A stretch of DNA of 64,000 bases from Shouchella hunanensis (lineage in GTDB: Bacteria; Bacillota; Bacilli; Bacillales; Bacillaceae_D): assembly GCF_028735875.1 (NCBI RefSeq), contig NZ_CP117834.1, positions 3,708,001 to 3,772,000 on the forward strand. Reading direction: 5' to 3'. The position numbers and the translations under genes are program-made. The notes beneath the pieces were generated by a model. That model was given only the letters and a program-made list of their open reading frames with translations, had not been told where the DNA came from and searched no databases. Positions within the stretch are counted from its first letter, which is position 1; the number at the start of each line of letters is the position of its first letter. This document shows positions 1-64,000 of the stretch, piece by piece.

Positions 1-580
1 CGATAATGTAAAACGTATCGTCAGCATTGGTTACCCAGTGCCGAATCGCTTCATTTGTAGCATCTTTTAATGTTTTACTTCCGCTTGTCGCTGGGATAAC
101 TTTCGCACCAAGAAGCTCCATTCGAAACACATTTAACTGCTGTCGCTCCATATCCGTTTCACCCATATAAATTAAACAGTCCATGCCAAATTTCGCAGCT
201 ACGGTTGCGGTCGCTACACCATGCTGGCCAGCACCTGTTTCAGCAACAATTTTCTTTTTACCCATTCGTTTGGCTAACAGTACTTGCCCGAGAGCATTAT
301 TTAGCTTGTGTGCGCCTGTGTGTACTAGATCTTCTCGCTTTAAATAAATGGAGACATTCCCTAGTGCTTTACTTAGCTGATCGGCAAATGTGATCGGAGT
401 TTTTCGGCCTGCATAATTTGTTAACAATGTTGTTAATTCACTTGTAAACGCAGGGTCCGCTAATGCTTCATCCAAAGCCGCCTCTAATTCCTCAAGTGCA
501 CTCATAATTGTCTCTGGCACATATTGTCCACCATACTCGCCGAAACGACCTTGCTCAGTTGGATAAAGATTTGTTTTCAT
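1..580 (-). CDS. trpB: Tryptophan synthase beta chain (3' part outside window)
   Basis: TrpB joins indole to L-serine with pyridoxal phosphate to make tryptophan, in complex with TrpA in the cytosol. About 193 N-terminal residues are visible and the gene runs off the left edge. The start has the family signature [13 protein letters not shown]. The PLP lysine is about K92 in [13 protein letters not shown], and the catalytic glutamate lies in ETGAGQHG near residue 114. The ATG overlaps the trpF stop by four bases (ATGA), so translation is probably coupled. It is the last visible gene of the trpDCFB unit; trpA would be expected beyond the edge. Confidence 0.96.
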
Positions 581-1206
581 CTCTCGATCACCTCTTCAAG
601 CTCTTCTATTGCCCGTATATTTTTTCGTCCGTTGCGCTCTATTCCGCTCGATAAATCTAAGCCAAACACGTTATATTGTTGTGCATCTTGAATATTTTCT
701 TTTTTTATTCCACCAGCAATAAACAGAGGCGTTTCATATCGATTTGCAACTTGTATAAATGTAGGAATGCGTTCCCAATCAAATGTTTGCCCCGTTCCAC
801 CCCACGCTTGTGTGCTTTTTGTATCTAACAAAAGACCATCTACGTAAGGAGCATAACGATGAAGCTGCTCAACAGTACTATCATCAACATGGATCGCTTT
901 CCAAAGTTCAATAGTTGGATAAGCATGTCGAACAGCTTTAACACTCTCCACGGACTCACTTCCATGAAGTTGAAGAACGTGGAAGATGTTCGCTTCAAAA
1001 AGGGGTTTTATTTGTTCTATTGTTGCATTTACAACAAGCGCAACATTTTTCTTTTCATGAGGAACAGACTGATTCCAATGCATCACATCATCAAGAAGTA
1101 CTTGACGTTTACTTTTTGCAAAAACATAACCAATGTAATCACACAATGAGTGAGCGACAACTTCTAGATCTTCTTTCGATTGAATCCCACAATATTTCGT
1201 CTTCAT
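577..1206 (-). CDS. trpF: Phosphoribosylanthranilate isomerase
   Basis: Cytosolic enzyme that converts N-(5'-phosphoribosyl)anthranilate to CdRP, the third step from chorismate to tryptophan. At 209 residues it is a normal-length TIM barrel. Visible features are the N-terminal KYCGI with the catalytic cysteine at residue 6, QLHGSE near 79-84, and the acid Asp128 in LLLDTK. The phosphate-binding end reads IAGGIKKEN. The start overlaps the trpC stop by ATGA and its own Shine-Dalgarno is weak, which suggests coupling to trpC. It lies between trpC and trpB, as in Bacillus subtilis. Confidence 0.96.
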
Positions 1207-1970
1207 TCCACTGTCCGCTCACTTGCAAACAAACTTTCAATGGCTTTAGAACGATCCGTCGCTTTCATTAATGTCTCACCCATTAACACACCATGAACAC
1301 CTAGTCTCTTTAAATAAGTAAGGTCTTCTTTTGTACGAATGCCACTTTCTGATACAAGAACCGATTCTTGTGAGAGCGATGGTAAAATTAATTCCGTCTG
1401 TTTAATGTTCGTTTGAAACGTTTTTAAATTCCGGTTATTCACACCAACGATTTCTGGCTTTATATACTGAAGCAATGTTTGCGCTTCTTGTTCATCATGT
1501 ACCTCTACTAGGCATTCAAGCCCTAATTCATATGCTTGTTCATAGAGCTCTCGTAGCTGGCTGTATTCAATAACACCTGCAATCAGCAAGATTGCATCCG
1601 CTCCGAGTCGATAGGACTCTTCAACTTGCTTCGCATCAATGATGAAGTCTTTGCGCAAAACCGGAAGATTAACCGTGTCTTTTACTTGCTTGATATATTC
1701 TTTCTTCCCTTTAAAATAGGGATAATCGGTTAGCACACTAATAGCAGACGCACCAGCAGCTTGATACGATAGCGCAATACGTTTTACATCGAGGGTTTCA
1801 ACCAAAAGACCTTTAGACGGAGACGCTTGTTTAATTTCTGCAATTAAACCGAGGTCATAAGTAGATTGAAGCAGGGCTTGTTTTAAACTCGTTCGCTTTA
1901 CCGCTACAGGAGCTGGCATTTCTAACACACGCACTTCTTCTTTTTTAGTTGCAATAATCTGATCAAGCAT
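1203..1970 (-). CDS. trpC: Indole-3-glycerol-phosphate synthase
   Basis: Closes the indole ring of CdRP with loss of CO2, the fourth step of the tryptophan branch. The 255-residue TIM barrel shows LIAEIKQASPSKG (Glu45, Lys47), VLRKDFIID with the catalytic Lys107, and SESGIRT and GVLMGETLM near the end. The start has a good ribosome site (AGAGGG, about seven bases upstream). It overlaps the trpD stop by eight bases and the trpF start by four. It is part of the TRAP-controlled trp operon. Confidence 0.97.
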   Translation of the reverse strand: MLDQIIATKKEEVRVLEMPAPVAVKRTSLKQALLQSTYDLGLIAEIKQASPSKGLLVETLDVKRIALSYQAAGASAISVLTDYPYFKGKKEYIKQVKDTVNLPVLRKDFIIDAKQVEESYRLGADAILLIAGVIEYSQLRELYEQAYELGLECLVEVHDEQEAQTLLQYIKPEIVGVNNRNLKTFQTNIKQTELILPSLSQESVLVSESGIRTKEDLTYLKRLGVHGVLMGETLMKATDRSKAIESLFASERTVE

Positions 1971-2988
1971 GTTTTATCCCTCTCTTCTTTGATTGCAGCG
2001 AGGTCAAATAAAGTTGTGATTGCCCATTTTCAATTGCCCGCCTTGCCTCTTCAACACCAACTTGAATAGAAGATACGTAATCACCTGCATACAACGCAAC
2101 ACCTGCATTAAACGCTACAATATTAGTTGCTGCTTGCGGAGCTTCATTCCGGAGTACCTGATGAATTAAAGCAGCACTCTCAGCAGGGGTTTGTACACGG
2201 ATGGATGCTAACGAACTACGGGTAAAACCAACATCTTCAGGCTTTATAGTATTGGCATGAATCTCATCTTGCTTCACATCAACAAGGTACGTTTCACCAT
2301 GAATGGCACATTCATCAAGTCCATCTGCACCACTAACAACAACGGAGTGGGTTGTACCGAGTCGTTGTAATACGTGTCCAAATTGATCAGCGGTTGCCCG
2401 GCTATTTACTCCTACTAACTGGTGTTTTGCACCAGCTGGATTTGTTAACGGTCCTAAAAGATTAAAAATACTTCGAAAGCCTAGCTCTTTTCTCGTTTTC
2501 ATTACGTGTTTCATAGAAGGATGATACAAAGGAGCAAACATAAAGCATAGTGACTGCTCTGTTAGCATATTTGCTGCTTCCGTCACCGATGTTTGAATAT
2601 CAATATTAAGCGCTTCAAACACATCTGCACTTCCTGTTTTTGAAGACACAGAACGATTTCCATGCTTCGTCACAGGTATGTTCATTGATCCAAGAACAAT
2701 TGCTGTTGCAGTGGAAATGTTAAAGGTACCAAGCCCGTCACCACCTGTTCCACATGTATCAATTGTCCGTTCTAGATGAATAGGAAATGGTTCAGCCATT
2801 CCCCGCATTGCCCGCGCAAAGCCAACAAGTTCATCTGTTGTTTCTCCTCTAAATCGGAGCAACGTCATAAAGCTAGCAATCTGGCTATCTGCTAATCGCC
2901 CATGCATGATTTCGCCCATAAGCAACTCTGCTTCTTGTTCACTTAATGTACCATTGTCTAAGCAGCGGTGTAACATCGCTTTAATCAT
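1963..2988 (-). CDS. trpD: Anthranilate phosphoribosyltransferase
   Basis: Transfers phosphoribosyl from PRPP to anthranilate. The family motifs DTCGTGGDG and KHGNRSVSSKTGSAD are present, as is the FLFAPLYHPSMKHV-type stretch (here CFMFAPLYHPSMKHV). I start it at the ATG ending at 2988 (341 residues) because AGGTG lies six bases upstream; an in-frame ATG 14 codons earlier lacks a ribosome site. The start overlaps the end of a 60-codon ORF that sits where trpE is expected. Anthranilate supply therefore depends on a TrpE encoded elsewhere or on uptake, which is an inference. Confidence 0.95.
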   Translation of the reverse strand: MIKAMLHRCLDNGTLSEQEAELLMGEIMHGRLADSQIASFMTLLRFRGETTDELVGFARAMRGMAEPFPIHLERTIDTCGTGGDGLGTFNISTATAIVLGSMNIPVTKHGNRSVSSKTGSADVFEALNIDIQTSVTEAANMLTEQSLCFMFAPLYHPSMKHVMKTRKELGFRSIFNLLGPLTNPAGAKHQLVGVNSRATADQFGHVLQRLGTTHSVVVSGADGLDECAIHGETYLVDVKQDEIHANTIKPEDVGFTRSSLASIRVQTPAESAALIHQVLRNEAPQAATNIVAFNAGVALYAGDYVSSIQVGVEEARRAIENGQSQLYLTSLQSKKRGIKHA

Positions 2989-3163
2989 GGCATACACCTG
3001 CATTTCGGATAAGGTGATCCCTACATACATAATAAAAACGAGACATAAAATTGGATAAAGGAATAACAGAAGGATGAAGCATTGTCGACTTTTGCTTACC
3101 GATTTGCTTCTTACGTGTTGTGCGTTTAATTACTTGAACATTAAGGGGATTTATTTTCTTCAT
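2981..3163 (-). CDS. 60-residue ORF in the trpE position, possible trpE remnant or leader peptide
   Basis: The ORF starts at ATG 3163 with a strong ribosome site (AAGGAG, ten bases upstream). Its stop lies inside the first codons of trpD, so it would be translationally coupled. It is the first start codon after the TRAP leader, the place normally taken by trpE. The product is basic at its N-terminus (KRTTRKKQIGKQK), has no tryptophan codon, and matches no family I recognise; I see no anthranilate synthase motif. It could be a remnant left by an internal trpE deletion or a small peptide needed to load ribosomes at trpD. Function unknown. Confidence 0.5.
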   Translation of the reverse strand: MKKINPLNVQVIKRTTRKKQIGKQKSTMLHPSVIPLSNFMSRFYYVCRDHLIRNAGVCHD

Positions 3164-3280
3164 TTACCACTCACTCCTTGTGATGTGAAAATGAAGAGCG
3201 GTTGGAGGATTGACGCATCTCCAAATACATTTATAGGAAGGGTTCTTTACTTCGTCTACATTCTCTCCGCTCTGCTCATT
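3164..3280 (-). promoter_or_regulatory. trp leader competing structures, predicted ribosome-site switch
   Basis: The leader RNA segment at 3280-3267, the 3' part of the TRAP site, can pair with 3201-3190 over 7 + 5 base pairs with a two-base bulge. The same distal strand (3202-3196, ACCGCTC) can instead pair with 3172-3166 (GAGTGGT, one G-U), between the Shine-Dalgarno and the start at 3163. TRAP binding would block the first pairing and favour the second, hiding the start. This mirrors the known B. subtilis trpE Shine-Dalgarno-blocking hairpin. The pairings are seen in the sequence; the switch is inferred. Confidence 0.55.
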
Positions 3281-3315
3281 CTCAACTAATCTCTACTCTA
3301 AACTCTACTCATCTA
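3256..3315 (-). promoter_or_regulatory. TRAP (MtrB) binding site, eleven (G/U)AG triplets
   Basis: Read on the minus strand, the leader contains UAG-AU-GAG-UA-GAG and continues with further UAG/GAG triplets, most separated by two or three bases. Eleven can be counted from 3315 to 3256, although two spacers are longer (four and six bases). This is the classic binding surface for the eleven-subunit tryptophan-activated TRAP ring, whose gene mtrB lies at 11218-11439. The site begins roughly eight bases after the predicted transcription start. Confidence 0.88.
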
Positions 3316-3330
3316 ATCTTGCTTGCACGT

Positions 3331-3359
3331 AGTCTAACGCAAAAAACCACTGACGTCAA
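3331..3359 (-). promoter_or_regulatory. Sigma-A promoter of the trp operon
   Basis: TTGACG (3359-3354), a 17-base spacer and TAGACT (3336-3331) lie just downstream of the aroH stop codon. Transcription would start near 3323, directly before the TRAP repeats. An internal trp promoter inside the aro supra-operon is also the B. subtilis arrangement. Confidence 0.75.
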
Positions 3360-3370
3360 CCCATTATCAC

Positions 3371-3739
3371 CTAGCCCTTTTGCAAGAGGTCTGGACGAAG
3401 CGTTATCGCCTCATTTAAGAAAGTATGACGAACATCTCGCTGATCCTGCTCCGTGTGAGCCGTCATCATAATCCGAATACAACGCGACAAACTTCCTTTC
3501 ACAGGTATTTCCTGAGCGCACATAACTGGTACGAAATCAAAACCATTTAAATGACGTAAAGCTTTAGCTGGGAAGCAAGCATCAATGTCGTTTGTTACGG
3601 TAACAAGCACTTGCGCAATTTGTTCAGGCTTAATGTCATTATCCGCTACCATTTTTCGGAGCAAGCGCTCGGTCTCACGTTCAATTTCTGCTGCTTCATT
3701 TTTTTCAACTGTCGTCGCCCCACGAATGCCTCGCATCAT
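3371..3739 (-). CDS. aroH: Chorismate mutase, AroH class
   Basis: Monofunctional chorismate mutase that rearranges chorismate to prephenate for phenylalanine and tyrosine synthesis. At 122 residues it matches the B. subtilis AroH trimer type. It begins MRGIRGATTVE with the active-site arginine, and carries AQEIPVKGSLSRCIR with the active-site glutamate and arginine, and LRPDL near the C-terminus. It follows aroB after two bases and precedes the trp promoter, so it closes the aroC-aroB-aroH unit. Either of the first two ATGs could be used. Confidence 0.95.
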   Translation of the reverse strand: MMRGIRGATTVEKNEAAEIERETERLLRKMVADNDIKPEQIAQVLVTVTNDIDACFPAKALRHLNGFDFVPVMCAQEIPVKGSLSRCIRIMMTAHTEQDQRDVRHTFLNEAITLRPDLLQKG

Positions 3740-3741
3740 AA

Positions 3742-4821
3742 TTAATGGCCTCCTTTTTCTACTGTCAATTCCGCTACTAGCTCTTCTGCAGTAATTGGTT
3801 CAATTGTCGCTTTACCTAGTGCACTTAATAAAACGTAATGAAGCGTACCGTGACGCGCTTTTTTATCTTTCATCATTTGTGAAAGCAAATCGGTTATCTC
3901 TAGCGAAGACGGGATTTGAACGGTATAGCCAAGAGATTGAAACCACGCTATATACCGATCAGAAGCAAGATCAATGTTGTGCTTACGCTCACTAAGCTTT
4001 AATGCAAAAGCCATTCCGATCAGAACGGCTTCACCGTGGGTCACAGCACCATAGCCTAACTCTGCTTCAATTGCATGACCTAGCGTATGCCCAAAATTCA
4101 ACACACCACGAATACCCAGCTCTTGTTCATCCTGCTGCACAATGCGCGCTTTTAACGCTACGGCTCTTTCAATCATACGTACGAGCGACTCGCCTTCGAT
4201 GGACGTGAGCGAGTCAACTTCCTCTTCTAGCCATGTTAAGAAGTCCCTATCCGCAATAAAAGCCATCTTGACTATTTCAGCAAAGCCTGAACGCCATTCT
4301 TTTTCAGGAAGCGTTTGTAGAAGCTGAGGATCATAGAGGACAAGTTCCGGCTGGTGAAACAATCCCACCATATTTTTGCCTTTCTCTAAATTAATGGCTA
4401 CTTTACCACCAACACTTGAATCATGTGCCAATAACGTCGTCGGTACTTGTACAAAAGAAATGCCACGCATATAGGTACCGGCTACAAACCCAGCTAAATC
4501 TCCTATGACACCACCACCAAATGCGATGATGACAGATGAGCGATCGAGCTGATATTCGAAGCAGTCATTTAACAAACGCTCGTATTGCGCAAATGATTTT
4601 GACTGTTCCCCACTAGGAACAACAGACACATGTACAGCTGTCTGCGTAAACGTTTGGAGAAACGATTCAAGATAATGTGTCGCAACCTGTTCATCAACAA
4701 TAAGCATGTAACGAGAAGCTGGGGCCACTTTTTCAATAATCGATCCGGCTTGATTTAGCACACCTTGTTCAATTACCACATCATAGGTCTTTTTGTCTGT
4801 ACATACATTGACTTTCATCAT
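3742..4821 (-). CDS. aroB: 3-dehydroquinate synthase
   Basis: NAD- and metal-dependent cyclisation of DAHP to 3-dehydroquinate, second step of the shikimate pathway. The 359-residue protein has PSGEQSKS, the nucleotide motif AFGGGVIGDLAGFVAGTYMRG, VPTTLLAHDSSVGGK, and the metal-binding GHTLGHAIE followed by HGEAV. Two consecutive ATGs overlap the aroC stop (TAATGATG), so either could serve and coupling is likely. Confidence 0.96.
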   Translation of the reverse strand: MMKVNVCTDKKTYDVVIEQGVLNQAGSIIEKVAPASRYMLIVDEQVATHYLESFLQTFTQTAVHVSVVPSGEQSKSFAQYERLLNDCFEYQLDRSSVIIAFGGGVIGDLAGFVAGTYMRGISFVQVPTTLLAHDSSVGGKVAINLEKGKNMVGLFHQPELVLYDPQLLQTLPEKEWRSGFAEIVKMAFIADRDFLTWLEEEVDSLTSIEGESLVRMIERAVALKARIVQQDEQELGIRGVLNFGHTLGHAIEAELGYGAVTHGEAVLIGMAFALKLSERKHNIDLASDRYIAWFQSLGYTVQIPSSLEITDLLSQMMKDKKARHGTLHYVLLSALGKATIEPITAEELVAELTVEKGGH

Positions 4822-5993
4822 TAAAATAGCCTTGCTTTTTCATTGTGTCGCTCTATCGCTGCTTGAAGGTCCGAAAGTTGATCTGCCGGAAACGTATCTA
4901 GTAAGCTACTTGCAATTTCCCATGCCACGACATTTTCGCACACAACTGAAGCAGCTGGCACTGCGCAACTATCAGATCGCTCGACACCTGCATCAAACGC
5001 CTCTTTGGAATCAATATCGACACTTTTAAGTGGTTTATATAAGGTTGGGATTGGCTTCATGACACCTTTTACAACGACTGGCATACCGTTTGTCATTCCA
5101 CCTTCAAAGCCACCTAGACGGTTTGTTTTTCGGCTATAGCCTGTTTGTTCATCCCAAATGATTTCATCATGAACTTGACTACCAGGTTTTCGCGCTGCTT
5201 CAAACCCTAAACCGATCTCAACACCTTTAAAGGCATTTATGCTCATGACAGCTCCAGCAATTTTCCCATCTAGTTTACGATCATAATGAACATGGCTCCC
5301 TAACCCAATTGGCAACCCTTCAACGACTACTTCAACGACGCCACCAATACTATCACCGTCTTGTTTTGCTTGATCAATTGCCGCCATCATTTTCGTGCCT
5401 GCTTCGTCATCAAGGCATCGGACTGGAGATGCTTCAGACCGTTCTTGAATTGTTTGAATGGAAAGCGACTCTTCCACATTTGCTTCGATACCACCGATTA
5501 TTCTAACGTGACCAGCTACTTCAACTCCAAGCGCCCGTAAAATAACTTTCGCAAGCGCCCCACAAGCGACTCGAACCGTTGTCTCTCTCGCTGAAGAACG
5601 CTCTAATACGTCACGCATGTCACGATGACCGTATTTTATTGCTCCATTCAAATCTGCATGACCTGGCCGTGGTCGTGTTAAGCGACGTCTCATTTTTTCT
5701 TCTTCTTCTTTTGAAATGGGAGCTGACCCCATAATTTTTGTCCAGTTTTTCCAATCATTATTTTCAACAACGAACGTAATCGGAGCCCCTGTTGTATAGC
5801 CGTGTCGAACGCCGCTCATAATCTTCACTTGATCCTTTTCGATTTGCATCCGGCGTCCTCGACCATATCCACCTTGCCTGCGAGAAAGTTCCCGATTAAT
5901 ATCCTCTTCCACCAGGCGGATTTGAGCCGGAACACCTTCTATAATTGTAGTTAATTGCGGCCCGTGGGATTCACCAGCTGTAAGAAATCTCAT
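4821..5993 (-). CDS. aroC: Chorismate synthase
   Basis: Uses reduced FMN to eliminate phosphate from EPSP and form chorismate, the branch point that feeds aroH and the trp genes downstream. Signatures are [12 protein letters not shown] at the start, [12 protein letters not shown], the arginine-rich [17 protein letters not shown], and [12 protein letters not shown]. The start at 5993 (390 residues) is preferred because AAGGAG lies eight bases upstream; an ATG eleven codons earlier is less likely. It is called aroF in older B. subtilis maps. Confidence 0.96.
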
Positions 5994-6049
5994 TATGTCC
6001 ACTCCTTCTACCAATTGCTTTATCACTTTTACGCGCTAAATTATATTCG

Positions 6050-6078
6050 ATTATACCAACTATGACGCAATTTTTCAA
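6050..6078 (-). promoter_or_regulatory. Sigma-A promoter upstream of aroC
   Basis: TTGAAA (6078-6073), a 17-base spacer and a perfect TATAAT (6055-6050) precede aroC. The -35 box overlaps the last codon of cheR, so aroCBH need not depend on read-through from cheR. Confidence 0.75.
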
Positions 6079-6863
6079 TTTGTTTTCTGATAAAAAAAAG
6101 GAGCTATTGCTTTTAATCCATATGTATGAGGGTGAAAAATTTGCTCTGTACTCCCTACAAACAGAAGTCCCCCCTCTTTTAAAGCATCACTTAGCTTCCG
6201 GAAAATGCGTTCTTTCGTTTCTTCAGTAAAGTAAATGCATACATTTCGACAAATAACCATATCCATCTGTTTTGGGAAAGCATCATGGATTAAATCCAAC
6301 GTAGAAAATGACACCATATCTTTTATCTCATCTACGACGCAAAAATCAGACTCTTCCTTTTGAAAGAAGCGATTTAGCATCTCTTCTTCCATAACGGTTT
6401 TTGCTGCTTGCGTCGAATAACGACCTTTTTTCGCTTTTAGAATCATCTGTCCATCTAAGTCTGTTGCTTGTAGCTGATTAGACACTAGTGGTAACTCATG
6501 TCGCTTACAGAGCATCGCTACTGTATAGGCTTCCTCTCCTGAGGAACACGCGGCGCTCCAAATGGCCAATGGTTTTTTTGTCAGTGCGTGACGAGCAGCT
6601 AGCCAATCCGCTACACGTTCCCAGCGATCTGCATTTCGAAAGAAAGATGTTACATTAATAGTCATTTTTTCTTTACATTCAGATAAAAGATCTGGGTTTT
6701 CTTTTAGCGCTTCTCCATATGCCTTCATGCTGCTCATTCCATGCTTCACACTCAATGTGCGCAAACGGCGTTCCATTTGTGAGCGTTTATACGCTTGCAA
6801 GCGGATGCCTGTTAAGGTTGCGAAAAGATCAGAAAAGGCTTCATAATCATCTTGATACTGCAT
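6075..6863 (-). CDS. cheR: Chemotaxis protein methyltransferase CheR
   Basis: S-adenosylmethionine-dependent enzyme that methylates glutamates of chemoreceptors. The N-terminal helical domain (about 1-75) contains MERRLRTL and MTINVTSFFRN. The C-terminal Rossmann domain has WSAACSSGEEAYTVAM (SAM site), ATDLDGQMI, and DMVICRNVCIYF. I prefer the ATG at 6863 (262 residues) because GGAG lies nine bases before it; in-frame ATGs up to 6959 have poorer ribosome sites. Its place next to ndk matches B. subtilis. Confidence 0.94.
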   Translation of the reverse strand: MQYQDDYEAFSDLFATLTGIRLQAYKRSQMERRLRTLSVKHGMSSMKAYGEALKENPDLLSECKEKMTINVTSFFRNADRWERVADWLAARHALTKKPLAIWSAACSSGEEAYTVAMLCKRHELPLVSNQLQATDLDGQMILKAKKGRYSTQAAKTVMEEEMLNRFFQKEESDFCVVDEIKDMVSFSTLDLIHDAFPKQMDMVICRNVCIYFTEETKERIFRKLSDALKEGGLLFVGSTEQIFHPHTYGLKAIAPFFYQKTN

Positions 6864-6960
6864 ATTCAAACGCTCCATCTCTCTCATTTTACCTAATAGT
6901 GTACCACGAAAATGCTTTAATCGGGTACAAGCGTCCTTCAAAAGGATGCAGCATACCATA

Positions 6961-7002
6961 ATAAAAAGGTACGAAAGGATGAAAAGACATCCTCCCGTAC
7001 CT
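6961..7002 (-). terminator. Rho-independent terminator after ndk
   Basis: Inverted repeat AGGTACG...CGTACCT (7002-6996 with 6973-6967) enclosing a second AGGATG/CATCCT stem, followed on the minus strand by TTTTTAT. It probably limits read-through from ndk into cheR. Confidence 0.7.
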
Positions 7003-7024
7003 CTTTAACGCTTGTGAATGATGC

Positions 7025-7471
7025 TTACACCCAAACGTTTGTATTTTTTTCATATGTTGATAGCTCTTCTTCAGAAAAGAATATGCCAATTTCACGATCA
7101 GCACTTTCAGTTGAATCAGAACCATGGATCACATTCATACCAACTTGAATTGCATAATCTCCACGAATAGAGCCTGGTGTTGCCTCAGCTGGATTCGTCG
7201 CTCCGATTAAATGGCGAGAAATTTTCACAACTTGTTCGCCTTCCCAAACCATTGCAAACACTGGACCAGATGTAATAAAAGTAACGAGCTCATTAAAAAA
7301 GGGCTTTTCACGGTGTTCACCATAATGAGTCTCAGCTGTTTCTTTGCTTAATGTTACAAGTTTCCCTGCTACAAGTTTAAATCCTTTTTGCTCAAAACGA
7401 GAAACAATTTGTCCGATTAAATTACGTTGAACTCCATCAGGCTTAATCATCACATATGTACGTTCCAACAT
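7025..7471 (-). CDS. ndk: Nucleoside diphosphate kinase
   Basis: Moves the gamma-phosphate from NTPs to NDPs through a phosphohistidine. The 148-residue protein begins [18 protein letters not shown] and carries the active-site His116 in NVIHGSDS. It has its own promoter upstream and a terminator downstream, although it lies in the same gene order as hepT and cheR in B. subtilis. A GTGGGG ribosome site precedes the ATG. Confidence 0.97.
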
Positions 7472-7510
7472 TCCAACCCCACTTTATTTAGTTTATTCGG
7501 TAACTCTTTT

Positions 7511-7539
7511 AGTATAGCAAATGAAGTAAGCGCTAACAA
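7511..7539 (-). promoter_or_regulatory. Sigma-A promoter upstream of ndk
   Basis: TTGTTA (7539-7534), a 17-base spacer and TATACT (7516-7511) are placed 40 bases before the ndk start. It is a near-consensus vegetative promoter. Confidence 0.7.
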
Positions 7540-7618
7540 TAAAAAATAGCGAAAATATTCGTTTTTCCTCGTACGTTGACACTTTTCTAGTAAAGGGAAT
7601 ATTCCTACTATTATCCAT

Positions 7619-7657
7619 AAAAAAACCGGATAAGTGATGCTCACAACCGGTTTTTTT
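7619..7657 (-). terminator. Terminator after hepT
   Basis: Perfect AAAAAACCGG / CCGGTTTTTT repeat with an inner GTGA/TCAC stem; both strands end in a T run. It separates the hepS-menG-hepT operon from ndk. Confidence 0.85.
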
Positions 7658-7667
7658 ATTAAGCTAC

Positions 7668-8639
7668 TTAATACTTCCGTCGACCTATATAAGCAGCAAC
7701 CTGCTTTAAATGGGTCTTCGCCTCGCAATTAGGAAATTCATTAAGCAACGCATATGCTTTGCTTAAGTAGCGATCACTTAAGTCTTGGGCATATTCAATT
7801 CCGCCAGAGTTGCGTACGTCATTCAAAAACGGTTCCATCGTTATCGTTTTAGCTGTTTCTTTCGTCAATTCTTCTCTAAGCTTTTCTTTAAACGATGGAT
7901 TCGTATCCATAGCATATAATGCAGGAAGCGTTACATTCCCTTGACGTAAATCCCCGCCAGCTGGTTTTCCTAACTGTTCTTTCGTGCCTACAAAATCTAA
8001 TATATCATCCATTATTTGATAAGACATTCCGAGGAAATAAGCGAAATAATACATTTGTTGTTGGAGCTCTTCTTCTACATCAGCTGCAATAGCACCTAAC
8101 TGAGAGCTAACTGCAATTAAAAGAGCTGTTTTTCGTTTAATCCGTCTAAAGTATGTGCGAATGGTTTGATCCCAGTTATACTGATCTCGAATTTGTTCGA
8201 CTTCGCCAAGACACATTTGATGCATTGCATCCGAAATGATCACATGCACACGCTTATCTTGAAACGCTTTCGTTGTTTCAATTGCGTGTCCAAAAATATA
8301 ATCTCCCGTATACATGGCAACACGGTTATCCCATCTTGCCATAACCGTTTCATTTCCTCTTCTTAATGAAGCATTATCAATCACATCGTCATGAACTAAA
8401 GAACCCATATGAATTAACTCTAATGATGCAGCGATATGCTTTAACTTCTCTAAATCGTAGTTTCCAAACTTTCCAGCCAAAAGAACAAGAACTGGGCGAA
8501 TTCTTTTACCACCCGCCTTTAAGAGATCAGTCGACGCTTCGTTTAAAACTGGGTGTTTAGCTGAAAGCGTACGTTCCAGTATGGATTCAATGTATTCAAT
8601 ATCGGTTTGAAACTCTTTATATATTTCTGCTAACTTCAT
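7668..8639 (-). CDS. hepT: Heptaprenyl diphosphate synthase, large catalytic subunit
   Basis: Builds the C35 isoprenoid side chain of menaquinone-7 together with HepS. The first aspartate-rich motif is LVHDDVIDNASLRRG, and the second is YQIMDDILDF, followed by GKPAGGDLRQGNVTLP. The start at 8639 (323 residues) has AAGGGTGG upstream and matches the family length; a TTG 31 codons earlier would place its ribosome site too close. It ends the hepS-menG-prenyltransferase-hepT operon. Confidence 0.95.
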   Translation of the reverse strand: MKLAEIYKEFQTDIEYIESILERTLSAKHPVLNEASTDLLKAGGKRIRPVLVLLAGKFGNYDLEKLKHIAASLELIHMGSLVHDDVIDNASLRRGNETVMARWDNRVAMYTGDYIFGHAIETTKAFQDKRVHVIISDAMHQMCLGEVEQIRDQYNWDQTIRTYFRRIKRKTALLIAVSSQLGAIAADVEEELQQQMYYFAYFLGMSYQIMDDILDFVGTKEQLGKPAGGDLRQGNVTLPALYAMDTNPSFKEKLREELTKETAKTITMEPFLNDVRNSGGIEYAQDLSDRYLSKAYALLNEFPNCEAKTHLKQVAAYIGRRKY

Positions 8640-8811
8640 GAACGCCACCCTTATGCAGCCTAAAAGTCTGCTCGTTTTATAAATGGTTTTTTCTTCTTTC
8701 TCACTAGTGAAGGTTATACGGGATGGTTGCAATCACCTCAAAATCGATGCTATTCACATGATAGAGGCAGGTTATTTCATTCTTTTCTAAACGTCTTCGT
8801 CAGCTAGCTTC

Positions 8812-9699
8812 CTAAAAAAAACGTAGCAACAGCATATCGACAAAAGCGAAGGCAAACAGCATGACGGAAAGCGTGCCATTCATTGGAAAAAAGGCCAGTT
8901 GCACTTTAGATAAATCATCTTTCTTCACTATGGAGTGCTGATAAATCATAATAATGCCTGCGACAAGAACGCCGATTAAATAAAGCCAACTAAGTGGAGA
9001 ATAGAAAAAGAGTAAAACAAAAAAAAGAAAACTTACAACGTGAAAGCCCCTCGCAATTAAAAGCGCTTTCGCGACCCCAAAGCGACTTGGAATTGAATAC
9101 AATCCGTTTGAAGCGTCATAGTCGGCATCCTGAGTGGCATAAACGGTATCAAAACCAGCTAACCAAAAAAGGACGGCACCGAACAATAACATTGGCATCA
9201 ATGATAGTTCACCTGTAACGGCTACCCAGCCACCAAGTGGTGCAATCCCAATTGTCACACCAAGTACGACATGGCATAACCATGTAAATCGTTTCGTGTA
9301 AGAGTAGAATACGAGAAAAAATACAGCAATTGGCAATAGATAAACAGATAACAGGTTAAGATTAAACGCAGCAAGGAAAAGAAGGGCAAACGATACGGCA
9401 ATAAAGATCCATACATCTGCTTTTGAAAGTAATCCAGCTGGTATTTCACGATTCGCTGTTCTTGGATTATGTTTATCGATTGTAGCGTCAATCACACGAT
9501 TTAACGACATCGCTGCACTTCGAGCCCCGATCATTGCAATCGTCACCCAAAACCATTGTACAAACGTTGGAAAGTGTCCGTTCATTACGAGACTACCTAA
9601 TAACATGGCAAAAAAAGCAAATGGAAGGGCAAAAATCGTATGTTCGATTTTTATCATTCGCATAAATGTTTTTGTTTTTGATCCTACTGCTGTTCCCAT
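8812..9699 (-). CDS. UbiA-family polyprenyltransferase, MqnP/UbiA-like
   Basis: Integral membrane prenyltransferase of 295 residues with about eight hydrophobic segments. It carries both metal-binding motifs: NRVIDATIDKHNPRTANREIPAG near 66-88 and DADYDASNGLYSIPSRFG near 190-208. The NPRT...REIPAG form is typical of UbiA/MqnP (4-hydroxybenzoate or futalosine-pathway type) and not of MenA. It lies between menG and hepT, so it very likely attaches the HepST prenyl chain to a menaquinone precursor. Which precursor cannot be read from the sequence. AAGGAG lies nine bases before the start. Confidence 0.85.
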   Translation of the reverse strand: MGTAVGSKTKTFMRMIKIEHTIFALPFAFFAMLLGSLVMNGHFPTFVQWFWVTIAMIGARSAAMSLNRVIDATIDKHNPRTANREIPAGLLSKADVWIFIAVSFALLFLAAFNLNLLSVYLLPIAVFFLVFYSYTKRFTWLCHVVLGVTIGIAPLGGWVAVTGELSLMPMLLFGAVLFWLAGFDTVYATQDADYDASNGLYSIPSRFGVAKALLIARGFHVVSFLFFVLLFFYSPLSWLYLIGVLVAGIIMIYQHSIVKKDDLSKVQLAFFPMNGTLSVMLFAFAFVDMLLLRFF

Positions 9700-9714
9700 T
9701 AACGAAAACTCCTT

Positions 9715-10431
9715 CTACGAGTCCTTTTGCGGCTTTTGTCCTAAGTGCATAGAGGCAACACCGCCAGTATAACTCTTTACTTCAACGTTTATCATGCCTG
9801 CTTCACGAAACATACTGGCTAACTTCTCTCGGTTAGGAAATTCTAACGTTGATTCATGTAACCACGCGTATTCATCGTATTTTTTAACTAACAGTTTGCC
9901 AGCAAGAGGCATGACATGTTTAAAGTAAAAGAAATAGAGTTGTTTAAAACCTGGAATCGTCGGCTGAGATGTTTCCAGACACACAATCCTTCCACCTGGC
10001 TTCGTTACACGAACCATTTCCTTCAGGACTCGCATATAATCCGGCACATTTCGAAGCCCAAACCCAATTGTGACATAGTCAAACGTATTTTCTTCGAACG
10101 GTAAATCCATAGCGTTCCCCTGAATCAGTTCAATGTTTTTTACGCCGTATTGCTTTACTTTTTCTTTTCCAACTTCTAGCATGTTTTCACTAAAGTCCAG
10201 ACCAACTACCCGTCCATCGTCTCCAACAGCTTCACTTAAAGCAATGGACCAATCAGCTGTTCCACAGCAAACATCTAGAGCAGAATCGTTTTTTTGAACA
10301 GCCATTCGTTTCATCGTATCTTTACGCCATGCTTTATGCCGTTGCAAACTAATGACAGAGTTCATCATGTCATATCTCTTATGAATAGACTGAAAAACGC
10401 TATGTACGCGCTCTTCCTTAGACTGACTCAT
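9715..10431 (-). CDS. menG: Demethylmenaquinone methyltransferase
   Basis: Last step of menaquinone synthesis, C-methylation with SAM (UbiE/COQ5 family). SAM-binding motif I is [15 protein letters not shown] (about 52-66), followed by [22 protein letters not shown] and [16 protein letters not shown]. The start at 10431 (238 residues) has GGGAGG eight bases upstream and overlaps the hepS stop by ATGA; an in-frame start six codons upstream lies inside that ribosome site. Confidence 0.96.
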
Positions 10432-11129
10432 GTTGTAAGCCTCCCACAAAAAAACTGATCGAGAATATCATTACGTTGGCTATTAAGAAGTGGCTGTAAT
10501 GATTGCTCAGCTCGAACAAGCATCGTGCGTAACACATTGGTTTCTTCTTCATCAACGGTCGTTCGTAACTGCCTCTTGACTCTTTTCGTTAAAAAGAACG
10601 TTTCAAGTCGCTTTACGAACGTTTCGTCAGCCTCTTTTTGAATAATTCTTAGTAAAAGCAAAGCATCGACTGCTGCTTTTTGATCATAGAATGCCTTTGC
10701 TGTTAACGACTTGTCCATGTAATGAGCCATTTTCAATTCATAAATCTCTTGAAGTGTGCTTCCAAATAACTCAACCATATCGACTGCATTCACGCCTGCT
10801 AACGATTGATAGTAACGAGCACTATAAAAATCCCCAGCCAGAACATTTAGCTGCCTTCTCTTTTTCAGACGATCGTCGTCCTCATTATGTAAAGAAACAA
10901 GATCATGAATCATGACACCAGCATGAACAAAGCCCCAAGCCAACGATATGGCCAGAGCTCGTTCTCCTGGCTCCACTTCACGAATGAGTTGGTAAGCAAG
11001 CCACAATTCATCTTGATCCGGTCGCGTGTCGTCAATATATTGTTGTAAATAATCATGTCGCACGAGTTGGTCAAAATGCTGTTTTAATTCAGTAGCAGTT
11101 GAAATATCGACCGCTCCTTTTTCTCTCAT
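10428..11129 (-). CDS. hepS: Heptaprenyl diphosphate synthase, small subunit
   Basis: Non-catalytic partner of HepT that is needed for chain elongation to C35. The family is poorly conserved; visible landmarks are [29 protein letters not shown] and [15 protein letters not shown]. It has no catalytic aspartate motifs, as expected for component I. Its length (233 residues) and its place between mtrB and menG match B. subtilis. AAAGGAAAG precedes the ATG. Confidence 0.9.
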
Positions 11130-11217
11130 ACAAACTTTCCTTTCTTTCGCCTGCTATACAGATGATCTTTATCAAGTATAGCACAGCAACCATTCATAAA
11201 CACTACATCCCGCTAAT

Positions 11218-11439
11218 TTACTCTTCATCTGTGTCCATTGTACCGTGACTTGTTTGAATAACAGCTTTTCCTCTTATTTTCACCGCAGAAGTGTGCTCTG
11301 TAAATTGTCCAATCATTACTTCACCTTTGTCAAGCTTTTCTGAGTGATGAAAGCGGGTGTCAGAACCACGTGTTAACCCAATTACTTGCACACCATTTTC
11401 CCTTGCTTTAATAACAAAAAAATCAGCACTTTGACTCAT
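11218..11439 (-). CDS. mtrB: TRAP, trp RNA-binding attenuation protein
   Basis: Forms an eleven-subunit ring that binds L-tryptophan and then wraps (G/U)AG-repeat RNA. The 73-residue product carries [36 protein letters not shown] and [11 protein letters not shown], including the lysine and arginine residues of the RNA face (KIRGK). The start at 11439 has GGAGGG upstream; earlier in-frame codons lack one. It follows folE, as mtrA-mtrB do in B. subtilis. A matching target, the eleven-triplet trp leader, lies at 3256-3315. Confidence 0.95.
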
Positions 11440-11533
11440 CTTTTTCCCTCCATTTATTAAATAACTAACGTCGTACAAGAATAAATAAGGCCGAATTATC
11501 GTTTATAAGCTTTATTTTTACGTTAGAATATAC

Positions 11534-12088
11534 TCAAATAAGTGATAATACTTCTTGTCTTGCTATTGCGTCGTCTTTAAAAACACCTCGCACAGCCGTT
11601 GTAACCGTCTTAGAACCAGGCTTTTTAATGCCTCTCATTGACATACACATATGTTCAGCTGACACTATTACCATTACACCTTTTGCTCCTAATGTTTCTT
11701 CAAGTGCGTCAGCAAGTGTTTTCGTCATTCTCTCCTGAACTTGCGGCTGTCTTGCAATACCATCTACGGTTCGCGCAAGTTTGCTAAGTCCTGTTACTTT
11801 TCCTTCATTTGGAAGATAGGCAATATGAGCTTTTCCGTAAAAAGGAACTAAATGATGCTCACACATGGAATAAAACGTTATATCCTTAACAAGCACAAGC
11901 TCTTCGTGATCTTCTGTAAAAACAGTTTGCAAGTGAGTTTTTGGATCCTCGCGTAACCCACTAAACATTTCTTCATACATTTTCGCAACGCGTCTTGGTG
12001 TATCAATAAGCCCTTCTCTCTCTGGGTCTTCACCTACTGCCTCTAAAATCATTCTTACTGCGGTTTCTATTTTATGTTGATCAACCAT
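11534..12088 (-). CDS. folE: GTP cyclohydrolase I
   Basis: Zinc enzyme that converts GTP to dihydroneopterin triphosphate, the first step of folate synthesis (mtrA in B. subtilis). The 184-residue protein has zinc ligands Cys76 and His79 in [10 protein letters not shown] and a later cysteine in [11 protein letters not shown] (about 147). It also contains [27 protein letters not shown] lies six bases upstream. The hbs gene usually found between spoIVA and folE is absent here. Confidence 0.97.
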
Positions 12089-12159
12089 TCTTGTCCCTCC
12101 ATCATCTTGCTATCCACTTATAATCTCTTATAAAGATTAGCAAAACTATCGAGGAAAAG

Positions 12160-12195
12160 CAAAAAGAACTCACTCCAAAGGGAGAGAGTTCTTTT
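12160..12195 (-). terminator. Terminator after spoIVA
   Basis: AAAAGAACTC...GAGTTCTTTT stem with inner CTCTCCC/GGAGTG pairing, and T residues at the 3' side on the minus strand, just after the spoIVA stop. Confidence 0.75.
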
Positions 12196-12197
12196 AT

Positions 12198-13676
12198 TCA
12201 CAAAATAATCGCAATTAATCCACCAGAACCTTCGTTAATAATCCGCTCTAGCGTTTCTTGTAACTTATAACGCGCATTTTCTGGCATTAGAGATAGCTTT
12301 GCCGAAATTCCCTCGCGAACAATGGAATTAAGTGATCGCCCGAAAATGTCAGAATTCCAAATGGAAAGTGGATTCTCTTCAAAGTCTTGCATGAGATAGC
12401 GAACGAGTTCTTCACTTTGCTTTTCTGTGCCGATAATTGGAGCAAACTCTGATTCCACATCTACTTTCACCATATGAATGGACGGTGCTACAGCTTTTAA
12501 ACGAACACCGAAGCGAGACCCTTGACGAATAATTTCAGGTTCATCTAAACTCATGTCAGCTAGTGACGGTGCCGCAATGCCATAACCTGTTTGTTTAACC
12601 ATACGCAGTGCATCAGCCACTTGATCATACTCGGTTTTTGCATGAGCAAAGTCTTGCATAAGCGATAAAAGATGATCCTTACCACGAATTTCTACACCGA
12701 CAACTTCTTTTAATACTTGATCGTACAGCTCATCCGGGGCATACAAATCAATTTCAGCAATACCTTGCCCCATCTCTATACCAGCTAGTTTGGCTTGATC
12801 GATAAATTCGAGTTCTGTAAATTGGCTAACAACCCGATCAACGTCTCGTAAACGTTTGATATCTTTAACCGTTTCACGAACCGACTCTTCATAACTTTCT
12901 CGAAGCCAATGGTCGTTTTTAAGTACCATTACCCAGCTAGGTAAATTCACATTCACTTCATGTACTGGGAACTCAAATAAAACTTCTCTTAAGACGCTAT
13001 TAATATCGTGCTCGTTCATGCCTTCAATACTCATAGCCAGTACCGGAATATCGTATTCTTCTGAAAGCGAAGACCGTAGCTGCTCTGTCTCTGGGTGATG
13101 TGGTCTTACACTGTTAACAATCATTATAAACGGTTTGCCAACTTCTTTTAGTTCTTCAACAACTCTTGATTCTGATTCAACATAATCGCTCCTTGGAATG
13201 TCACCAATTGTCCCATCAGTTGTTACAACAACACCAAGAGTAGAGTGTTCTTGAATCACTTTTCTCGTTCCAATTTCTGCTGCTTCTTGAAATGGAATCG
13301 GTTCTTCATACCAAGGTGTATGAATCATGCGAGGTCCATTTTCATCTTCGTAACCTTTCGCTCCAGGAACGGCGTAACCAACACAGTCCACGAGGCGAAT
13401 ATTTACATCAAGCCCTTCATCGACATGGATGGAAACAGCTTGGTTTGGTACAAATTTTGGCTCCGTCGTCATGATTTGCTTACCTGCTGCGGACTGTGGA
13501 AGCTCATCTTGAGCCCTGCTCTTATCTGCTTCATTTTCAATGTTTGGAAGCACCACAAGTTCCATAAATTTTTTAATAAAGGTCGATTTTCCCGTGCGAA
13601 CCGCTCCAACGACTCCGAGATAAATGTCGCCACCAGTTCGCTCCGCGATATCTTTGAAGATATCTACTTTTTCCAA
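12198..13676 (-). CDS. spoIVA: Stage IV sporulation protein A, spore-coat morphogenetic ATPase
   Basis: Polymerises around the forespore to form the coat basement layer. The N-terminal TRAFAC-type nucleotide domain has GAVRTGKS (24-31). The C-terminus ends GSGGLIAIIL as in B. subtilis, and similarity is very high throughout. Starting at the TTG at 13676 gives 492 residues, the usual length, with GGGAGGGG about ten bases upstream. An ATG at 13685 also exists but sits almost on the ribosome site. A sigma-E promoter lies upstream, so expression is expected in the mother cell. Confidence 0.95.
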   Translation of the reverse strand: MEKVDIFKDIAERTGGDIYLGVVGAVRTGKSTFIKKFMELVVLPNIENEADKSRAQDELPQSAAGKQIMTTEPKFVPNQAVSIHVDEGLDVNIRLVDCVGYAVPGAKGYEDENGPRMIHTPWYEEPIPFQEAAEIGTRKVIQEHSTLGVVVTTDGTIGDIPRSDYVESESRVVEELKEVGKPFIMIVNSVRPHHPETEQLRSSLSEEYDIPVLAMSIEGMNEHDINSVLREVLFEFPVHEVNVNLPSWVMVLKNDHWLRESYEESVRETVKDIKRLRDVDRVVSQFTELEFIDQAKLAGIEMGQGIAEIDLYAPDELYDQVLKEVVGVEIRGKDHLLSLMQDFAHAKTEYDQVADALRMVKQTGYGIAAPSLADMSLDEPEIIRQGSRFGVRLKAVAPSIHMVKVDVESEFAPIIGTEKQSEELVRYLMQDFEENPLSIWNSDIFGRSLNSIVREGISAKLSLMPENARYKLQETLERIINEGSGGLIAIIL

Positions 13677-13744
13677 CAAGATCATTCCCCTCCCGGTCAA
13701 GTAAAATATGATGCAGCCGAGTCTTATACCTCTAACCACTACCA

Positions 13745-13772
13745 ATTCTATGACATTGTCCTATTAATATGA
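13745..13772 (-). promoter_or_regulatory. Sigma-E promoter of spoIVA
   Basis: TCATATT (13772-13766), a 13-base spacer and CATAGAAT (13752-13745) fit the sigma-E pattern (ATA-type -35, CATACAnT-like -10). The distance to the gene start is about 70 bases. spoIVA is a known sigma-E gene. Confidence 0.7.
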
Positions 13773-13830
13773 CTGACTACGGTGAATATTTTTCTGCATC
13801 CACTCTTGAAAGGGGAGACGATAAAGATAA

Positions 13831-13866
13831 TGCCCCTTCCAATTCTATCTTACGAGCGGAAGGGGC
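13831..13866 (-). terminator. Terminator-like hairpin after yphF
   Basis: Perfect TGCCCCTTCC / GGAAGGGGCA repeat with a 16-base loop just after the lipoprotein gene. The T tract on the minus strand is weak (TTATCTTT). Confidence 0.55.
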
Positions 13867-13880
13867 AAACTAGACCTATT

Positions 13881-14609
13881 TTATTCATTTTCATAGAATT
13901 TTGTATCGTATTGTATGCCATTATCTTCTGAATACGTATAGGGAACGGAAAACACAGGAACAAATGGTGCTTCTTCATACAAATAGCTTCGCAAATCTGT
14001 TTCCGTAGCAAAGGACCCATCCATCTCTGATTGTAACTCAATTAAATCTACTCGATAGTCGATCATAATGTCGCCACTATTCGTGTAGAGTAATGGCAAA
14101 CGAGTTTGATTATACGGACTATCAATATAAGGCTCTTCTTTATAACCAAGCGCTTCAAAATCCAATGTAAACAAGTCATAATCAAGAGATTCTTTAATTG
14201 GCGCATAGGTATGTTCACGTCGATACTCATTAATACGCTGAGTAAGTGTATTGATTTCATTCATGATGCGAACATCAATGACTTTTACTTCAGGCTCTTC
14301 TTCTACGTTCACCAATACATATTGATAGACCCCTCCGTTTTCAAACGATGACCCTGGTGCATCTTGCATATAGGTTGGGATGAGCTGCCTAAAATCAATG
14401 ACATAGCGCTGATATAAATTCGTGCTTTCATCGAAGGTTTTGATTGGCAATACCCCCGTCTCCTCTTGAAACTGATCAACTGCTGCTTGCACACTCGCCA
14501 TTTGATCGGCGTAAGGCACTTGATTTTCAACTCGCTGTTCATTAGGCAACATACAACCACTTAATAAAAACATAATCGCAACAGTACTATAAATGGTAAA
14601 GCGTTTCAT
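13881..14609 (-). CDS. yphF: Lipoprotein of the YphF type
   Basis: The 242-residue protein has an N-terminal signal with lipobox LLSGC (Cys19), so it should be anchored to the outer face of the membrane. The rest is acidic and soluble, with no catalytic motif I recognise; QFQEETGVLPIKTFDES and YRREHTYAPIKES look like two copies of one unit. Position (spoIVA-yphF-yphE-gpsA) and length match B. subtilis yphF. Function unknown. AAAGGGG precedes the ATG. Confidence 0.8.
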   Translation of the reverse strand: MKRFTIYSTVAIMFLLSGCMLPNEQRVENQVPYADQMASVQAAVDQFQEETGVLPIKTFDESTNLYQRYVIDFRQLIPTYMQDAPGSSFENGGVYQYVLVNVEEEPEVKVIDVRIMNEINTLTQRINEYRREHTYAPIKESLDYDLFTLDFEALGYKEEPYIDSPYNQTRLPLLYTNSGDIMIDYRVDLIELQSEMDGSFATETDLRSYLYEEAPFVPVFSVPYTYSEDNGIQYDTKFYENE

Positions 14610-14621
14610 TTTATAACCCCT

Positions 14622-14831
14622 TTATCTCATGAAGTTTGACGTGGGTCCACCGATGACAATATAGGCAACAATTAAACCAGCCACAACCATACAGATAAAT
14701 GAAAACGCTAAAACAATTCTCGATAAAATTCCACTTAATTTTGTTCTAGCCAAAAAGGCTGTGCCAGCTGATACAAACATTAAAATAATTCCACCAAATG
14801 ATATGTACATATTTAGCATTGCTAAGGACAT
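14622..14831 (-). CDS. yphE: Small membrane protein, YphE/DUF2768 type
   Basis: A 69-residue protein with two hydrophobic segments (about 8-27 and 40-62) joined by a basic loop (ARTKLSGILSR). Position beside yphF fits B. subtilis yphE. The start at 14831 has AGAGGTG six bases upstream; the GTG nine bases earlier is part of that ribosome site. Function unknown. Confidence 0.75.
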   Translation of the reverse strand: MSLAMLNMYISFGGIILMFVSAGTAFLARTKLSGILSRIVLAFSFICMVVAGLIVAYIVIGGPTSNFMR

Positions 14832-14896
14832 TCTATACACCTCTCTTATCCTTCCATCCCTTCAAGTATAGCATATCAAATTCCGTCACAACAGTT

Positions 14897-14935
14897 AAAA
14901 AGCTAGACAGGAGTGGGGCTCTCCTCTCTAGCTTG
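14897..14935 (-). terminator. Terminator after the spoVIF-like gene
   Basis: AAGCTAGAGAGGAG...CTCCTGTCTAGCTT hairpin followed on the minus strand by TTTTAAC. Confidence 0.8.
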
Positions 14936-15028
14936 ACTAAATCCTTTTTTCTTGCCCTTATAATAGTAGGTGTTCTATTGCAGTATATGCAGGCTTCGAA
15001 TTTTTGTTTGGATGTTTGACTATTTTCT

Positions 15029-15295
15029 CTACTTTTTGTTGTTAAACATTTTTGTCAAAGACGACAAATCCGTTGGCATGTTATTGTTTAAAATCGCAGA
15101 AACAATCTGATCTTCTTTTTCTTTTGAGACAGGTTTATTTGCCATTGCAGCAACACGACTAATTAAATCACGCAACGTTGCCTCATCTTTTAAGTTTGAT
15201 TGACTAACAGAATTTGCTAGTTTTAAAAGCTCATCCGGGCGAACCTTTGTGTTTTTCTGAACTTGATCAAAAAACGAATCATTTTTCTTAAACAT
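15029..15295 (-). CDS. Stage VI sporulation protein F-like (SpoVIF)
   Basis: An 88-residue soluble protein with the features of the SpoVIF family: FFDQVQKNTKV at the N-terminus, ELLKLANSVSQSNLKDEAT in the middle, and ANKPVSKEKEDQIVSAIL then DLSSLTKMF at the end. SpoVIF-type proteins act late in coat assembly through GerE-dependent genes; that role is carried over from the family. The start at 15295 has AGGAGG six bases upstream. Confidence 0.75.
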   Translation of the reverse strand: MFKKNDSFFDQVQKNTKVRPDELLKLANSVSQSNLKDEATLRDLISRVAAMANKPVSKEKEDQIVSAILNNNMPTDLSSLTKMFNNKK

Positions 15296-15368
15296 CCAAT
15301 CCCTCCTCATGCTTACGTTCCTTTCATCGTATGCATGGGGTAGAAAAAATGTGCGAACGTGGAAACCG

Positions 15369-16397
15369 TTAATCGAGATGGTACAATTCCTCTACTTCAT
15401 TTCGCTTCACACGCCCCATTAAATCTTCAGCCGCTTTAATCGGATCTACACCATTAAACAGCACAGCGTAAAGTGCCTCTGTTAAAGGCATATTAATGTT
15501 TTCTTTTTTGGCGAGCTCATAAGCCGCTTGCGTCGTCCGTATACCTTCGACGACCATTCCCATTTCCTCTAGCACTTCTTCCATCGACTTCCCTTTTCCT
15601 AACATATGTCCGGCACGCCAGTTTCGAGAATGCACGCTCGTACACGTAACAATTAAATCGCCTAATCCTGTTAAACCGGAAAATGTAAGAGGCTGCGCGC
15701 CCATATGAACACCAAGACGAGAAATTTCGGTTAATCCTCTAGTCATAATTGCCGCTTTTGTATTATCTCCGTAACCAAGGCCGTTTGTCACGCCACAGAC
15801 TAAGGCGATAATGTTTTTTAAAGCGCCACCAATTTCGACGCCAATTAAATCTGGATTTGTATACACCCTAAACTGCTGGTTCATAAACAGCTCTTGTGCG
15901 TACGCTGCAGCGGATTCCTGACGTGATGCAACCGTTACAGTAGTAGGTTGACGAAGAGCTACTTCTTCTGCATGGCTTGGACCTGATAAAACCGTTATAG
16001 ACGCCACATAAGGTGATCCTGCTGCTGCATCTTCAATAACTTCTGACACTCGTTTATATGTATTTGGTTCAATTCCTTTGCTTGCATGAATAATAGGAAC
16101 TGGTTGATCAAGAACGCCTACAAGCGCTTGAACCGTTTGACGCATCGCTTTCGACGGAACGACGAGAATGATGGCGTCTACCCCCTTCACCGCATCTTCC
16201 ATCGCTAGATAAGCCGTTAACGTCTCAGGTAACTGTACATGTCCTAAATATTTTTCATTCGTATGGAAGCGATTTATTTCGTCTACTTGGCTTTGTCTTC
16301 TTGCAACTAATCGAACATCGTGGCCGTTATCGGCAAGAACAACAGCTAGGGCAGTGCCCCAGCTCCCTGCACCAATTACTGCTAGTTTTTGCTTCAT
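15369..16397 (-). CDS. gpsA: NAD(P)-dependent glycerol-3-phosphate dehydrogenase
   Basis: Makes sn-glycerol-3-phosphate from DHAP for phospholipid synthesis. The nucleotide motif GAGSWGTALA is at 8-17. The catalytic lysine lies in EIGGALKNIIAL, and SGPSHAEEVA and FSGLTGLGDLIVTC are also present. The length is 342 residues. It lies next to plsY, whose acyltransferase product uses this substrate, so the pair forms a functional unit. TAGGAG precedes the ATG. Confidence 0.97.
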   Translation of the reverse strand: MKQKLAVIGAGSWGTALAVVLADNGHDVRLVARRQSQVDEINRFHTNEKYLGHVQLPETLTAYLAMEDAVKGVDAIILVVPSKAMRQTVQALVGVLDQPVPIIHASKGIEPNTYKRVSEVIEDAAAGSPYVASITVLSGPSHAEEVALRQPTTVTVASRQESAAAYAQELFMNQQFRVYTNPDLIGVEIGGALKNIIALVCGVTNGLGYGDNTKAAIMTRGLTEISRLGVHMGAQPLTFSGLTGLGDLIVTCTSVHSRNWRAGHMLGKGKSMEEVLEEMGMVVEGIRTTQAAYELAKKENINMPLTEALYAVLFNGVDPIKAAEDLMGRVKRNEVEELYHLD

Positions 16398-16409
16398 TTT
16401 TATCTACTC

Positions 16410-17027
16410 CTATGCATGCTTTCTGCCAATTTTATTTTCTGTCCCTGATAAAAGTCGGCTAACATTCGTTCGATGTCGCCACAGCGACATGATCGCCAAC
16501 ACAACGGTAAACAAAATGTATTCAAATGGATATGAAAAGCCTGGTATAAGCATTAATAATACAAGTGCTACAGGTGTTAATACAGCGAATAATAAAGAGC
16601 CAAGCGATACATATCTTGTTATAAAAATACTCGCAATTGCCACAACCCCTGCAAGTAAAGCCGGAAGGAATACAAGACTAACGAGTACACCGATGGATGT
16701 TGCGACTCCCTTGCCTCCTCTAAAACCGAAATAAATAGGCCAGTTGTGTCCAAGAATCGCAGCCAATCCTGTTAGCACATGTACAAACGCAGCATCTGTG
16801 ACAAGCATAGCCAGTACAACTGGCAATATCCCCTTTAACACATCAAGCAACAGCACTGAAATGGCAGGTCCTACCCCTAAAACCCGCAATGTGTTCGTTG
16901 CTCCTGCATTTCCACTTCCTTCTTTGCGAATATCAATTTTTTTGATTTTCTTCGCAATGAGGTAACTAAAGCTTACTGAACCGAGTAAATAACTTAACAA
17001 CACAAAAAAAATGGTTGTGATAATCAT
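16410..17027 (-). CDS. plsY: Acyl-phosphate:glycerol-3-phosphate acyltransferase
   Basis: Membrane enzyme that puts the first acyl chain on glycerol-3-phosphate. The 205-residue protein has about five membrane segments and the three conserved loops: EGSGNAGATNTLR, GHNWPIYFGFRGGKGVATSIG, and a C-terminal loop. AAAGGGGG precedes the start. It lies just upstream of gpsA and downstream of der. Confidence 0.95.
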   Translation of the reverse strand: MIITTIFFVLLSYLLGSVSFSYLIAKKIKKIDIRKEGSGNAGATNTLRVLGVGPAISVLLLDVLKGILPVVLAMLVTDAAFVHVLTGLAAILGHNWPIYFGFRGGKGVATSIGVLVSLVFLPALLAGVVAIASIFITRYVSLGSLLFAVLTPVALVLLMLIPGFSYPFEYILFTVVLAIMSLWRHRTNVSRLLSGTENKIGRKHA

Positions 17028-17051
17028 GTGTTTCCCCCTTTACACACACCA

Positions 17052-18365
17052 TTAATCATTTTTCTTACGAGAAATAATATGAATCGGAGTTCCTTCGAAA
17101 TTAAACGTAGCGCGCAAGCGATTTTCTAGAAAGCGACGATACGAAAAATGCATAAGTTCCGGTTCATTCACAAAAAAGACAAATGTCGGTGGTTGAACAG
17201 CTACTTGCGTCACGTAATTAATCTTTAATCGTTTTCCTTTATCTGTTGGCGTTGGGTTCATTGCTACTGCATCCATAATCATGTCATTCAATACATGCGT
17301 TGAGACGCGTAAATGGTGATTTTCTGACACTTTCTTCACTTCTGGTAATAATAAATGAAGGCGTTGCTTTGTTTTTGCAGACAGAAAGACAATTGGTGCA
17401 TAGGAAAGAAACTGAAATTCCTGACGAATGTCTTCAACGAAATGTTGCATCGTTTTGTGGTCTTTCTCTAAAGCATCCCATTTATTCACAACGATAACGA
17501 TCGCGCGACCGGCTTCATGTGCGTAACCTGCAATTTTTTTATCTTGTTCAATAATGCCCTCTTCTCCGTTAATAACAACTAAAATCACATCAGAACGATC
17601 AATTGCCTTTAACGAGCGTAGGACACTATACTTTTCTGTTGCCTCATACACTTTTCCTCTTTTTCTCATTCCGGCAGTATCAATCACTACATACTCCTGG
17701 TCGTCTTTTGTAAACGATGTATCAATAGCGTCCCGTGTTGTCCCAGGAATCTGACTAACAATGACTCGTTCTTCACCGAGTAGAGCATTCACAAGGGAGG
17801 ACTTCCCTACGTTCGGACGACCTATTAACGCCATCTTAATCGCTTCTTCTCCGTACGCGACTTCTAAGTCTGTTGGGAAATGATCTACAACCGCATCGAG
17901 TAAATCACCTAAGCCTAATCCGTGTGCGCCGGAAATTGGAAACGGTTCCCCGATACCTAAACCATAAAACTCATAAAGCTGATCGCGCATTTCAGGGTTA
18001 TCTACTTTATTTACCCCTAAAACAACTGGTTTTTTTGAGCGAAATAACATATTCACCACTTCTTGATCAGCCGCTGTAATTCCTTCTTTTGCGCTCACTA
18101 AGAAAATAATGACATGCGCTTCATCAATAGCAATCTCCGCCTGTTGGCGCATTTGCGCAAGCAACGGCTCGTCTCCAAGTTCAATTCCACCTGTATCAAT
18201 TATATTAAACTCATGATTTAACCATTCCGCTTTATTATAAAGTCGATCTCTCGTTACGCCTGGCATATCCTCCACAATCGCAACGCGTTCCCCGACAATT
18301 CGGTTAAAGATCGTAGACTTTCCTACGTTTGGTCTTCCAACGATTGCAACGACTGGTTTTGTCAC
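17052..18365 (-). CDS. der: Ribosome-assembly GTPase Der
   Basis: Double-domain GTPase (EngA) needed for 50S subunit maturation. It has two Walker A motifs, GRPNVGKST (10-18) and GRPNVGKSS (about 182-190). The matching switch motifs are DTGG and [10 protein letters not shown], the base-recognition motifs are NKVD and NKWD, and a KH-like C-terminal domain follows. The length is 437 residues. The start is GTG, with AGGAAGGGTG upstream. Confidence 0.97.
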
Positions 18366-18429
18366 AATCTCACACCCTTCCTACTTCGTGCTTCTATAAA
18401 TTTTGTCTAACTCAATTAGTTTACTAAAC

Positions 18430-19050
18430 TCATGCATGCTTGTCTATCCTATTTCCAATGGATGATGGCGGAATATGACGTGTAACTGTCCGTTTTTCAA
18501 GCTGCTGAATGACCACTGTAATCCACGTAATGCTTATACTGACAATAAAAGAAAGGGCAACGAGGTCCCAAAAAACGAGTGAACCGATTGAAACTGGCAT
18601 GCCTTGAGACTGTTGGATTTGTACAAAAACCTCTCCATGCATCATACCGATTACGAGGATAATGGATCTTTTGTATCCTCGCAAAAGAAGAAGCGCCATA
18701 CAGACTGATGGAACAAGTTGAACCACATAAGAACCAAATAATAGAACAACTGGATCCATCCGAATAAATACTTGTACACCAAAGTAAACCGCCGCAATAA
18801 CAATAGAGACAACTACTGGATAGATCAGCTGTTTCACTGATCGTTGACCGATAGCCGCATAGCAACAAACGAGTAAAAACAGAAAGCCAACGCTAAAAGA
18901 ATAGTGCGCATACGTCAACGTTAATGGTGCTAATAGCAAAAGTGCCAAAACAATCACGCAACTAATGGCGCGAAAGATGGTTTTCGGCATAAAAAACGTG
19001 ATTAGTCCAAACACAATCCATCCGAGCCAATAAAAATAAAATCCGTCCAT
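18430..19050 (-). CDS. yphA: Polytopic membrane protein, YphA type
   Basis: A 206-residue protein with roughly six membrane segments and a short basic C-terminal tail (RTVTRHIPPSSIGNRIDKHA). Position between the rpsA homologue and der matches B. subtilis yphA. Function unknown. Its first codons form the 3' arm of a terminator-like hairpin and its ribosome site (AGAGGTG) lies in the loop, so its expression may be limited by that structure. Confidence 0.7.
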   Translation of the reverse strand: MDGFYFYWLGWIVFGLITFFMPKTIFRAISCVIVLALLLLAPLTLTYAHYSFSVGFLFLLVCCYAAIGQRSVKQLIYPVVVSIVIAAVYFGVQVFIRMDPVVLLFGSYVVQLVPSVCMALLLLRGYKRSIILVIGMMHGEVFVQIQQSQGMPVSIGSLVFWDLVALSFIVSISITWITVVIQQLEKRTVTRHIPPSSIGNRIDKHA

Positions 19051-19086
19051 TATGAATCACCTCTATGATGATTATGGACGGATTTT
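19038..19086 (-). terminator. Terminator-like hairpin overlapping the yphA start codon
   Basis: A perfect 13-base inverted repeat, AAAATCCGTCCAT (minus 19086-19074) and ATGGACGGATTTT (minus 19050-19038), followed by ATTTTTATT. The 3' arm is the yphA start codon and the next codons. The loop holds the ribosome site. It can act as the terminator of the rpsA homologue and also hide the yphA start. Confidence 0.65.
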
Positions 19087-19134
19087 TACTAGATTAGACA
19101 TGCACATCTATGCTTCGTTCAGCACAACTTGCAT

Positions 19135-20265
19135 TTACGGACGATATTTTTTTAATTGATCGCCAATCATATCAGCTAAAGAGAACCCAGACGACTCTTC
19201 TTGATGCTGCTTTTCATAGGCTCTCGTTTCGTTTCGAACTTCTTCTTCCTGCGCTTCTCGAATGCTTAGTGAAATCCGCTTGTCCGCTTCATTGATTTCA
19301 AGAATTTTCACATCAACCGTCTGTCCGACTTCAAGTACCTCAGACGGGTTCCCAATGTGACGGGTTGAAATTTGTGAAATATGAACAAGCCCTTCCACTC
19401 CAGGCAGTACCTCGACAAAGGCTCCAAAATTAGCAAGACGCTTCACTGTTCCGGACACGATGTCATTCACATTTAATGTTGTACTTACATTCGCCCATGG
19501 TCCAGGAAGTGTGTCTTTAATAGATAGCGAGATTCGTTCGTTATCGAGATCAACAGAAAGCACTTTAACCGTTACGGTTTCCCCTTCACTTAAAACGTCT
19601 TGAGGACTCTCGACTCGTTCGTGGGCAAGTTGTGAAATATGAACTAACCCATCAACACCACCAATGTCGACAAATGCACCAAATGTCGCTAAACGTTGGA
19701 CCGTTCCCGTTACAGTGGAACCTACTTCAATGGATTGTAGCGTATCTTTCTTCTTCCGCTCTACTTCACCTTCTTGCACTGCACGTTGCGAAAGGATGAG
19801 TTTATTGTGCTCTTTATCTAACTCAATAATTTTCAATTGAAGCTTTTGACCAATATATGTGGAAAAATCCTCTACATAATGACGTTCAACGTGAGAAGCG
19901 GGAACAAAGCCACGGACTCCAACGTCGACAACGAGTCCACCCTTTACAACCTCCGCAACAGCAGCTTCAATTTGTTCATCTTTTTGTTGAAGATCTTCTA
20001 ATTGCTGCCAAGCTTTTTCAGCTTGCACAGCTTTTTTAGACAAAACCAATTCATCATCTTCTACTTTTGTTACTTGAAGTTCTAACTCATCGTTTACAGC
20101 AACAACATCGCCTGCTTTTTCAATATGCAGCGCCGCCAATTCACTAATTGGTACAATCCCGTCCACTTTAAAACCAACGTCCACAAAAACTTGTTTATCT
20201 TCAACTTTTGTTACTGTTCCTTTTACAAGGTCTCCTACTGAAAACACATTCATTTCTTCAGCCAT
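19135..20265 (-). CDS. rpsA: Ribosomal protein S1 homologue (YpfD), four S1 domains
   Basis: RNA-binding protein of 376 residues with four S1 repeats, roughly at 8-76, 92-158, 178-246 and 263-332. Repeats 3 and 4 are the most regular, each with GTVxRLAxFGAFV and GLVHISQ. Low-GC Gram-positive S1 homologues are shorter than the six-domain E. coli S1 and are not essential in B. subtilis. The start at 20265 has AGGAGG eight bases upstream; a TTG two codons earlier is too close. Confidence 0.9.
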
Positions 20266-20310
20266 TGTCAATTCCTCCTCATAATTTTTATTGTACCAGC
20301 GCTCGATCGA

Positions 20311-20892
20311 TTACTGGTGTTTGTCTTTTAAACGCTGGATTTCTGTCATAATGGTGTCTGTTATTTCTTGTGCAGATACGCGCTGTTGGCGATACGCTTC
20401 CATATCAATTGGTTCACCGTATGCTAAAATGACACGTTTCCGAAATTGGTAAGGACCAATGATGACGCAGGGAATAACATACGCATCGCTTTTTCCTGCA
20501 AAAAAACCAGCACCTGCTAATCCATTCCCGATTTCACCTGTTTTTGAACGTGTTCCTTCTGGAAATAATCCAACCATGTCGCCTTCTTTTAAAATCCGCA
20601 AAGCCGTTCGCAACGATTCCCGATCACTTCCACCACGTTTAACAGGAAACGCTCCTAAGCCTTTTAGTAATTTCCCAATTCCTTTTTTATCAAACAGTTC
20701 TTTCTTCGCCATATAGCGCACTTGTCGATGGATAAACGCACCTAATAGAGGCGGATCAAAATTACTAATGTGATTCGAACATAGAAGGACACCACCTTCT
20801 GACGGAATATGTTCTTTCCCTCTAATTTCCACTTTAAATAGTAAGCGCAAAACGAAACGACAAACTGCTTGTCCAAAACGATACAGTTTCAT
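20311..20892 (-). CDS. plsC: 1-acyl-sn-glycerol-3-phosphate acyltransferase
   Basis: PlsC-type acyltransferase that forms phosphatidic acid. The catalytic HX4D motif is NHISNFDPP near residues 41-49, and FPEGTRSKTG is the substrate-binding motif. The 193-residue length is typical. Its ATG directly follows the cmk stop codon, and AAAGGAG lies within the end of cmk. With gpsA and plsY nearby, three consecutive phospholipid steps lie within 5 kb. Confidence 0.92.
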   Translation of the reverse strand: MKLYRFGQAVCRFVLRLLFKVEIRGKEHIPSEGGVLLCSNHISNFDPPLLGAFIHRQVRYMAKKELFDKKGIGKLLKGLGAFPVKRGGSDRESLRTALRILKEGDMVGLFPEGTRSKTGEIGNGLAGAGFFAGKSDAYVIPCVIIGPYQFRKRVILAYGEPIDMEAYRQQRVSAQEITDTIMTEIQRLKDKHQ

Positions 20893-21564
20893 TTAAACAG
20901 AATGCTCCTTTACAAGATCAAGAATGGCGTCCGTTACTTGATTAATATCCATACGTGTTGTATCAAGGACTTCTGCATCATCTGCTTGTTTGAGCGGTGC
21001 AAATGCGCGGTTCGAGTCTAACGCATCTCTTTTTTCAATATCGCGCTTAATGGCTTCTAAATCAGATGTAAGGCCTTTGTTTAATTGTTCGGTATGACGG
21101 CGTTTCGCACGTTCCTCAACGGATGCCGTAAGAAAAATCTTTACGTCAGCGTCAGGAAGAACGTGGGTACCGATATCCCGTCCGTCAAGCACAGCGTTTT
21201 TTTCACTAGCTAGTTTTTGTTGCTTTTCCATCATATATAAACGTATTTGCTTATAACTAGAAACAAGCGATACGGTTTGATTTACTTGGTTTGATCGTAT
21301 GTCTTCGGTAATATCTTCTCCATCCCAATATACGGTGGTGCCAGTAGATGACGGAGCAAGCTCTAGGTTACCGTTTCTCAATAATTGAATTAAGGCTTCT
21401 TCATCGTTTACATCGATTTGTCGTGCTAATGCTGCTTGTGTTAATGCTCTATACATAGCACCTGTATCAATATAAAGAAATCCTAATTTCTCAGCTACCT
21501 GCTTTGCTACCGTACTTTTTCCTGCACCTGCAGGACCATCAATCGCCACATTAAAACTCGTCAT
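20893..21564 (-). CDS. cmk: Cytidylate kinase
   Basis: Phosphorylates CMP and dCMP. It has the P-loop AIDGPAGAGKST near residues 6-17, DTGAMYRALT, and DGRDIGTHVLPDADVKIFLTA. The length is 223 residues from the ATG at 21564. The ribosome site is weak, and a GTG five codons earlier is a possible alternative. It is followed without a gap by plsC and then the rpsA homologue. Confidence 0.95.
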   Translation of the reverse strand: MTSFNVAIDGPAGAGKSTVAKQVAEKLGFLYIDTGAMYRALTQAALARQIDVNDEEALIQLLRNGNLELAPSSTGTTVYWDGEDITEDIRSNQVNQTVSLVSSYKQIRLYMMEKQQKLASEKNAVLDGRDIGTHVLPDADVKIFLTASVEERAKRRHTEQLNKGLTSDLEAIKRDIEKRDALDSNRAFAPLKQADDAEVLDTTRMDINQVTDAILDLVKEHSV

Positions 21565-21650
21565 GAATCGTTCACACACTTTCTTTTAAAACTTGTTTTT
21601 TATCTGCCCCTATTATCTCATACTTTTAAAAGATGGCAAGCATCCTGTAA

Positions 21651-21682
21651 AGAAAAGAACCCCCGTATCATACCGAGAGTTC
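21651..21682 (-). terminator. Terminator after ypeB
   Basis: GAACTCTCGGTA...TACGGGGGTTC hairpin with T-rich 3' side (TTTTCTTT) on the minus strand. Confidence 0.7.
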
Positions 21683-21689
21683 GATCCTC

Positions 21690-23039
21690 TTATTCGTTGC
21701 TGTAATCAGGTTCTGTATCTTTCATTCGCTCTACTTTTTCTTCATCACCTGTTTGCGCATTAATAAAAATGCGGTACGTATCGTTGTTTTTTGTTCCATA
21801 AAATTCATAGACAAGTACGTCTTCATTTAAGTCTGTTTCGATTACTGCTAGATGATCTTCCATTATCTCAATTCGCGGATTAATCATCCCTTGAGCATCA
21901 GCCTTTGTAATAGCTGGTGTTGGTAAATTTCTTGAATCTTGATGGTGAATAATATGACCTCGGCCGACATAGGACACGATGTCACCATCATCTAGAGCGA
22001 CTTCAAGGGTAATGGAATCTGGGTAAATACGCACGCCATTATCTTCATAAGCAAATTCAAGTACCGCACGATTGTTGTACTGAGTACTTTCTACAAGCAC
22101 CATGTTTTCTTTATTTGCTCGTTCTAAAAATGCCTCTGCTTTTTGGACAGCTTCATTTAAACCAATGGTTTGCTTATCAATCTTGCGGCTCTGCATAAAC
22201 CAAATGGGCTCGCCACCCTCAACGCTCATGTCCATATTGTAATTCGCTTTATTTTCTGGATCATCAATCACAAGAGAATAAGCAGGGTAATCAAGAGCGT
22301 CACTTGCATCATCGACTCTGACCGTTGCTTTCTTCCCTAACTGGAGTAGCTCAAGAGCAGATTGCTTTGCTTCTTCTTTTGTTACCTCTTCACGTCCTTC
22401 TAGTGCATCCTTTAATTCGCCATTTAAATTACGAATCGCCGAGTCCGTTGCGCCCCACTCTACTTCACTAAAACCTTGTACTGATTTATTCATTCGTTCA
22501 AAATGATCCGCAAATGAATGTTGAGCTGAGTCTCCATCTTCCCTTTCTCTTTCAGCCAACCAGTGCATATCTGTATTCATCATCATCGCTTGCGTTTCCC
22601 GCATAGATTGACGAATGGAAGCAGATTGTTCATAAAGTTGCTCTAGTGTTTTATACTCATCATCGGTCAGAGGCTCTTGATTCAAATCTCTTACAGATGT
22701 TCGATAAGAAAAATCGGCAATTTTGTATAAATATTTTTCAGTATCTTCCATGTTCAACCCTTGTACAGGAAGCTCTGCTAAACTTTTTTCAGCTAGGCTT
22801 GTTACCCGCCATACATCCGCTAAAGCTGGAGACAACTGTCTTTGGCTATTCATCGCCATAGTCTTTCCTAATTCGTCTTCAATTTGGTCAATGTGAAAGC
22901 TTAAATCATGATACGCACGTTGATACATATTCTCTGCTGCTTGCGCTAAATGCTCTTTGTCGTTTTTTTGTTGGTAGCCCCATACACCTGTTCCGACTAC
23001 CGCAACGGCAAGAGCTCCAATCATTAGATTTCGAATCAC
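21690..23039 (-). CDS. ypeB: Germination protein YpeB
   Basis: A 449-residue spore membrane protein that SleB depends on for stability and localisation. It has an N-terminal membrane anchor (about 5-20, GALAVAVVGTGVWGY) and a long coiled, helix-rich middle. Three PepSY-like domains make up the C-terminal half, for example NGVRIYPDSITLEVALDDGDIVS. The GTG start has AGGAGGTGG upstream. It lies 20 bases after sleB in the same operon, as in other Bacilli. Expression is known to be forespore-specific in B. subtilis; I could not identify a clear sigma-G promoter here. Confidence 0.93.
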   Translation of the reverse strand: MIRNLMIGALAVAVVGTGVWGYQQKNDKEHLAQAAENMYQRAYHDLSFHIDQIEDELGKTMAMNSQRQLSPALADVWRVTSLAEKSLAELPVQGLNMEDTEKYLYKIADFSYRTSVRDLNQEPLTDDEYKTLEQLYEQSASIRQSMRETQAMMMNTDMHWLAEREREDGDSAQHSFADHFERMNKSVQGFSEVEWGATDSAIRNLNGELKDALEGREEVTKEEAKQSALELLQLGKKATVRVDDASDALDYPAYSLVIDDPENKANYNMDMSVEGGEPIWFMQSRKIDKQTIGLNEAVQKAEAFLERANKENMVLVESTQYNNRAVLEFAYEDNGVRIYPDSITLEVALDDGDIVSYVGRGHIIHHQDSRNLPTPAITKADAQGMINPRIEIMEDHLAVIETDLNEDVLVYEFYGTKNNDTYRIFINAQTGDEEKVERMKDTEPDYSNE

Positions 23040-23059
23040 TTAATCCACCTCCTAAAAAA

Positions 23060-23908
23060 TTAGTAACAAAAGATATGTTTGCCAATGCGTTTGATTTGTG
23101 GTCTCGTCCAAATCCACCCCGATGTAGCTGTGTCGGGATTAAAATAGTACAGAGCATTATTAGACGGATCTTGACCATTTAAAGCATCAAGAACAGCGTT
23201 TCGCGAGGACTCATCTGCACCTAAATTAATTTGACCATCTGCAACGGCGGTAAACGCACGCTCTTCATAAATGACTCCAGCAACCGTATCCGGGAAAGTT
23301 GGTGAATTTAAACGGTTGACAATTACTGCAGCAACAGCAACTTGCCCCTCGTACGGTTCTCCGCGAGCTTCACCATAAACAGCTTGAGCCATTAATTGAA
23401 TGTCATTACTTGAATAGCCAGATGGAACATTCTGTGCTTTTTCAATAATCGGTTCACCATCATCACTACCTGCTTGCTCACTCGAGCCATTACCTGAAGC
23501 TCCATTATTTGATTGATTTCCTTTTTGTTTGTCTAACGAGGTGCCACCATAGTGTGTAACCGAACGCCCTTCATTCAGTGCATTTGTCACAAACTGTTTA
23601 TCAAAATTTGTTGTCTCTACTAGCTTCGCTTTCATATTTTCGCCTACTAAACCATCAATGTCGATTCCATACTCGTATTGATAATTGCGAACAGCCCAGT
23701 ATGTACCCCATCCGAACACACCATCAATGTTCCCATTGTAATACCCTACATATTGAAGTCTGGATTGTAATTCAACGACATCATCTCCCGTTGCGCCTTT
23801 TTGGATTACCTGTTCTGAGAACGCATCTGCATCTGACCCCGATGTTAGGAACGAAAGTAGTCCAACAACAATGATAAGACTGGATTTTAAAACTGTATTC
23901 TTACGCAT
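23060..23908 (-). CDS. sleB: Spore cortex-lytic enzyme SleB
   Basis: Lytic transglycosylase-like hydrolase that degrades muramic-lactam cortex during germination. The order is a signal peptide (about 1-29), a peptidoglycan-binding domain (about 36-95, GDDVVELQSRLQYVGYYNG), a serine/asparagine-rich linker (120-150) and a Hydrolase_2 domain (about 168-282). The catalytic glutamate is in VYGEARGEPYEGQVAVAAVI. AAGGAGG lies 13 bases before the ATG, an unusually long gap. Confidence 0.94.
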   Translation of the reverse strand: MRKNTVLKSSLIIVVGLLSFLTSGSDADAFSEQVIQKGATGDDVVELQSRLQYVGYYNGNIDGVFGWGTYWAVRNYQYEYGIDIDGLVGENMKAKLVETTNFDKQFVTNALNEGRSVTHYGGTSLDKQKGNQSNNGASGNGSSEQAGSDDGEPIIEKAQNVPSGYSSNDIQLMAQAVYGEARGEPYEGQVAVAAVIVNRLNSPTFPDTVAGVIYEERAFTAVADGQINLGADESSRNAVLDALNGQDPSNNALYYFNPDTATSGWIWTRPQIKRIGKHIFCY

Positions 23909-24134
23909 ATGCTAGGTTCATCCTCCTTTGTTATGTGCATTGATTTCTTCTAGCTATCGCTAGTCTTTGTTATTCTTTTTATTTTATACAGCAGAAATTT
24001 CTATCTATGGAGGACTAAATACAATGAACAGGTGGAGAGAATTATTCCTATATAAATGTCTTTAGGTCGATCAAAAATGTGTACAATAGTGGCGTGATGG
24101 AATGAAGTGGCGTCTCCCTTTCCTTTCACACAAC
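23909..24134. other. Intergenic region between sleB and metH terminator
   Basis: About 225 AT-rich bases hold the sleB upstream region. I see the sleB ribosome site and no convincing gene, tRNA or riboswitch. A sigma-G promoter is expected here from the family but no clear match was found. Confidence 0.4.
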
Positions 24135-24174
24135 AAAAAGTAGTACACACTAGTTGGCTAGTATGTACTACTTC
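24135..24174 (-). terminator. Terminator after metH
   Basis: AAGTAGTACATACTAG / CTAGTGTGTACTACTT hairpin of about 15 base pairs with one mismatch, followed by TTTTGTTG on the minus strand. It closes the S-box operon. Confidence 0.85.
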
Positions 24175-24208
24175 CTCAAAATCGATCTACCATTATATCC
24201 TTTTACGA

Positions 24209-27200
24209 TTACAACACGTTAAAATAACGCCCTTCTGGGTGAGAGAAAACGAGTGCCGTCACGCTAGCTTCCGGCTCCATCATGAATTCTTCGGTTAGTT
24301 CAATACCTATTTTCTCTGGTTTTAATAGATCAAATAGCTTTTGTTGATCTTCTAAATTTGGACACGCTGGGTAGCCAAAGGAAACACGGATTCCTTGATA
24401 TTTAGCAGAAAAGCGGTCTGACATCGACATTTCTGGTGCATCAGGGAATCCCCAGCGATCCCGCATCTGCTCGTGAATTCGTTCGGCTAATCCTTCTGCA
24501 GTCTCTAATGCAGCAGCCTGCACAAGATGACTCTTCAAAAATTCTCCTCTTGCCTTTGCTGCTTCTCCTAACGCTCTCACACCTTTACCAGCGGTTACTG
24601 CTAGAAAACCGACATAATCCATTTCTCCACCAACTGGTCGAACAAAATCAGCTAAACATAAGTACGGCTTCACCTGCTGTCTCGGAAACGTAAACCGCTC
24701 TAGCTCTGTTTTTAAATTTGTCGGGTCATAAATAATCAAATCATTTCCATCAGATTGAGCAGGAAAGAATTGATACATAGCGTTTGCCTGCAACGTTTTT
24801 AATTGATTCGCATCTGAAAATAAAGTGTCCACTTTTTCTTTTAGTTCAACTGTTTTTTCATGTCCTTCTGCCAGCAATCGATCCACTTTTCCTTGAACGC
24901 CTAAATGTCTCCCAAGGAGCATTTGCATATTAACATACGGAAATATATGCTCAATGTTATATTGTTTTATAATATGGGGCTCTAAATCTGCTGGTTTCAT
25001 TATTGAGTGCAAATGTTTAACCGTTGAACGATTCGACTCCGTTGATTGAACAACTTCTTTTTTTATCCGCTTTGCTAAATGATCCTTTTTTAACTGTCGT
25101 TGTTCATTTAATTCTAACGCCAATCGTTCACGCTTTTCATCTGTCGTAATCCGATTAGCCAGTTCTAACCCATTCATTGCATCTTTAGCATAAATCACAA
25201 GCCCTTCATATTCTGGGGCAATGCGCGTGTCCACAAACTTTCTCGTTAAAGCAGCACCGCCTACTAGTACAGGAATGGAAATATCTTGTGACTTTAAATC
25301 TTGGGCAGTTAACACCATTTGCTGAGCAGATTTAACTAGTAGCCCTGATAAACCAATGGCAGTCGGCTTCTCTTTTTTTATCGCATCAATTAATTCATTT
25401 GACGTTACTTTAATGCCTAAATTAACAATTTCAAACCCATTGTTGCTTAAAATAATATCGACTAGATTTTTGCCGATATCATGTACGTCTCCTTTCACTG
25501 TTGCTAATAAGATTTTACCTTTCCGAGATTCATTTTCGCTCTTTTCCATATGTGGTTCAAGAAATGAAACTGCAGCTTTCATCACTTCCGCGCTTTGCAA
25601 TACTTCAGCAACAATAAGTTCATTATTATTAAACAATCTGCCCACTTCGTCCATCCCATTCATTAAAGGACCATTTATAATGTCTAAAGGCTCTGAATAG
25701 CTTTGCAGAGCGAGTGTCAAATCTTGCTCTAAACGTTGTTTCGTTCCCTCTACTACATATATGGCTAACCGTTCTTCTAAATTTAGCCCTTCGTACTCAG
25801 TTGTTTTTTTTGCACTTTTACCGCGGTAATGAGCTGTAAATTCCGCAAGCGTTGCGTCATCAGTTGCAAAAAGCAGCTGTTCTGCTAATGTTTTTTCATG
25901 CTCAGAAATACTAGCAAATCGTTCTAATTTTTCCGTATTGACAATGGCATAGTCAAGCCCTGCTTGAGTACAGTGATAGAGATACACTGAATTTAACACT
26001 TCGCGTCCTACAGGAGGCAAGCCGAACGATACATTACTAACTCCTAAGATGGTTAAGCAATGAGGTAAATGCTCTTTAATGAGTTTTATTCCTTCGACTG
26101 TTGCTTTTGCTGATCCAATATACTGTTCATCACCTGTTCCGACTGGGAAAACAAGAGGGTCAAAAATAATGTCATGAGCTGGGATACCATGTTTTTCTGT
26201 TAAAAGCTTAAATGAGCGTATGGCAATTTCTAGTTTTCGCTCAGCTGAAACCGCCATACCCGCCTCATCAATGGTGCCGACAACAAGTGCTGCGCCATAT
26301 TGTTTGACGAGTGGTAAAATGGCTTCAAACCGCTCTTCGCCATCTTCTAAATTGATGGAATTAATAATGGCCTTTCCTTGTGAGTAAGTAAGTGCTTCTC
26401 GAATAACGGCTTCATCGGTAGAATCAATCATTAATGGCACTTTCACCTTATTTGTAACGAATGATAGAAAAGCAGCCATATCTGTCGCTTCGTCACGATC
26501 TGGGTCAGCTAAACAAATATCAATAACATGGGCACCTTTTTTTACTTGCGCTCGAGCAATTTCCGATGCTTCTTCGTATTTTCCTTCCTCAATAAGCCGC
26601 TTAAATTTACGTGATCCAATGACATTGGTTCGTTCGCCGACGAATAGCGGACGCAAAGAATCTTCATAAAAAAGCGCCTCTAAGCCTGAGACTGCATGCT
26701 GTTCCCGTGTCGTATCTTCTCTTGATTCATAGTGATTGACCATGTCTTTAAGTGCTCGAACATGTGCAGGTGTAGTCCCACAGCAACCACCGACGACATT
26801 TAACCAGCCTTTTTGTACAAAGCCTTCTAATTTCTTTGCTAACGACTGAGGGGTTTCATGATAATGTCCTTCTTCATCAGGTAAACCAGCATTCGGATAA
26901 CAGCTTACATAACTCTCTGCCATTTCAGATAACGAACGGATATGGTCACGCATGAATTCTGGGCCTGTTGCACAGTTCAAGCCTACAACCAATGGCTTTA
27001 AGTGCTCTATTGAAAGGTAAAACGCCTCAACCGTTTGTCCTGCTAACGTTGTCCCCATCGGTTCAATCGTACCAGAAATCATTAGTGGCAGCTTTGTTTC
27101 TGTTTGAACAAATGCTTTTTCAATACCAATTGATGCTGCCTTTACATTGCGCATATCTTGGCTTGTTTCTAACAGCAAAAGATCGGCTCCACCATCAATT

Positions 27201-27652
27201 AAGCCTCTTGCTTGCTCTTCATAAGTAGCAATAAGTTCTTGGAAGGTTGTTCCACCTGTAACAGAAAGAGACTTTGTTGTCGGCCCCATTGCCCCAGCCA
27301 CAAAACGAGGCTCATCAACTGTAGACCATTTACCCGCCTCTGCTTTAGCCAGTTCTGCTGCTTTACGACTAATCTCATAAGCAAGATGCCCAAGTTCATA
27401 ATCATCTAGAACGATACTTGATGATCCAAATGTGTTGGTACTAATGATGTCTGCTCCAGCTTCTAAATAAGCCCGGTGAATCCTTGTAATCACATCTGGT
27501 GAAGTGAGATTTAAATACTCATTGCAGCCATCGTAATCTGCACCACCAAAATCATCTTCATGTAAATCCGCATCTTGAATCATTGTTCCCATTGCACCGT
27601 CAAGCACAACAATTCTCTTCTTTAGTTGTTCGATCAATCCAGTCTGTCTCAT
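24209..27652 (-). CDS. metH: Cobalamin-dependent methionine synthase
   Basis: Transfers a methyl group from methyltetrahydrofolate through cobalamin to homocysteine. Modules in the 1147-residue protein are a homocysteine domain (about 1-325, zinc cysteines in GGCCGT near 290) and a pterin domain (about 340-620). The B12 cap and Rossmann domain follow (about 650-880, GDVHDIGKN with the cobalt-ligand histidine near 724), then a SAM-dependent reactivation domain (about 900-1147). It overlaps yitJ by ATGA. Cofactor could come from the btu operon at 49.1-51.8 kb. Confidence 0.97.
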   Translation of the reverse strand: MRQTGLIEQLKKRIVVLDGAMGTMIQDADLHEDDFGGADYDGCNEYLNLTSPDVITRIHRAYLEAGADIISTNTFGSSSIVLDDYELGHLAYEISRKAAELAKAEAGKWSTVDEPRFVAGAMGPTTKSLSVTGGTTFQELIATYEEQARGLIDGGADLLLLETSQDMRNVKAASIGIEKAFVQTETKLPLMISGTIEPMGTTLAGQTVEAFYLSIEHLKPLVVGLNCATGPEFMRDHIRSLSEMAESYVSCYPNAGLPDEEGHYHETPQSLAKKLEGFVQKGWLNVVGGCCGTTPAHVRALKDMVNHYESREDTTREQHAVSGLEALFYEDSLRPLFVGERTNVIGSRKFKRLIEEGKYEEASEIARAQVKKGAHVIDICLADPDRDEATDMAAFLSFVTNKVKVPLMIDSTDEAVIREALTYSQGKAIINSINLEDGEERFEAILPLVKQYGAALVVGTIDEAGMAVSAERKLEIAIRSFKLLTEKHGIPAHDIIFDPLVFPVGTGDEQYIGSAKATVEGIKLIKEHLPHCLTILGVSNVSFGLPPVGREVLNSVYLYHCTQAGLDYAIVNTEKLERFASISEHEKTLAEQLLFATDDATLAEFTAHYRGKSAKKTTEYEGLNLEERLAIYVVEGTKQRLEQDLTLALQSYSEPLDIINGPLMNGMDEVGRLFNNNELIVAEVLQSAEVMKAAVSFLEPHMEKSENESRKGKILLATVKGDVHDIGKNLVDIILSNNGFEIVNLGIKVTSNELIDAIKKEKPTAIGLSGLLVKSAQQMVLTAQDLKSQDISIPVLVGGAALTRKFVDTRIAPEYEGLVIYAKDAMNGLELANRITTDEKRERLALELNEQRQLKKDHLAKRIKKEVVQSTESNRSTVKHLHSIMKPADLEPHIIKQYNIEHIFPYVNMQMLLGRHLGVQGKVDRLLAEGHEKTVELKEKVDTLFSDANQLKTLQANAMYQFFPAQSDGNDLIIYDPTNLKTELERFTFPRQQVKPYLCLADFVRPVGGEMDYVGFLAVTAGKGVRALGEAAKARGEFLKSHLVQAAALETAEGLAERIHEQMRDRWGFPDAPEMSMSDRFSAKYQGIRVSFGYPACPNLEDQQKLFDLLKPEKIGIELTEEFMMEPEASVTALVFSHPEGRYFNVL

Positions 27653-29514
27653 TGTAACTTCCTTTCTTTAGACAACGGAGCTGTTGTGTGTGCGCGTAAG
27701 TAACGAGTTAATTCCACTGTTAATTGGTAGCGTAAAAACGGTGTAATTAAATACAGTCCATTAAAATAAGTGGCTGCTGCATCTGCTAATGATTTTGCCA
27801 TAGCAAGCCCTTCTTGTTCTGCTTTTACTTTATCTTCACCTGCTCGTGCCATACGTGCTCTTGTATCAGCTGATAATGATATACCAGGTACTTCATTATG
27901 CAAAAACTCTGCGTTTCGACTACTTGTTAACGGCATAATGCCGACAAATATTGGTACAGATAAGTGTTTGGTTGCCTCGTAAATTTCTTCAAACTGTCCT
28001 TCATCAAAAATCGGCTGAGTGAGAAAATAATTTGCACCCGCTTCGATCTTTTTCTCCAAGCGACGGACAGCCTTATCGAGATGCTTCACATTTGGATTAA
28101 ATGCTGCTGCTGTAGTGAAATTTGTAGCTTTCCCTAACGACTTACCAGAAAACGAAATGCCTTCATTCATTTGTTTAATAAGTGGTAAAAGTTTCGTTGA
28201 TGATACATCATAAACCGAAGTGGCCCCCGGAAAATCACCAATTTTACTCGGGTCACCTGTAATCACTAAAAGATCATTCAATTCAGCTAAATCAAGCCCC
28301 ATTAAATGCGATTGTAAACCAATTAAATTGCGGTCACGACAAGTTAAATGAACAAGACTTCGAATGCCTTCTTCTTTCAATAACATAGCTAACGTTTGAT
28401 TATCAATGCGCGGACTTGCTAGTGAATTGTCTGCAAGGGTTAATGCATCTGCTCCTGCATCTCGAATTGCTTTTGCCCCTTCAATAAATGGATCTATATG
28501 CAATTTCTTAGGAGGATCTAATTCAACGATGATCGTCTGCTTTTCTTCTACCAAATCTTTAATAGATGGACGCTGTTCATGGAAACGTTCAATCGTTTCT
28601 GTTTTTAATGGCTGTAACCGAATGTTTCGTTTTACTGGTGTCCGACCACTTGCCGCTTCTTTAATTGCTTTTATATGGGCGGGTGTTGTTCCGCAACAAC
28701 CTCCAATGAGATGGACGCCTTCGTTAATAAACCGTTCCGACATTGATGTAAAATATTCTGTATTCGACGCATACACAAACCGACCATCTCGGTAACCTGG
28801 CAAACTTGCATTTGGGTAGCAAGCTAGTGGGATGTCATAGGGAAGCTCAAGCTCTTCGATCGATCGTAACATGTGGTAGGGACCCATTCGACAATTTAAC
28901 CCTGTAACATCAGCTCCAGCCTCATACAGTTCCGTTAGCGCATCGCTTAATCGAATGCCTCCTTTTAAGACACCAATATCACCAAGGGACACGTTTGCAA
29001 TGATAGGTAGATTTGTTCGCTTTCTTGCTTCAATAACAAGTTGTTTAATTTCCATGAAATCATAGAATGTTTCGAACAAGAGGCCGTCTACCCCTTCTTG
29101 TACTAATAAGTCAACTTGCTCCACTAACGCTTGCATACTCTCTTTATGATCAAGCTGTTCCGATTGAAATCCTTGAATACCACCAACGGTTCCCACTACG
29201 AATACATGCTTCTTCCCACTATTTTGAACCGCTTTACGAGCGAGGCGCACAGATGCCTGATTAATGACTCCCACGCTTTCTTGAAGACCATAACGTTTAA
29301 GCTTTTGCACATTAGCAGCATAGGAATTGGTTTGAATAATAGTTGCACCCGCTTCTATATACGCTTGATGAATCGTATAAATCTCTTCTGGTTTAGAAAC
29401 GTTCAGCTCCTCAAAACATAAATCATAGCCAGCCTCATACAAGACAGTCCCCATCGCTCCATCCGCTACTGTTACGGATGACGTTAATTGTTTTTTTAAA
29501 TCCAATCGACTCAT
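27649..29514 (-). CDS. yitJ: Bifunctional homocysteine S-methyltransferase / methylenetetrahydrofolate reductase
   Basis: Fusion protein of 621 residues. The N-terminal homocysteine methyltransferase domain (about 1-300) has the zinc motif GGCCGT near 273. The C-terminal MetF-like FAD domain (about 320-605) contains LTCRDRN, GDPSK and FLTQPIFD. The reductase half makes methyltetrahydrofolate for MetH, encoded next. The start overlaps the metI stop by ATGA with GGAAGGG just upstream. B. subtilis yitJ is also S-box controlled. Confidence 0.95.
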   Translation of the reverse strand: MSRLDLKKQLTSSVTVADGAMGTVLYEAGYDLCFEELNVSKPEEIYTIHQAYIEAGATIIQTNSYAANVQKLKRYGLQESVGVINQASVRLARKAVQNSGKKHVFVVGTVGGIQGFQSEQLDHKESMQALVEQVDLLVQEGVDGLLFETFYDFMEIKQLVIEARKRTNLPIIANVSLGDIGVLKGGIRLSDALTELYEAGADVTGLNCRMGPYHMLRSIEELELPYDIPLACYPNASLPGYRDGRFVYASNTEYFTSMSERFINEGVHLIGGCCGTTPAHIKAIKEAASGRTPVKRNIRLQPLKTETIERFHEQRPSIKDLVEEKQTIIVELDPPKKLHIDPFIEGAKAIRDAGADALTLADNSLASPRIDNQTLAMLLKEEGIRSLVHLTCRDRNLIGLQSHLMGLDLAELNDLLVITGDPSKIGDFPGATSVYDVSSTKLLPLIKQMNEGISFSGKSLGKATNFTTAAAFNPNVKHLDKAVRRLEKKIEAGANYFLTQPIFDEGQFEEIYEATKHLSVPIFVGIMPLTSSRNAEFLHNEVPGISLSADTRARMARAGEDKVKAEQEGLAMAKSLADAAATYFNGLYLITPFLRYQLTVELTRYLRAHTTAPLSKERKLQ

Positions 29515-30620
29515 CCCTTCCTATTTTTCGCTGACTCAAAAGCTTGTTGTAAATCACTTATTAAATCTTCACAATGTTCTATGCCGACAGAGAAACGTAG
29601 TAATGTATTGTCAACACCTTTAGCAATTCGAACCTCTTCTGGAATATCCGCATGGGTTTGCGTTGCCGGATAGGTCATTAAACTTTCAACGCCACCAAGA
29701 CTTTCCGCAAATGAAATAAGCTTTAATGATTGTAAAATGGGATTAATTAGAGCTTCATCTGTCACCCTAAATGAGACCATTCCGCCTTTTCCAGGGTAGA
29801 GAACCTCTTTAACAATGGATTCTTCCTTTAGCAACTCTACTAATCGTTTCGCATTTTCTTCATGCTGTTTCATTCGTAACGCTAAAGTCTTCATGCCTCG
29901 CATTAAGAGCCAGGAGTCAAATGCACCAAGGATAAATCCAGCACCATTGTGAAAATAAGCGAGCTGCTCGCTTATTTCTGTGCCTTTGGCAACTACAAGT
30001 CCTGCCACTACATCATTGTGACCTCCTAGATATTTGGTCGCTGAATGAACGACGATGTCTGCTCCTTCTTCTAACGGCTTCAACAAGAGAGGCGTCAAAA
30101 ATGTATTATCAACAATTAAAAGCAGGTTATGAGTTCTACAAAATGCTGATAAATCTGCGATTGAAGCCTCTTTCATAAGTGGGTTTGTCGGTGTTTCTAC
30201 AAAAAGTGCTTTCGTATTAGCTGTCCGTAACGCTTTAACCGTCTCTAAATTAGACATGTCAACATAATCAAACGTTAGCCCCCATTTTTTCCAACCACCT
30301 TCAAAAAGTCGATATGTACCACCGTATAAATCATCTGAACATAGAATATGGTCCCCTTGTTCAAAGAGTGAGAAAACAAGCTGAATGGCAGACATTCCTG
30401 AACTTGTTGCAAATCCTCTCTCTCCATGCTCAAGACAGGCAATCGCTTGCTCTAAAACTTCCCGAGTCGGGTTCCCTGTCCTCGCATAATCATAGCCAGT
30501 TGATTCTTGTATGCCTGTATGTCGATAAGCAGTTGAGAAATAAACCGGTGTATTAACTGCCCCTGTTTCATCTTTTCGGCGGTTACCAATTTGCGCTAGT
30601 ATTGATTGATCATGTGTCAT
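29511..30620 (-). CDS. metI: Cystathionine gamma-synthase / O-acetylhomoserine thiolyase
   Basis: PLP enzyme of transsulfuration, similar along its length to B. subtilis MetI. Landmarks are YARTGNPTREVLEQ, the PLP lysine in HSATKYLGGHND, and SLGGVESLMTYPATQTH. The start at 30620 (369 residues) has AAGGGG seven bases upstream; an in-frame ATG ten codons earlier is poorly placed. It is the first gene after the S-box riboswitch. The metC partner found beside it in B. subtilis is absent here. Confidence 0.95.
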   Translation of the reverse strand: MTHDQSILAQIGNRRKDETGAVNTPVYFSTAYRHTGIQESTGYDYARTGNPTREVLEQAIACLEHGERGFATSSGMSAIQLVFSLFEQGDHILCSDDLYGGTYRLFEGGWKKWGLTFDYVDMSNLETVKALRTANTKALFVETPTNPLMKEASIADLSAFCRTHNLLLIVDNTFLTPLLLKPLEEGADIVVHSATKYLGGHNDVVAGLVVAKGTEISEQLAYFHNGAGFILGAFDSWLLMRGMKTLALRMKQHEENAKRLVELLKEESIVKEVLYPGKGGMVSFRVTDEALINPILQSLKLISFAESLGGVESLMTYPATQTHADIPEEVRIAKGVDNTLLRFSVGIEHCEDLISDLQQAFESAKNRKG

Positions 30621-30650
30621 GTAGTCATCCCCTTTTCTCTCATAAAACAA

Positions 30651-30684
30651 TAAAAACCTTTCTTCAAGATATAAGAAGAAAGGT
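30651..30684 (-). terminator. S-box expression-platform terminator
   Basis: AACCTTTCTTC / GAAGAAAGGTT stem followed by TTTTATTG, between the SAM aptamer and metI. It should form when SAM is bound. Confidence 0.88.
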
Positions 30685-30689
30685 TCCTG

Positions 30690-30794
30690 ACATTTCTCTT
30701 ATCTTGCAGAATACTGCTGGATTTAGCACCTTGCCTATAAGGCTGGTTGCTGAGACTTCACAGGGCCATATCCCTCCGTCTCTCTTGATAAGAT
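30690..30794 (-). ncRNA. SAM riboswitch (S-box) of the metI-yitJ-metH operon
   Basis: The minus strand carries the S-box core: CTTATCAAGAGAG at the 5' side of P1, GGAGGGA-GGCCC, then GAAGTCTCAGCAACC, GGCAAGGTGCTAAATCC, and a closing GATAAG. These conserved blocks are in the right order and spacing. It should switch off the methionine operon when SAM is abundant. Confidence 0.95.
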
Positions 30795-30888
30795 CTATTG
30801 AGTTTTTTTGTATTGTCACAACTTTAACGCAAAATATACGATTCTGCAAGTCATTCATTTTATTTTTCGTCATTCTATTGAATATAAA

Positions 30889-30918
30889 AAACGTACGCCT
30901 GCAAAGGACGTACGTTTT
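30889..30918 (-). terminator. Bidirectional terminator after the zinc-ribbon gene
   Basis: Perfect AAAAAACGTACG / CGTACGTTTTTT repeat with a short loop. It ends the small gene at 30925 and separates it from the S-box operon promoter. Confidence 0.85.
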
Positions 30919-30924
30919 TTACCG

Positions 30925-31089
30925 TTATTCAGGAGACGCTTCAATAATTAATTGATCTTCGTTCCCACAGACACATTGCTTAAATCCTGTTTCATAGTCT
31001 CCGTTTTCATTGCGTTTTCCACGTAAAATATATTTTTCTCCACATAAAGGGCAACGAATGACAATTCGATAGCGATTCGCTGTTGTCAC
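30925..31089 (-). CDS. 54-residue zinc-ribbon-like protein
   Basis: A short gene with a strong ribosome site (AAGGAGG, eight bases before a GTG start at 31089) and a terminator directly after its TAA. The product is basic at the N-terminus and carries CPLC near residues 13-16 and CVC near 39-41, suggesting a small zinc-binding fold. It ends in an acidic tail. I do not recognise a named family. It lies between prsW and the methionine operon. Confidence 0.75.
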   Translation of the reverse strand: MTTANRYRIVIRCPLCGEKYILRGKRNENGDYETGFKQCVCGNEDQLIIEASPE

Positions 31090-31103
31090 GCTATACTCCT
31101 CCT

Positions 31104-31787
31104 TTAGTCCATCTGACTCTTCTCATTTTCATTGAGCTTGTTCGCTTTTTTGATTTTCCATATTGCCAATAACCAAAGACCAACCATAAAAGGAATCATT
31201 AAAAGTAAAAAATAATGTCCAAAATCCATTAAAATATAGTCATAGCTTCCGTGTAAGATCATCGGAAAAACAGCTGCTAATACTAGAAATAGACGCCTTT
31301 TAGATCGATGGTATTTTGCCCTTCCAATATAGTAGCCCATCACAATGCCATACACTGCATGAGCAGTCGTTGGTAATAAGGTACGGGGAAGAACATGATC
31401 GAATCCGTAAGCAATCATATATAAGCTGTTTTCAACTGTTGCAAATCCAAGTGACAGCGCTACACCAAAAACAATTCCATCAAGAGGTTGTCTTAATTGA
31501 CCGTGTTGATAAGCAAAAATGAACAACATCAGCCATTTTAACCCTTCTTCAATCAATCCGTAAAGCAAAAAAGCTTTTATTAACGGTTCCGTTATCATTT
31601 CTTCTTCCGTTAACGCAAATTGAATGACCGATATCGGAAGAACGAGGAGAGCGCCAATAATAAAAATTCGCAGAACTAAAAACATAGCCCCTCGGCTAAA
31701 AGAATCACGCAAGTAAACATAGGAGAACAACGCCATGGCTGGTGCCAGAGCCGCAATAACAAAAGAAATCAAGGCTTGTCGACCCAC
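31104..31787 (-). CDS. prsW: Intramembrane protease PrsW
   Basis: A 227-residue polytopic membrane protein of the PrsW family, which performs site-1 cleavage of anti-sigma factor RsiW in B. subtilis. The signatures are GLIEEGLKW (two catalytic glutamates), GFATVENSLY, and the histidine motifs PTTAHAVYG and ILHGSYDY. The start is GTG and its ribosome site is weak. The prsW-ypdA-gudB neighbourhood is conserved, here with an asparaginase gene inserted. Whether RsiW is the substrate here is not shown. Confidence 0.92.
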   Translation of the reverse strand: MGRQALISFVIAALAPAMALFSYVYLRDSFSRGAMFLVLRIFIIGALLVLPISVIQFALTEEEMITEPLIKAFLLYGLIEEGLKWLMLFIFAYQHGQLRQPLDGIVFGVALSLGFATVENSLYMIAYGFDHVLPRTLLPTTAHAVYGIVMGYYIGRAKYHRSKRRLFLVLAAVFPMILHGSYDYILMDFGHYFLLLMIPFMVGLWLLAIWKIKKANKLNENEKSQMD

Positions 31788-31857
31788 TCTCTAAAAAGGA
31801 AGTCCACTAATTACTCACAGTATACGCTTCACACTGATGAGACTCAAGTAACATCCC

Positions 31858-32817
31858 TTATGAAAAACCAAGCATAACATCTTTCTTTGCGGCTGTTAAC
31901 ACGAGGGTTTTGACCCGTGCTTTTTTACTATCGTAATCTGAGCCTAAAACAACACCTAGTTGCTCAAGATGATGTGCACTTCCTTTATAGTCATACGTTG
32001 GATATACTTTTCCTTCTTCCGATGACGTTGTTAATATAATCGGTTTTCCCATACGAAGCGCCTCTTCAATCGGTGCCACTAATTGTGGGGGCACTTGTCC
32101 ACGTCCTACCGCTTCCAATACAAGCCCATCAACCGTTTCAATGAGAGCTCGTAACGTTTTCTCAGACATACCTAAATAAATTTTCGCAATACCGATCTCT
32201 TTGAAACGAGGTTCCGTTAATTCATACATTTCCCGACGAATTGGTTTTTGATACGTAAAAATAACATCATTGTCAATAATCCCCAAATATCCAAAGCCAA
32301 ATGCGTTAAAACCTTGAATATTTGATGCATGCTCCTTTTTCACATAACGAGCAGAAAAAATGCGCTCATTAAAGACAACAACACAACCTGTCCCTTTCAA
32401 ATCTGGTTCACATGCCGCATAGATCGCATGTCGTAGATTCATAAAAGCATCACTACCTGTATCTTCTGGTCCTCGCTGCGAACCTGTTACAACAACTGGT
32501 CTTTCATCTGTATTCGTTAAATCTAAATAATAAGCTGTTTCCTCTAATGTATCTGTACCATGTGTTACGACGACCCCATCAACATCTTTCGATTGAAACG
32601 CTTGTTTGATTTCTGTTGCAAGTATATGCCAATCCTCTGGAACAAGGTGCACACTTGGTTTTTGCAAAACAGAGCGAACCGTTACATGGATATCCGTTGG
32701 CAAGCCACATAGCTCCGCAAGCTCTTCCCCTGTTAATTCACCTGCCACTAGCTTACCATTTTCACCAGTTGTGCTTGCAATTGTTCCACCTGTAGTTAAA
32801 AGTACGACGTGCCTCAC
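31858..32817 (-). CDS. ansA: L-asparaginase
   Basis: A 319-residue type I/II asparaginase that hydrolyses asparagine to aspartate and ammonia. It begins LLTTGGTIAS with the nucleophile threonine. It also has VVTHGTDTLEETAYYL and later VVTGSQRGPEDTGSDA. No signal peptide is visible, so it should be cytosolic. It starts with GTG overlapping the ypdA stop (GTGA), with GGAGG seven bases before it. Confidence 0.92.
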   Translation of the reverse strand: MRHVVLLTTGGTIASTTGENGKLVAGELTGEELAELCGLPTDIHVTVRSVLQKPSVHLVPEDWHILATEIKQAFQSKDVDGVVVTHGTDTLEETAYYLDLTNTDERPVVVTGSQRGPEDTGSDAFMNLRHAIYAACEPDLKGTGCVVVFNERIFSARYVKKEHASNIQGFNAFGFGYLGIIDNDVIFTYQKPIRREMYELTEPRFKEIGIAKIYLGMSEKTLRALIETVDGLVLEAVGRGQVPPQLVAPIEEALRMGKPIILTTSSEEGKVYPTYDYKGSAHHLEQLGVVLGSDYDSKKARVKTLVLTAAKKDVMLGFS

Positions 32818-33788
32818 TGCATTTCCTCCATTTTCTGTTTTTGGATAATAGCGGCAGCAATCTGCTTCCCATGCTCTCTTCCATTTTCAATAAAGATTTC
32901 ATTAGCGTTATTCCCTGCTGCTATAACACCCGCTATAAATAAATGGGCAACGTTTGTTTCCATTGTTGCGCTTTGAAAGCTCGGGCGACCTGTTGCTTCA
33001 TCTACTTCCACACCCATACTTCGAATGAATGAATGATCTGGATGGTAGCCTGTCATGGCAAAAACAAAGTCTGCCTTGGCGTGGTTTTCTTGTCCATCCT
33101 GTTTATAGTGAACGGCCTTTTCCGTAATCTTTGTAATATGCGCACCAAACTCTAGTTGAATACGCCCATTATTAACGAGAGAAATCACTTCAGGCAGAAT
33201 CCACGGCTTCACGCTTTTCGAATAATCATCACCACGGTAAAGCAATGTAACACGAGCACCTGCTTTTTCAAGCTCTAACGCTGCATCCACAGCCGAGTTC
33301 TTCCCACCGATAACAACAACGTCATGATCAAAAAAAGGATGAGCTTCCTTAAAATAATGCATCACATGCTCACTTGCTTCCCCTGGAACGTTCATATAAT
33401 TAGGTGAATCATAGTAACCAGTAGCCACAACCACATTCCGAGCTTTATACAGTTGTTTCGTTGTTTTTACAGTAAACACGTTGTTCTGTTTTGATACATC
33501 TAGCACTTCCTCATATGCATGGACGTTTACTTTTTTACGCTTAGCAACCATTCGGTAATACACAAGCGCTTGGTTCCGTCTCGGTTTCCGTTCTTCTGTA
33601 ATAAAAGGCACCTCTCCAATTTCCAATCGTTCACTCGTACTGAAAAAGGTTTGGTGCGTTGGATACCGATAAATGGCATTCACAATATTCTCTTTTTCAA
33701 TGATTAAAGAGGACAAGCCTTTTTTATCACACTCAATTGCCGCTGATAAACCACATGGCCCTGCTCCAATGATTATTACATCGTACAT
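32814..33788 (-). CDS. ypdA: Bacillithiol disulfide reductase YpdA (Bdr)
   Basis: FAD- and NADPH-dependent flavoprotein of 324 residues. The FAD motif is GAGPCGLSAA near 8-17, and the conserved Cys12 within it belongs to this family. YPTHQTFFSTSERLEIG is the family hallmark, and VVVIGGKNSAVDAALEL (about 157-173) is the NADPH motif. In B. subtilis and Staphylococcus it reduces bacillithiol disulfide. It is translationally coupled to the asparaginase gene. Confidence 0.93.
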   Translation of the reverse strand: MYDVIIIGAGPCGLSAAIECDKKGLSSLIIEKENIVNAIYRYPTHQTFFSTSERLEIGEVPFITEERKPRRNQALVYYRMVAKRKKVNVHAYEEVLDVSKQNNVFTVKTTKQLYKARNVVVATGYYDSPNYMNVPGEASEHVMHYFKEAHPFFDHDVVVIGGKNSAVDAALELEKAGARVTLLYRGDDYSKSVKPWILPEVISLVNNGRIQLEFGAHITKITEKAVHYKQDGQENHAKADFVFAMTGYHPDHSFIRSMGVEVDEATGRPSFQSATMETNVAHLFIAGVIAAGNNANEIFIENGREHGKQIAAAIIQKQKMEEMQ

Positions 33789-33824
33789 ACACTAATCAAC
33801 CTCTTTTCAACGCTCATTCATAAC

Positions 33825-33861
33825 CAAAACCCCTGTGCGCAAAAAAACGATCACAAGGGTC
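33825..33861 (-). terminator. Terminator after gudB
   Basis: ACCCTTGTG...CACAGGGGT hairpin with a T-rich loop, then TTTGG on the minus strand. A plausible but not strong terminator. Confidence 0.5.
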
Positions 33862-33883
33862 CTCACATGAAAAGTATATCAAA

Positions 33884-35146
33884 TTAAACCCAACCACGAA
33901 AACGAGATGCTTCTGCCATTCGGCGGACACCTACCATATATGCAGCTAAACGCATATCCACTTTGCGCCTTTTCGCTAATTGATAAATATGGTCAAAGGC
34001 TTCAACTAGTACGGTTTGAAGTTTTCCTTCGACTTCTTCTGCCGACCAATAAAAACCTTGATTGTTCTGCACCCACTCAAAGTAAGAAACCGTTACCCCT
34101 CCTGCACTAGCTAGAACATCAGGAACAAGAAGAATGCCACGTTCCGATAAAATTTTCGTTGCTTCTAAGGTTGTTGGACCATTCGCAGCTTCCACAACAA
34201 TTGATGCTTTAATGTTTCCAGCGTTGCGAGCTGTGATTTGGTTTTCAATTGCAGCAGGCACTAAAATATCGCATTCCATTTCGAGCAATTCTTCATTCGT
34301 AATGGTGTCTTTAAACAGCTTGGTCACTGTTCCAAAACTATCTCGTCGATCAAGTAAATAGTCAATATCAAGTCCTTCTGAATCATACAGAGCTCCATAT
34401 GCATCCGCAATACCCACAACTAATGCGCCTGCATCAGACATGAATTTCGCTAAAAAGCTCCCCGCATTTCCAAAACCTTGAATGATGACTTTTGCTCCGT
34501 CCATATCAATACCTTGTTTTTTTGCTGCTTCATTTACACAAATGGTTACGCCTTTAGCAGTAGCAGATTCTCTTCCGTGCGAACCACCAAGTACAAGTGG
34601 TTTCCCAGTAATAAATCCTGGTGAATCAAACTCGCGAATGCGACTATATTCATCAAGCATCCAAGCCATAATTTGAGAATTCGTAAACACATCTGGGGCG
34701 GGAATATCCTTCGTCGGGCCAACAATTTGACTAATCGCACGTACATAACCTCTGCTTAGTCGCTCTACTTCCCGAAAAGACATCGTTCTAGGGTCACAAA
34801 CAATGCCTCCCTTTCCTCCCCCATACGGCAGATTAACAATACCTGCTTTTAGACTCATCCAAATCGATAGTGCTTTCACTTCTTTTTCCGTTACATCAGG
34901 GTGGAAGCGAACGCCTCCCTTTGTTGGACCCACAGAGTCATTATGCTGGGCACGATAACCTGTAAAGATTTTGGTCGATCCGTCATCCATTCTTACTGGA
35001 ATACGAACCGTCATCATACGCATCGGCTCTTTTAATAATTCATACATTTCTTCCGGATAGCCTAATTTACTTAACGCAGTATGTATAATGGATTGAGTTG
35101 ACGCAAGAACATCATTCGTACCTGTTCGATTCGCGCTTTCGTCCAT
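33884..35146 (-). CDS. gudB: NAD-dependent glutamate dehydrogenase
   Basis: Catabolic glutamate dehydrogenase (RocG/GudB family) that forms 2-oxoglutarate and ammonia. It contains NDSVGPTKGGVRFHPDV, the catalytic lysine in LPYGGGKGGIVCDP, and the nucleotide motif GFGNAGSFLAKF. The C-terminus MAEASRFRGWV is almost identical to B. subtilis GudB. The start at 35146 (420 residues) has GAGGTG upstream; an ATG 12 codons earlier lacks a ribosome site. The inactivating nine-base duplication of the laboratory gudB allele is not present. Confidence 0.94.
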   Translation of the reverse strand: MDESANRTGTNDVLASTQSIIHTALSKLGYPEEMYELLKEPMRMMTVRIPVRMDDGSTKIFTGYRAQHNDSVGPTKGGVRFHPDVTEKEVKALSIWMSLKAGIVNLPYGGGKGGIVCDPRTMSFREVERLSRGYVRAISQIVGPTKDIPAPDVFTNSQIMAWMLDEYSRIREFDSPGFITGKPLVLGGSHGRESATAKGVTICVNEAAKKQGIDMDGAKVIIQGFGNAGSFLAKFMSDAGALVVGIADAYGALYDSEGLDIDYLLDRRDSFGTVTKLFKDTITNEELLEMECDILVPAAIENQITARNAGNIKASIVVEAANGPTTLEATKILSERGILLVPDVLASAGGVTVSYFEWVQNNQGFYWSAEEVEGKLQTVLVEAFDHIYQLAKRRKVDMRLAAYMVGVRRMAEASRFRGWV

Positions 35147-35346
35147 TGATTCTGTCACCTCACGGAATTTTCCTTTTTTCATTCAACACTTCTAATGATA
35201 ATGAAACAAGGCAGGGAATGCCACCCTTATTTTGTCCAATTTATCATTGGTGTAAATCTTTCTATCTGTATTCCACATTTCAACCTTCTTAATCATCGTC
35301 AGTAGCGTTCCTATTTACTTACCATTTTCCTAAAAAAAGCTGTCGA

Positions 35347-35973
35347 TCATTCATCATCATGAACAAAGTGATACGCCTGTTCATCAAGAATAAATACACC
35401 TTCTGGAATATCCGGATTAATCTTAAAATAACTTGCTTCAAGCCCAATTTGTTCTCCATTAATATGTTCCGTTTGCTTTAATACAACAAGAGATTGTTTA
35501 TCAACCCAAAGTTCGTATTCTAAGACGTCATCCTGATAAAACTCGACGTGAAAGACGTTTCGTTTTAACAGCTTATTTTTTTTACTTTCACTAAAGCGAA
35601 TGTCATGTGTCGAGGAAAGGTAATCAATCTCATTAACTAAATAGTTTCGACCAGTTGAGATAAGTCCTTCTCGTTCATATTCGTACACTTCATTTGTTTG
35701 GTGATCAACCTCAAACAATTTTTGACCATCATAAAGCTCTGAATAGAGTAAGGAATCGTTAATATACGAATCCACTCGCTGCCTCGCCTCACTTTCAGCG
35801 AAAACATGCATCTTCCATCCTTCCTCATCTTCTAAGACTAGTTCAAATGGTAGAAATTCACTTTCCTGATTGAACGCTTCCTCTAATAAGGCGTTTGCAT
35901 CCATTGATGTATAAAAACACCCTCCCATTAATAAAAGCATTGCTACGCCCCACGCAATATACCGTCTTTTCAC
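35347..35973 (-). CDS. Lipoprotein coupled to a two-component system
   Basis: A 208-residue protein with a lipoprotein signal (MLLLMGGC, Cys19). The remainder is acidic, with features that suggest a LolA/RseB-like sheet fold (YEREGLISTGRNYLVNEIDYL, ELWVDKQSLVVLKQTEHING). That fold is a guess from the pattern. Its start overlaps the kinase stop by ATGA, so it is made together with the sensor and may be an accessory surface sensor. Confidence 0.65.
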   Translation of the reverse strand: MKRRYIAWGVAMLLLMGGCFYTSMDANALLEEAFNQESEFLPFELVLEDEEGWKMHVFAESEARQRVDSYINDSLLYSELYDGQKLFEVDHQTNEVYEYEREGLISTGRNYLVNEIDYLSSTHDIRFSESKKNKLLKRNVFHVEFYQDDVLEYELWVDKQSLVVLKQTEHINGEQIGLEASYFKINPDIPEGVFILDEQAYHFVHDDE

Positions 35974-37418
35974 TCTATCCCCCCTGTTACGTTACGATGT
36001 GCTAATGGAAGCATAAAATAAAATGTGCTTCCTTTCTCTAACGATGATTGAAGCCCCATTTTTCCACCATGTTTTTGAATAAGCTCTCGACAAATGGCGA
36101 GCCCTAAGCCAACACCACTTTCATTTGACTGATTTCGCGCTTTTTCTACCTGATAAAAAGAATCAAATACATGAGCCTGCTCTTCAGGTGAAATGCCTTT
36201 ACCTGTGTCTTTGACAACAAAATAAACATGCGCTTCTTCGTGCTCTATGGAGTGAGTAGCGAGCTTTTTTGCCTGTGTTGTAGCAAGTAACGAAATACTG
36301 CCGCCTTCTGGTGTATAGTGAACTGCATTAGCAACAAGATTATCTACGACTTGTATTAACCGATCAACATCAACATAAAGTTCTGCATCGGCACAATCGA
36401 TGGCAATTGTAAAATGATGGTTTTTCCACTGATCTTTATAGCCGTCAAAAAGCGTATCGGCAAGCTCCTCTGCATCAACTTGCTGCAAATCCAACAAAAA
36501 ACTTGTTGCGCGGATTTGGGAGTACATTAATAAGTCAGCGATTAATCGCTGCATATAGCGAGTTTTGGCTAAAATAACAGACGCATACTCATCTTTCTTA
36601 TCGTCACTTTCTATTAGCCCTTCAGCATAAGCACGGATAGAAGTTAGTGGCGTACGTAAATCATGAGAAATGGAAGCGATAAGTTTTTGCCGATTTCCTT
36701 CAACCCGCTGTTTCTCTCGTTCGGTTTCGACTAATTGAGCAGTCATAATGGCAAAGTCATCAAGCAATACTCCAACTTCCGTTCGCCTATGTGTGGATCC
36801 ATGAAGCTTAACCTCTCTTTTGCCATCACCAATATGCTGCATCTGCTCTTTCATCCACGTAAAAGGCACAAGCATATTTCGCTTAAACCAGTGTTGAACG
36901 ATGTAAAATGTAATGGCGCTACTACACCCAAAAAATAAGAACGTTAACAGGTAGATTAACGAAGCATCTTGTTGAATATCACCTTGATGAAAGCGAATTT
37001 CATAATACCCTGTCAATGTATCTTCAAAGAAAAGCGGTTCCTTGTAGATAAAGGTACCATCACGTGTTTGAAGTTCATAGAGGTTGCTCATCATATCAGC
37101 TGGGCTTAAATAAGACGCAAACAGTCCAGGCTCCGATTGGGAAACAAGCTTCCGCTGCGCAGAATAAAGAGCAATATCCGCAACTTCACCATGATAGTGC
37201 TGTGTTTGCATCAAAACTGCTTCAGGATCTGTCTTAATTGCTTCCGCCTGTCTAGCAAGACCGCTGCCGATTGCTTTTGCTTTTGAAATCGCTTCAACAT
37301 AAAGCTCACTTTGCCCCTGAACCGCTCGATTAACTTGTATGCTAAATAAACTAGTTGTTATAAAGGGAACAATTGCCGTAAGAATTAATAGTAAATTTAA
37401 TTGACCGCGGAGCTTCAT
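35970..37418 (-). CDS. Sensor histidine kinase
   Basis: A 482-residue membrane kinase. It has one membrane segment at about 8-28, an extracellular sensing region of roughly 130 residues, a second segment near 155-175, and a HAMP linker. The dimerisation domain carries the phosphorylated histidine in SISHDLRTPLTSIRAYAEG, and the ATP-binding domain has N-box DNLVANAVHYT, DTGKGI and GVGLGLAICREL. The start at 37418 overlaps the regulator stop by ATGA. The signal is unknown. Confidence 0.88.
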   Translation of the reverse strand: MKLRGQLNLLLILTAIVPFITTSLFSIQVNRAVQGQSELYVEAISKAKAIGSGLARQAEAIKTDPEAVLMQTQHYHGEVADIALYSAQRKLVSQSEPGLFASYLSPADMMSNLYELQTRDGTFIYKEPLFFEDTLTGYYEIRFHQGDIQQDASLIYLLTFLFFGCSSAITFYIVQHWFKRNMLVPFTWMKEQMQHIGDGKREVKLHGSTHRRTEVGVLLDDFAIMTAQLVETEREKQRVEGNRQKLIASISHDLRTPLTSIRAYAEGLIESDDKKDEYASVILAKTRYMQRLIADLLMYSQIRATSFLLDLQQVDAEELADTLFDGYKDQWKNHHFTIAIDCADAELYVDVDRLIQVVDNLVANAVHYTPEGGSISLLATTQAKKLATHSIEHEEAHVYFVVKDTGKGISPEEQAHVFDSFYQVEKARNQSNESGVGLGLAICRELIQKHGGKMGLQSSLEKGSTFYFMLPLAHRNVTGGIE

Positions 37419-38104
37419 GCGCCGGGTGTGGCGATAAACTTGTAACCAATGCCCCAAACCGTTTCAATAAAACGCGGTGCTTTTTTTCGATCATTTAGCT
37501 TATCTCGTAAATTTTTAATATGTACCGTTACAGTGCGGCTATCAAATCCATCACTGTTCCAAATTTGATTATACAATTCCTCTTTCGTAAATACTGTCCC
37601 TCTATTTTCCGCTAGAAATAAAAATAACTGATATTCTTTCGCCGTTAACACCAGTGGTTGATCTTGAATGGTCAGCTGTCTTCCTCTTCGATCCACCTTC
37701 ACCTCATGAAACTGAAGCTCATTCTCTTCTCGAAACGATTGAACTGGGACGTGTCGACGTAATTGAACTTTTACACGAGCTACTAGCTCAGATGGACTAA
37801 ATGGTTTTGTTACATAATCGTCAGCGCCAATTTCTAAACTTTGTATTTTGTCTACATCTGTTTGCTTTGCACTGACAACAATAATCGGTATATTTGAAAA
37901 TGTTCGTGCTTCTTTGCATAAAGAAAATCCATCTTTTTTTGGTAGCATTAAATCAATGATCGCTACTTTATATGCATGCTCTTTTAGCTTTTGTAACCCC
38001 GTCTCTCCATCTTCACACCATGTTACGTACAAATTTTCTTTCTTTAAATAATCTGTAATAATTGTGGCAATTGCTTTATCGTCTTCCACTAAAAGCACAT
38101 CCAT
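37415..38104 (-). CDS. OmpR-family response regulator
   Basis: A 229-residue regulator with a receiver domain (about 1-115, acceptor aspartate in AIIDLMLPKKDG, and the switch lysine in DDYVTKPFSP) and a winged-helix DNA-binding domain (about 130-226, LTAKEYQLFLFLAENRG, VTVHIKNLRDKL, GIGYKF). It is the first gene of a three-gene unit with the kinase and lipoprotein. GGGGTGG precedes the ATG. The target genes are not evident. Confidence 0.9.
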   Translation of the reverse strand: MDVLLVEDDKAIATIITDYLKKENLYVTWCEDGETGLQKLKEHAYKVAIIDLMLPKKDGFSLCKEARTFSNIPIIVVSAKQTDVDKIQSLEIGADDYVTKPFSPSELVARVKVQLRRHVPVQSFREENELQFHEVKVDRRGRQLTIQDQPLVLTAKEYQLFLFLAENRGTVFTKEELYNQIWNSDGFDSRTVTVHIKNLRDKLNDRKKAPRFIETVWGIGYKFIATPGA

Positions 38105-38210
38105 AGTCCCACCCCATGTGCAATTTTTAATTCTATTTTACCAAATTTCAGCAATGAAATATAGATCTTTTCCAGTATTTCACCTATTCATCAAGGAATC
38201 CCAGCCATAG

Positions 38211-38244
38211 AAAAAGCTCGTAGACTATATCGTCGACAAGCTTT
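38211..38244 (-). terminator. Terminator after mecB
   Basis: AAAGCT...AGCTTT hairpin with inner GTCGAC/GTAGAC-like pairing, followed by TTTC on the minus strand, 15 bases after the gene. Confidence 0.6.
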
Positions 38245-38258
38245 ACAATGTTTTTATT

Positions 38259-38861
38259 TTAGTTCGCTGGGTAAAAAGTTTGGAATAAATACGCAATCGT
38301 ATTCGCTTCAATTAGTTTCTTACCGTACTCAGCAATACGATGAAATGAAATCGTAGCAGGACTTCCAAACTCAGACAATATGGCCACTAAAGCATCTTCA
38401 TTTATTTGTTCTAGGTCGTCGTCGGATAGCTTTAGAAAAAAACGATTTTCATAAGAATAAAGTTCTCCTCCACCCATGTCGATTGCTTTTAAACGCGGTA
38501 TTAGGCCAACAACATCTTCGAATGATTTAAACTCATAAAATACATCATCAATTTCGTCTAATGTTAACTGCATTTCGATAAAGCCATCTTCATAATCATC
38601 TGTATCATAATCATCCGACTGTGTCCCTTTTGTGACAATAAAGACCATGCCTTGTGCTGGCATAGCGAATACTTCAACTGCAATCGGACCATCTACTTTA
38701 AAACCTAATTCATCATCTGCTTCAAGCATCATATCACGAAATAAGTCATGTACTTTCGGTACATCTTGCCATAAATCTTCTTTCGTAATTCCTCGTTCTT
38801 CCATATCATCAAAGGTTAAGAAAACCTTAAACTTATCAATCGCCAAACGCTCTAATCGCAT
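38259..38861 (-). CDS. mecB: Adapter protein MecA/MecB (YpbH type)
   Basis: A 200-residue ClpC adapter. It has the N-terminal substrate domain MRLERLAIDKFKVFLTFDD, an acidic linker (DDYDTDDYEDG, about 83-93), and a C-terminal ClpC-binding domain ending in AEYGKKLIEANTIAYLFQTF. Position near glutamate dehydrogenase and the ypb genes matches B. subtilis mecB (ypbH). The closely related MecA is a possible alternative name. AAGGAGGT precedes the ATG. Confidence 0.9.
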   Translation of the reverse strand: MRLERLAIDKFKVFLTFDDMEERGITKEDLWQDVPKVHDLFRDMMLEADDELGFKVDGPIAVEVFAMPAQGMVFIVTKGTQSDDYDTDDYEDGFIEMQLTLDEIDDVFYEFKSFEDVVGLIPRLKAIDMGGGELYSYENRFFLKLSDDDLEQINEDALVAILSEFGSPATISFHRIAEYGKKLIEANTIAYLFQTFYPAN

Positions 38862-38963
38862 CCCTATACCTCCTTATGACCAGGCTATCCCATCTCAAAC
38901 ATTTATACGATACTTTATGTTTGCATGCATTAGATGGTTCAACGTTTTTATCTAAAATCAAAT

Positions 38964-39860
38964 CTAATTCATATGCTCTAGCCATAATTCCCAATCTGCT
39001 CTTGATTTTCCAACAAAGAGATCAGCATGATGCTTCTTTTGATCATCCGTTAAACCGTTAAATGCGTCCCCAATAATACCACTTTTTTTAATAAATGACT
39101 TTTCAGCTACATAGCGCACATGATTAGCAGCTTGCTCAAAATGCACCCTATCCATAGAAGAAATAATCATCAGTTCAGGCTGAATTTGTTCCATTACTAA
39201 TTCAACATCTTCTAGTGGAATCCCTGCATCTAAACAAATCACATCCATGCCTTTCCGCTTTAAATAAAATGAAAAAACGCGTAGTAAAATGGAATAGGAA
39301 TCGCCTTGATATGAAAACAATAACGCCTTAGGCATTAAGTTGTTTTTTGGAATACTTAGCATGACATTTTTCACTTTTGCGCCGAGTATTTGAAACATAT
39401 ATTGCTTATGAATGTTAGTCATAGACGGCTGCTTGTCCATTTCTTCTAACTGTTTTTCCACTTGCATAAACAAATCAATGGTTACTCGGTCTATAGAATA
39501 CATGCTATAGGCTTGATTTAAAACCGCCTGCGCACGCTCTTCATCAAAGCAAAGAAGCGCATCGGCAATTTCTCTCGCTATTTGAGCAATGTAATGGTGA
39601 CCTTCTGATACATTTTCTTCATAAGTTCCTTTACGCTCTAACGATTCCACCGCTTGTTTAATCGTAAAACCTTCGTTCACTCTTTCAATAAGCGTCTGAA
39701 GCTTTAATACTTGTTCTTCGCTATACAAACGATGACCACTTTCATTACGAAAAGGGGCTACAACATGATAGCGACGTTCCCAAGCTCTTAATGTACCAGG
39801 TCTAATCCCGAGCTTCTTTGACACAGCCTTTATATTATAATTCCCTTCTTTAAAGGTCAT
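38964..39860 (-). CDS. MerR-type regulator with B12-binding-like domain
   Basis: A 298-residue protein. The MerR winged-helix domain (about 8-75) reads YNIKAVSKKLGIRPGTLRAWERRY. The C-terminal part (about 85-290) has the layout of a cobalamin-binding helical plus Rossmann module, as in the CarH/LitR light regulators. The expected ligand-histidine motif is replaced by SYQGDSYSILL, so cobalamin binding is doubtful. The start at 39860 has AAGGAG ten bases upstream; a TTG seven codons earlier overlaps that site. Targets unknown. Confidence 0.8.
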   Translation of the reverse strand: MTFKEGNYNIKAVSKKLGIRPGTLRAWERRYHVVAPFRNESGHRLYSEEQVLKLQTLIERVNEGFTIKQAVESLERKGTYEENVSEGHHYIAQIAREIADALLCFDEERAQAVLNQAYSMYSIDRVTIDLFMQVEKQLEEMDKQPSMTNIHKQYMFQILGAKVKNVMLSIPKNNLMPKALLFSYQGDSYSILLRVFSFYLKRKGMDVICLDAGIPLEDVELVMEQIQPELMIISSMDRVHFEQAANHVRYVAEKSFIKKSGIIGDAFNGLTDDQKKHHADLFVGKSRADWELWLEHMN

Positions 39861-40090
39861 ATCCAATTCGCTCCTTACCAATTCAACCAGCTGCCTGTTT
39901 CGTTATTCGACCGTTTGCTAATGTTCAATTCTTATATCCTTTTTTCATTAGGTTAATCATTTTATGAAAATCTTTTCGTTATTAAAAGGTATAGCAGTAT
40001 CATACCACACTCTATTCAAACCACGCACATATGCGATTTAGTCGTCATGTGAAGATACAAATGCAGCGACTTCCTAATAAATATGCACAA

Positions 40091-40120
40091 AAAAAGCAGA
40101 TCCTCTAAGATCTGCTTTTT
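40091..40120 (-). terminator. Terminator after the M20 amidohydrolase gene
   Basis: Perfect AAAAAGCAGAT / ATCTGCTTTTT repeat, effective on both strands. Confidence 0.85.
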
Positions 40121-40127
40121 GATCTGT

Positions 40128-41330
40128 TTAATTTACCGCTTGTGTAGTTGCGTTTAATTCAGCCAATGCATAGAGCGCAACTGCGCCTAAATGTTTAGCG
40201 GCAATAAGCATCGATTCCTCGTCAATGGTAAACTTCGGATGATGATGGGGATACGTAATGCCTTCTTGTTCATTCCCTGCTCCAGTAAAGAAAAATGCAC
40301 CAGGAACTTTTTGCAAATAGTAGGAAAAATCTTCACCGCCCATTACAGGAGGAATCTCGTAGACATTAGCAGAATTAAAAAACGGCTCGGATGACTGCTT
40401 TAACCACTCTGTTGCCTCTGGATGGTTAATGACTGCAGGATATCCTTTAGCGTAATGAAACTCATAGGTGGCGCCATAGGCATCGCAAACCCCTTTTGTA
40501 ACATCTTCCATTCGCTTAATCACTTGCTCTTGAACCGGTTGACTAAAGGTCCGCACCGTCCCTGTTAAATTGGCTACATCACTCACAACATTAAATGCGC
40601 CACCAGCATGAAAAGAAGCGATTGTAACAACTGCAGGTTCAAGGGGGTCAACATTCCGACTAACAACTTGCTGTAGTGCTAAAGAAACTGCTGAACCTAC
40701 AATAACAGCATCTACTGTTTGATGGGGCATGGCTCCATGACCGCCAAACCCTGTAATATTAATTTCAAATTTGTCTGCAGCTGCCATTAAACGATCATAG
40801 GAATACCCAATTTCTCCTTTTGGAATGGGCGTCCATAAGTGGGTACCAAATATACGGTCTACACCATCTAAACAGCCGTCGTTTATCATTGCAATTGCCC
40901 CACCAGGAGCAAGCTCTTCAGCAAACTGGTGAATAAACACAATCGTCCCTGCCAAATCCGCTTTTCGTTCAGCAAGCACTTTTGCTAAAACAAGTAATGT
41001 AGCCGTATGTCCATCGTGACCACAGGCATGCATTTTTCCAGGATGTTTCGAAGCGAAGGGAAGGCCAGTTTCTTCTTGAATAGGGAGTGCATCAAAATCC
41101 GCACGAAGGGCTACAGTTTTACCGGGCTTCCCTCCCACTAACGTTCCTACAACTCCTCTACCACCTACTTCGGTTCGCACATTAACGCCAATATTTCGTA
41201 AATATTCTGCTATTTTCGCTGGCGTATGGACCTCTTCATAGGATAGTTCCGGTTCAGCATGAAACCCTCGTCTTAATTCAATCATTTCTGGGTATAGCTC
41301 GTCTAATCGTGATAGTATGTCATTCAGCAT
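40128..41330 (-). CDS. M20D-family amidohydrolase / carboxypeptidase
   Basis: A 400-residue metal-dependent amidohydrolase (hippurate hydrolase, N-acyl amino acid or IAA-amide hydrolase type). The conserved blocks are LRRGFHAEPELSYEE, ALRADFDALPIQEETGL, and the metal ligands HACGHDGHT, EELAPGGA, and the late GGEDFSYYL. A lid-dimerisation domain lies between about 185 and 295. The substrate cannot be read from the sequence. GGGGG precedes the ATG by nine bases. Confidence 0.88.
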   Translation of the reverse strand: MLNDILSRLDELYPEMIELRRGFHAEPELSYEEVHTPAKIAEYLRNIGVNVRTEVGGRGVVGTLVGGKPGKTVALRADFDALPIQEETGLPFASKHPGKMHACGHDGHTATLLVLAKVLAERKADLAGTIVFIHQFAEELAPGGAIAMINDGCLDGVDRIFGTHLWTPIPKGEIGYSYDRLMAAADKFEINITGFGGHGAMPHQTVDAVIVGSAVSLALQQVVSRNVDPLEPAVVTIASFHAGGAFNVVSDVANLTGTVRTFSQPVQEQVIKRMEDVTKGVCDAYGATYEFHYAKGYPAVINHPEATEWLKQSSEPFFNSANVYEIPPVMGGEDFSYYLQKVPGAFFFTGAGNEQEGITYPHHHPKFTIDEESMLIAAKHLGAVALYALAELNATTQAVN

Positions 41331-41353
41331 TCGTCTTTTCCCCCTTATGAACT

Positions 41354-41379
41354 AAAAAGGTATCCCTTATAGGAATACC
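41354..41379 (-). terminator. Terminator after the 37-codon peptide gene
   Basis: GGTATTCC / GGGATACC stem of eight pairs (one G-U) with a five-base loop and TTTTTAG on the minus strand. It lies 23 bases after the small gene's stop and closes its transcript. Confidence 0.75.
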
Positions 41380-41401
41380 GCCCATTACCATCTATACAGA
41401 A

Positions 41402-41515
41402 TCAATCAGAATTCTGGGACATTTTAAGTAACAGAATAGCCATAACTACCGCAAGTACGACAGCCGTTAAACCGATTCCTAAAATTGCAATTAATTGACC
41501 CGCGCTCATGCTCAT
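41402..41515 (-). CDS. 37-residue hydrophobic membrane peptide
   Basis: The ORF from ATG 41515 to TGA 41402 encodes a single membrane span (about residues 8-30, LIAILGIGLTAVVLAVVM) with a short MSMSAGQ front and a polar tail KMSQNSD. AAGGAG and AAAGGA lie 4-12 bases upstream. A near-consensus promoter and a separate terminator make it its own transcript. It lies 86 bases after a PlcR-like HTH-TPR regulator, the position where signal peptides such as papR are found. A signalling role is a hypothesis; the N-terminus lacks the usual basic residues of an export signal. Confidence 0.65.
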   Translation of the reverse strand: MSMSAGQLIAILGIGLTAVVLAVVMAILLLKMSQNSD

Positions 41516-41555
41516 CTTTCCTTTCACTCCTTGAAAGCATTTTCTTCTCCTACAC

Positions 41556-41583
41556 AGTATAGCATAAGACAAGGAACTTTCAA
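41556..41583 (-). promoter_or_regulatory. Promoter of the 37-codon peptide gene
   Basis: TTGAAA (41583-41578), a 16-base spacer and TATACT (41561-41556). It lies in the gap after the regulator gene, about 40 bases before the peptide start. Confidence 0.7.
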
Positions 41584-41601
41584 AGGTGGGCATCCTCTTC
41601 A

Positions 41602-42441
41602 CTACGTCCTACATAAAGCCAATAGCTCATCGATTTGATCCATTTTCACCCTATTTTGTTCAATATAAAGTAGCTTTTTCGCTTTCTTTAAATAGATACG
41701 TGCGTCATCATATTGGAATCGTTTTACTAAGCATTGTCCATAAATATAGAAAAATTGAGCTAGTCCGATAAGAACTTGGTAATCCAAACACATCTGCTCC
41801 CCAGCTACACAATAGTATTCTGCCTCAGCATACTCACCTTTTTTAAACATGTATTGGGCGTTGCCAAGGTATGCGCGTATATATAAAGGAACGTATTGAA
41901 CATGAGGTGATTGTTCATCTAACCGATGAAGCAATGTCTGAAAACAATGATGCGCATTCTCTTCCATACCAGCCTGGGCATAGATCGACCCTAAATCAGC
42001 GAGCATAAAGAATTGGTTACTCGTTGTATCTGCTTTATTGTAGCCCTTTTCCAGCTTTGAAATGGCCTCTTCCGTGGCACGGTCCACATAATGTGCACAT
42101 AGTGCTTCATGCCACAGGCAAAAAGAATCATCTTGAGCTAAATTAGCAGCTCTTAATTGTTCCTGCACTTTTTGAAATTCTCCTTTTATCGCATCAAGTC
42201 TTATTTGATCTTTTGTCGTTTGAGGACAATGAGCAGGTTCAAGTTGGTGATCGAAGAAATAATTCATGTCAACGTTTAAGCGTTGGGCGATGTGGAAGAG
42301 CGTTATGCTAGAAGGGTTTAGTATACCTTTCTCAATGTTACTAATTTGTGCTTGTGTGCAAATGCCTTTTGAAAGTTCCGCTTGCGTCAAGGCATTCTTT
42401 TTTCGCAGATGATGAACTTTTCGAGCAATTTCCCCTTTCAT
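41602..42441 (-). CDS. HTH-TPR regulator, PlcR/RNPP-like
   Basis: A 279-residue regulator. The N-terminal XRE helix-turn-helix (about 5-60) reads LTQAELSKGICTQAQISNIEKG. The C-terminal half is built from helical TPR-like repeats (for example MLADLGSIYAQAGMEENAHHCFQ, and AYLGNAQYMFKKGEYAEAEYYC). This is the architecture of RNPP regulators that respond to exported and re-imported peptides. AGGAGG precedes the ATG. A small hydrophobic peptide gene lies directly downstream. Target and ligand are unknown. Confidence 0.8.
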   Translation of the reverse strand: MKGEIARKVHHLRKKNALTQAELSKGICTQAQISNIEKGILNPSSITLFHIAQRLNVDMNYFFDHQLEPAHCPQTTKDQIRLDAIKGEFQKVQEQLRAANLAQDDSFCLWHEALCAHYVDRATEEAISKLEKGYNKADTTSNQFFMLADLGSIYAQAGMEENAHHCFQTLLHRLDEQSPHVQYVPLYIRAYLGNAQYMFKKGEYAEAEYYCVAGEQMCLDYQVLIGLAQFFYIYGQCLVKRFQYDDARIYLKKAKKLLYIEQNRVKMDQIDELLALCRT

Positions 42442-42592
42442 TTTAAAAACCTCCTGACATTAGGAAAAGAGCAGGCCTTCTGCTTATTTTGGAAAAATAT
42501 TCTTTAAGTATGATTATAAAGCCTCTAATCTAGAATTCCTACCTTTTTTTGAAAAAATAATTAATAAATCATTTTCTGAAAACAATATTTAA

Positions 42593-42618
42593 ATAAAAAA
42601 ACCTTAAAAAAGGTTTTA
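42593..42618 (-). terminator. Terminator after the 67-residue HTH gene
   Basis: AAAACCTT / AAGGTTTT hairpin followed by TTTATTT on the minus strand. Confidence 0.75.
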
Positions 42619-42623
42619 AGCTG

Positions 42624-42827
42624 TTAACTGTTTATCTCATCTAGGAATAAATCATCAGGTGTCATGGTAAATACGTTGGCAATTTTCACTGCTAATTCAT
42701 AAGAAAGCCCTCTTTTGCCGTTTTCGATTTGCCAATAAAATGGTGTACTGACATGAATCTGTTTTGCTACTTGTTCCAGAGTCATATGATGTTCTAACCG
42801 CACTTTTCTTAATTTAGTCCGTTGCAT
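42624..42827 (-). CDS. Small XRE-type HTH protein (67 residues)
   Basis: Almost the whole protein is one HTH domain: MTLEQVAKQIHVSTPFYWQIENG is the recognition part, followed by AVKIANVFTMTPDDLF. GGGGTG precedes the ATG. It is transcribed away from another small HTH gene with palindromes in between, a repressor/anti-repressor type layout. No phage gene lies nearby. Function unknown. Confidence 0.8.
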   Translation of the reverse strand: MQRTKLRKVRLEHHMTLEQVAKQIHVSTPFYWQIENGKRGLSYELAVKIANVFTMTPDDLFLDEINS

Positions 42828-42845
42828 ATGATCACCCCACTAGTA

Positions 42846-42951
42846 ATTAACCACAAGTTAACTAGATTATACTATTAACTGGTAATGCTGTAAATCATAA
42901 GTTTCTATTTAGTTAACAATTGTTTTCGTTAGCGATTTGTTAACTTATAAT
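42846..42951. promoter_or_regulatory. Divergent operator-promoter region between two HTH genes
   Basis: The half-site AGTTAA/TTAACT repeats at 42856-42863, 42875-42880, 42911-42917 and 42939-42945. Inverted pairs include TTAAC-N5-GTTAA (42847-42861) and AGTTAACAA...TTGTTAACT (42911-42919 with 42937-42945). The leftward promoter is TTTACA-N17-TATAAT (42894-42866). The rightward -10 is TATAAT at 42946-42951, directly after a half-site. Repeats flank both promoters, as expected for binding by one or both regulators. Confidence 0.65.
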
Positions 42952-42983
42952 GAGAGTGACGAAATAAAGGGAGGGTGTATGTG

Positions 42984-43280
42984 ATGGCGATTGATTCTAA
43001 GCGATTAAAGCAATTGCGTAAAGAACAAAAATTGACACAAGAACAGCTTGGGCGGCTTATCAACGTCACAAAAGTATCTATCTCAGGCTATGAAAATGGC
43101 AATCGAACGCCAGACACAGATACCATTAACCGAATTGCTGATGTTTTTGGTGTGACGACCGACTACCTTTTTGGTCGAACGGATCGAAAAAAACCAGCCT
43201 TTCTTTACGAGCCTGATTTAACGGAGAATGAAGAACAGTTACTTCGAGAACATCTGCATGCCTTACGTAAAAATAAATAG
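42984..43280 (+). CDS. XRE-type HTH regulator (98 residues)
   Basis: The HTH domain (about 7-62) reads LTQEQLGRLINVTKVSISGYENGNRTPD followed by IADVFGVTTDYLFGR, the pattern of SinR-like and phage-type repressors. A charged C-terminal helix (ENEEQLLREHLHALRKNK) may dimerise. The ATG at 42984 has GGGAGGGTG upstream; the GTG nine bases earlier lies in that site. It is divergent from the 67-residue HTH gene. Function unknown. Confidence 0.82.
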   Translation: MAIDSKRLKQLRKEQKLTQEQLGRLINVTKVSISGYENGNRTPDTDTINRIADVFGVTTDYLFGRTDRKKPAFLYEPDLTENEEQLLREHLHALRKNK

Positions 43281-43294
43281 CGAGTGGCGATCTT

Positions 43295-43708
43295 TTAAGA
43301 GCGGAAGTAGAGGTTAATGGAAAACCGTTGCTCCATCTCGTTTAAATAAGCTTCTTTTTCCTCATGGGATAAATGATCGGGCAAGATTTCAGTCAAACGA
43401 TCGATACATTCTTGCCTTAATGTCTCAAAATCAGTTTCTTTTTTGTCTGTTTTCTTCTTGCAGTTTATCATTTGCCCGATTAGAACGACCAAACATAAAA
43501 GTAAAATCAAAGGAATTGGCGCGAGAAGTAGGGTTGAAAAAGAGGATGACCCTTTCTGCGTAAGCGGACTTATGCTAATACCAAAAAGGAAGCTTGTACA
43601 TAAAGTCCACCCTGCATAGCGCTTGCTTTTCTTTTCAAAACGTTCGAGCGTCTGCTTACGCTTAACAAGTTCATTCGTTATGTGCCCTACTGTATCTACA
43701 TGTTGCAC
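43295..43708 (-). CDS. ypbF: Membrane protein, YpbF type
   Basis: About 137 residues with two hydrophobic segments (near 35-50 and 62-82) and a soluble acidic C-terminal domain (LRQECIDRLTEILPDHLSHEEKEAY). Position after recS and before mecB in the ypb cluster suggests B. subtilis ypbF; sequence support is modest. I favour the GTG at 43708 because GAGGTGG lies upstream; another GTG is nine bases earlier. It runs convergently to the HTH gene on the plus strand. Confidence 0.6.
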   Translation of the reverse strand: MQHVDTVGHITNELVKRKQTLERFEKKSKRYAGWTLCTSFLFGISISPLTQKGSSSFSTLLLAPIPLILLLCLVVLIGQMINCKKKTDKKETDFETLRQECIDRLTEILPDHLSHEEKEAYLNEMEQRFSINLYFRS

Positions 43709-43752
43709 CCCTACCACCTCTTTTTGTAAAGAGTATGTCTTACTAGTGCAAA

Positions 43753-43947
43753 TTAGACTAAAAAGAGAAACGCCATCACTAAAATGGACCCTACCAAACT
43801 AAAAAATAAGGCAAACAAGATTCGCGGCAAAAAGAGCGGCTTTTTTTTCGTTGTTTTGCTCCGCTTACGTTTATGGACATTCACACGAGATGGTAGCCGT
43901 TGCTCTTCGCTTCGATCTTCAAATTCTTCCACCTTCAACTCATTCAT
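43753..43947 (-). CDS. Small single-span membrane protein, shortened YpbE-like
   Basis: A 64-residue protein with an acidic start (ELKVEEFEDRSEEQ), a very basic stretch (HKRKRSKTTKKK), and one membrane segment at the end (LFALFFSLVGSILVMAFLFL). Its start overlaps the recQ stop by ATGA and has a GGGGGG ribosome site. Position suggests it represents ypbE, but the LysM part of that protein is absent. It may be a natural short form. Confidence 0.6.
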   Translation of the reverse strand: MNELKVEEFEDRSEEQRLPSRVNVHKRKRSKTTKKKPLFLPRILFALFFSLVGSILVMAFLFLV

Positions 43948-45458
43948 CTCTTTGCCCCCCTTTCTAAATACGGTTGATTAAAGATGTTGGCAAGCTCTTC
44001 ATCCCATTGAAAGATATCCTTAGTTGATTCGTGTTTTTGTTTTTGAAATGAATCGAGAGTTGCTCCGCAGATGTCACAACAAATGGCCTGCAGCCTCACA
44101 TGCTCATCAAAGGGATGAAGCAATAAATGGCGTCTGCACTGGTTGTGATTTTCACTATACTCAGTCATAGTGTCAAGTCGATGTTGCCTTCGTTGTTCTT
44201 GTTTTTCAAAATACGTTTTTAATTTTGAAATGGTTTCATGTTGATTCTTCCATGTTCCTTTATCATCTACGATTACGTCCCATTTTTCAAGTAAAAATAA
44301 AATCGTTTGACCTTGCTCACCGTATGATTGCTCAAGCCTCATTCGCTGTTCACTTTTACTGTTAAAAGGCATCGCAAGCAGCTGGGGCAATGTCTCTAAC
44401 GACATTGTCTCTTCGACTCGATTTTGAATGAGTCGAGATGCATAAAATGGATCTTCAGGAGAAAGAAGAACGAGAGCGAAACTTGGTGAACCGTCTCGAC
44501 CAGCTCGGCCAATTTCTTGTAAATAAGATGCAACATCCAGGGGTTGCTGTAAATGAATAATAAAGCGAATATCTTGTTTATTCACACCCATTCCAAAGGC
44601 ATTTGTTGCACAAATTAAATCTAACTGATTTGAAAGAAATTGCTCCTGAACGAGCATTCGATCCATGCTATCCATTCCACCGTGGTAGTAGCCTACCGAA
44701 AGCTCTGGACAATCTCGTTGAAGTTGTTCACAGTACCACTCCGCTTGTGCCCTTGTTTGCGCGTATACTAAACCAGGGAGCTCGTACTCTCGAACAATCT
44801 CTTTAAGACGAATGACTTTTTGTTCATTCGTTTCATACCTTTCAACGAAAAGAGCGATATTTTCCCGATTCACTCGATCAAGGATTTCAACTGGCTGACG
44901 TAATTGAAGCTGTATTTTTATATCTTTTCGAACGTTTTCATCAGCGGTAGCTGTAATGGCTAAAGTAGGTGGATGATCGAGAGCCGCCTTCACTTCTCTT
45001 AATCGCAAATAATCAGCGCGAAAATCATGCCCCCAGTAGGAAATACAGTGCGCCTCATCGATAATAAAATACGATATAAGCTGACTTCTTAAAGCGCTGA
45101 GTACATCTTGTGCTTGAAGCATTTCTGGTGATAAATAAACAATTTTATAGTCATTTAGCTGCTGAAGAAGCTTTTGCCGCTCTTGTTTTGAAGAAAAACT
45201 ATTAAGTGCTACAACTTGTTTTCGACCTGCTTTTTTTAATTGTGCTACTTGATCCTCCATAAGAGAAAGTAGTGGTGAAACAACAACCGTTAATCCTCTC
45301 GCTAAAAAAGCAGGGAGTTGGTAGCATAAAGACTTTCCTCTTCCAGTAGGTAACATGGCAAACACATCATTACCCGCCATTAGCGCTTCAATTATGTCTT
45401 TTTGCCCTTCCTTAAATGTCTGAAAACCAAACAATCGTTGTAATTCACGCTCTAACAT
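43944..45458 (-). CDS. recS: RecQ-family DNA helicase (RecS)
   Basis: Superfamily 2 helicase of 504 residues. It has Walker A MLPTGRGKSLCYQLP (about 37-51), DEAH in YFIIDEAHCISYWGHDFR, motif III AITATA, and motif VI QEIGRAGRDG. It is shorter than the full RecQ and lacks the HRDC domain, like B. subtilis RecS. A C-terminal cysteine/histidine set (CRRHLLLHPF, CCDIC) suggests a zinc site. It overlaps the ypbB stop by 14 bases. Confidence 0.93.
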   Translation of the reverse strand: MLERELQRLFGFQTFKEGQKDIIEALMAGNDVFAMLPTGRGKSLCYQLPAFLARGLTVVVSPLLSLMEDQVAQLKKAGRKQVVALNSFSSKQERQKLLQQLNDYKIVYLSPEMLQAQDVLSALRSQLISYFIIDEAHCISYWGHDFRADYLRLREVKAALDHPPTLAITATADENVRKDIKIQLQLRQPVEILDRVNRENIALFVERYETNEQKVIRLKEIVREYELPGLVYAQTRAQAEWYCEQLQRDCPELSVGYYHGGMDSMDRMLVQEQFLSNQLDLICATNAFGMGVNKQDIRFIIHLQQPLDVASYLQEIGRAGRDGSPSFALVLLSPEDPFYASRLIQNRVEETMSLETLPQLLAMPFNSKSEQRMRLEQSYGEQGQTILFLLEKWDVIVDDKGTWKNQHETISKLKTYFEKQEQRRQHRLDTMTEYSENHNQCRRHLLLHPFDEHVRLQAICCDICGATLDSFQKQKHESTKDIFQWDEELANIFNQPYLERGAKR

Positions 45459-46497
45459 AACGATCCCTTTCTCTCTTTGCTAAAACGAGTCGAATTTGAA
45501 AATAACTCACGTGCTCCCCAATTTCGTTTCGAATGTCTCTAAGTTTCCGATCGTCCTGCTGTTGCAAAACGGTTTCAATTTGCTTTTGTATTGAGGGCGT
45601 GACAAATGGCTCAATTGAAAATCGGTTATCACTCATTGCGATCTCAACAACATGATCTTCCACTGTCGCTGTTTTTAACTGTCGTATAGCAGCAATGCGC
45701 TCTAGTTTTACGTTTTGGTTTAATAGCTGCGCCGTTTTATTTGCTGAAGCCGTTAATCGATTCACTTCATTATGTGCGAAACATTGTGAGAGAGCTAGGT
45801 AAGTATCTTGCTGATTGTATGCACAGGAACAAAACGTATGAATGACTGCCTGAGTACGAAGCTGAACCTCTAACGCGTCCATTTTATAAACCTGGGAAAG
45901 CTGTGCTTTTGTTTGGCCAACTCGCCTTGGTCTAGAAAGCTGTCGAACAAATAGTTCGGCGTTTATTGTAGACTGCTCTCGCAGTATAGTCTCGCATTCC
46001 CAATAGAGCTGATTGTTTAAAGGCGTTACATCATGTTCGTACTGATTTAAAATGCCACGTACCCATTGCTGGTTCCAAACGTTATGGGTTGTTGGCGCAA
46101 ATGACACCTTTTCGTATAAGTGACTAAGGGATTGAATGAGCAACGAGAAACGCTCCCAAAAACGACGTTCCACTTTACCAAACATCCACCCGTTCAATTG
46201 GTATAAATAAGAATGAGTAGCAAGACATGCATTTTTTCGAGCCTCTGCCTTTTTCGTTGGCACACAAATATCCTGCTCAAACGTAATGAACTGATCTTTT
46301 TCCAATGTTTCAAGAGTATGTTGAAACGCTTCTTTTGTTAAATGTGGCAACGTACCAAAAAGAAAGAGTTGATTAAAGAACGTACCATCTTGCACCGTTT
46401 GAATCGTTCGCTTGCCTTGTAACAAATGATACGCAGCCATGGCCGAACGTTTTCCTCGAAATAACGCAAGTGCCGTTACGATTAGGTCTTCTCTCAT
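45445..46497 (-). CDS. ypbB: YpbB-like helicase-associated protein
   Basis: A 350-residue soluble protein encoded directly before recS, as ypbB is in B. subtilis. The first 90 residues look like a winged helix (KRTIQTVQDGTFFNQLFLFGTLP...FQHTLETLEKDQFITFEQ). The C-terminal part ends with a helical RQC-like stretch (HVSYFQIRLVLAKRERDRYVRA). The start at 46497 has GGAGG five bases upstream. It probably works with the helicase, an inference from overlap and conservation. Confidence 0.75.
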   Translation of the reverse strand: MREDLIVTALALFRGKRSAMAAYHLLQGKRTIQTVQDGTFFNQLFLFGTLPHLTKEAFQHTLETLEKDQFITFEQDICVPTKKAEARKNACLATHSYLYQLNGWMFGKVERRFWERFSLLIQSLSHLYEKVSFAPTTHNVWNQQWVRGILNQYEHDVTPLNNQLYWECETILREQSTINAELFVRQLSRPRRVGQTKAQLSQVYKMDALEVQLRTQAVIHTFCSCAYNQQDTYLALSQCFAHNEVNRLTASANKTAQLLNQNVKLERIAAIRQLKTATVEDHVVEIAMSDNRFSIEPFVTPSIQKQIETVLQQQDDRKLRDIRNEIGEHVSYFQIRLVLAKRERDRYVRA

Positions 46498-46530
46498 AGT
46501 AACCTCCATCCGTCCATCTCTTTATTTTAG

Positions 46531-46866
<336 letters not shown>

Positions 46867-46966
46867 AATAAACATTTAAACGTTAGATCTTTCGTTATAT
46901 AAGCAAAAAAACCTATGAAGGACTAGTTTTTCAGATAATTCATTTCAAATAACGAATAATTAGTGG

Positions 46967-46996
46967 TTGACGTTCCAATCTTCTATGTGGTACAGT
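46967..46996 (+). promoter_or_regulatory. Promoter of the serA T-box transcript
   Basis: TTGACG (46967-46972), an 18-base spacer and TACAGT (46991-46996), directly ahead of the T-box leader. Confidence 0.65.
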
Positions 46997-47002
46997 ACTA
47001 AA

Positions 47003-47250
47003 AACTGAATCGTTTAAATACAATGATGAAGAGATGACAAGAAAACGGTTGATGCAGAGAGCTGATGGTTGGTGAAAATCAGTGAGGCCTTCTTGAATAG
47101 CACTTCTGAGTAGGCTTATCGAACAAGAGTAGATAAGTTCCGGGATCTCCGTTATGAATTGAGTTATGTAAAAGGTATTTACATAAATGAGGGTGGTACC
47201 GCGCTAAATCGCCCCTCACAGCTTTCAATGGAAAGCTGTGTTTTTTTTTA
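47003..47250 (+). ncRNA. T-box leader of serA with apparent serine specifier
   Basis: The T-box bulge motif GGTGGTACCGCG (47192-47203) is clear. The apical stem I signature AGAGAG...GGTTGGTGAAAATC and a later AGAGTAG/CCGGG stem II-III region are also present. GAAT-AGC at 47095-47101 places AGC (Ser) as the likely specifier, in keeping with the gene. The terminator is ACAGCTTTC / GAAAGCTGT (47218-47239) followed by nine T residues. Uncharged tRNA-Ser should allow read-through into serA. Confidence 0.9.
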
Positions 47251-47276
47251 TTTTTTTTTAAAAGGAGAGAAACAGA

Positions 47277-48863
47277 ATGGACAAAGAGAGACAGTATCGC
47301 GTACTAGTAGCAGATAGTATGAGTGAAGCAGGGTTAGCACCACTATTACAAGCACCGGATGTTATTGTTGATCAAAGAAGTATTCAAGAAACCGACGATC
47401 TAGCACAGTATGACGCCCTTCTGATCCGAAGCGGAACAACCGTAACAGAAGAAGTACTATTAAAAATGCCAAATGTAAAAATTATTGCCCGAGCCGGTGT
47501 AGGTGTTGATAACGTCGACGTGCAAGCTGCTACTAAGCACGGTGTTGTCGTCATCAATGCACCTGATGGCAACACGATTTCTACTGCAGAGCATACCTTT
47601 GCCATGATGTGCTCATTATTGCGCAACATTCCTCAAGCAAACGCATCATTAAAAGATGGTAAATGGGAACGCAAATTGTATCAAGGAGCAGAATTAAATA
47701 AAAAGAAACTTGGTATTATTGGTTTCGGTAGAATTGGTACACAACTTGCTCGTCGCGCAAAAGCATTTGATATGCAAGTAGTTGTATACGATCCATTTTT
47801 AACAGTGGAACGAGCGGAAAAATTAGGGATACAAAAAGCAGATTTACACGATGTCTTGCGCCAATCGGATATTATAACTGTCCATACACCACTAACAAAA
47901 GAAACAAAAGGTTTATTAAATATGGAAACCATCCCATTAACGAAAAAAGGTGTATATTTAATCAACTGTGCTAGAGGTGGCATTATTGATGAAAAAGCTT
48001 TGTATCATTTTTTAGAAAATGGCCATGTTGCCGGAGCAGCTTTAGATGTGTTTACCGAAGAACCGGTAACAGATCAAGCACTCATTGAACACGCTAACGT
48101 TGTTGCAACACCACATATTGCCGCTTCAACAAAGGAAGCACAGCTAAATGTTGCCTCACAAGTGGCTGAAGAGGTTCTCGCATTTCTTCAAGGGGAGCCA
48201 GCGAGGAATTCAATTAATTTGCCGACTTTGTCAAAAGAGCTGTATGAGAAAATCAAACCTCAATACGAGTTAGCAAAGACGATGGGTTCATTATTATCAC
48301 AACTAATGCGTATCCCGGTCCAAGAGATCAATGTGTATTATAGTGGATCAACCACTCAAGGAGATACGAGCATATTAACAAGAAGCTTAATGGCTGGGTT
48401 TTTACAACCACGGGTGGATGCCGCTGTCAACGATGTCAATGCATCATTAATTGCTAGAGAACGTGGCATTAATTATGGTGAAAAACAACTAACCGATCAT
48501 TTCGGTTATGAAAATCTTATTCATGCTGTTGCAGTCGGTGAAGAACGTTCGTTTGAGATAAAAGCAACGTATATTAAGGATTACGGTCCACGTATTGTTT
48601 CCCTTAACGAATTTTCTGTTGACATCGTTGCACAAGGGCATATTCTCTATATTCAGCATTTTGATCGCCCAGGTGTTATTGGCAAAATGGGGCAGTTGCT
48701 AGCGCAGCACGATGTCAACATCGCAACGATGCAAGTGGGTCGTAAGTCGGTTGGTGGTGAGGCAATTATGCTCGTAAATGTAGATAAACACGTTGAAGAT
48801 GGAATCGTAGAGGAACTTGTAAAATTTGATGAAATCAAGCTCGTGCATGTGATTGACTTATAA
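47277..48863 (+). CDS. serA: D-3-phosphoglycerate dehydrogenase
   Basis: First enzyme of serine synthesis, 528 residues. The catalytic domain carries the NAD motif GIIGFGRIGTQLA (near 145), the arginine in INCARGGIIDE, a glutamate in DVFTEEP and a histidine in TPHIAASTKEAQ. An intervening ASB domain follows, and an ACT domain lies at about 455-528 (QHFDRPGVIGKMGQLLAQHDVNI). The ACT end allows serine feedback. AAGGAG precedes the ATG. Serine shortage should induce it through the T-box. Confidence 0.97.
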   Translation: MDKERQYRVLVADSMSEAGLAPLLQAPDVIVDQRSIQETDDLAQYDALLIRSGTTVTEEVLLKMPNVKIIARAGVGVDNVDVQAATKHGVVVINAPDGNTISTAEHTFAMMCSLLRNIPQANASLKDGKWERKLYQGAELNKKKLGIIGFGRIGTQLARRAKAFDMQVVVYDPFLTVERAEKLGIQKADLHDVLRQSDIITVHTPLTKETKGLLNMETIPLTKKGVYLINCARGGIIDEKALYHFLENGHVAGAALDVFTEEPVTDQALIEHANVVATPHIAASTKEAQLNVASQVAEEVLAFLQGEPARNSINLPTLSKELYEKIKPQYELAKTMGSLLSQLMRIPVQEINVYYSGSTTQGDTSILTRSLMAGFLQPRVDAAVNDVNASLIARERGINYGEKQLTDHFGYENLIHAVAVGEERSFEIKATYIKDYGPRIVSLNEFSVDIVAQGHILYIQHFDRPGVIGKMGQLLAQHDVNIATMQVGRKSVGGEAIMLVNVDKHVEDGIVEELVKFDEIKLVHVIDL

Positions 48864-48872
48864 AGATGAATA

Positions 48873-48910
48873 AACGGTTCATGCTTATCATGCGTGAACC
48901 GTTCTTCTTT
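48873..48910 (+). terminator. Terminator after serA
   Basis: AACGGTTCATGC / GCGTGAACCGTT hairpin followed by TCTTCTTT. Its 3' end abuts the stop of the convergent 57-residue gene. Confidence 0.75.
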
Positions 48911-49082
48911 ACACGTAAACATCGTCCATTAGACATGTACTCTTCACGACATTTTGTCTGTCACCTATTACCATTCGCTCTTCTTCTATCATCCATTTCA
49001 CACTGAAGAAAAGTAAACCGATAACGAACGTCAGCACAAACACAATGCTAAGTCGCTTGACAAAATCAACCATTGATGCCAT
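48909..49082 (-). CDS. 57-residue single-span membrane protein
   Basis: A short gene with a very good ribosome site (GGGAGG, five bases before the ATG at 49082). The product has one membrane segment (about 11-29, LSIVFVLTFVIGLLFFSV) after a short basic head, then an acidic/basic tail with one cysteine (KSTCLMDD). I do not recognise a family. It follows the pduO gene on the same strand and faces serA. Confidence 0.65.
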   Translation of the reverse strand: MASMVDFVKRLSIVFVLTFVIGLLFFSVKWMIEEERMVIGDRQNVVKSTCLMDDVYV

Positions 49083-49135
49083 AAAAGCCTCCCACTTTTT
49101 TTCTCCATGGGAACTATATGAGTACCATTTGCTTT

Positions 49136-49687
49136 TTATGAATGGAAATGCTTCTCTCCTACATAAGCTACGTCAACTACTCCTGTTTGTTTATTTGCTA
49201 ATCGTGCTAAAGTAAAGAAGTAGTCTGATAGGCGGTTCATATACACTTGCAGTTCTGCAGGAATAGCAGTCTCTATATCATTCACACGTCGCTCTGCTTT
49301 TCTTGCTTCCGTTCGACACAGATGTAGCGCACAGGCAGTAGCACACCCACCTGGTAAAATAAAATACGCAAGTGGTTCCAATGACTCTGTGTGCATATCA
49401 ATGCGCTGTTCCAACTCTTCGGTGTGAGCAGCTGTAATTTTATAAGGAATTGTCTCCTTTACGTTTGCTAAATCAGCCCCGTAATCAAATAATTGATTGG
49501 ATACAACCATTAGTTCACTTGAGATGTTCGTTAAATCCTCCTGCTGTGCACGATAGATAGCTTGGCCAATGGTACTATTTAATTCATCGACTGCACCAAT
49601 CGCTTCAATCCGAGTATCTGTTTTATTCAATCGCGCTCCTAAAATGCTTGTTTTTCCTTTATCTCCACCCCGAGTATAAATCTTCAT
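49136..49687 (-). CDS. pduO: Cob(I)alamin adenosyltransferase, PduO type
   Basis: Converts cob(I)alamin and ATP into adenosylcobalamin. The ATP-binding start is YTRGGDKGKTSILG, and CRTEARKAERRV and VYMNRLSDYFFTLAR are the conserved C-terminal motifs. It is 183 residues long. AGGAGG precedes the ATG and it follows btuD by 12 bases. In B. subtilis the equivalent gene is yvqK, in the same btu operon. Confidence 0.94.
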   Translation of the reverse strand: MKIYTRGGDKGKTSILGARLNKTDTRIEAIGAVDELNSTIGQAIYRAQQEDLTNISSELMVVSNQLFDYGADLANVKETIPYKITAAHTEELEQRIDMHTESLEPLAYFILPGGCATACALHLCRTEARKAERRVNDIETAIPAELQVYMNRLSDYFFTLARLANKQTGVVDVAYVGEKHFHS

Positions 49688-49699
49688 TCTTTCATCCTC

Positions 49700-50491
49700 C
49701 TAACGAAAATCAACATAATATGGTAGAACGCTAAATTGTTTACGGCCTGAATACGGTTCGGTTGTTTCTGAAAACGCCGACCCATAAAGTGCCCTTAACT
49801 TATCGCTTGTAAGTTGCTGCTGTGTTTCGCCATAACCTTGAACATTTCCTTCTTTTAGAAGGAGCACGTTGTCACAATATAAACTTGCTAAATTCACATC
49901 ATGTAAAATGCATACAACGGTTAAGTCATTTTTTTTAACCTGTTGATGTAAGTAGTCCATAAGTGCTACTTGGTGCGCAAGATCTAAATGATTGGTCGGC
50001 TCGTCTAGTAATAAAAGTTCAGGTGCTTGCGCTAACGCTTGCGCCAGCCACACCCGCTGTCGTTCTCCACCGCTAAGTGTCAGCATAGAACGATGCGCTA
50101 ACGTGCTCACTTTCGTTTCCCGCATCGCATCATCGATCATCATTCGATCTGTTTTAGAAAGCTGTGGGAGCAAACCATTTAAATACGGATAACGCCCCAA
50201 TTCAACTACGCTTTGAACCGTTGTATGAAAAGATGAAGAGGGTTCCTGAGTTAAAACAGCTACTTTGCGTGCCCGTTGTTTTGCCTTCATTTTTTCCAGC
50301 GGTTCATCATTAAAAAGAATATGCCCAGATTGGAACGATTTCACTCCTGTTATAGCCTGAAGCAAAGTTGTTTTTCCGCTACCATTTTCTCCTAGAATGC
50401 CAACCATTTCTCCTTTTTTTACAGTAAACGAAATATTGTCTAGTATCGTACGATCTCCGATGCGAACGCACACTCCTCGAACATCTAACAT
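49700..50491 (-). CDS. btuD: Cobalamin ABC transporter, ATP-binding protein
   Basis: A 263-residue FecE/BtuD-type ATPase. It has Walker A GILGENGSGKTT (about 32-43), a Q-loop in VLTQEPSSS, signature LTLSGGERQRV, and Walker B LLLLDEPTNHLDLAHQ. ATG 50491 follows the permease stop by one base and has AGGGG upstream. The cobalamin assignment rests on the riboswitch and adjacent adenosyltransferase; by sequence alone an iron-siderophore role would be equally possible. Confidence 0.88.
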   Translation of the reverse strand: MLDVRGVCVRIGDRTILDNISFTVKKGEMVGILGENGSGKTTLLQAITGVKSFQSGHILFNDEPLEKMKAKQRARKVAVLTQEPSSSFHTTVQSVVELGRYPYLNGLLPQLSKTDRMMIDDAMRETKVSTLAHRSMLTLSGGERQRVWLAQALAQAPELLLLDEPTNHLDLAHQVALMDYLHQQVKKNDLTVVCILHDVNLASLYCDNVLLLKEGNVQGYGETQQQLTSDKLRALYGSAFSETTEPYSGRKQFSVLPYYVDFR

Positions 50492-50492
50492 G

Positions 50493-51539
50493 TTAAGTCC
50501 CCTGCTTTCGTTTATTTTGCCGATAAAGCATCCAAGCAAAAATGGGAGAACCAACAAGTGCCGTAATCACACCAATTGGCAATTCTGCTGGCGCTACTAT
50601 TGTTCGAGCGGTTAAATCAGCAAGAATTAAAAAGCCACCACCTGTTATTCCAGCTAAAGGCAGTAAGTGCTGATGATTTGAGCCCCACAACAGCCGAACC
50701 ATATGTGGTATGACGAGCCCAACAAAACCAATTGTGCCAGATACTGCTACCGCACTCCCGGTTAAAAGCGTTGCTGCTAAAAGGATAACGAATTTCTTTT
50801 TCCTCACAGCAACACCTAAATAGTGGGCACTCGCTTCCCCATACATAAGCGCATTTAGTTCATTCCGACAGAACCAAACGAGAACAAATCCACTCACTAA
50901 AAAAGGTGAAATTAAATACACGTAAGACCAGCCACGCATACCTACACTGCCCATGAGCCAATGAATAATGTGGCGAAGCTCTTCTTGGGAAAGTGCCACC
51001 ATTAATGATAAGCAAGCACCTAAAAAAGAACTTGCAATAATACCTGTTAAAATGATGGTCTCTGTCGCAAGCGAGCGCTGCACAAGACGAGTAAAAGACA
51101 AGACGAGGCAAAGCGTCACAAAGCCAGAAAGGATCGCAACAACTGGTAAGGTCCAAATGCCAATAAAGCTAAGTTGAAAAAAAATAACCGTTACAGCTCC
51201 TAGTGCTGAACCTGATGAAACACCAATCGTAAAGGGATCTGCTAACGGATTTCGTAAAAGCCCTTGAAAAGCAGCTCCCGCAATGCCTAAAGACGCACCA
51301 ACAAGAAACGCTAGCAATACACGTGGTAATCGAATTTGCAGAATAATTTGTGTATGGGCATCCTCTAACGCAGCACCAAGTGGCACACGCGCTCCTTCTT
51401 GTACAATCGTCAAAAAAACGGTTCGCACAGGAATATGTACACTCCCTAAGCTTATAGCGAGTAGAAAAATAACGACAACCAAACAAATAGAGAAAAGATA
51501 AGGCCCTATCATCCTTATCCACGTTGTGTGTGCTTTCAT
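50493..51539 (-). CDS. btuC: Cobalamin ABC transporter, permease
   Basis: A 348-residue FecCD/BtuC-type permease with about nine to ten membrane spans. The ATPase-contact and channel motifs include GLLRNPLADPFTIGVSSGSALGA and VSGTIGFVGLVIPHMVRLL. AAGGAG lies seven bases before the ATG. It is the first gene after the cobalamin riboswitch. The substrate-binding protein gene (btuF) that precedes it in B. subtilis is missing. Confidence 0.9.
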   Translation of the reverse strand: MKAHTTWIRMIGPYLFSICLVVVIFLLAISLGSVHIPVRTVFLTIVQEGARVPLGAALEDAHTQIILQIRLPRVLLAFLVGASLGIAGAAFQGLLRNPLADPFTIGVSSGSALGAVTVIFFQLSFIGIWTLPVVAILSGFVTLCLVLSFTRLVQRSLATETIILTGIIASSFLGACLSLMVALSQEELRHIIHWLMGSVGMRGWSYVYLISPFLVSGFVLVWFCRNELNALMYGEASAHYLGVAVRKKKFVILLAATLLTGSAVAVSGTIGFVGLVIPHMVRLLWGSNHQHLLPLAGITGGGFLILADLTARTIVAPAELPIGVITALVGSPIFAWMLYRQNKRKQGT

Positions 51540-51564
51540 CTTTCACTCCTTGCTTTCCTCAAGA

Positions 51565-51599
51565 CAAAAAAGCAACACATATGAACGTATGTGCTGCTT
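51565..51599 (-). terminator. Terminator of the cobalamin riboswitch
   Basis: AGCAGCACATA / TATGTGTTGCT hairpin followed by TTTTTTG on the minus strand, between the aptamer and btuC. Confidence 0.85.
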
Positions 51600-51654
51600 C
51601 ACATTGCTACTTTTAACAATGGTTCTTTAGTCCGCGAAAGAATTTACGTTCTAC

Positions 51655-51790
51655 ATTACGGCAGGTCTTCTGACTTATACGAGTGCGTATTTACAGTGGC
51701 GGGTCCGTGCTAGATTTTCACTAGCTTCCCCTGTTAGACAGCGCTTAGGCTGTATCCGTAACGACGTTATTGGTTTCTTTTAGACTACCA
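51655..51790 (-). ncRNA. Cobalamin riboswitch
   Basis: On the minus strand the B12 box reads AGTCAGAAGACCTGCC (51675-51660). Upstream are GCCACTG, the AGGGGAAGC-type core (CAGGGGAAGCTAGTGAAAATC) and CGGATACAGCC. These blocks are in the standard order. It should repress btuC-btuD-pduO when adenosylcobalamin is plentiful. Confidence 0.94.
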
Positions 51791-51825
51791 TGGTTTTGTT
51801 TCTTATGAAACAAAAAAGATCGCCT

Positions 51826-53601
51826 TTATTCGCCATCTCTATTCATTTTTCGAGGAATCGTGAACCGAAAGACCGTCCCTTCCCCTACTTTACTTTGAAC
51901 AGAAATCGAGCCTCCGTGGGCTTCAACAATGTTTTTAGCAATAGCTAACCCTAGTCCAGTGCCACCACGCTGTCGGGTCCGTGCCTTATCGGCTTTATAA
52001 AACCGTTCAAATACATAGGGTAAATCCTCTTCTGGAATCCCAGAACCTGAATCATGTACAGAGAAAACGTTGGCTTTTTCATCTCGTTCATAGCTAAGGT
52101 TCACGTAGCCACCTTTTTCAGTGTGACGAATGGCATTATGAATGAGATTCGTTAGTACTTGCTCTATACGATCCGGGTCAAATAAAGCGGTCGTGTCTTT
52201 TTGCTCATTCAATAGCTGTATATCAATTTCTTCTGATTTTACGTAACTAGAAAACTTACGCACGATTCGCTCTAAGTAATCCTGTAGAGCCACTTCCTCC
52301 ACATTTAACTCAATGTACCCTGCTTCCATCCGGGCTAAATCTAATAATTCATTGACTAGCCGTCCCATTCGTAACGACTCATCGTAAATAATTTGTGCCA
52401 CTTCTTTTTGTTCCTTTTCCGTCGACGTTACACCATCGACGATTGCTTCACTATACCCTTGTAGCATGGATATCGGTGTTCGTAACTCGTGCGAAACGTT
52501 CGCGATAAAATCTTTACGTAGCTTATCGTGTCGCCGCTCTTCTGTTACATCTCGCACAACCGCTACGGCACCTCGAATATAGTGGCCTTCATATAGTGGC
52601 GCCATTAAAATAGCCATGCTCCGTCCTTGAACCGTTTTTTCAAGCAATTCTTCATGCTCTTGTTCAACAACGCGCTCGAAAAGAGGACGTAATTGTGTCG
52701 GCACTTTCACTTTTGCCCCTAGGTCCGTCTCGCCTTCTTCATACAGCATCATTTGAATGACATGATCAGCTTGAGGATTTGTAATTCGAATTAATCCGTG
52801 CTTATCAAACGTAATGACGCCATCAGCCATACTTAATAAAATTCTTGATAGCTGTTCCTTTTCCTGATTTAGTTCAGAAATGTTGCGATTAAGCTCTCTA
52901 CGCATCCGATTAAAGGCAATGGCAAGCTGACCAATTTCATCTTGAGTTAAGATTGGCACTTTTGTATGGAACTTCCCTTGAGCTACTTCTAATGCAGCTT
53001 GCCTCATAATTCGAATCGGTGCTGTAATGCGTGATGATAAGAAAAAGGCAAAGATCGTCGTTAAAATTAGCGCAATACCGGCGGATAAATAAATGAGTGT
53101 ACGTGTTTCAGATGCCGCTTCTTCAATCGCAGATAAAGGCTGATAAAGAAAAATCATCGCGTCTAATTCATCTGTTTGTACCGGTGCGCCTAAAATAATC
53201 ATTTCTGTTTTGTCATGATCGTCTCCAGCAAGTGAATAACTTTCAGTTTCAATTAAACGTTCATCAAAAGAAGACCAACCCTCAATTAATTCAGATGCAA
53301 TCATCTCACCTTCGCGACCCGCTGCCGTACTCCATACACCTGTTTGACTATCTACGAGCAATAGATTAACTGAAAACTCTTGACTGATCGTTTCTAGATA
53401 CTCGAACGATCCATCAAGACCGTCATGACTTTCCAACGTAGAAATAGCCATATTTGCATAGCTATTTAGCCTCGTTTCAGCCTCTTCAATAGTATTACTT
53501 TCAGTAAAGCGAAGCATCATGACCATTAAAACAGTTAAGACGACAGTGACGAGCAAAAGAATGGTTAACCAAAGCTTCCCTACTACACTTTGCCAGAGCA
53601 T
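51826..53601 (-). CDS. resE: Sensor histidine kinase ResE
   Basis: Membrane kinase of 591 residues for oxygen/redox control. It has membrane spans at about 9-31 and 168-190, with an extracellular domain between. HAMP (about 190-243) and PAS (about 250-350) follow. The H-box is FIANVSHELRTPISMLQGYSE, and the ATP domain has DSGSGIPEEDL and GTGLGLAIAKNI. TAATG overlap with resD. ResE phosphorylates ResD under oxygen limitation in B. subtilis. Confidence 0.94.
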   Translation of the reverse strand: MLWQSVVGKLWLTILLLVTVVLTVLMVMMLRFTESNTIEEAETRLNSYANMAISTLESHDGLDGSFEYLETISQEFSVNLLLVDSQTGVWSTAAGREGEMIASELIEGWSSFDERLIETESYSLAGDDHDKTEMIILGAPVQTDELDAMIFLYQPLSAIEEAASETRTLIYLSAGIALILTTIFAFFLSSRITAPIRIMRQAALEVAQGKFHTKVPILTQDEIGQLAIAFNRMRRELNRNISELNQEKEQLSRILLSMADGVITFDKHGLIRITNPQADHVIQMMLYEEGETDLGAKVKVPTQLRPLFERVVEQEHEELLEKTVQGRSMAILMAPLYEGHYIRGAVAVVRDVTEERRHDKLRKDFIANVSHELRTPISMLQGYSEAIVDGVTSTEKEQKEVAQIIYDESLRMGRLVNELLDLARMEAGYIELNVEEVALQDYLERIVRKFSSYVKSEEIDIQLLNEQKDTTALFDPDRIEQVLTNLIHNAIRHTEKGGYVNLSYERDEKANVFSVHDSGSGIPEEDLPYVFERFYKADKARTRQRGGTGLGLAIAKNIVEAHGGSISVQSKVGEGTVFRFTIPRKMNRDGE

Positions 53602-54317
53602 TAGCCGCTAACTGCCTCGAATTTGTAACCGACACCCCAAACCGTTGATATAATCGCCGAAACTTCTGGTGAAACTCGATTCAACTTTTCGCGTAGTCGT
53701 TTAATGTGCGTATCGACCGTTCGCAAATCGCCAAAAAATTCATAGTTCCAGACATCCTTCAGTAACTGTTCCCGTGAGAATACTTTGTCTGGAGATTGCG
53801 CCAAATAATAGAGCAACTCATACTCTTTTGGTGTTAAATTAATTTCTTGTTGATTAACACTCACACGATGGGCATCGTTATCAATCGTTAACGGTCCAAA
53901 AACAAGTAAGTCCTTTGTTTGCGTATCTGCTTGCACAAACTGAGTAGCAGATGCTCGTCTTAGCATCGCTTTTACTCGCAGCACAACTTCCCGCGGACTA
54001 AATGGTTTAACAATATAATCATCCGCGCCTACTTCAAATCCTTGTACACGATTTGCTTCTTCTCCCTTTGCTGTTAGCATCATAACAGGAGTAGCTTTTG
54101 TTAGTCGGAGTTGTTGGCACATTTCAATTCCATCCATACCAGGCATCATCACATCAAGCAAAATTAAATCATAATCGACTTCAAGTGCTTTAGTGAGTGC
54201 TTCTTCACCATTTGTCGCTTCATCTATTTGATAGTCTTCTCTTTCAAGATACATTTTTAACAATCGTCGAATACGATCTTCATCATCCACAACTAAAATA
54301 CTCGGTTGATAATCCAT
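53601..54317 (-). CDS. resD: Response regulator ResD
   Basis: OmpR-family regulator of 238 residues. The receiver carries VVDDEDRIRRLLKMYLERE and the acceptor aspartate in DLILLDVMMPGMDG, with the switch lysine in DDYIVKPFSPRE. The DNA-binding domain reads LTPKEYELLYYLAQSP...VDTHIKRLREKL. ResD activates res, cta and anaerobic genes in B. subtilis. AGGAGGT precedes the ATG. It is the fourth gene of resABCDE and a terminator lies before it. Confidence 0.95.
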   Translation of the reverse strand: MDYQPSILVVDDEDRIRRLLKMYLEREDYQIDEATNGEEALTKALEVDYDLILLDVMMPGMDGIEMCQQLRLTKATPVMMLTAKGEEANRVQGFEVGADDYIVKPFSPREVVLRVKAMLRRASATQFVQADTQTKDLLVFGPLTIDNDAHRVSVNQQEINLTPKEYELLYYLAQSPDKVFSREQLLKDVWNYEFFGDLRTVDTHIKRLREKLNRVSPEVSAIISTVWGVGYKFEAVSG

Positions 54318-54440
54318 TATAGACCTCCTATATACCTATCTTTATTCATTATGAACATGCTGGAGCCGTTTTAGTATACCTGTCCCCTTTAGTCTACCAT
54401 GGTTGAAAAACAAATCGCCAATCTTGAAGCGCTGTTTTCC

Positions 54441-54478
54441 ACAAAAAAAGAATTGTTACAAATCATTTGTAACAATTC
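54441..54478 (-). terminator. Terminator between resC and resD
   Basis: Perfect GAATTGTTACAAAT / ATTTGTAACAATTC repeat followed by TTTTTTTG on the minus strand. It partly separates resABC from resDE. Confidence 0.88.
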
Positions 54479-54495
54479 CGTCATCATTCGTTTTC

Positions 54496-55686
54496 TTAAG
54501 AAGCGTAGGAATGTAACCCAGCAATAACTAAGTTTACAAAAACGAGATTGAACATAATAATAGCGAAACCAATAACGCAAAGCCAAGCCGATTTTTCTCC
54601 GTGCCAGCCTTTGTTTAAGCGTAAATGAAGATAGGCTGCATAGAACAAAAACGTAATTAATGCCCATACTTCTTTTGGATCCCAACCCCAAAAACGTGAC
54701 CAAGCGATTTGTGCCCAGATCATAGCAAAAATTAACCCTCCAAGAGCGAAGACTGGGAATCCAATAGCAATGGCACGATAGCTAAATTCATCTAATGTTA
54801 AAGGGTTTGTTACTTTCAATAACGGTTGGATCGCTAAACTAATACGTTTACGAATAAGGAGACGAATCACCCAGTAAAGTATGGCACCAATGGCAAACGC
54901 CCAAATTAACGTGTTTAAATCACTTGCTTCGATATTTCCTGGTACAGCAAAGAATGGATCCATTCCATTTTCTGTCTGGCTTTCCCATTGATTTGGTCCC
55001 ACAATCGGTGGTACTTCGTATACCATCGTTGCTTCTTGTTCATTTTCATCTACATAGCTAAACGTTACTTCATAATCCGCCGCAGCAAAACCGTGCGCCA
55101 CAAGGGAATGAGCAATTACACATAGTAGCCCGTACATCATGAGCTCAATAATACGAGGCTTCCAACTTTTTTGTTTTAAGTCAAGTGTCCGAATTAAATA
55201 GGCTAATCCTGCGGCAAACCCGATTGCAAGCAACCCTTGTCCAATTGCAGTTGTAATAATATGTAACTTTAACATGAGTGGCATTTGCAATGATGGTACA
55301 AGCGGCGCAACAGCTGTTGAAAAGGTTGACGCATAAACAATGAGCAGCATCACAGTTGGCATTGTAAACAACCCAACTACATCGGCACGAGCTGGATAGA
55401 TAAAATAAATAATACAAAACGCTAGGGAAATGGCAATAGCTAGCGCTGTCATATATTCGAACATATTACTTACTGGTGCATGACCAGAAACCGACCATCT
55501 AGCAAAAAAGTAGCCGAGAGAAAGCGCTAAACCAAGTAAGGAAAACGCCAGACCCCATTTGCTTGCTTTTGTTTGCTTATGCTCTTGTTCTTTACGTTGT
55601 TTCGCTAGTGATAGAGCAAAGAAAACCGTTGCCGTTAAAAAAGCAAAAAAAGCAAATAGCAATAAATTAAAACTTAGATTAAGCAT
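54496..55686 (-). CDS. resC: Cytochrome c biogenesis protein ResC (CcsA/CcsB family)
   Basis: A 396-residue polytopic haem-handling protein. The family WWD-like motif is ARFWGWDPKEVWALITFLFYAAYLH, with conserved histidines, for example in KLHIITTAIGQG. The start at 55686 has AAGGAG upstream and overlaps the end of resB by eight bases; an in-frame ATG 34 codons earlier would lie within resB. With ResB and ResA it forms a system II haem ligation machine at the outer membrane face. Confidence 0.93.
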   Translation of the reverse strand: MLNLSFNLLLFAFFAFLTATVFFALSLAKQRKEQEHKQTKASKWGLAFSLLGLALSLGYFFARWSVSGHAPVSNMFEYMTALAIAISLAFCIIYFIYPARADVVGLFTMPTVMLLIVYASTFSTAVAPLVPSLQMPLMLKLHIITTAIGQGLLAIGFAAGLAYLIRTLDLKQKSWKPRIIELMMYGLLCVIAHSLVAHGFAAADYEVTFSYVDENEQEATMVYEVPPIVGPNQWESQTENGMDPFFAVPGNIEASDLNTLIWAFAIGAILYWVIRLLIRKRISLAIQPLLKVTNPLTLDEFSYRAIAIGFPVFALGGLIFAMIWAQIAWSRFWGWDPKEVWALITFLFYAAYLHLRLNKGWHGEKSAWLCVIGFAIIMFNLVFVNLVIAGLHSYAS

Positions 55687-57337
55687 GTTTATCTCCTTTT
55701 TGCCCCGAAACGTCCGCTGAACCTTTTGATTCCTTTTGTTCTTCTTGATCAATCGGGGTGAACAAGTTCGTATCTTCAAGACTTTCACTTAGTTCTTTTT
55801 GAAAAGAAAGCCAGTTTCGATTCGTATGACCTGCAATCCACACTTTTCCATCTGTTTGCTGAATCCAAACACGGCGATGTGCCCAATAGGAGCCTTGAAC
55901 AAGACCAATAATAAAAATACTACCACCTGCAATTAAAAGAGGTAACGTTTGATCTTTTCGTACCGTTAAAATACTAACATTTGCTAATTCCACATCAACA
56001 AACGTCATTTTGTACTCGTTTTCCTGGAGCGGTTCTAAGTTTTGCTGAATGCCAACAACACTTGTCTCTCCTTCAGGCGTGTCAGGCGTTGTCATTTCAA
56101 AAATGAAATACGGATTGTCAGGAATATTATTTCGCGTTGATGGCTCATTATTTGAGTTCATATAAAAATTAGGGAAATAGTTTACGAGTCGTACCTCGTA
56201 ACCGTCGCCTAAATCATAAGTACCTTCTGGATTAATGAGGTTAATGGTTAACTCGCCAAACGTTTCGTTTGTTTCTTTATGCTCCAATGTAAACGTCATT
56301 TCGTGCAGCTCATTTTCACGATAGTCCGTTTGATAAAGTGAAAAGGAATCAAATTTTAATGGGTCATTTACAAGGATGTTTTTTTCGTCTACTTTTTCAA
56401 TGGAATCGTCCCCAAGAATACCAGAACGCTTGTATAGCACTGCGTCTGTCATAAATGATTCTGTCACAAGCGCATTACCGTCAGCGAACGCATCTTGGAA
56501 TCGATCATCTTCAGGATCATAATAGTCAATTGAAAAGCCGCGGTTTTCCACGAGATACTCAGACGCCTCAGGAACAGGGGCACGCTCTCCTTCACGAATC
56601 CACATCGTTGTATCCACATACATGCCAGGTAAATAGCGCATTAAGCAACCTGCTAAAAACAAAATTAAGCCAACGTGATTGACGTAAGGACCCCAGCGAG
56701 CAAACCGATTCTTTTCTGCTAATAGATTTCCGTTTTCTTCTCGAATGGTATAACGCTTTTTCTTTAACTGTGAAGTCACTTTTTTTAAATCCACTGAGGT
56801 TGACTCTGCCGCTTTAGTAGCGGCAAATAACCGCTGCCGTGTCATAAAATGAGGGTGACGCGTTACTCGCTGAGCTTTTAACGCTTTGTACAACGGGATA
56901 CCGCGGTCAAAACTAGCCACTACAATTGAAACAGCTAAAGCAACAATTAAAGCTATGTACCACCAAGAACTATAAAGTTCGTTTAAACCTAAATTATAAT
57001 AGAGTAGGCCAATTGATCCATATTCTCGTTCATAAAAGGTTGCAGCATCTTCTATACCAGGACGAAGATTTTCCTGTGGAAACAACGTCCCTACTGCTGA
57101 GGCTACAAGAAGAATGATAATAATCCATATCCCAACTTTTACCGATGAAAAAAATGCCCAAACTTGATCCAGTATGGTTCGCCTTTGTTTTTTCGAACGG
57201 ATTGCTGCTCCTTCATAGCGCATGTTAACGCCTTCCGATTTTGCCTCTTCTGTTAGCGGTTTTCCGCAAGCCGCGCACATGTCTGTTCCTTCTTTATGAA
57301 CATGACCGCATTCACACGTTCTAAGTTTGTCTTTCAT
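55679..57337 (-). CDS. resB: Cytochrome c biogenesis protein ResB
   Basis: A 552-residue membrane protein with an N-terminal zinc ribbon (CECGHVHKEGTDMCAACGK, about 8-26). Membrane spans lie near 67-85, 127-147 and 217-235, and a large extracytoplasmic domain precedes a final span near 480-500. This matches B. subtilis ResB, including the N-terminal ribbon. GGGGGTGAAGGA precedes the ATG. It lies between resA and resC. Confidence 0.94.
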   Translation of the reverse strand: MKDKLRTCECGHVHKEGTDMCAACGKPLTEEAKSEGVNMRYEGAAIRSKKQRRTILDQVWAFFSSVKVGIWIIIILLVASAVGTLFPQENLRPGIEDAATFYEREYGSIGLLYYNLGLNELYSSWWYIALIVALAVSIVVASFDRGIPLYKALKAQRVTRHPHFMTRQRLFAATKAAESTSVDLKKVTSQLKKKRYTIREENGNLLAEKNRFARWGPYVNHVGLILFLAGCLMRYLPGMYVDTTMWIREGERAPVPEASEYLVENRGFSIDYYDPEDDRFQDAFADGNALVTESFMTDAVLYKRSGILGDDSIEKVDEKNILVNDPLKFDSFSLYQTDYRENELHEMTFTLEHKETNETFGELTINLINPEGTYDLGDGYEVRLVNYFPNFYMNSNNEPSTRNNIPDNPYFIFEMTTPDTPEGETSVVGIQQNLEPLQENEYKMTFVDVELANVSILTVRKDQTLPLLIAGGSIFIIGLVQGSYWAHRRVWIQQTDGKVWIAGHTNRNWLSFQKELSESLEDTNLFTPIDQEEQKESKGSADVSGQKGDKHA

Positions 57338-57352
57338 TCCTTCACCCCCGTC

Positions 57353-57880
57353 TTACCCCTCGGGTACTACCTTTTCAAAAAACTCCCTCACCATTGCTTC
57401 TGTCATTTCACCTTGATAATAGTGCTGCACTTCACCATGTTCATCTATGACAAGTGTTGCTGGCAAAGGTCGGATACCATAAGCTCTAGTGACCTCTTGC
57501 CTTCTGTCAATAGCAATTGGAAACGAAAGCTGGTGACGAGACACAAATGTATCGACTGTTAACTCAGACTCGTCCACATTTATGGCAATCATTTCAACAT
57601 CGTCTTTATAGTCTTCATATACATTTTCAATGTGAGGCATTTCTCGTTCACATGGTTCACAATAAGTGGCCCAAAAATTAACAAAGACCCCTTTTCCTTC
57701 TTGCTGCGCCATTTCAAAACGGTTATCGTTTAAGTCGCGCAATGCAAAGTTTTCAGCTTGATCTCCGGCGCGAACGACCCCATCGTTCGATTGAGAATTG
57801 GCATAAAATGTATAGCCAACTGCACCCGCAATGACTAGCAAAATCATTAGTCGAGTTATTGAACGCTTTCTTTTACTCAA
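57353..57880 (-). CDS. resA: Thiol-disulfide oxidoreductase ResA
   Basis: Membrane-anchored thioredoxin-like protein of 175 residues that reduces apocytochrome c cysteines. It has an N-terminal anchor (about 10-28) and then a thioredoxin fold with the ResA-type active site [13 protein letters not shown] (CEPC). The cis-proline lies in [10 protein letters not shown]. The start is TTG, with AGGGGG about ten bases upstream. Confidence 0.95.
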
Positions 57881-57959
57881 CGGATGCGCCCCCTTTCCAT
57901 TTGTGAACGTTTTCGTACAGTTCCATTATAACGTGGGACTGAAATGAATTGACATTTTT

Positions 57960-58688
57960 TTATGACGGTTTCGTGACAGCCATTTCTTTTAAATGTTTTA
58001 TTTCCATTGGTTTAATGACTCGGTATTCACCTGAATTCATGTTACCTAATGTTAAAAAACCAAACCGTTCTCGTTTTAACTTGTCAACTTGATAGCCAAG
58101 GGCTTCTATCATTCTACGTATTTGTCGATTCTTTCCCTCATGAATAATAATACGGATGATCGCAGTATTTTTTTTACGATCACTTGATAGCATTTTTACT
58201 TTTGCAGGAGCTGTCAGACCGTCTTCTAGCTTTATGCCTGTTTCAAGCTGTTTTAACTCTTTTCGATCAGGTATGCCTTTAACTTTCACAACATATTCCT
58301 TTTCAATTTTAAATTTTGGGTGCATTAATAAATTGGCAAATTCGCCGTCGTTTGTTAATAGCAATAACCCTGATGTGTCATAATCCAAACGACCAACAGG
58401 GTATATACGTTGGGATACATCAATTAAATCCGTTACCTTTTTTCGTCCTTTCTCATCGTTTGATGTGGAGATAACACCAGTTGGTTTATAAAGTAAATAA
58501 TAAACAGGTTCTTCTTTGTCCAGGGGAACACCGTCTACTTCAACTCGATCTTTATTTGGATTTACTTTCACACCTAATTCTGTGACCTTCTTGCCGTTCA
58601 CTTGTACTCGGCCAGCCGTAATATACTCTTCTGCTTTTCGTCTTGATGTCACGCCTGCTTGAGCAATGACTTTCTGTAATCGTTCCAT
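57960..58688 (-). CDS. rluB: 23S rRNA pseudouridine synthase B
   Basis: A 242-residue RsuA/RluB-family enzyme that modifies U2605-type uridine in 23S rRNA. The N-terminal S4 domain (about 1-60) reads ERLQKVIAQAGVTSRRKAEEYI. The catalytic aspartate is in YPVGRLDYDTSGLLLLTNDGE, and HEGKNRQIRRM follows. The start at 58688 has AGAGGTG upstream. B. subtilis keeps the same spmB-rluB-resA order. Confidence 0.95.
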   Translation of the reverse strand: MERLQKVIAQAGVTSRRKAEEYITAGRVQVNGKKVTELGVKVNPNKDRVEVDGVPLDKEEPVYYLLYKPTGVISTSNDEKGRKKVTDLIDVSQRIYPVGRLDYDTSGLLLLTNDGEFANLLMHPKFKIEKEYVVKVKGIPDRKELKQLETGIKLEDGLTAPAKVKMLSSDRKKNTAIIRIIIHEGKNRQIRRMIEALGYQVDKLKRERFGFLTLGNMNSGEYRVIKPMEIKHLKEMAVTKPS

Positions 58689-58770
58689 CTTTCTCACCTC
58701 TTGCATCATCATAACGACTTTTCTTTACTGTTACAAGTAGCTGGTAAAAGAATACGCCTTCAAAAAACAA

Positions 58771-58819
58771 AAAACGCGTTAGATAGAAGCCTCCTTGCAA
58801 GCTTCCTTCAAACACGTTT
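58771..58819 (-). terminator. Terminator after spmB
   Basis: AAACGTGTTTGAAGGAAGC...GCTTC...AACGCGTTT hairpin, then TTTTGTTTTTTG on the minus strand. Confidence 0.75.
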
Positions 58820-58829
58820 CATCTAAATA

Positions 58830-59363
58830 TTACGACCCAAAAATGAGACTAACAATAAAAATAGCAGCAATGATGCCTACTAAATCTGCAAGTAAACCTA
58901 CTTTTAATGCATCTCCCATCTTTTTAATGCCTACTGCTCCAAAATAAACCGTCAGGATATAAAAAGTCGTATCTGTACTCCCTTGTAAGGTTGCAGCGAG
59001 TCGACCAATATAAGAGTCAGGCCCGTGTACTGCAGTTAAATCTGTCATTAACCCTAGTGCACCTGTGCCAGAAATCGGTCGCAATAAAGCTAAAGGAACA
59101 ATATCAGCAGGGACGCCAAACCAAGAAAGGAATGGTGCCATCCCTGAAACGAGGGCTTCCATTGCCCCAGAAGCGCGAAATACATAGATGGCAACAAGCA
59201 TGCCCACAAGATAAGGAATAATCGACACTGACATCCCAAATCCCTCTTTTGCCCCTGAAACAAATGTTTCGTAAGTAGGAACTCTTCGTATTGTTGCAAC
59301 GAGAATAACCGTACCAATAAGTACAGGGATCATCCAGACCGATAGCGCCGTTAACCATTCCAT
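58830..59363 (-). CDS. spmB: Spore maturation protein B
   Basis: A 177-residue membrane protein of the nucleoside-recognition (Gate) family with about five spans. Motifs include GMSVSIIPYLVGMLVAI, RPISGTGALG, and QGSTDTTFYILTVYFGAVG. It works with SpmA in spore core dehydration in B. subtilis. The start overlaps the spmA stop by TAATG. Confidence 0.93.
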   Translation of the reverse strand: MEWLTALSVWMIPVLIGTVILVATIRRVPTYETFVSGAKEGFGMSVSIIPYLVGMLVAIYVFRASGAMEALVSGMAPFLSWFGVPADIVPLALLRPISGTGALGLMTDLTAVHGPDSYIGRLAATLQGSTDTTFYILTVYFGAVGIKKMGDALKVGLLADLVGIIAAIFIVSLIFGS

Positions 59364-59959
59364 TAAGAGGACCGCTCCTTTCGACTACGCAAGTAATAGA
59401 AGAAACGATCGATACAAATTGCGCCAATCATAGCGCAGCCTGAAGCGAAGATGGTTGTACTAACGATATCCGTCGGCGCTTCAGATTCATACGACATCCG
59501 AATGGAGATGACGGTCGTAGGAACAAGTGTTAGACATGCCGTATTAAGAGCCAAAAGCGTAATCATTGAACGACTCGCTTCGTCCTTTCCCCCATTCAGT
59601 CGTTTCAATTCTTCCATCGCTTTTATCCCCATCGGTGTGGCCGCATTTCCTAAACCAAATACATTTGCAGTTAAATTCGATAAAATATAGCCCATTGCTG
59701 GATGATCCTTTGGTACTTCCGGAAACACTCTCCGGGCAAGTGGATGGACGAGCTTGGCTAATTGCTTAAGAATACCTGCTGTTTCCGCTACTTTCATTAA
59801 CCCTAGCCAAAAAGTTAGAACACTTATTAGACCGATACAAATAGCAACAGCTTCTTTTGCACCTGTAAAAACTCCTTCGGTTACCTCACTCATCGTGCCA
59901 TTTAGCGCTGCATACACTAAGCCTATGAGTAACATTCCTGCCCAAATATAGTTAATCAC
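59363..59959 (-). CDS. spmA: Spore maturation protein A
   Basis: A 198-residue Gate-family membrane protein. Conserved stretches are HPAMGYILSNLTANVFGLGNAATPMGIKAM (split here as an N-terminal motif and a GNAATP centre) and SRSMITLLALNTACLTLVPTTVI. I start it at the GTG at 59959 because it matches the family length, has GGAG upstream and overlaps the dacB stop as GTGA; an in-frame start 17 codons earlier lies inside dacB. Confidence 0.92.
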   Translation of the reverse strand: MINYIWAGMLLIGLVYAALNGTMSEVTEGVFTGAKEAVAICIGLISVLTFWLGLMKVAETAGILKQLAKLVHPLARRVFPEVPKDHPAMGYILSNLTANVFGLGNAATPMGIKAMEELKRLNGGKDEASRSMITLLALNTACLTLVPTTVISIRMSYESEAPTDIVSTTIFASGCAMIGAICIDRFFYYLRSRKERSS

Positions 59960-61101
59960 GTAGAACCAGCTCCAATAACAATCGTGAACAATTGTCGAAT
60001 GGTTTGCCAAAACGAACGCTTCTCTTCTTTCTCACCTTCTTCATAGTAGAGAGGAGTACTTTCTAACTCTTCTCCATTCGCAACAAACACCATTTTCCCT
60101 ACAGGATGTTTAAGGTCTTCATTTGTAAACCCTTGTTCAGGAGGTGCTTTTAGTTCAATTTTGGGCTTTATCGCTGTTTTTTCATTTTCACTCAATGGAT
60201 AGACGAGTTCATGTTTGACCGTTAGATGATCTTCATAAAATTCATCTGCTGTTACATCAAGCGGACCTGCTTCAATCAATGTGTGTAGCGTAAATTGCTT
60301 AAAACCCCAGTTGAATAAATTCATGTGGTCGTCCCAATCGTTTGGATCATTAAGTGTAACCGTAATTAAGTTAAGTCCATCTTTACTAGCCGTGGAGACA
60401 AGGGTACGTTTTGCAAGCTTCGTATAGCCTGTTTTCCCTCCTGTTGAATAGTCGTATTTCTCTGTTAACAAACGATTTTTATTATGAAATACACGGACAT
60501 TTTCACCTTGGGAGCGGTATTTTTTTGTGGACGAGATCGTTTGAAACGTTTCATTCGTCATCGCATACTGAGTTAATATCGCCATATCATAGGCGCTAGA
60601 CAAATGATCGTCATGGGTGTCTAATCCATGTGGATTACGAAAAAGTGTATTTGACATACCAATTTCTTTTGCTTTTTCATTCATTAAATAAACAAAGCCA
60701 TCTACACTACCACCAACATGCTCGGCAATCGCGATTGCCGCATCATTCCCACTTCTCATCATTAAGCCATAAACTAAATCCTCTAGTTTCATTTTTTCCC
60801 CTGATACTAAATAGAGAGAAGATCCTTCTGTTCCTTCTGCATGTTTTGACACGAGAACAGTCTCATCTAATTTCCCAGATTCGATCGCCAAAATCGCCGT
60901 CATGATTTTCGTGATACTGGCTATTTTTAATGGCTGGTGTTCATTTTTACCATATAGGACACGTCCTGATTCTTGTTCCATTAAGATCGCAGCCTGTCCG
61001 GATATAGGGAATGTCACTTGTTCTTTTCCATACATGCTGTTTATCGGTAAGTAAAGTAAAAAGCACCAAATGAATAGGCATACCGTTCCTTTTTTTATCA
61101 T
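59956..61101 (-). CDS. dacB: Sporulation D-alanyl-D-alanine carboxypeptidase DacB (PBP5*)
   Basis: Low-molecular-mass penicillin-binding protein that trims cross-linkable peptides in spore cortex. The 381-residue protein has a signal segment (about 5-25). The active-site motifs are ASITK (Ser62-Lys65), RSGND near 116, and GGKTGYTK near 222. A C-terminal beta-sandwich and an amphipathic anchor follow. The ATG at 61101 has GGGAG about 12 bases upstream, a long spacing; GTG seven codons earlier is an alternative. It heads the dacB-spmA-spmB operon. Confidence 0.92.
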   Translation of the reverse strand: MIKKGTVCLFIWCFLLYLPINSMYGKEQVTFPISGQAAILMEQESGRVLYGKNEHQPLKIASITKIMTAILAIESGKLDETVLVSKHAEGTEGSSLYLVSGEKMKLEDLVYGLMMRSGNDAAIAIAEHVGGSVDGFVYLMNEKAKEIGMSNTLFRNPHGLDTHDDHLSSAYDMAILTQYAMTNETFQTISSTKKYRSQGENVRVFHNKNRLLTEKYDYSTGGKTGYTKLAKRTLVSTASKDGLNLITVTLNDPNDWDDHMNLFNWGFKQFTLHTLIEAGPLDVTADEFYEDHLTVKHELVYPLSENEKTAIKPKIELKAPPEQGFTNEDLKHPVGKMVFVANGEELESTPLYYEEGEKEEKRSFWQTIRQLFTIVIGAGST

Positions 61102-61134
61102 GAGTCCGCTCAACTCCCGCACAGTTTATATAGA

Positions 61135-61162
61135 AATTTATGCGGCCAAGCCTTAATTATGA
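61135..61162 (-). promoter_or_regulatory. Sigma-E promoter of dacB-spmAB
   Basis: TCATAAT (61162-61156), a 13-base spacer and CATAAATT (61142-61135) match the sigma-E pattern and the spacing found upstream of spoIVA. dacB is a known sigma-E operon in B. subtilis. Confidence 0.65.
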
Positions 61163-61265
61163 CAAGCATCTTTATACTGAGCACACCAAATCATTAAGCT
61201 ACTCTCCCTGTTTAACTCGATGTTTACGCCTAAAACACTTTATCATGACCCATTGGAACAAAACC

Positions 61266-61315
61266 TAAAAAAGGCTAGGTCAAATAGTTTGAATAGAACC
61301 ATTTGGACTAGCCTA
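61266..61315 (-). terminator. Terminator after spoVAE
   Basis: Long hairpin AGGCTAGTCCAAAT...ATTTGACCTAGCCT (one mismatch) followed by TTTTTTAG on the minus strand. Confidence 0.88.
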
Positions 61316-61324
61316 TGGGTACCA

Positions 61325-61675
61325 TTACCCTTTTGGTTTAAAAACAAGCGCAGCGATAAAGCCAAAAATAATGGCTGCAGAAATACCGGCACTCGTTATT
61401 TCAAAAATGCCTGTGATGATCCCAATAAGACCAACTTGATTCGCCTCTTCCATTGCACCTTGAACGAGGGAATTACCAAAACTTGTAATTGGCACTGTTG
61501 CCCCTGCTCCAGCAAAATCAACTAACGGTTCATATAAGCCAAAACCTGCTAGCACGGCCCCACTAACGACTAAAGTGGACATGGTATGAGCTGGTGTTAA
61601 TTTCACTACATCCATCAACAACTGACCAATCACACAAATGACTCCTCCAACAAGAAACGCCCACAAAAAAATCAT
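61325..61675 (-). CDS. spoVAE: Stage V sporulation protein AE (SpoVAEb type)
   Basis: A 116-residue membrane protein with about four spans and the SpoVAC/SpoVAE core [23 protein letters not shown]. It takes part in the dipicolinate channel of the spore inner membrane. The start overlaps the spoVAD stop by ATGA, with AAAGGAGG upstream. Confidence 0.93.
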
Positions 61676-62691
61676 AATGCGCCTCCTTTTGGTGACTCAA
61701 TGACAACGGCATGAGCAATACATGGAATTGTTTCTTTTTGCTGGAACGATAATGGCGATAAAAGCGCACCGGTCGCAACTACAAGCAAACGACGAATCTC
61801 TCCTGATTTTACTTTGTTTAGTAAATGACCATACGTCACAACCGCAGAACAGCCTGGACCACTTGCCCCTGCTAATACGGGTTGATCCTCTTTGTACAAC
61901 ATTAACCCACAATCTTGAAAGCGATCATGTCCTAATTCATACCCTTTTTGTTTGAGCAAATCCCGACAAATGGGCAATCCAATTTGACCTAAATCACCTG
62001 TTACAATAAGGTCATAATCATCTGGACCCCGGTGGAACTCTTTAAAATGAGTCTCAATTGTATCGGCTGCTGCTGGCGCCATTGCTCCACCCATGTTAAA
62101 TGGATCAGAAATTCCCATATCAATTACTTTGCCCATCGTTGCACCGGTCACTCGTGGGCCATCGCCTGTTTTAGCAACAAGCGCCGCACCTGCAGCCGTC
62201 GCTGTCCATTGAGCAGTTGGTGGTTTCTGTCCTCCGTATTCAGTCGGATAACGAAATTGTTTTTCAGTTGCAGAATTGTGGCTCGACGCGACACTTACGA
62301 CATGATGGGCGCCACTGCCATTAATTAAAAATGAGCCTAACGCAAGCCCTTCCATTGAGGTTGAACAAGCACCAAACATACCTAAATAAGGAATGGCTAA
62401 CGAACGACCTGCAAAACTAGATGGGGTTAATTGATTTACTAAGTCCCCTGCTAATAAAAAGTTCACATCTTCTTTTTTAACTGACGCTTTTTTTAGTGCT
62501 GTTGTTACAGCACCTTCTACAAGAATCGTTTGCGCTTTTTCGAATGATTTTTCACCGATCCACAGCTCATCATGCAACAAATCAAATGCTTCTGGGATGG
62601 CGCCGTTTCCTTCAAACGGTCCTCCAACTGTTCCAGTGGAAATAATAACTGGCTGGTTATCAAATCGCCAACTTTGTTTTCCAACTAACAT
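61672..62691 (-). CDS. spoVAD: Stage V sporulation protein AD, dipicolinate-binding
   Basis: A 339-residue thiolase-fold protein that binds Ca-dipicolinate in B. subtilis. Its landmarks are the start [22 protein letters not shown] around the thiolase cysteine position, [28 protein letters not shown], and the C-terminal [22 protein letters not shown]. It overlaps both neighbours by a few bases and so is translated together with SpoVAC and SpoVAE. Confidence 0.95.
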
Positions 62692-63161
62692 TAAATCACC
62701 CCCGCATTTATAAGAAGGGTTTTTATTAAAGAAATAACAAATGCTGCTACAGTTCCAAAAACAATAACTGACCCGGCTAGCTTAAACATGTTGCCACCGA
62801 CACCGAGAACATAGCCTTCTGTTCGATGCTCAATTGCTGCTGATGCAACTGAATTGGCAAATCCCGTAACAGGAACAGCTGTCCCTGCACCTGCAACTTG
62901 GGCAATACGATCATAAAACCCAAGACCTGTAATCAAGGTTGCGATAAAAATTAATGTGGCAACGGTCGGATTACTAGCACTTTTTTCTGTAAAATCAAAG
63001 AATGTATAATAAAACACTTGTAAACACTGACCAATTACACAAATGGCTCCTCCAACGAAAAACGCGATGATACAGTTTTTTAGTACGGGTCTTTTTTTCT
63101 CGTACTTCTTTGCTATCTTTTGATACTGTTGTTGCTCTGGTGTTTGCTTTTCCTTTGCCAC
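62691..63161 (-). CDS. spoVAC: Stage V sporulation protein AC
   Basis: A 156-residue membrane protein of the dipicolinate channel; SpoVAC is described as mechanosensitive in B. subtilis. It has a charged start (EQQQYQKIAKKYEKKRP), then about four spans with GAGTAVPVTGFANSVASAAIEHRTEG-type core (here split by the membrane). The GTG start has AAGGAGG upstream. It follows the lipoprotein gene by 12 bases. Confidence 0.94.
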   Translation of the reverse strand: MAKEKQTPEQQQYQKIAKKYEKKRPVLKNCIIAFFVGGAICVIGQCLQVFYYTFFDFTEKSASNPTVATLIFIATLITGLGFYDRIAQVAGAGTAVPVTGFANSVASAAIEHRTEGYVLGVGGNMFKLAGSVIVFGTVAAFVISLIKTLLINAGVI

Positions 63162-63173
63162 AAGTTTCCCTCC

Positions 63174-63602
63174 TTACTCTTTTAAATGTTCCTCAATACG
63201 CTCTAACTGTTTTTTCACTTCTGACTTCGCTACATGATCTGTTTTGATTGCTTCCTCTGCTTTTGCTAATTCTTTATAGATTTTTTTATCCGTTGAAATA
63301 TGGATGGTAGCGTTCGGATACAATGCCTTAACAGAATCAAATGCTTTTTTACGGACTTTTTTCAAATGGAAACGATTTTTTTGCTTTATGTGAAGCGCCA
63401 TAATCATATCTTCTTCGTATTGGATGCCTCGTACGCTTACGACTTCATCCATTTTTAGCAATTCTTCCTTTACACGATCAGATTCCGCCTGCTCTTTGCC
63501 GGCAGAAGACTGAAGCATAAATGCCTTCCCTTGCTCATCTTCGTAAGCTGTACAAGCTGCGAGAAGCGCAATAAGTATAATAGCTATTGTTTTTTTCAAC
63601 AT
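63174..63602 (-). CDS. YhcN/YlaJ-type sporulation lipoprotein
   Basis: A 142-residue lipoprotein (lipobox LLAAC, Cys17) with the small alpha-beta domain of the YhcN/YlaJ family (VKEELLKMDEVVSVRGIQYEEDMIMAL...VRKKAFDSVKALYPNATIHISTDKK). It is the first gene of the spoVAC-AD-AE unit. GGGGGTG precedes the ATG. Such lipoproteins belong to the spoVA2-type operons known to affect spore germination and heat resistance. Confidence 0.82.
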   Translation of the reverse strand: MLKKTIAIILIALLAACTAYEDEQGKAFMLQSSAGKEQAESDRVKEELLKMDEVVSVRGIQYEEDMIMALHIKQKNRFHLKKVRKKAFDSVKALYPNATIHISTDKKIYKELAKAEEAIKTDHVAKSEVKKQLERIEEHLKE

Positions 63603-63761
63603 GTCATCACCCCCTGGTAGTTCAAGCTTTTCGCTTATTAGGGTGTATCAGTTACATTTATTTACACATGAAATTATTGACAATCGTTTCATGGAATAGC
63701 AGGCAGACTAGGTAAGACACTAACAGTAGAAAGGATGTTACGAACATAGGGTGAGAGCATC
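63603..63761. other. Divergent intergenic region between yhcN-like and DUF421 genes
   Basis: About 160 bases with the ribosome sites of both genes. TTGACA occurs at about 63677 but without a good -10 box at the usual distance. A sigma-G promoter is expected for both genes; I could not fix one. Confidence 0.35.
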
Positions 63762-64000
63762 ATGCAAAGTTATATTTCATTAACAACCGAATTAATTGTA
63801 GGCTTTTTTGCGCTATTAGTTTTATCTAAAGTTCTCGGTAAAAACCAAATTACACAACTAACACCGTTTGATTTTATTTCTGCACTCGTTATAGGTGAAT
63901 TATTAGGGAACGCCATTTACGATGATGACATCCATCTTATGTATGTTCTTTATGCAATTTTTATTTGGGGTTCCCTCATCTACTCCATCGAAATGATTAC
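63762..64000 (+). CDS. DUF421 (YetF-like) membrane protein, 5' part
   Basis: About 79 N-terminal residues are visible before the right edge. The first segment is hydrophobic (TELIVGFFALLVLSKVLG), followed by the DUF421 signature KNQITQLTPFDFISALVIGELLGNAI (seen here in pieces) and a second hydrophobic stretch (YVLYAIFIWGSLIYS). AGGGTGA lies eight bases before the ATG. DUF421 genes accompany spoVA2-type operons, and this one is divergent from such a set. Confidence 0.85.
   Translation, partial: MQSYISLTTELIVGFFALLVLSKVLGKNQITQLTPFDFISALVIGELLGNAIYDDDIHLMYVLYAIFIWGSLIYSIEMI

Follow-up and report, generated by a model that had tools for sequence, protein, structure and literature searches.

Loss of trpE from a TRAP-type trp operon in one Shouchella clade, and a short open reading frame that may relay ribosomes to trpD

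In Shouchella hunanensis, the trp operon has a leader of the TRAP type that is followed by a 60-codon open reading frame (ORF) in the place of trpE. Our comparison of related genomes shows that one Shouchella clade has lost trpE from the operon and has kept the leader as well as the start and stop signals of the gene. The reading that we favour, with a probability of roughly 0.7, is that the ends of trpE have been retained as a translated relay, and that TRAP would control trpDCFBA by translational coupling through this relay. Translation of the ORF, its coupling to trpD and the binding of TRAP are all inferred. A more far-reaching scenario seems to us somewhat better than an even bet: selection would have pared the enzyme gene down to an ORF that does nothing but deliver ribosomes, with its start under TRAP, its stop on trpD and its inside drifting. 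The whole TRAP network would have been rewired at the same time, in that a single fused gene, which brought in a TRAP leader of its own, took over anthranilate synthase and its glutaminase, and pabA lost its site.

The DNA analysed here, the window, is a stretch of 64 kb that covers 3.708-3.772 Mb of one 4.06-Mb contig. The order on the minus strand is aroC, aroB, aroH, leader, 60-codon ORF, trpD, trpC, trpF and trpB. With the exception of trpD, these gene names are putative and are based on position and sequence features; this applies to aroC and aroB, to aroH directly upstream of the leader (3371-3739), and to trpC (1203-1970), trpF (577-1206) and trpB (2-580, truncated by the window edge). 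As the preliminary description had it, the ORF (3163-2981) starts with ATG and ends inside trpD (2988-1963, ATG at 2988): its TAA lies 8 nt into that gene, within the overlap ATGATTAA, and a stop/start overlap of this kind is expected of a translationally coupled pair. A longer trpD frame with 3030 as the start was rejected, as it is not open in the related genome G004, and 2988 was retained as the start. trpD keeps a ribosome site of its own, AGGTG; the predicted accessibility of this site varies among the genomes, and trpD might start alone. Anthranilate synthase component I had been reported as missing, and indeed no chorismate-binding domain (PF00425) was found in the 64-kb window; trpE is absent from the operon.

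The genus provides the evidence that an enzyme gene belongs at this site. Twelve of the 13 Shouchella genomes carry trpD; the sole exception, G003, has a genome of 2.6 Mb and is also without an mtrB match. In eight of the 12, trpE (about 498-501 codons) lies between leader and trpD, and in the other four, i. e. the S. hunanensis genome G000 as well as G002, G004 and G009, a short ORF of 60, 60, 62 and 61 codons, respectively, is found there. These four genomes form one clade by both TrpD and AroH, so that one loss of trpE suffices. The arrangement aroH-leader-ORF-trpD matches the aroH-leader-trpE-trpD of the sisters, and the ORF shares its first codons, ATGAAG, with their trpE genes. Moreover, the same overlap of 8 nt joins trpE to trpD in G005, G008 and G012 and the ORF to trpD in G000, G002 and G004; in G009, the ORF overlaps trpD by 11 nt. 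That trpE was removed by an error of assembly or sequencing, a point on which the preliminary description had looked to sister strains, is extremely improbable: the arrangement is common to four assemblies, and all four have the fused enzyme TrpEG that is presented below, so that this explanation was rejected. In the draft genome G008, the trpE frame looks broken near its start (locus L074, near 1470), and the listed ORF has 476 rather than about 500 codons; this is perhaps a sequencing error.

Position, start and stop of the ORF are those of a trpE remnant, whereas its inner part lacks the corresponding similarity. The ORFs of G000 and G002 are identical, which leaves three distinct sequences, and local alignments of these, whole and inner part, with six of the eight trpE genes never beat the best of 100 shuffles (0 of 36); six of the 36 exceeded the 95% level of the shuffles, and one tied with the best of 100. 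We therefore rejected the idea that the inside of the ORF is a clear piece of trpE. We see no convincing match; a clean internal deletion is not supported by these alignments, and a faint relic of trpE may persist. Thus, of the internal trpE deletion that had been suggested at first, the loss of the gene with start, stop and leader kept is supported by the sisters, and the derivation of the inner ORF from trpE is not.

The promoter, the TRAP site of eleven triplets and the start switch of the earlier account were all recovered on the minus strand. The sigma-A-type promoter TTGACG-17-TAGACT (3359-3331) is the only promoter-like site in 2900-3450, where shuffles average 1.4, and a TTGAC-type site is present at the equivalent place in the sister leaders. 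The TRAP-type site (3315-3256) consists of 11 G/TAG triplets with steps of 5, 5, 5, 5, 7, 5, 6, 5, 5 and 9 nt; eight of the ten steps are 5 or 6 nt, and the site corresponds to the about 11 G/UAG repeats with spacers of 2-3 nt that characterise a TRAP leader. Within it, the anti-hairpin segment GAGAATGAGCAGAGCGG (3283-3267) can pair with 3201-3187, i. e. with the switch segment CCGCTCTTCATTTTCAC (3201-3185), and the computed energy of this duplex in G000 is -18.6 kcal/mol. The alternative partner of the switch segment is the start of the ORF, the Shine-Dalgarno sequence AAGGAG and first codons ATGAAGAA (3179-3155), which forms the right arm of a predicted start-codon hairpin; here, TCTTCAT pairs with ATGAAGA, and GGAG is mostly in the loop (-17.4 kcal/mol, computed for G000). 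This pairing of UCUUCAU with AUGAAGA in the RNA explains why the first codons of the ORF are conserved. The three leader patterns, of which the third is loose, are kept in all 12 Shouchella trp operons. At gathering scores, Rfam placed no element in the operon leader nor in three TrpEG loci. Elsewhere in the window, it reported a T-box leader (47014-47219, plus strand), a SAM riboswitch (30696-30794, minus strand) and a cobalamin riboswitch (51643-51775, minus strand).

The regulator itself is encoded in the window by mtrB (11439-11218, minus strand; PF02081, E 6.5e-39), and in a phmmer search its product matched solved TRAP chains such as 3zzl_A (E 7.7e-35). The TRAP protein of G000 ends in GTMDTDEE. 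For the TRAP of B. clausii, 12-mers have been suggested as possible (PMC3184956), and a possible 12-mer would fit the at least 12 triplets that some Shouchella leaders show when loose spacing is allowed in the count.

In the relay that we propose, the anti-hairpin within the TRAP site would tie up the switch segment at low tryptophan. The start region would be freed, ribosomes would initiate on the ORF, and upon reaching its stop inside trpD they would restart on trpD; ribosomes on the message would also keep Rho off. At high tryptophan, TRAP would cover the triplets, and the switch segment would fold onto the start region and close the start codon, which would turn off the ORF and trpD along with it. 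No intrinsic terminator was found in the four ORF leaders, and nothing terminator-like in 2900-3450. Thus, TRAP would have no obvious hold on trpD without the ORF: what the TRAP-type site can control is initiation on the first ORF, and the translation of trpD must be linked to this ORF for TRAP to matter. Since a terminator was found in only two of the eight trpE leaders (G005 and G008), the ORF clade is not unusual in lacking one. A trp operon that begins with a short ORF also brings to mind a leader peptide like trpL that senses tryptophan by ribosome stalling; this can very nearly be dismissed, as the ORF lies downstream of a TRAP-type leader, overlaps trpD and has no terminator-like site in its neighbourhood, and attenuation of this type was rejected because none of the three distinct ORFs contains a Trp codon.

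According to the folding models, the weak point of the proposed relay is the operon switch itself. In the three distinct ORF leaders, folded together with 12-30 coding nucleotides, the predicted probability that the start codon is unpaired is 0.00 with the TRAP site blocked versus 0.02-0.51 with the site free. In equilibrium folding of G000 without TRAP, this value falls from 0.25 to 0.22 and 0.02 with 12, 20 and 30 nt of coding sequence, respectively, and with 60 nt it is 0.01 in G000, 0.05 in G004 and 0.40 in G009. The GGAG of the ORF is about 0.75 unpaired in both states. The start hairpin of G000 is thus favoured and largely closed at equilibrium with or without TRAP, so that the switch would need folding during transcription.

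From the ORF start to the trpD start, the distance is 175 nt in G000, 181 nt in G004 and 175 nt in G009, hence ORF and trpD stand in the same relative frame in all three. Under dinucleotide shuffles, the probability of an open frame is 0.02-0.04 for each of the three sequences, and in simulations of neutral drift a single copy stays open in 6-57% of the runs, by distance; with three related sequences, this test of openness is modest. Between G000 and G004, dN/dS is 0.44 for the ORF, 0.06 for trpD and 0.12 for aroH, and strict neutrality of the ORF has a P of 0.03 without transition bias and of 0.07-0.16 with it. The peptide has diverged much more quickly than the products of the neighbouring genes, and that of G009 aligns poorly with the others; in G009, most of the inner bases have been replaced, and frame, stop position and length are nonetheless kept. 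These data are suggestive of selection on the open frame, and they point to weak or no constraint on the peptide encoded by the inner ORF. An openness that is kept and a peptide that is nearly free is the pattern that a relay would show, and the peptide would then probably be a by-product.

It might be argued instead that the product of the ORF, a small basic peptide, has a function of its own, for example in tryptophan control. The net charge is positive in all three peptides (+10, +8 and +9), exceeding the shuffles in one of them (P 0.021; 0.13 and 0.15 in the others), and a dN/dS below 1, with P 0.03-0.16 under the neutral null according to the transition bias assumed, would agree with such a role. 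We regard this as unlikely given the rapid divergence of the peptide, its lack of a match in NCBIfam and of a meaningful one in Pfam (best E 0.27), and the start hairpin, the pairing of which accounts for the conserved first codons.

With trpE missing from the operon, the enzyme should be sought elsewhere, as had been envisaged in the preliminary description along with a search for TrpE/PabB homologues. The Pfam search of the G000 genome revealed two chorismate-binding proteins: one is PabB-like (1.61 Mb, C1:1610620) and is followed by genes for PabA and for a PabC-like protein, and the other is a fused, unlinked TrpEG (0.88 Mb, 884421) with the domains PF04715 (TrpE N-terminal), PF00425 (chorismate-binding) and PF00117 (glutaminase). 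The latter scores 925.8 bits against TIGR01815 (cut-off 739.15) and 1006.6 bits against NF010081 (PRK13566; cut-off 645). Above the curated cut-off, TrpEG is found in four of the 13 genus genomes, and these are exactly the four ORF genomes; the same four are the only ones among 41 genomes of the family, and in wider samples it was counted in 17 of 397 genomes of the order and in 16 of 398 genomes of the class. As all ORF genomes have TrpEG, the auxotrophy that had been considered as the meaning of the missing trpE is not indicated and was rejected, and the best explanation is that TrpEG replaced TrpE. The relatives of Shouchella TrpEG in the class are 50-56% identical to it, and in an unrooted tree it groups with four genomes of other families in the class (100/100). 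Its patchy presence and this placement suggest that it was gained horizontally. The same Pfam search gave no third candidate that might be MenF. Genes in 7668-10449 of the window resemble those for UbiA/MenA, polyprenyl synthase and UbiE/MenG; with no third chorismate-binding protein and such genes present, the synthesis of menaquinone may follow a different pathway.

The fused gene seems to carry a tryptophan switch of its own, again of the TRAP type. The best triplet chains in its leader have eight (G000), ten (G004) and nine (G009) members, and the triplets upstream of TrpEG exceed all 500 dinucleotide shuffles in all four genomes of the ORF clade, the leaders of G000 and G002 being nearly one sequence. 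When the genus was scanned for five exact triplets, G000, G002, G004 and G009 each gave two places, the operon leader and the TrpEG leader; the reversed pattern, used as a control, matched 2, 2, 1 and 1 times, in G000 as often as the pattern itself, so that the scan cannot decide the matter by itself. In folds that include 12-30 coding nucleotides, the Shine-Dalgarno sequence of TrpEG is predicted to be 0.00-0.02 unpaired when the triplets are blocked versus 0.48-0.76 when they are free; with 60 nt, the site of G009 does not close (0.38 free, 0.60 blocked). A hairpin at this site forms in 11 of 11 segments, which were picked by eye for a common motif and folded singly; they include distant TrpEG leaders, and the loop is flanked by C-G pairs in some segments and by A-U pairs in others. 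This recurrence suggests that the leader probably dates back as far as this branch of the TrpEG gene and was gained along with it. Between TrpEG and a divergent CobW-type gene (L076, 4416-4430) lies a 7-1-7 inverted repeat, TCGTAATGATTACGA, which resembles the Bacillus Zur box; G009 lacks the repeat at its TrpEG locus (L079) and has a different gene as the neighbour there.

The old glutaminase partner shows the opposite trend. In B. subtilis, TRAP reportedly also blocks the ribosome site of trpG (= pabA), a finding credited to Yang et al. (1995) and Du et al. (1997). From -75 to +3 of pabA, 6-11 triplets are present in all eight trpE genomes, as opposed to 0, 0, 2 and 3 in the four ORF genomes; the count for G001 is that of the copy at L029, and the second pabA-like gene of this genome (L048) has few triplets at its start. 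In a strict control (densest stretch, shuffled 300-nt segments), the triplets pass in five of the eight trpE genomes, four of them close relatives, and fail in G005, G008 and G012. G507 (L144) was left out of the pabA comparison set, and so were the upstream counts of G641 and G682, whose loci were cut differently; the 59% identity of G682 refers to a partial protein. The contrast is suggestive of the loss of a TRAP site at pabA in the ORF clade, and it fits because TrpEG has its own glutaminase.

The split of trpEG from trpDCFBA recurs in Bacilli outside Shouchella. In the class sample, TRAP is present in all 15 of the remaining genomes that have TrpEG, versus 272 of 398 in the whole sample (raw counts across related genomes). 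In ten of 14 of these other genomes (G045 was left out), the strict-chain triplets upstream of TrpEG pass the shuffles at P <=0.02. No trpE adjoins trpD in 13 of the 15, G114 and G099 being the ones that keep it, and in most of the 13, as read by eye, the leader contains triplets as well as a hairpin followed by a run of U, and it leads directly into trpD. Even by loose criteria, a small ORF ending close to the start of trpD is missing from nine of the 13; the other four show ORFs by these criteria. By this comparison, Shouchella differs from most other trpE-less TrpEG genomes by keeping the ORF. In G325 (L122, 1343-1504, reverse complement), a 53-codon ORF with a Shine-Dalgarno sequence follows a terminator-like hairpin and ends 13 nt inside trpD; it is possible that this is an independent relay, and such ORFs also arise by chance.

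These genomes bear on a further explanation, i. e. that the Shouchella ORF is decaying debris with a frame that has not yet been broken, and that trpD starts on its own site. The nine genomes that manage without such an ORF, the AGGTG site retained by trpD and the weak or absent constraint on the inner ORF would all agree with it. We nevertheless consider it rather unlikely, since three diverged sequences have preserved their frame with respect to trpD, the position of the stop and their length though the inner bases of G009 have been largely replaced, and since the start switch is intact, though it is able to act on trpD only through the ORF.

If the relay exists as proposed, it would be a natural version of the classic test for translational coupling, with the enzyme gone and the control parts kept, and what evolution has kept would show which control parts matter. 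Likewise, the tryptophan-sensing network would have been re-addressed after an acquired enzyme replaced the native one, with control gained on the new gene and lost on pabA. As three Shouchella species have the ORF and several do not, clean comparisons are possible. Among the literature matches listed, judged by title and the opening of the abstract, there was neither a TRAP-controlled remnant of trpE nor a TRAP-controlled TrpEG; articles by Gutierrez-Preciado et al. (2005 and 2007, Trends in Genetics) may bear on this question.

Among the closest known systems is the trpEDCFBA operon of B. subtilis, in which TRAP is said to control the translation of trpE and in which trpE and trpD are reportedly coupled (credited to Du & Babitzke 1998 and Yakhnin et al. 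2001). The Shouchella operon shares with it the TRAP-type site of 11 triplets, a predicted hairpin at the start site, a first ORF that overlaps trpD, and mtrB; it differs in that this first ORF is a 60-codon remnant, that no leader terminator was found, and that anthranilate synthase is unlinked and fused. As for the coupling of trpE and trpD, an overlap of 29 nt is given for B. subtilis (PMC4538822), and the case of E. coli is on record in a review (PMC12548453). The same review describes short ORFs that lie upstream of a gene and supply it with ribosomes; unlike these, the Shouchella ORF occupies the place of an enzyme gene and has a TRAP-type switch ahead of its own start. The Shouchella TrpEG has the same domains as the TIGR01815/NF010081 family, and what sets it apart from this fused family is a leader with TRAP-type triplets and a hairpin over the Shine-Dalgarno sequence, together with its part as the replacement of a lost operonic trpE. 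Finally, in Exiguobacterium chiriqhucha, trpEG is apart from trpDCFBA, and one type of tryptophan control serves both (PMC5399880, excerpt). Shouchella likewise has a separate trpEG and probably the same kind of control on both units; the control is exerted by a T-box in E. chiriqhucha, for which the excerpt mentions no remnant ORF, and would be of the TRAP type in Shouchella, with the remnant ORF as the proposed link to trpD.
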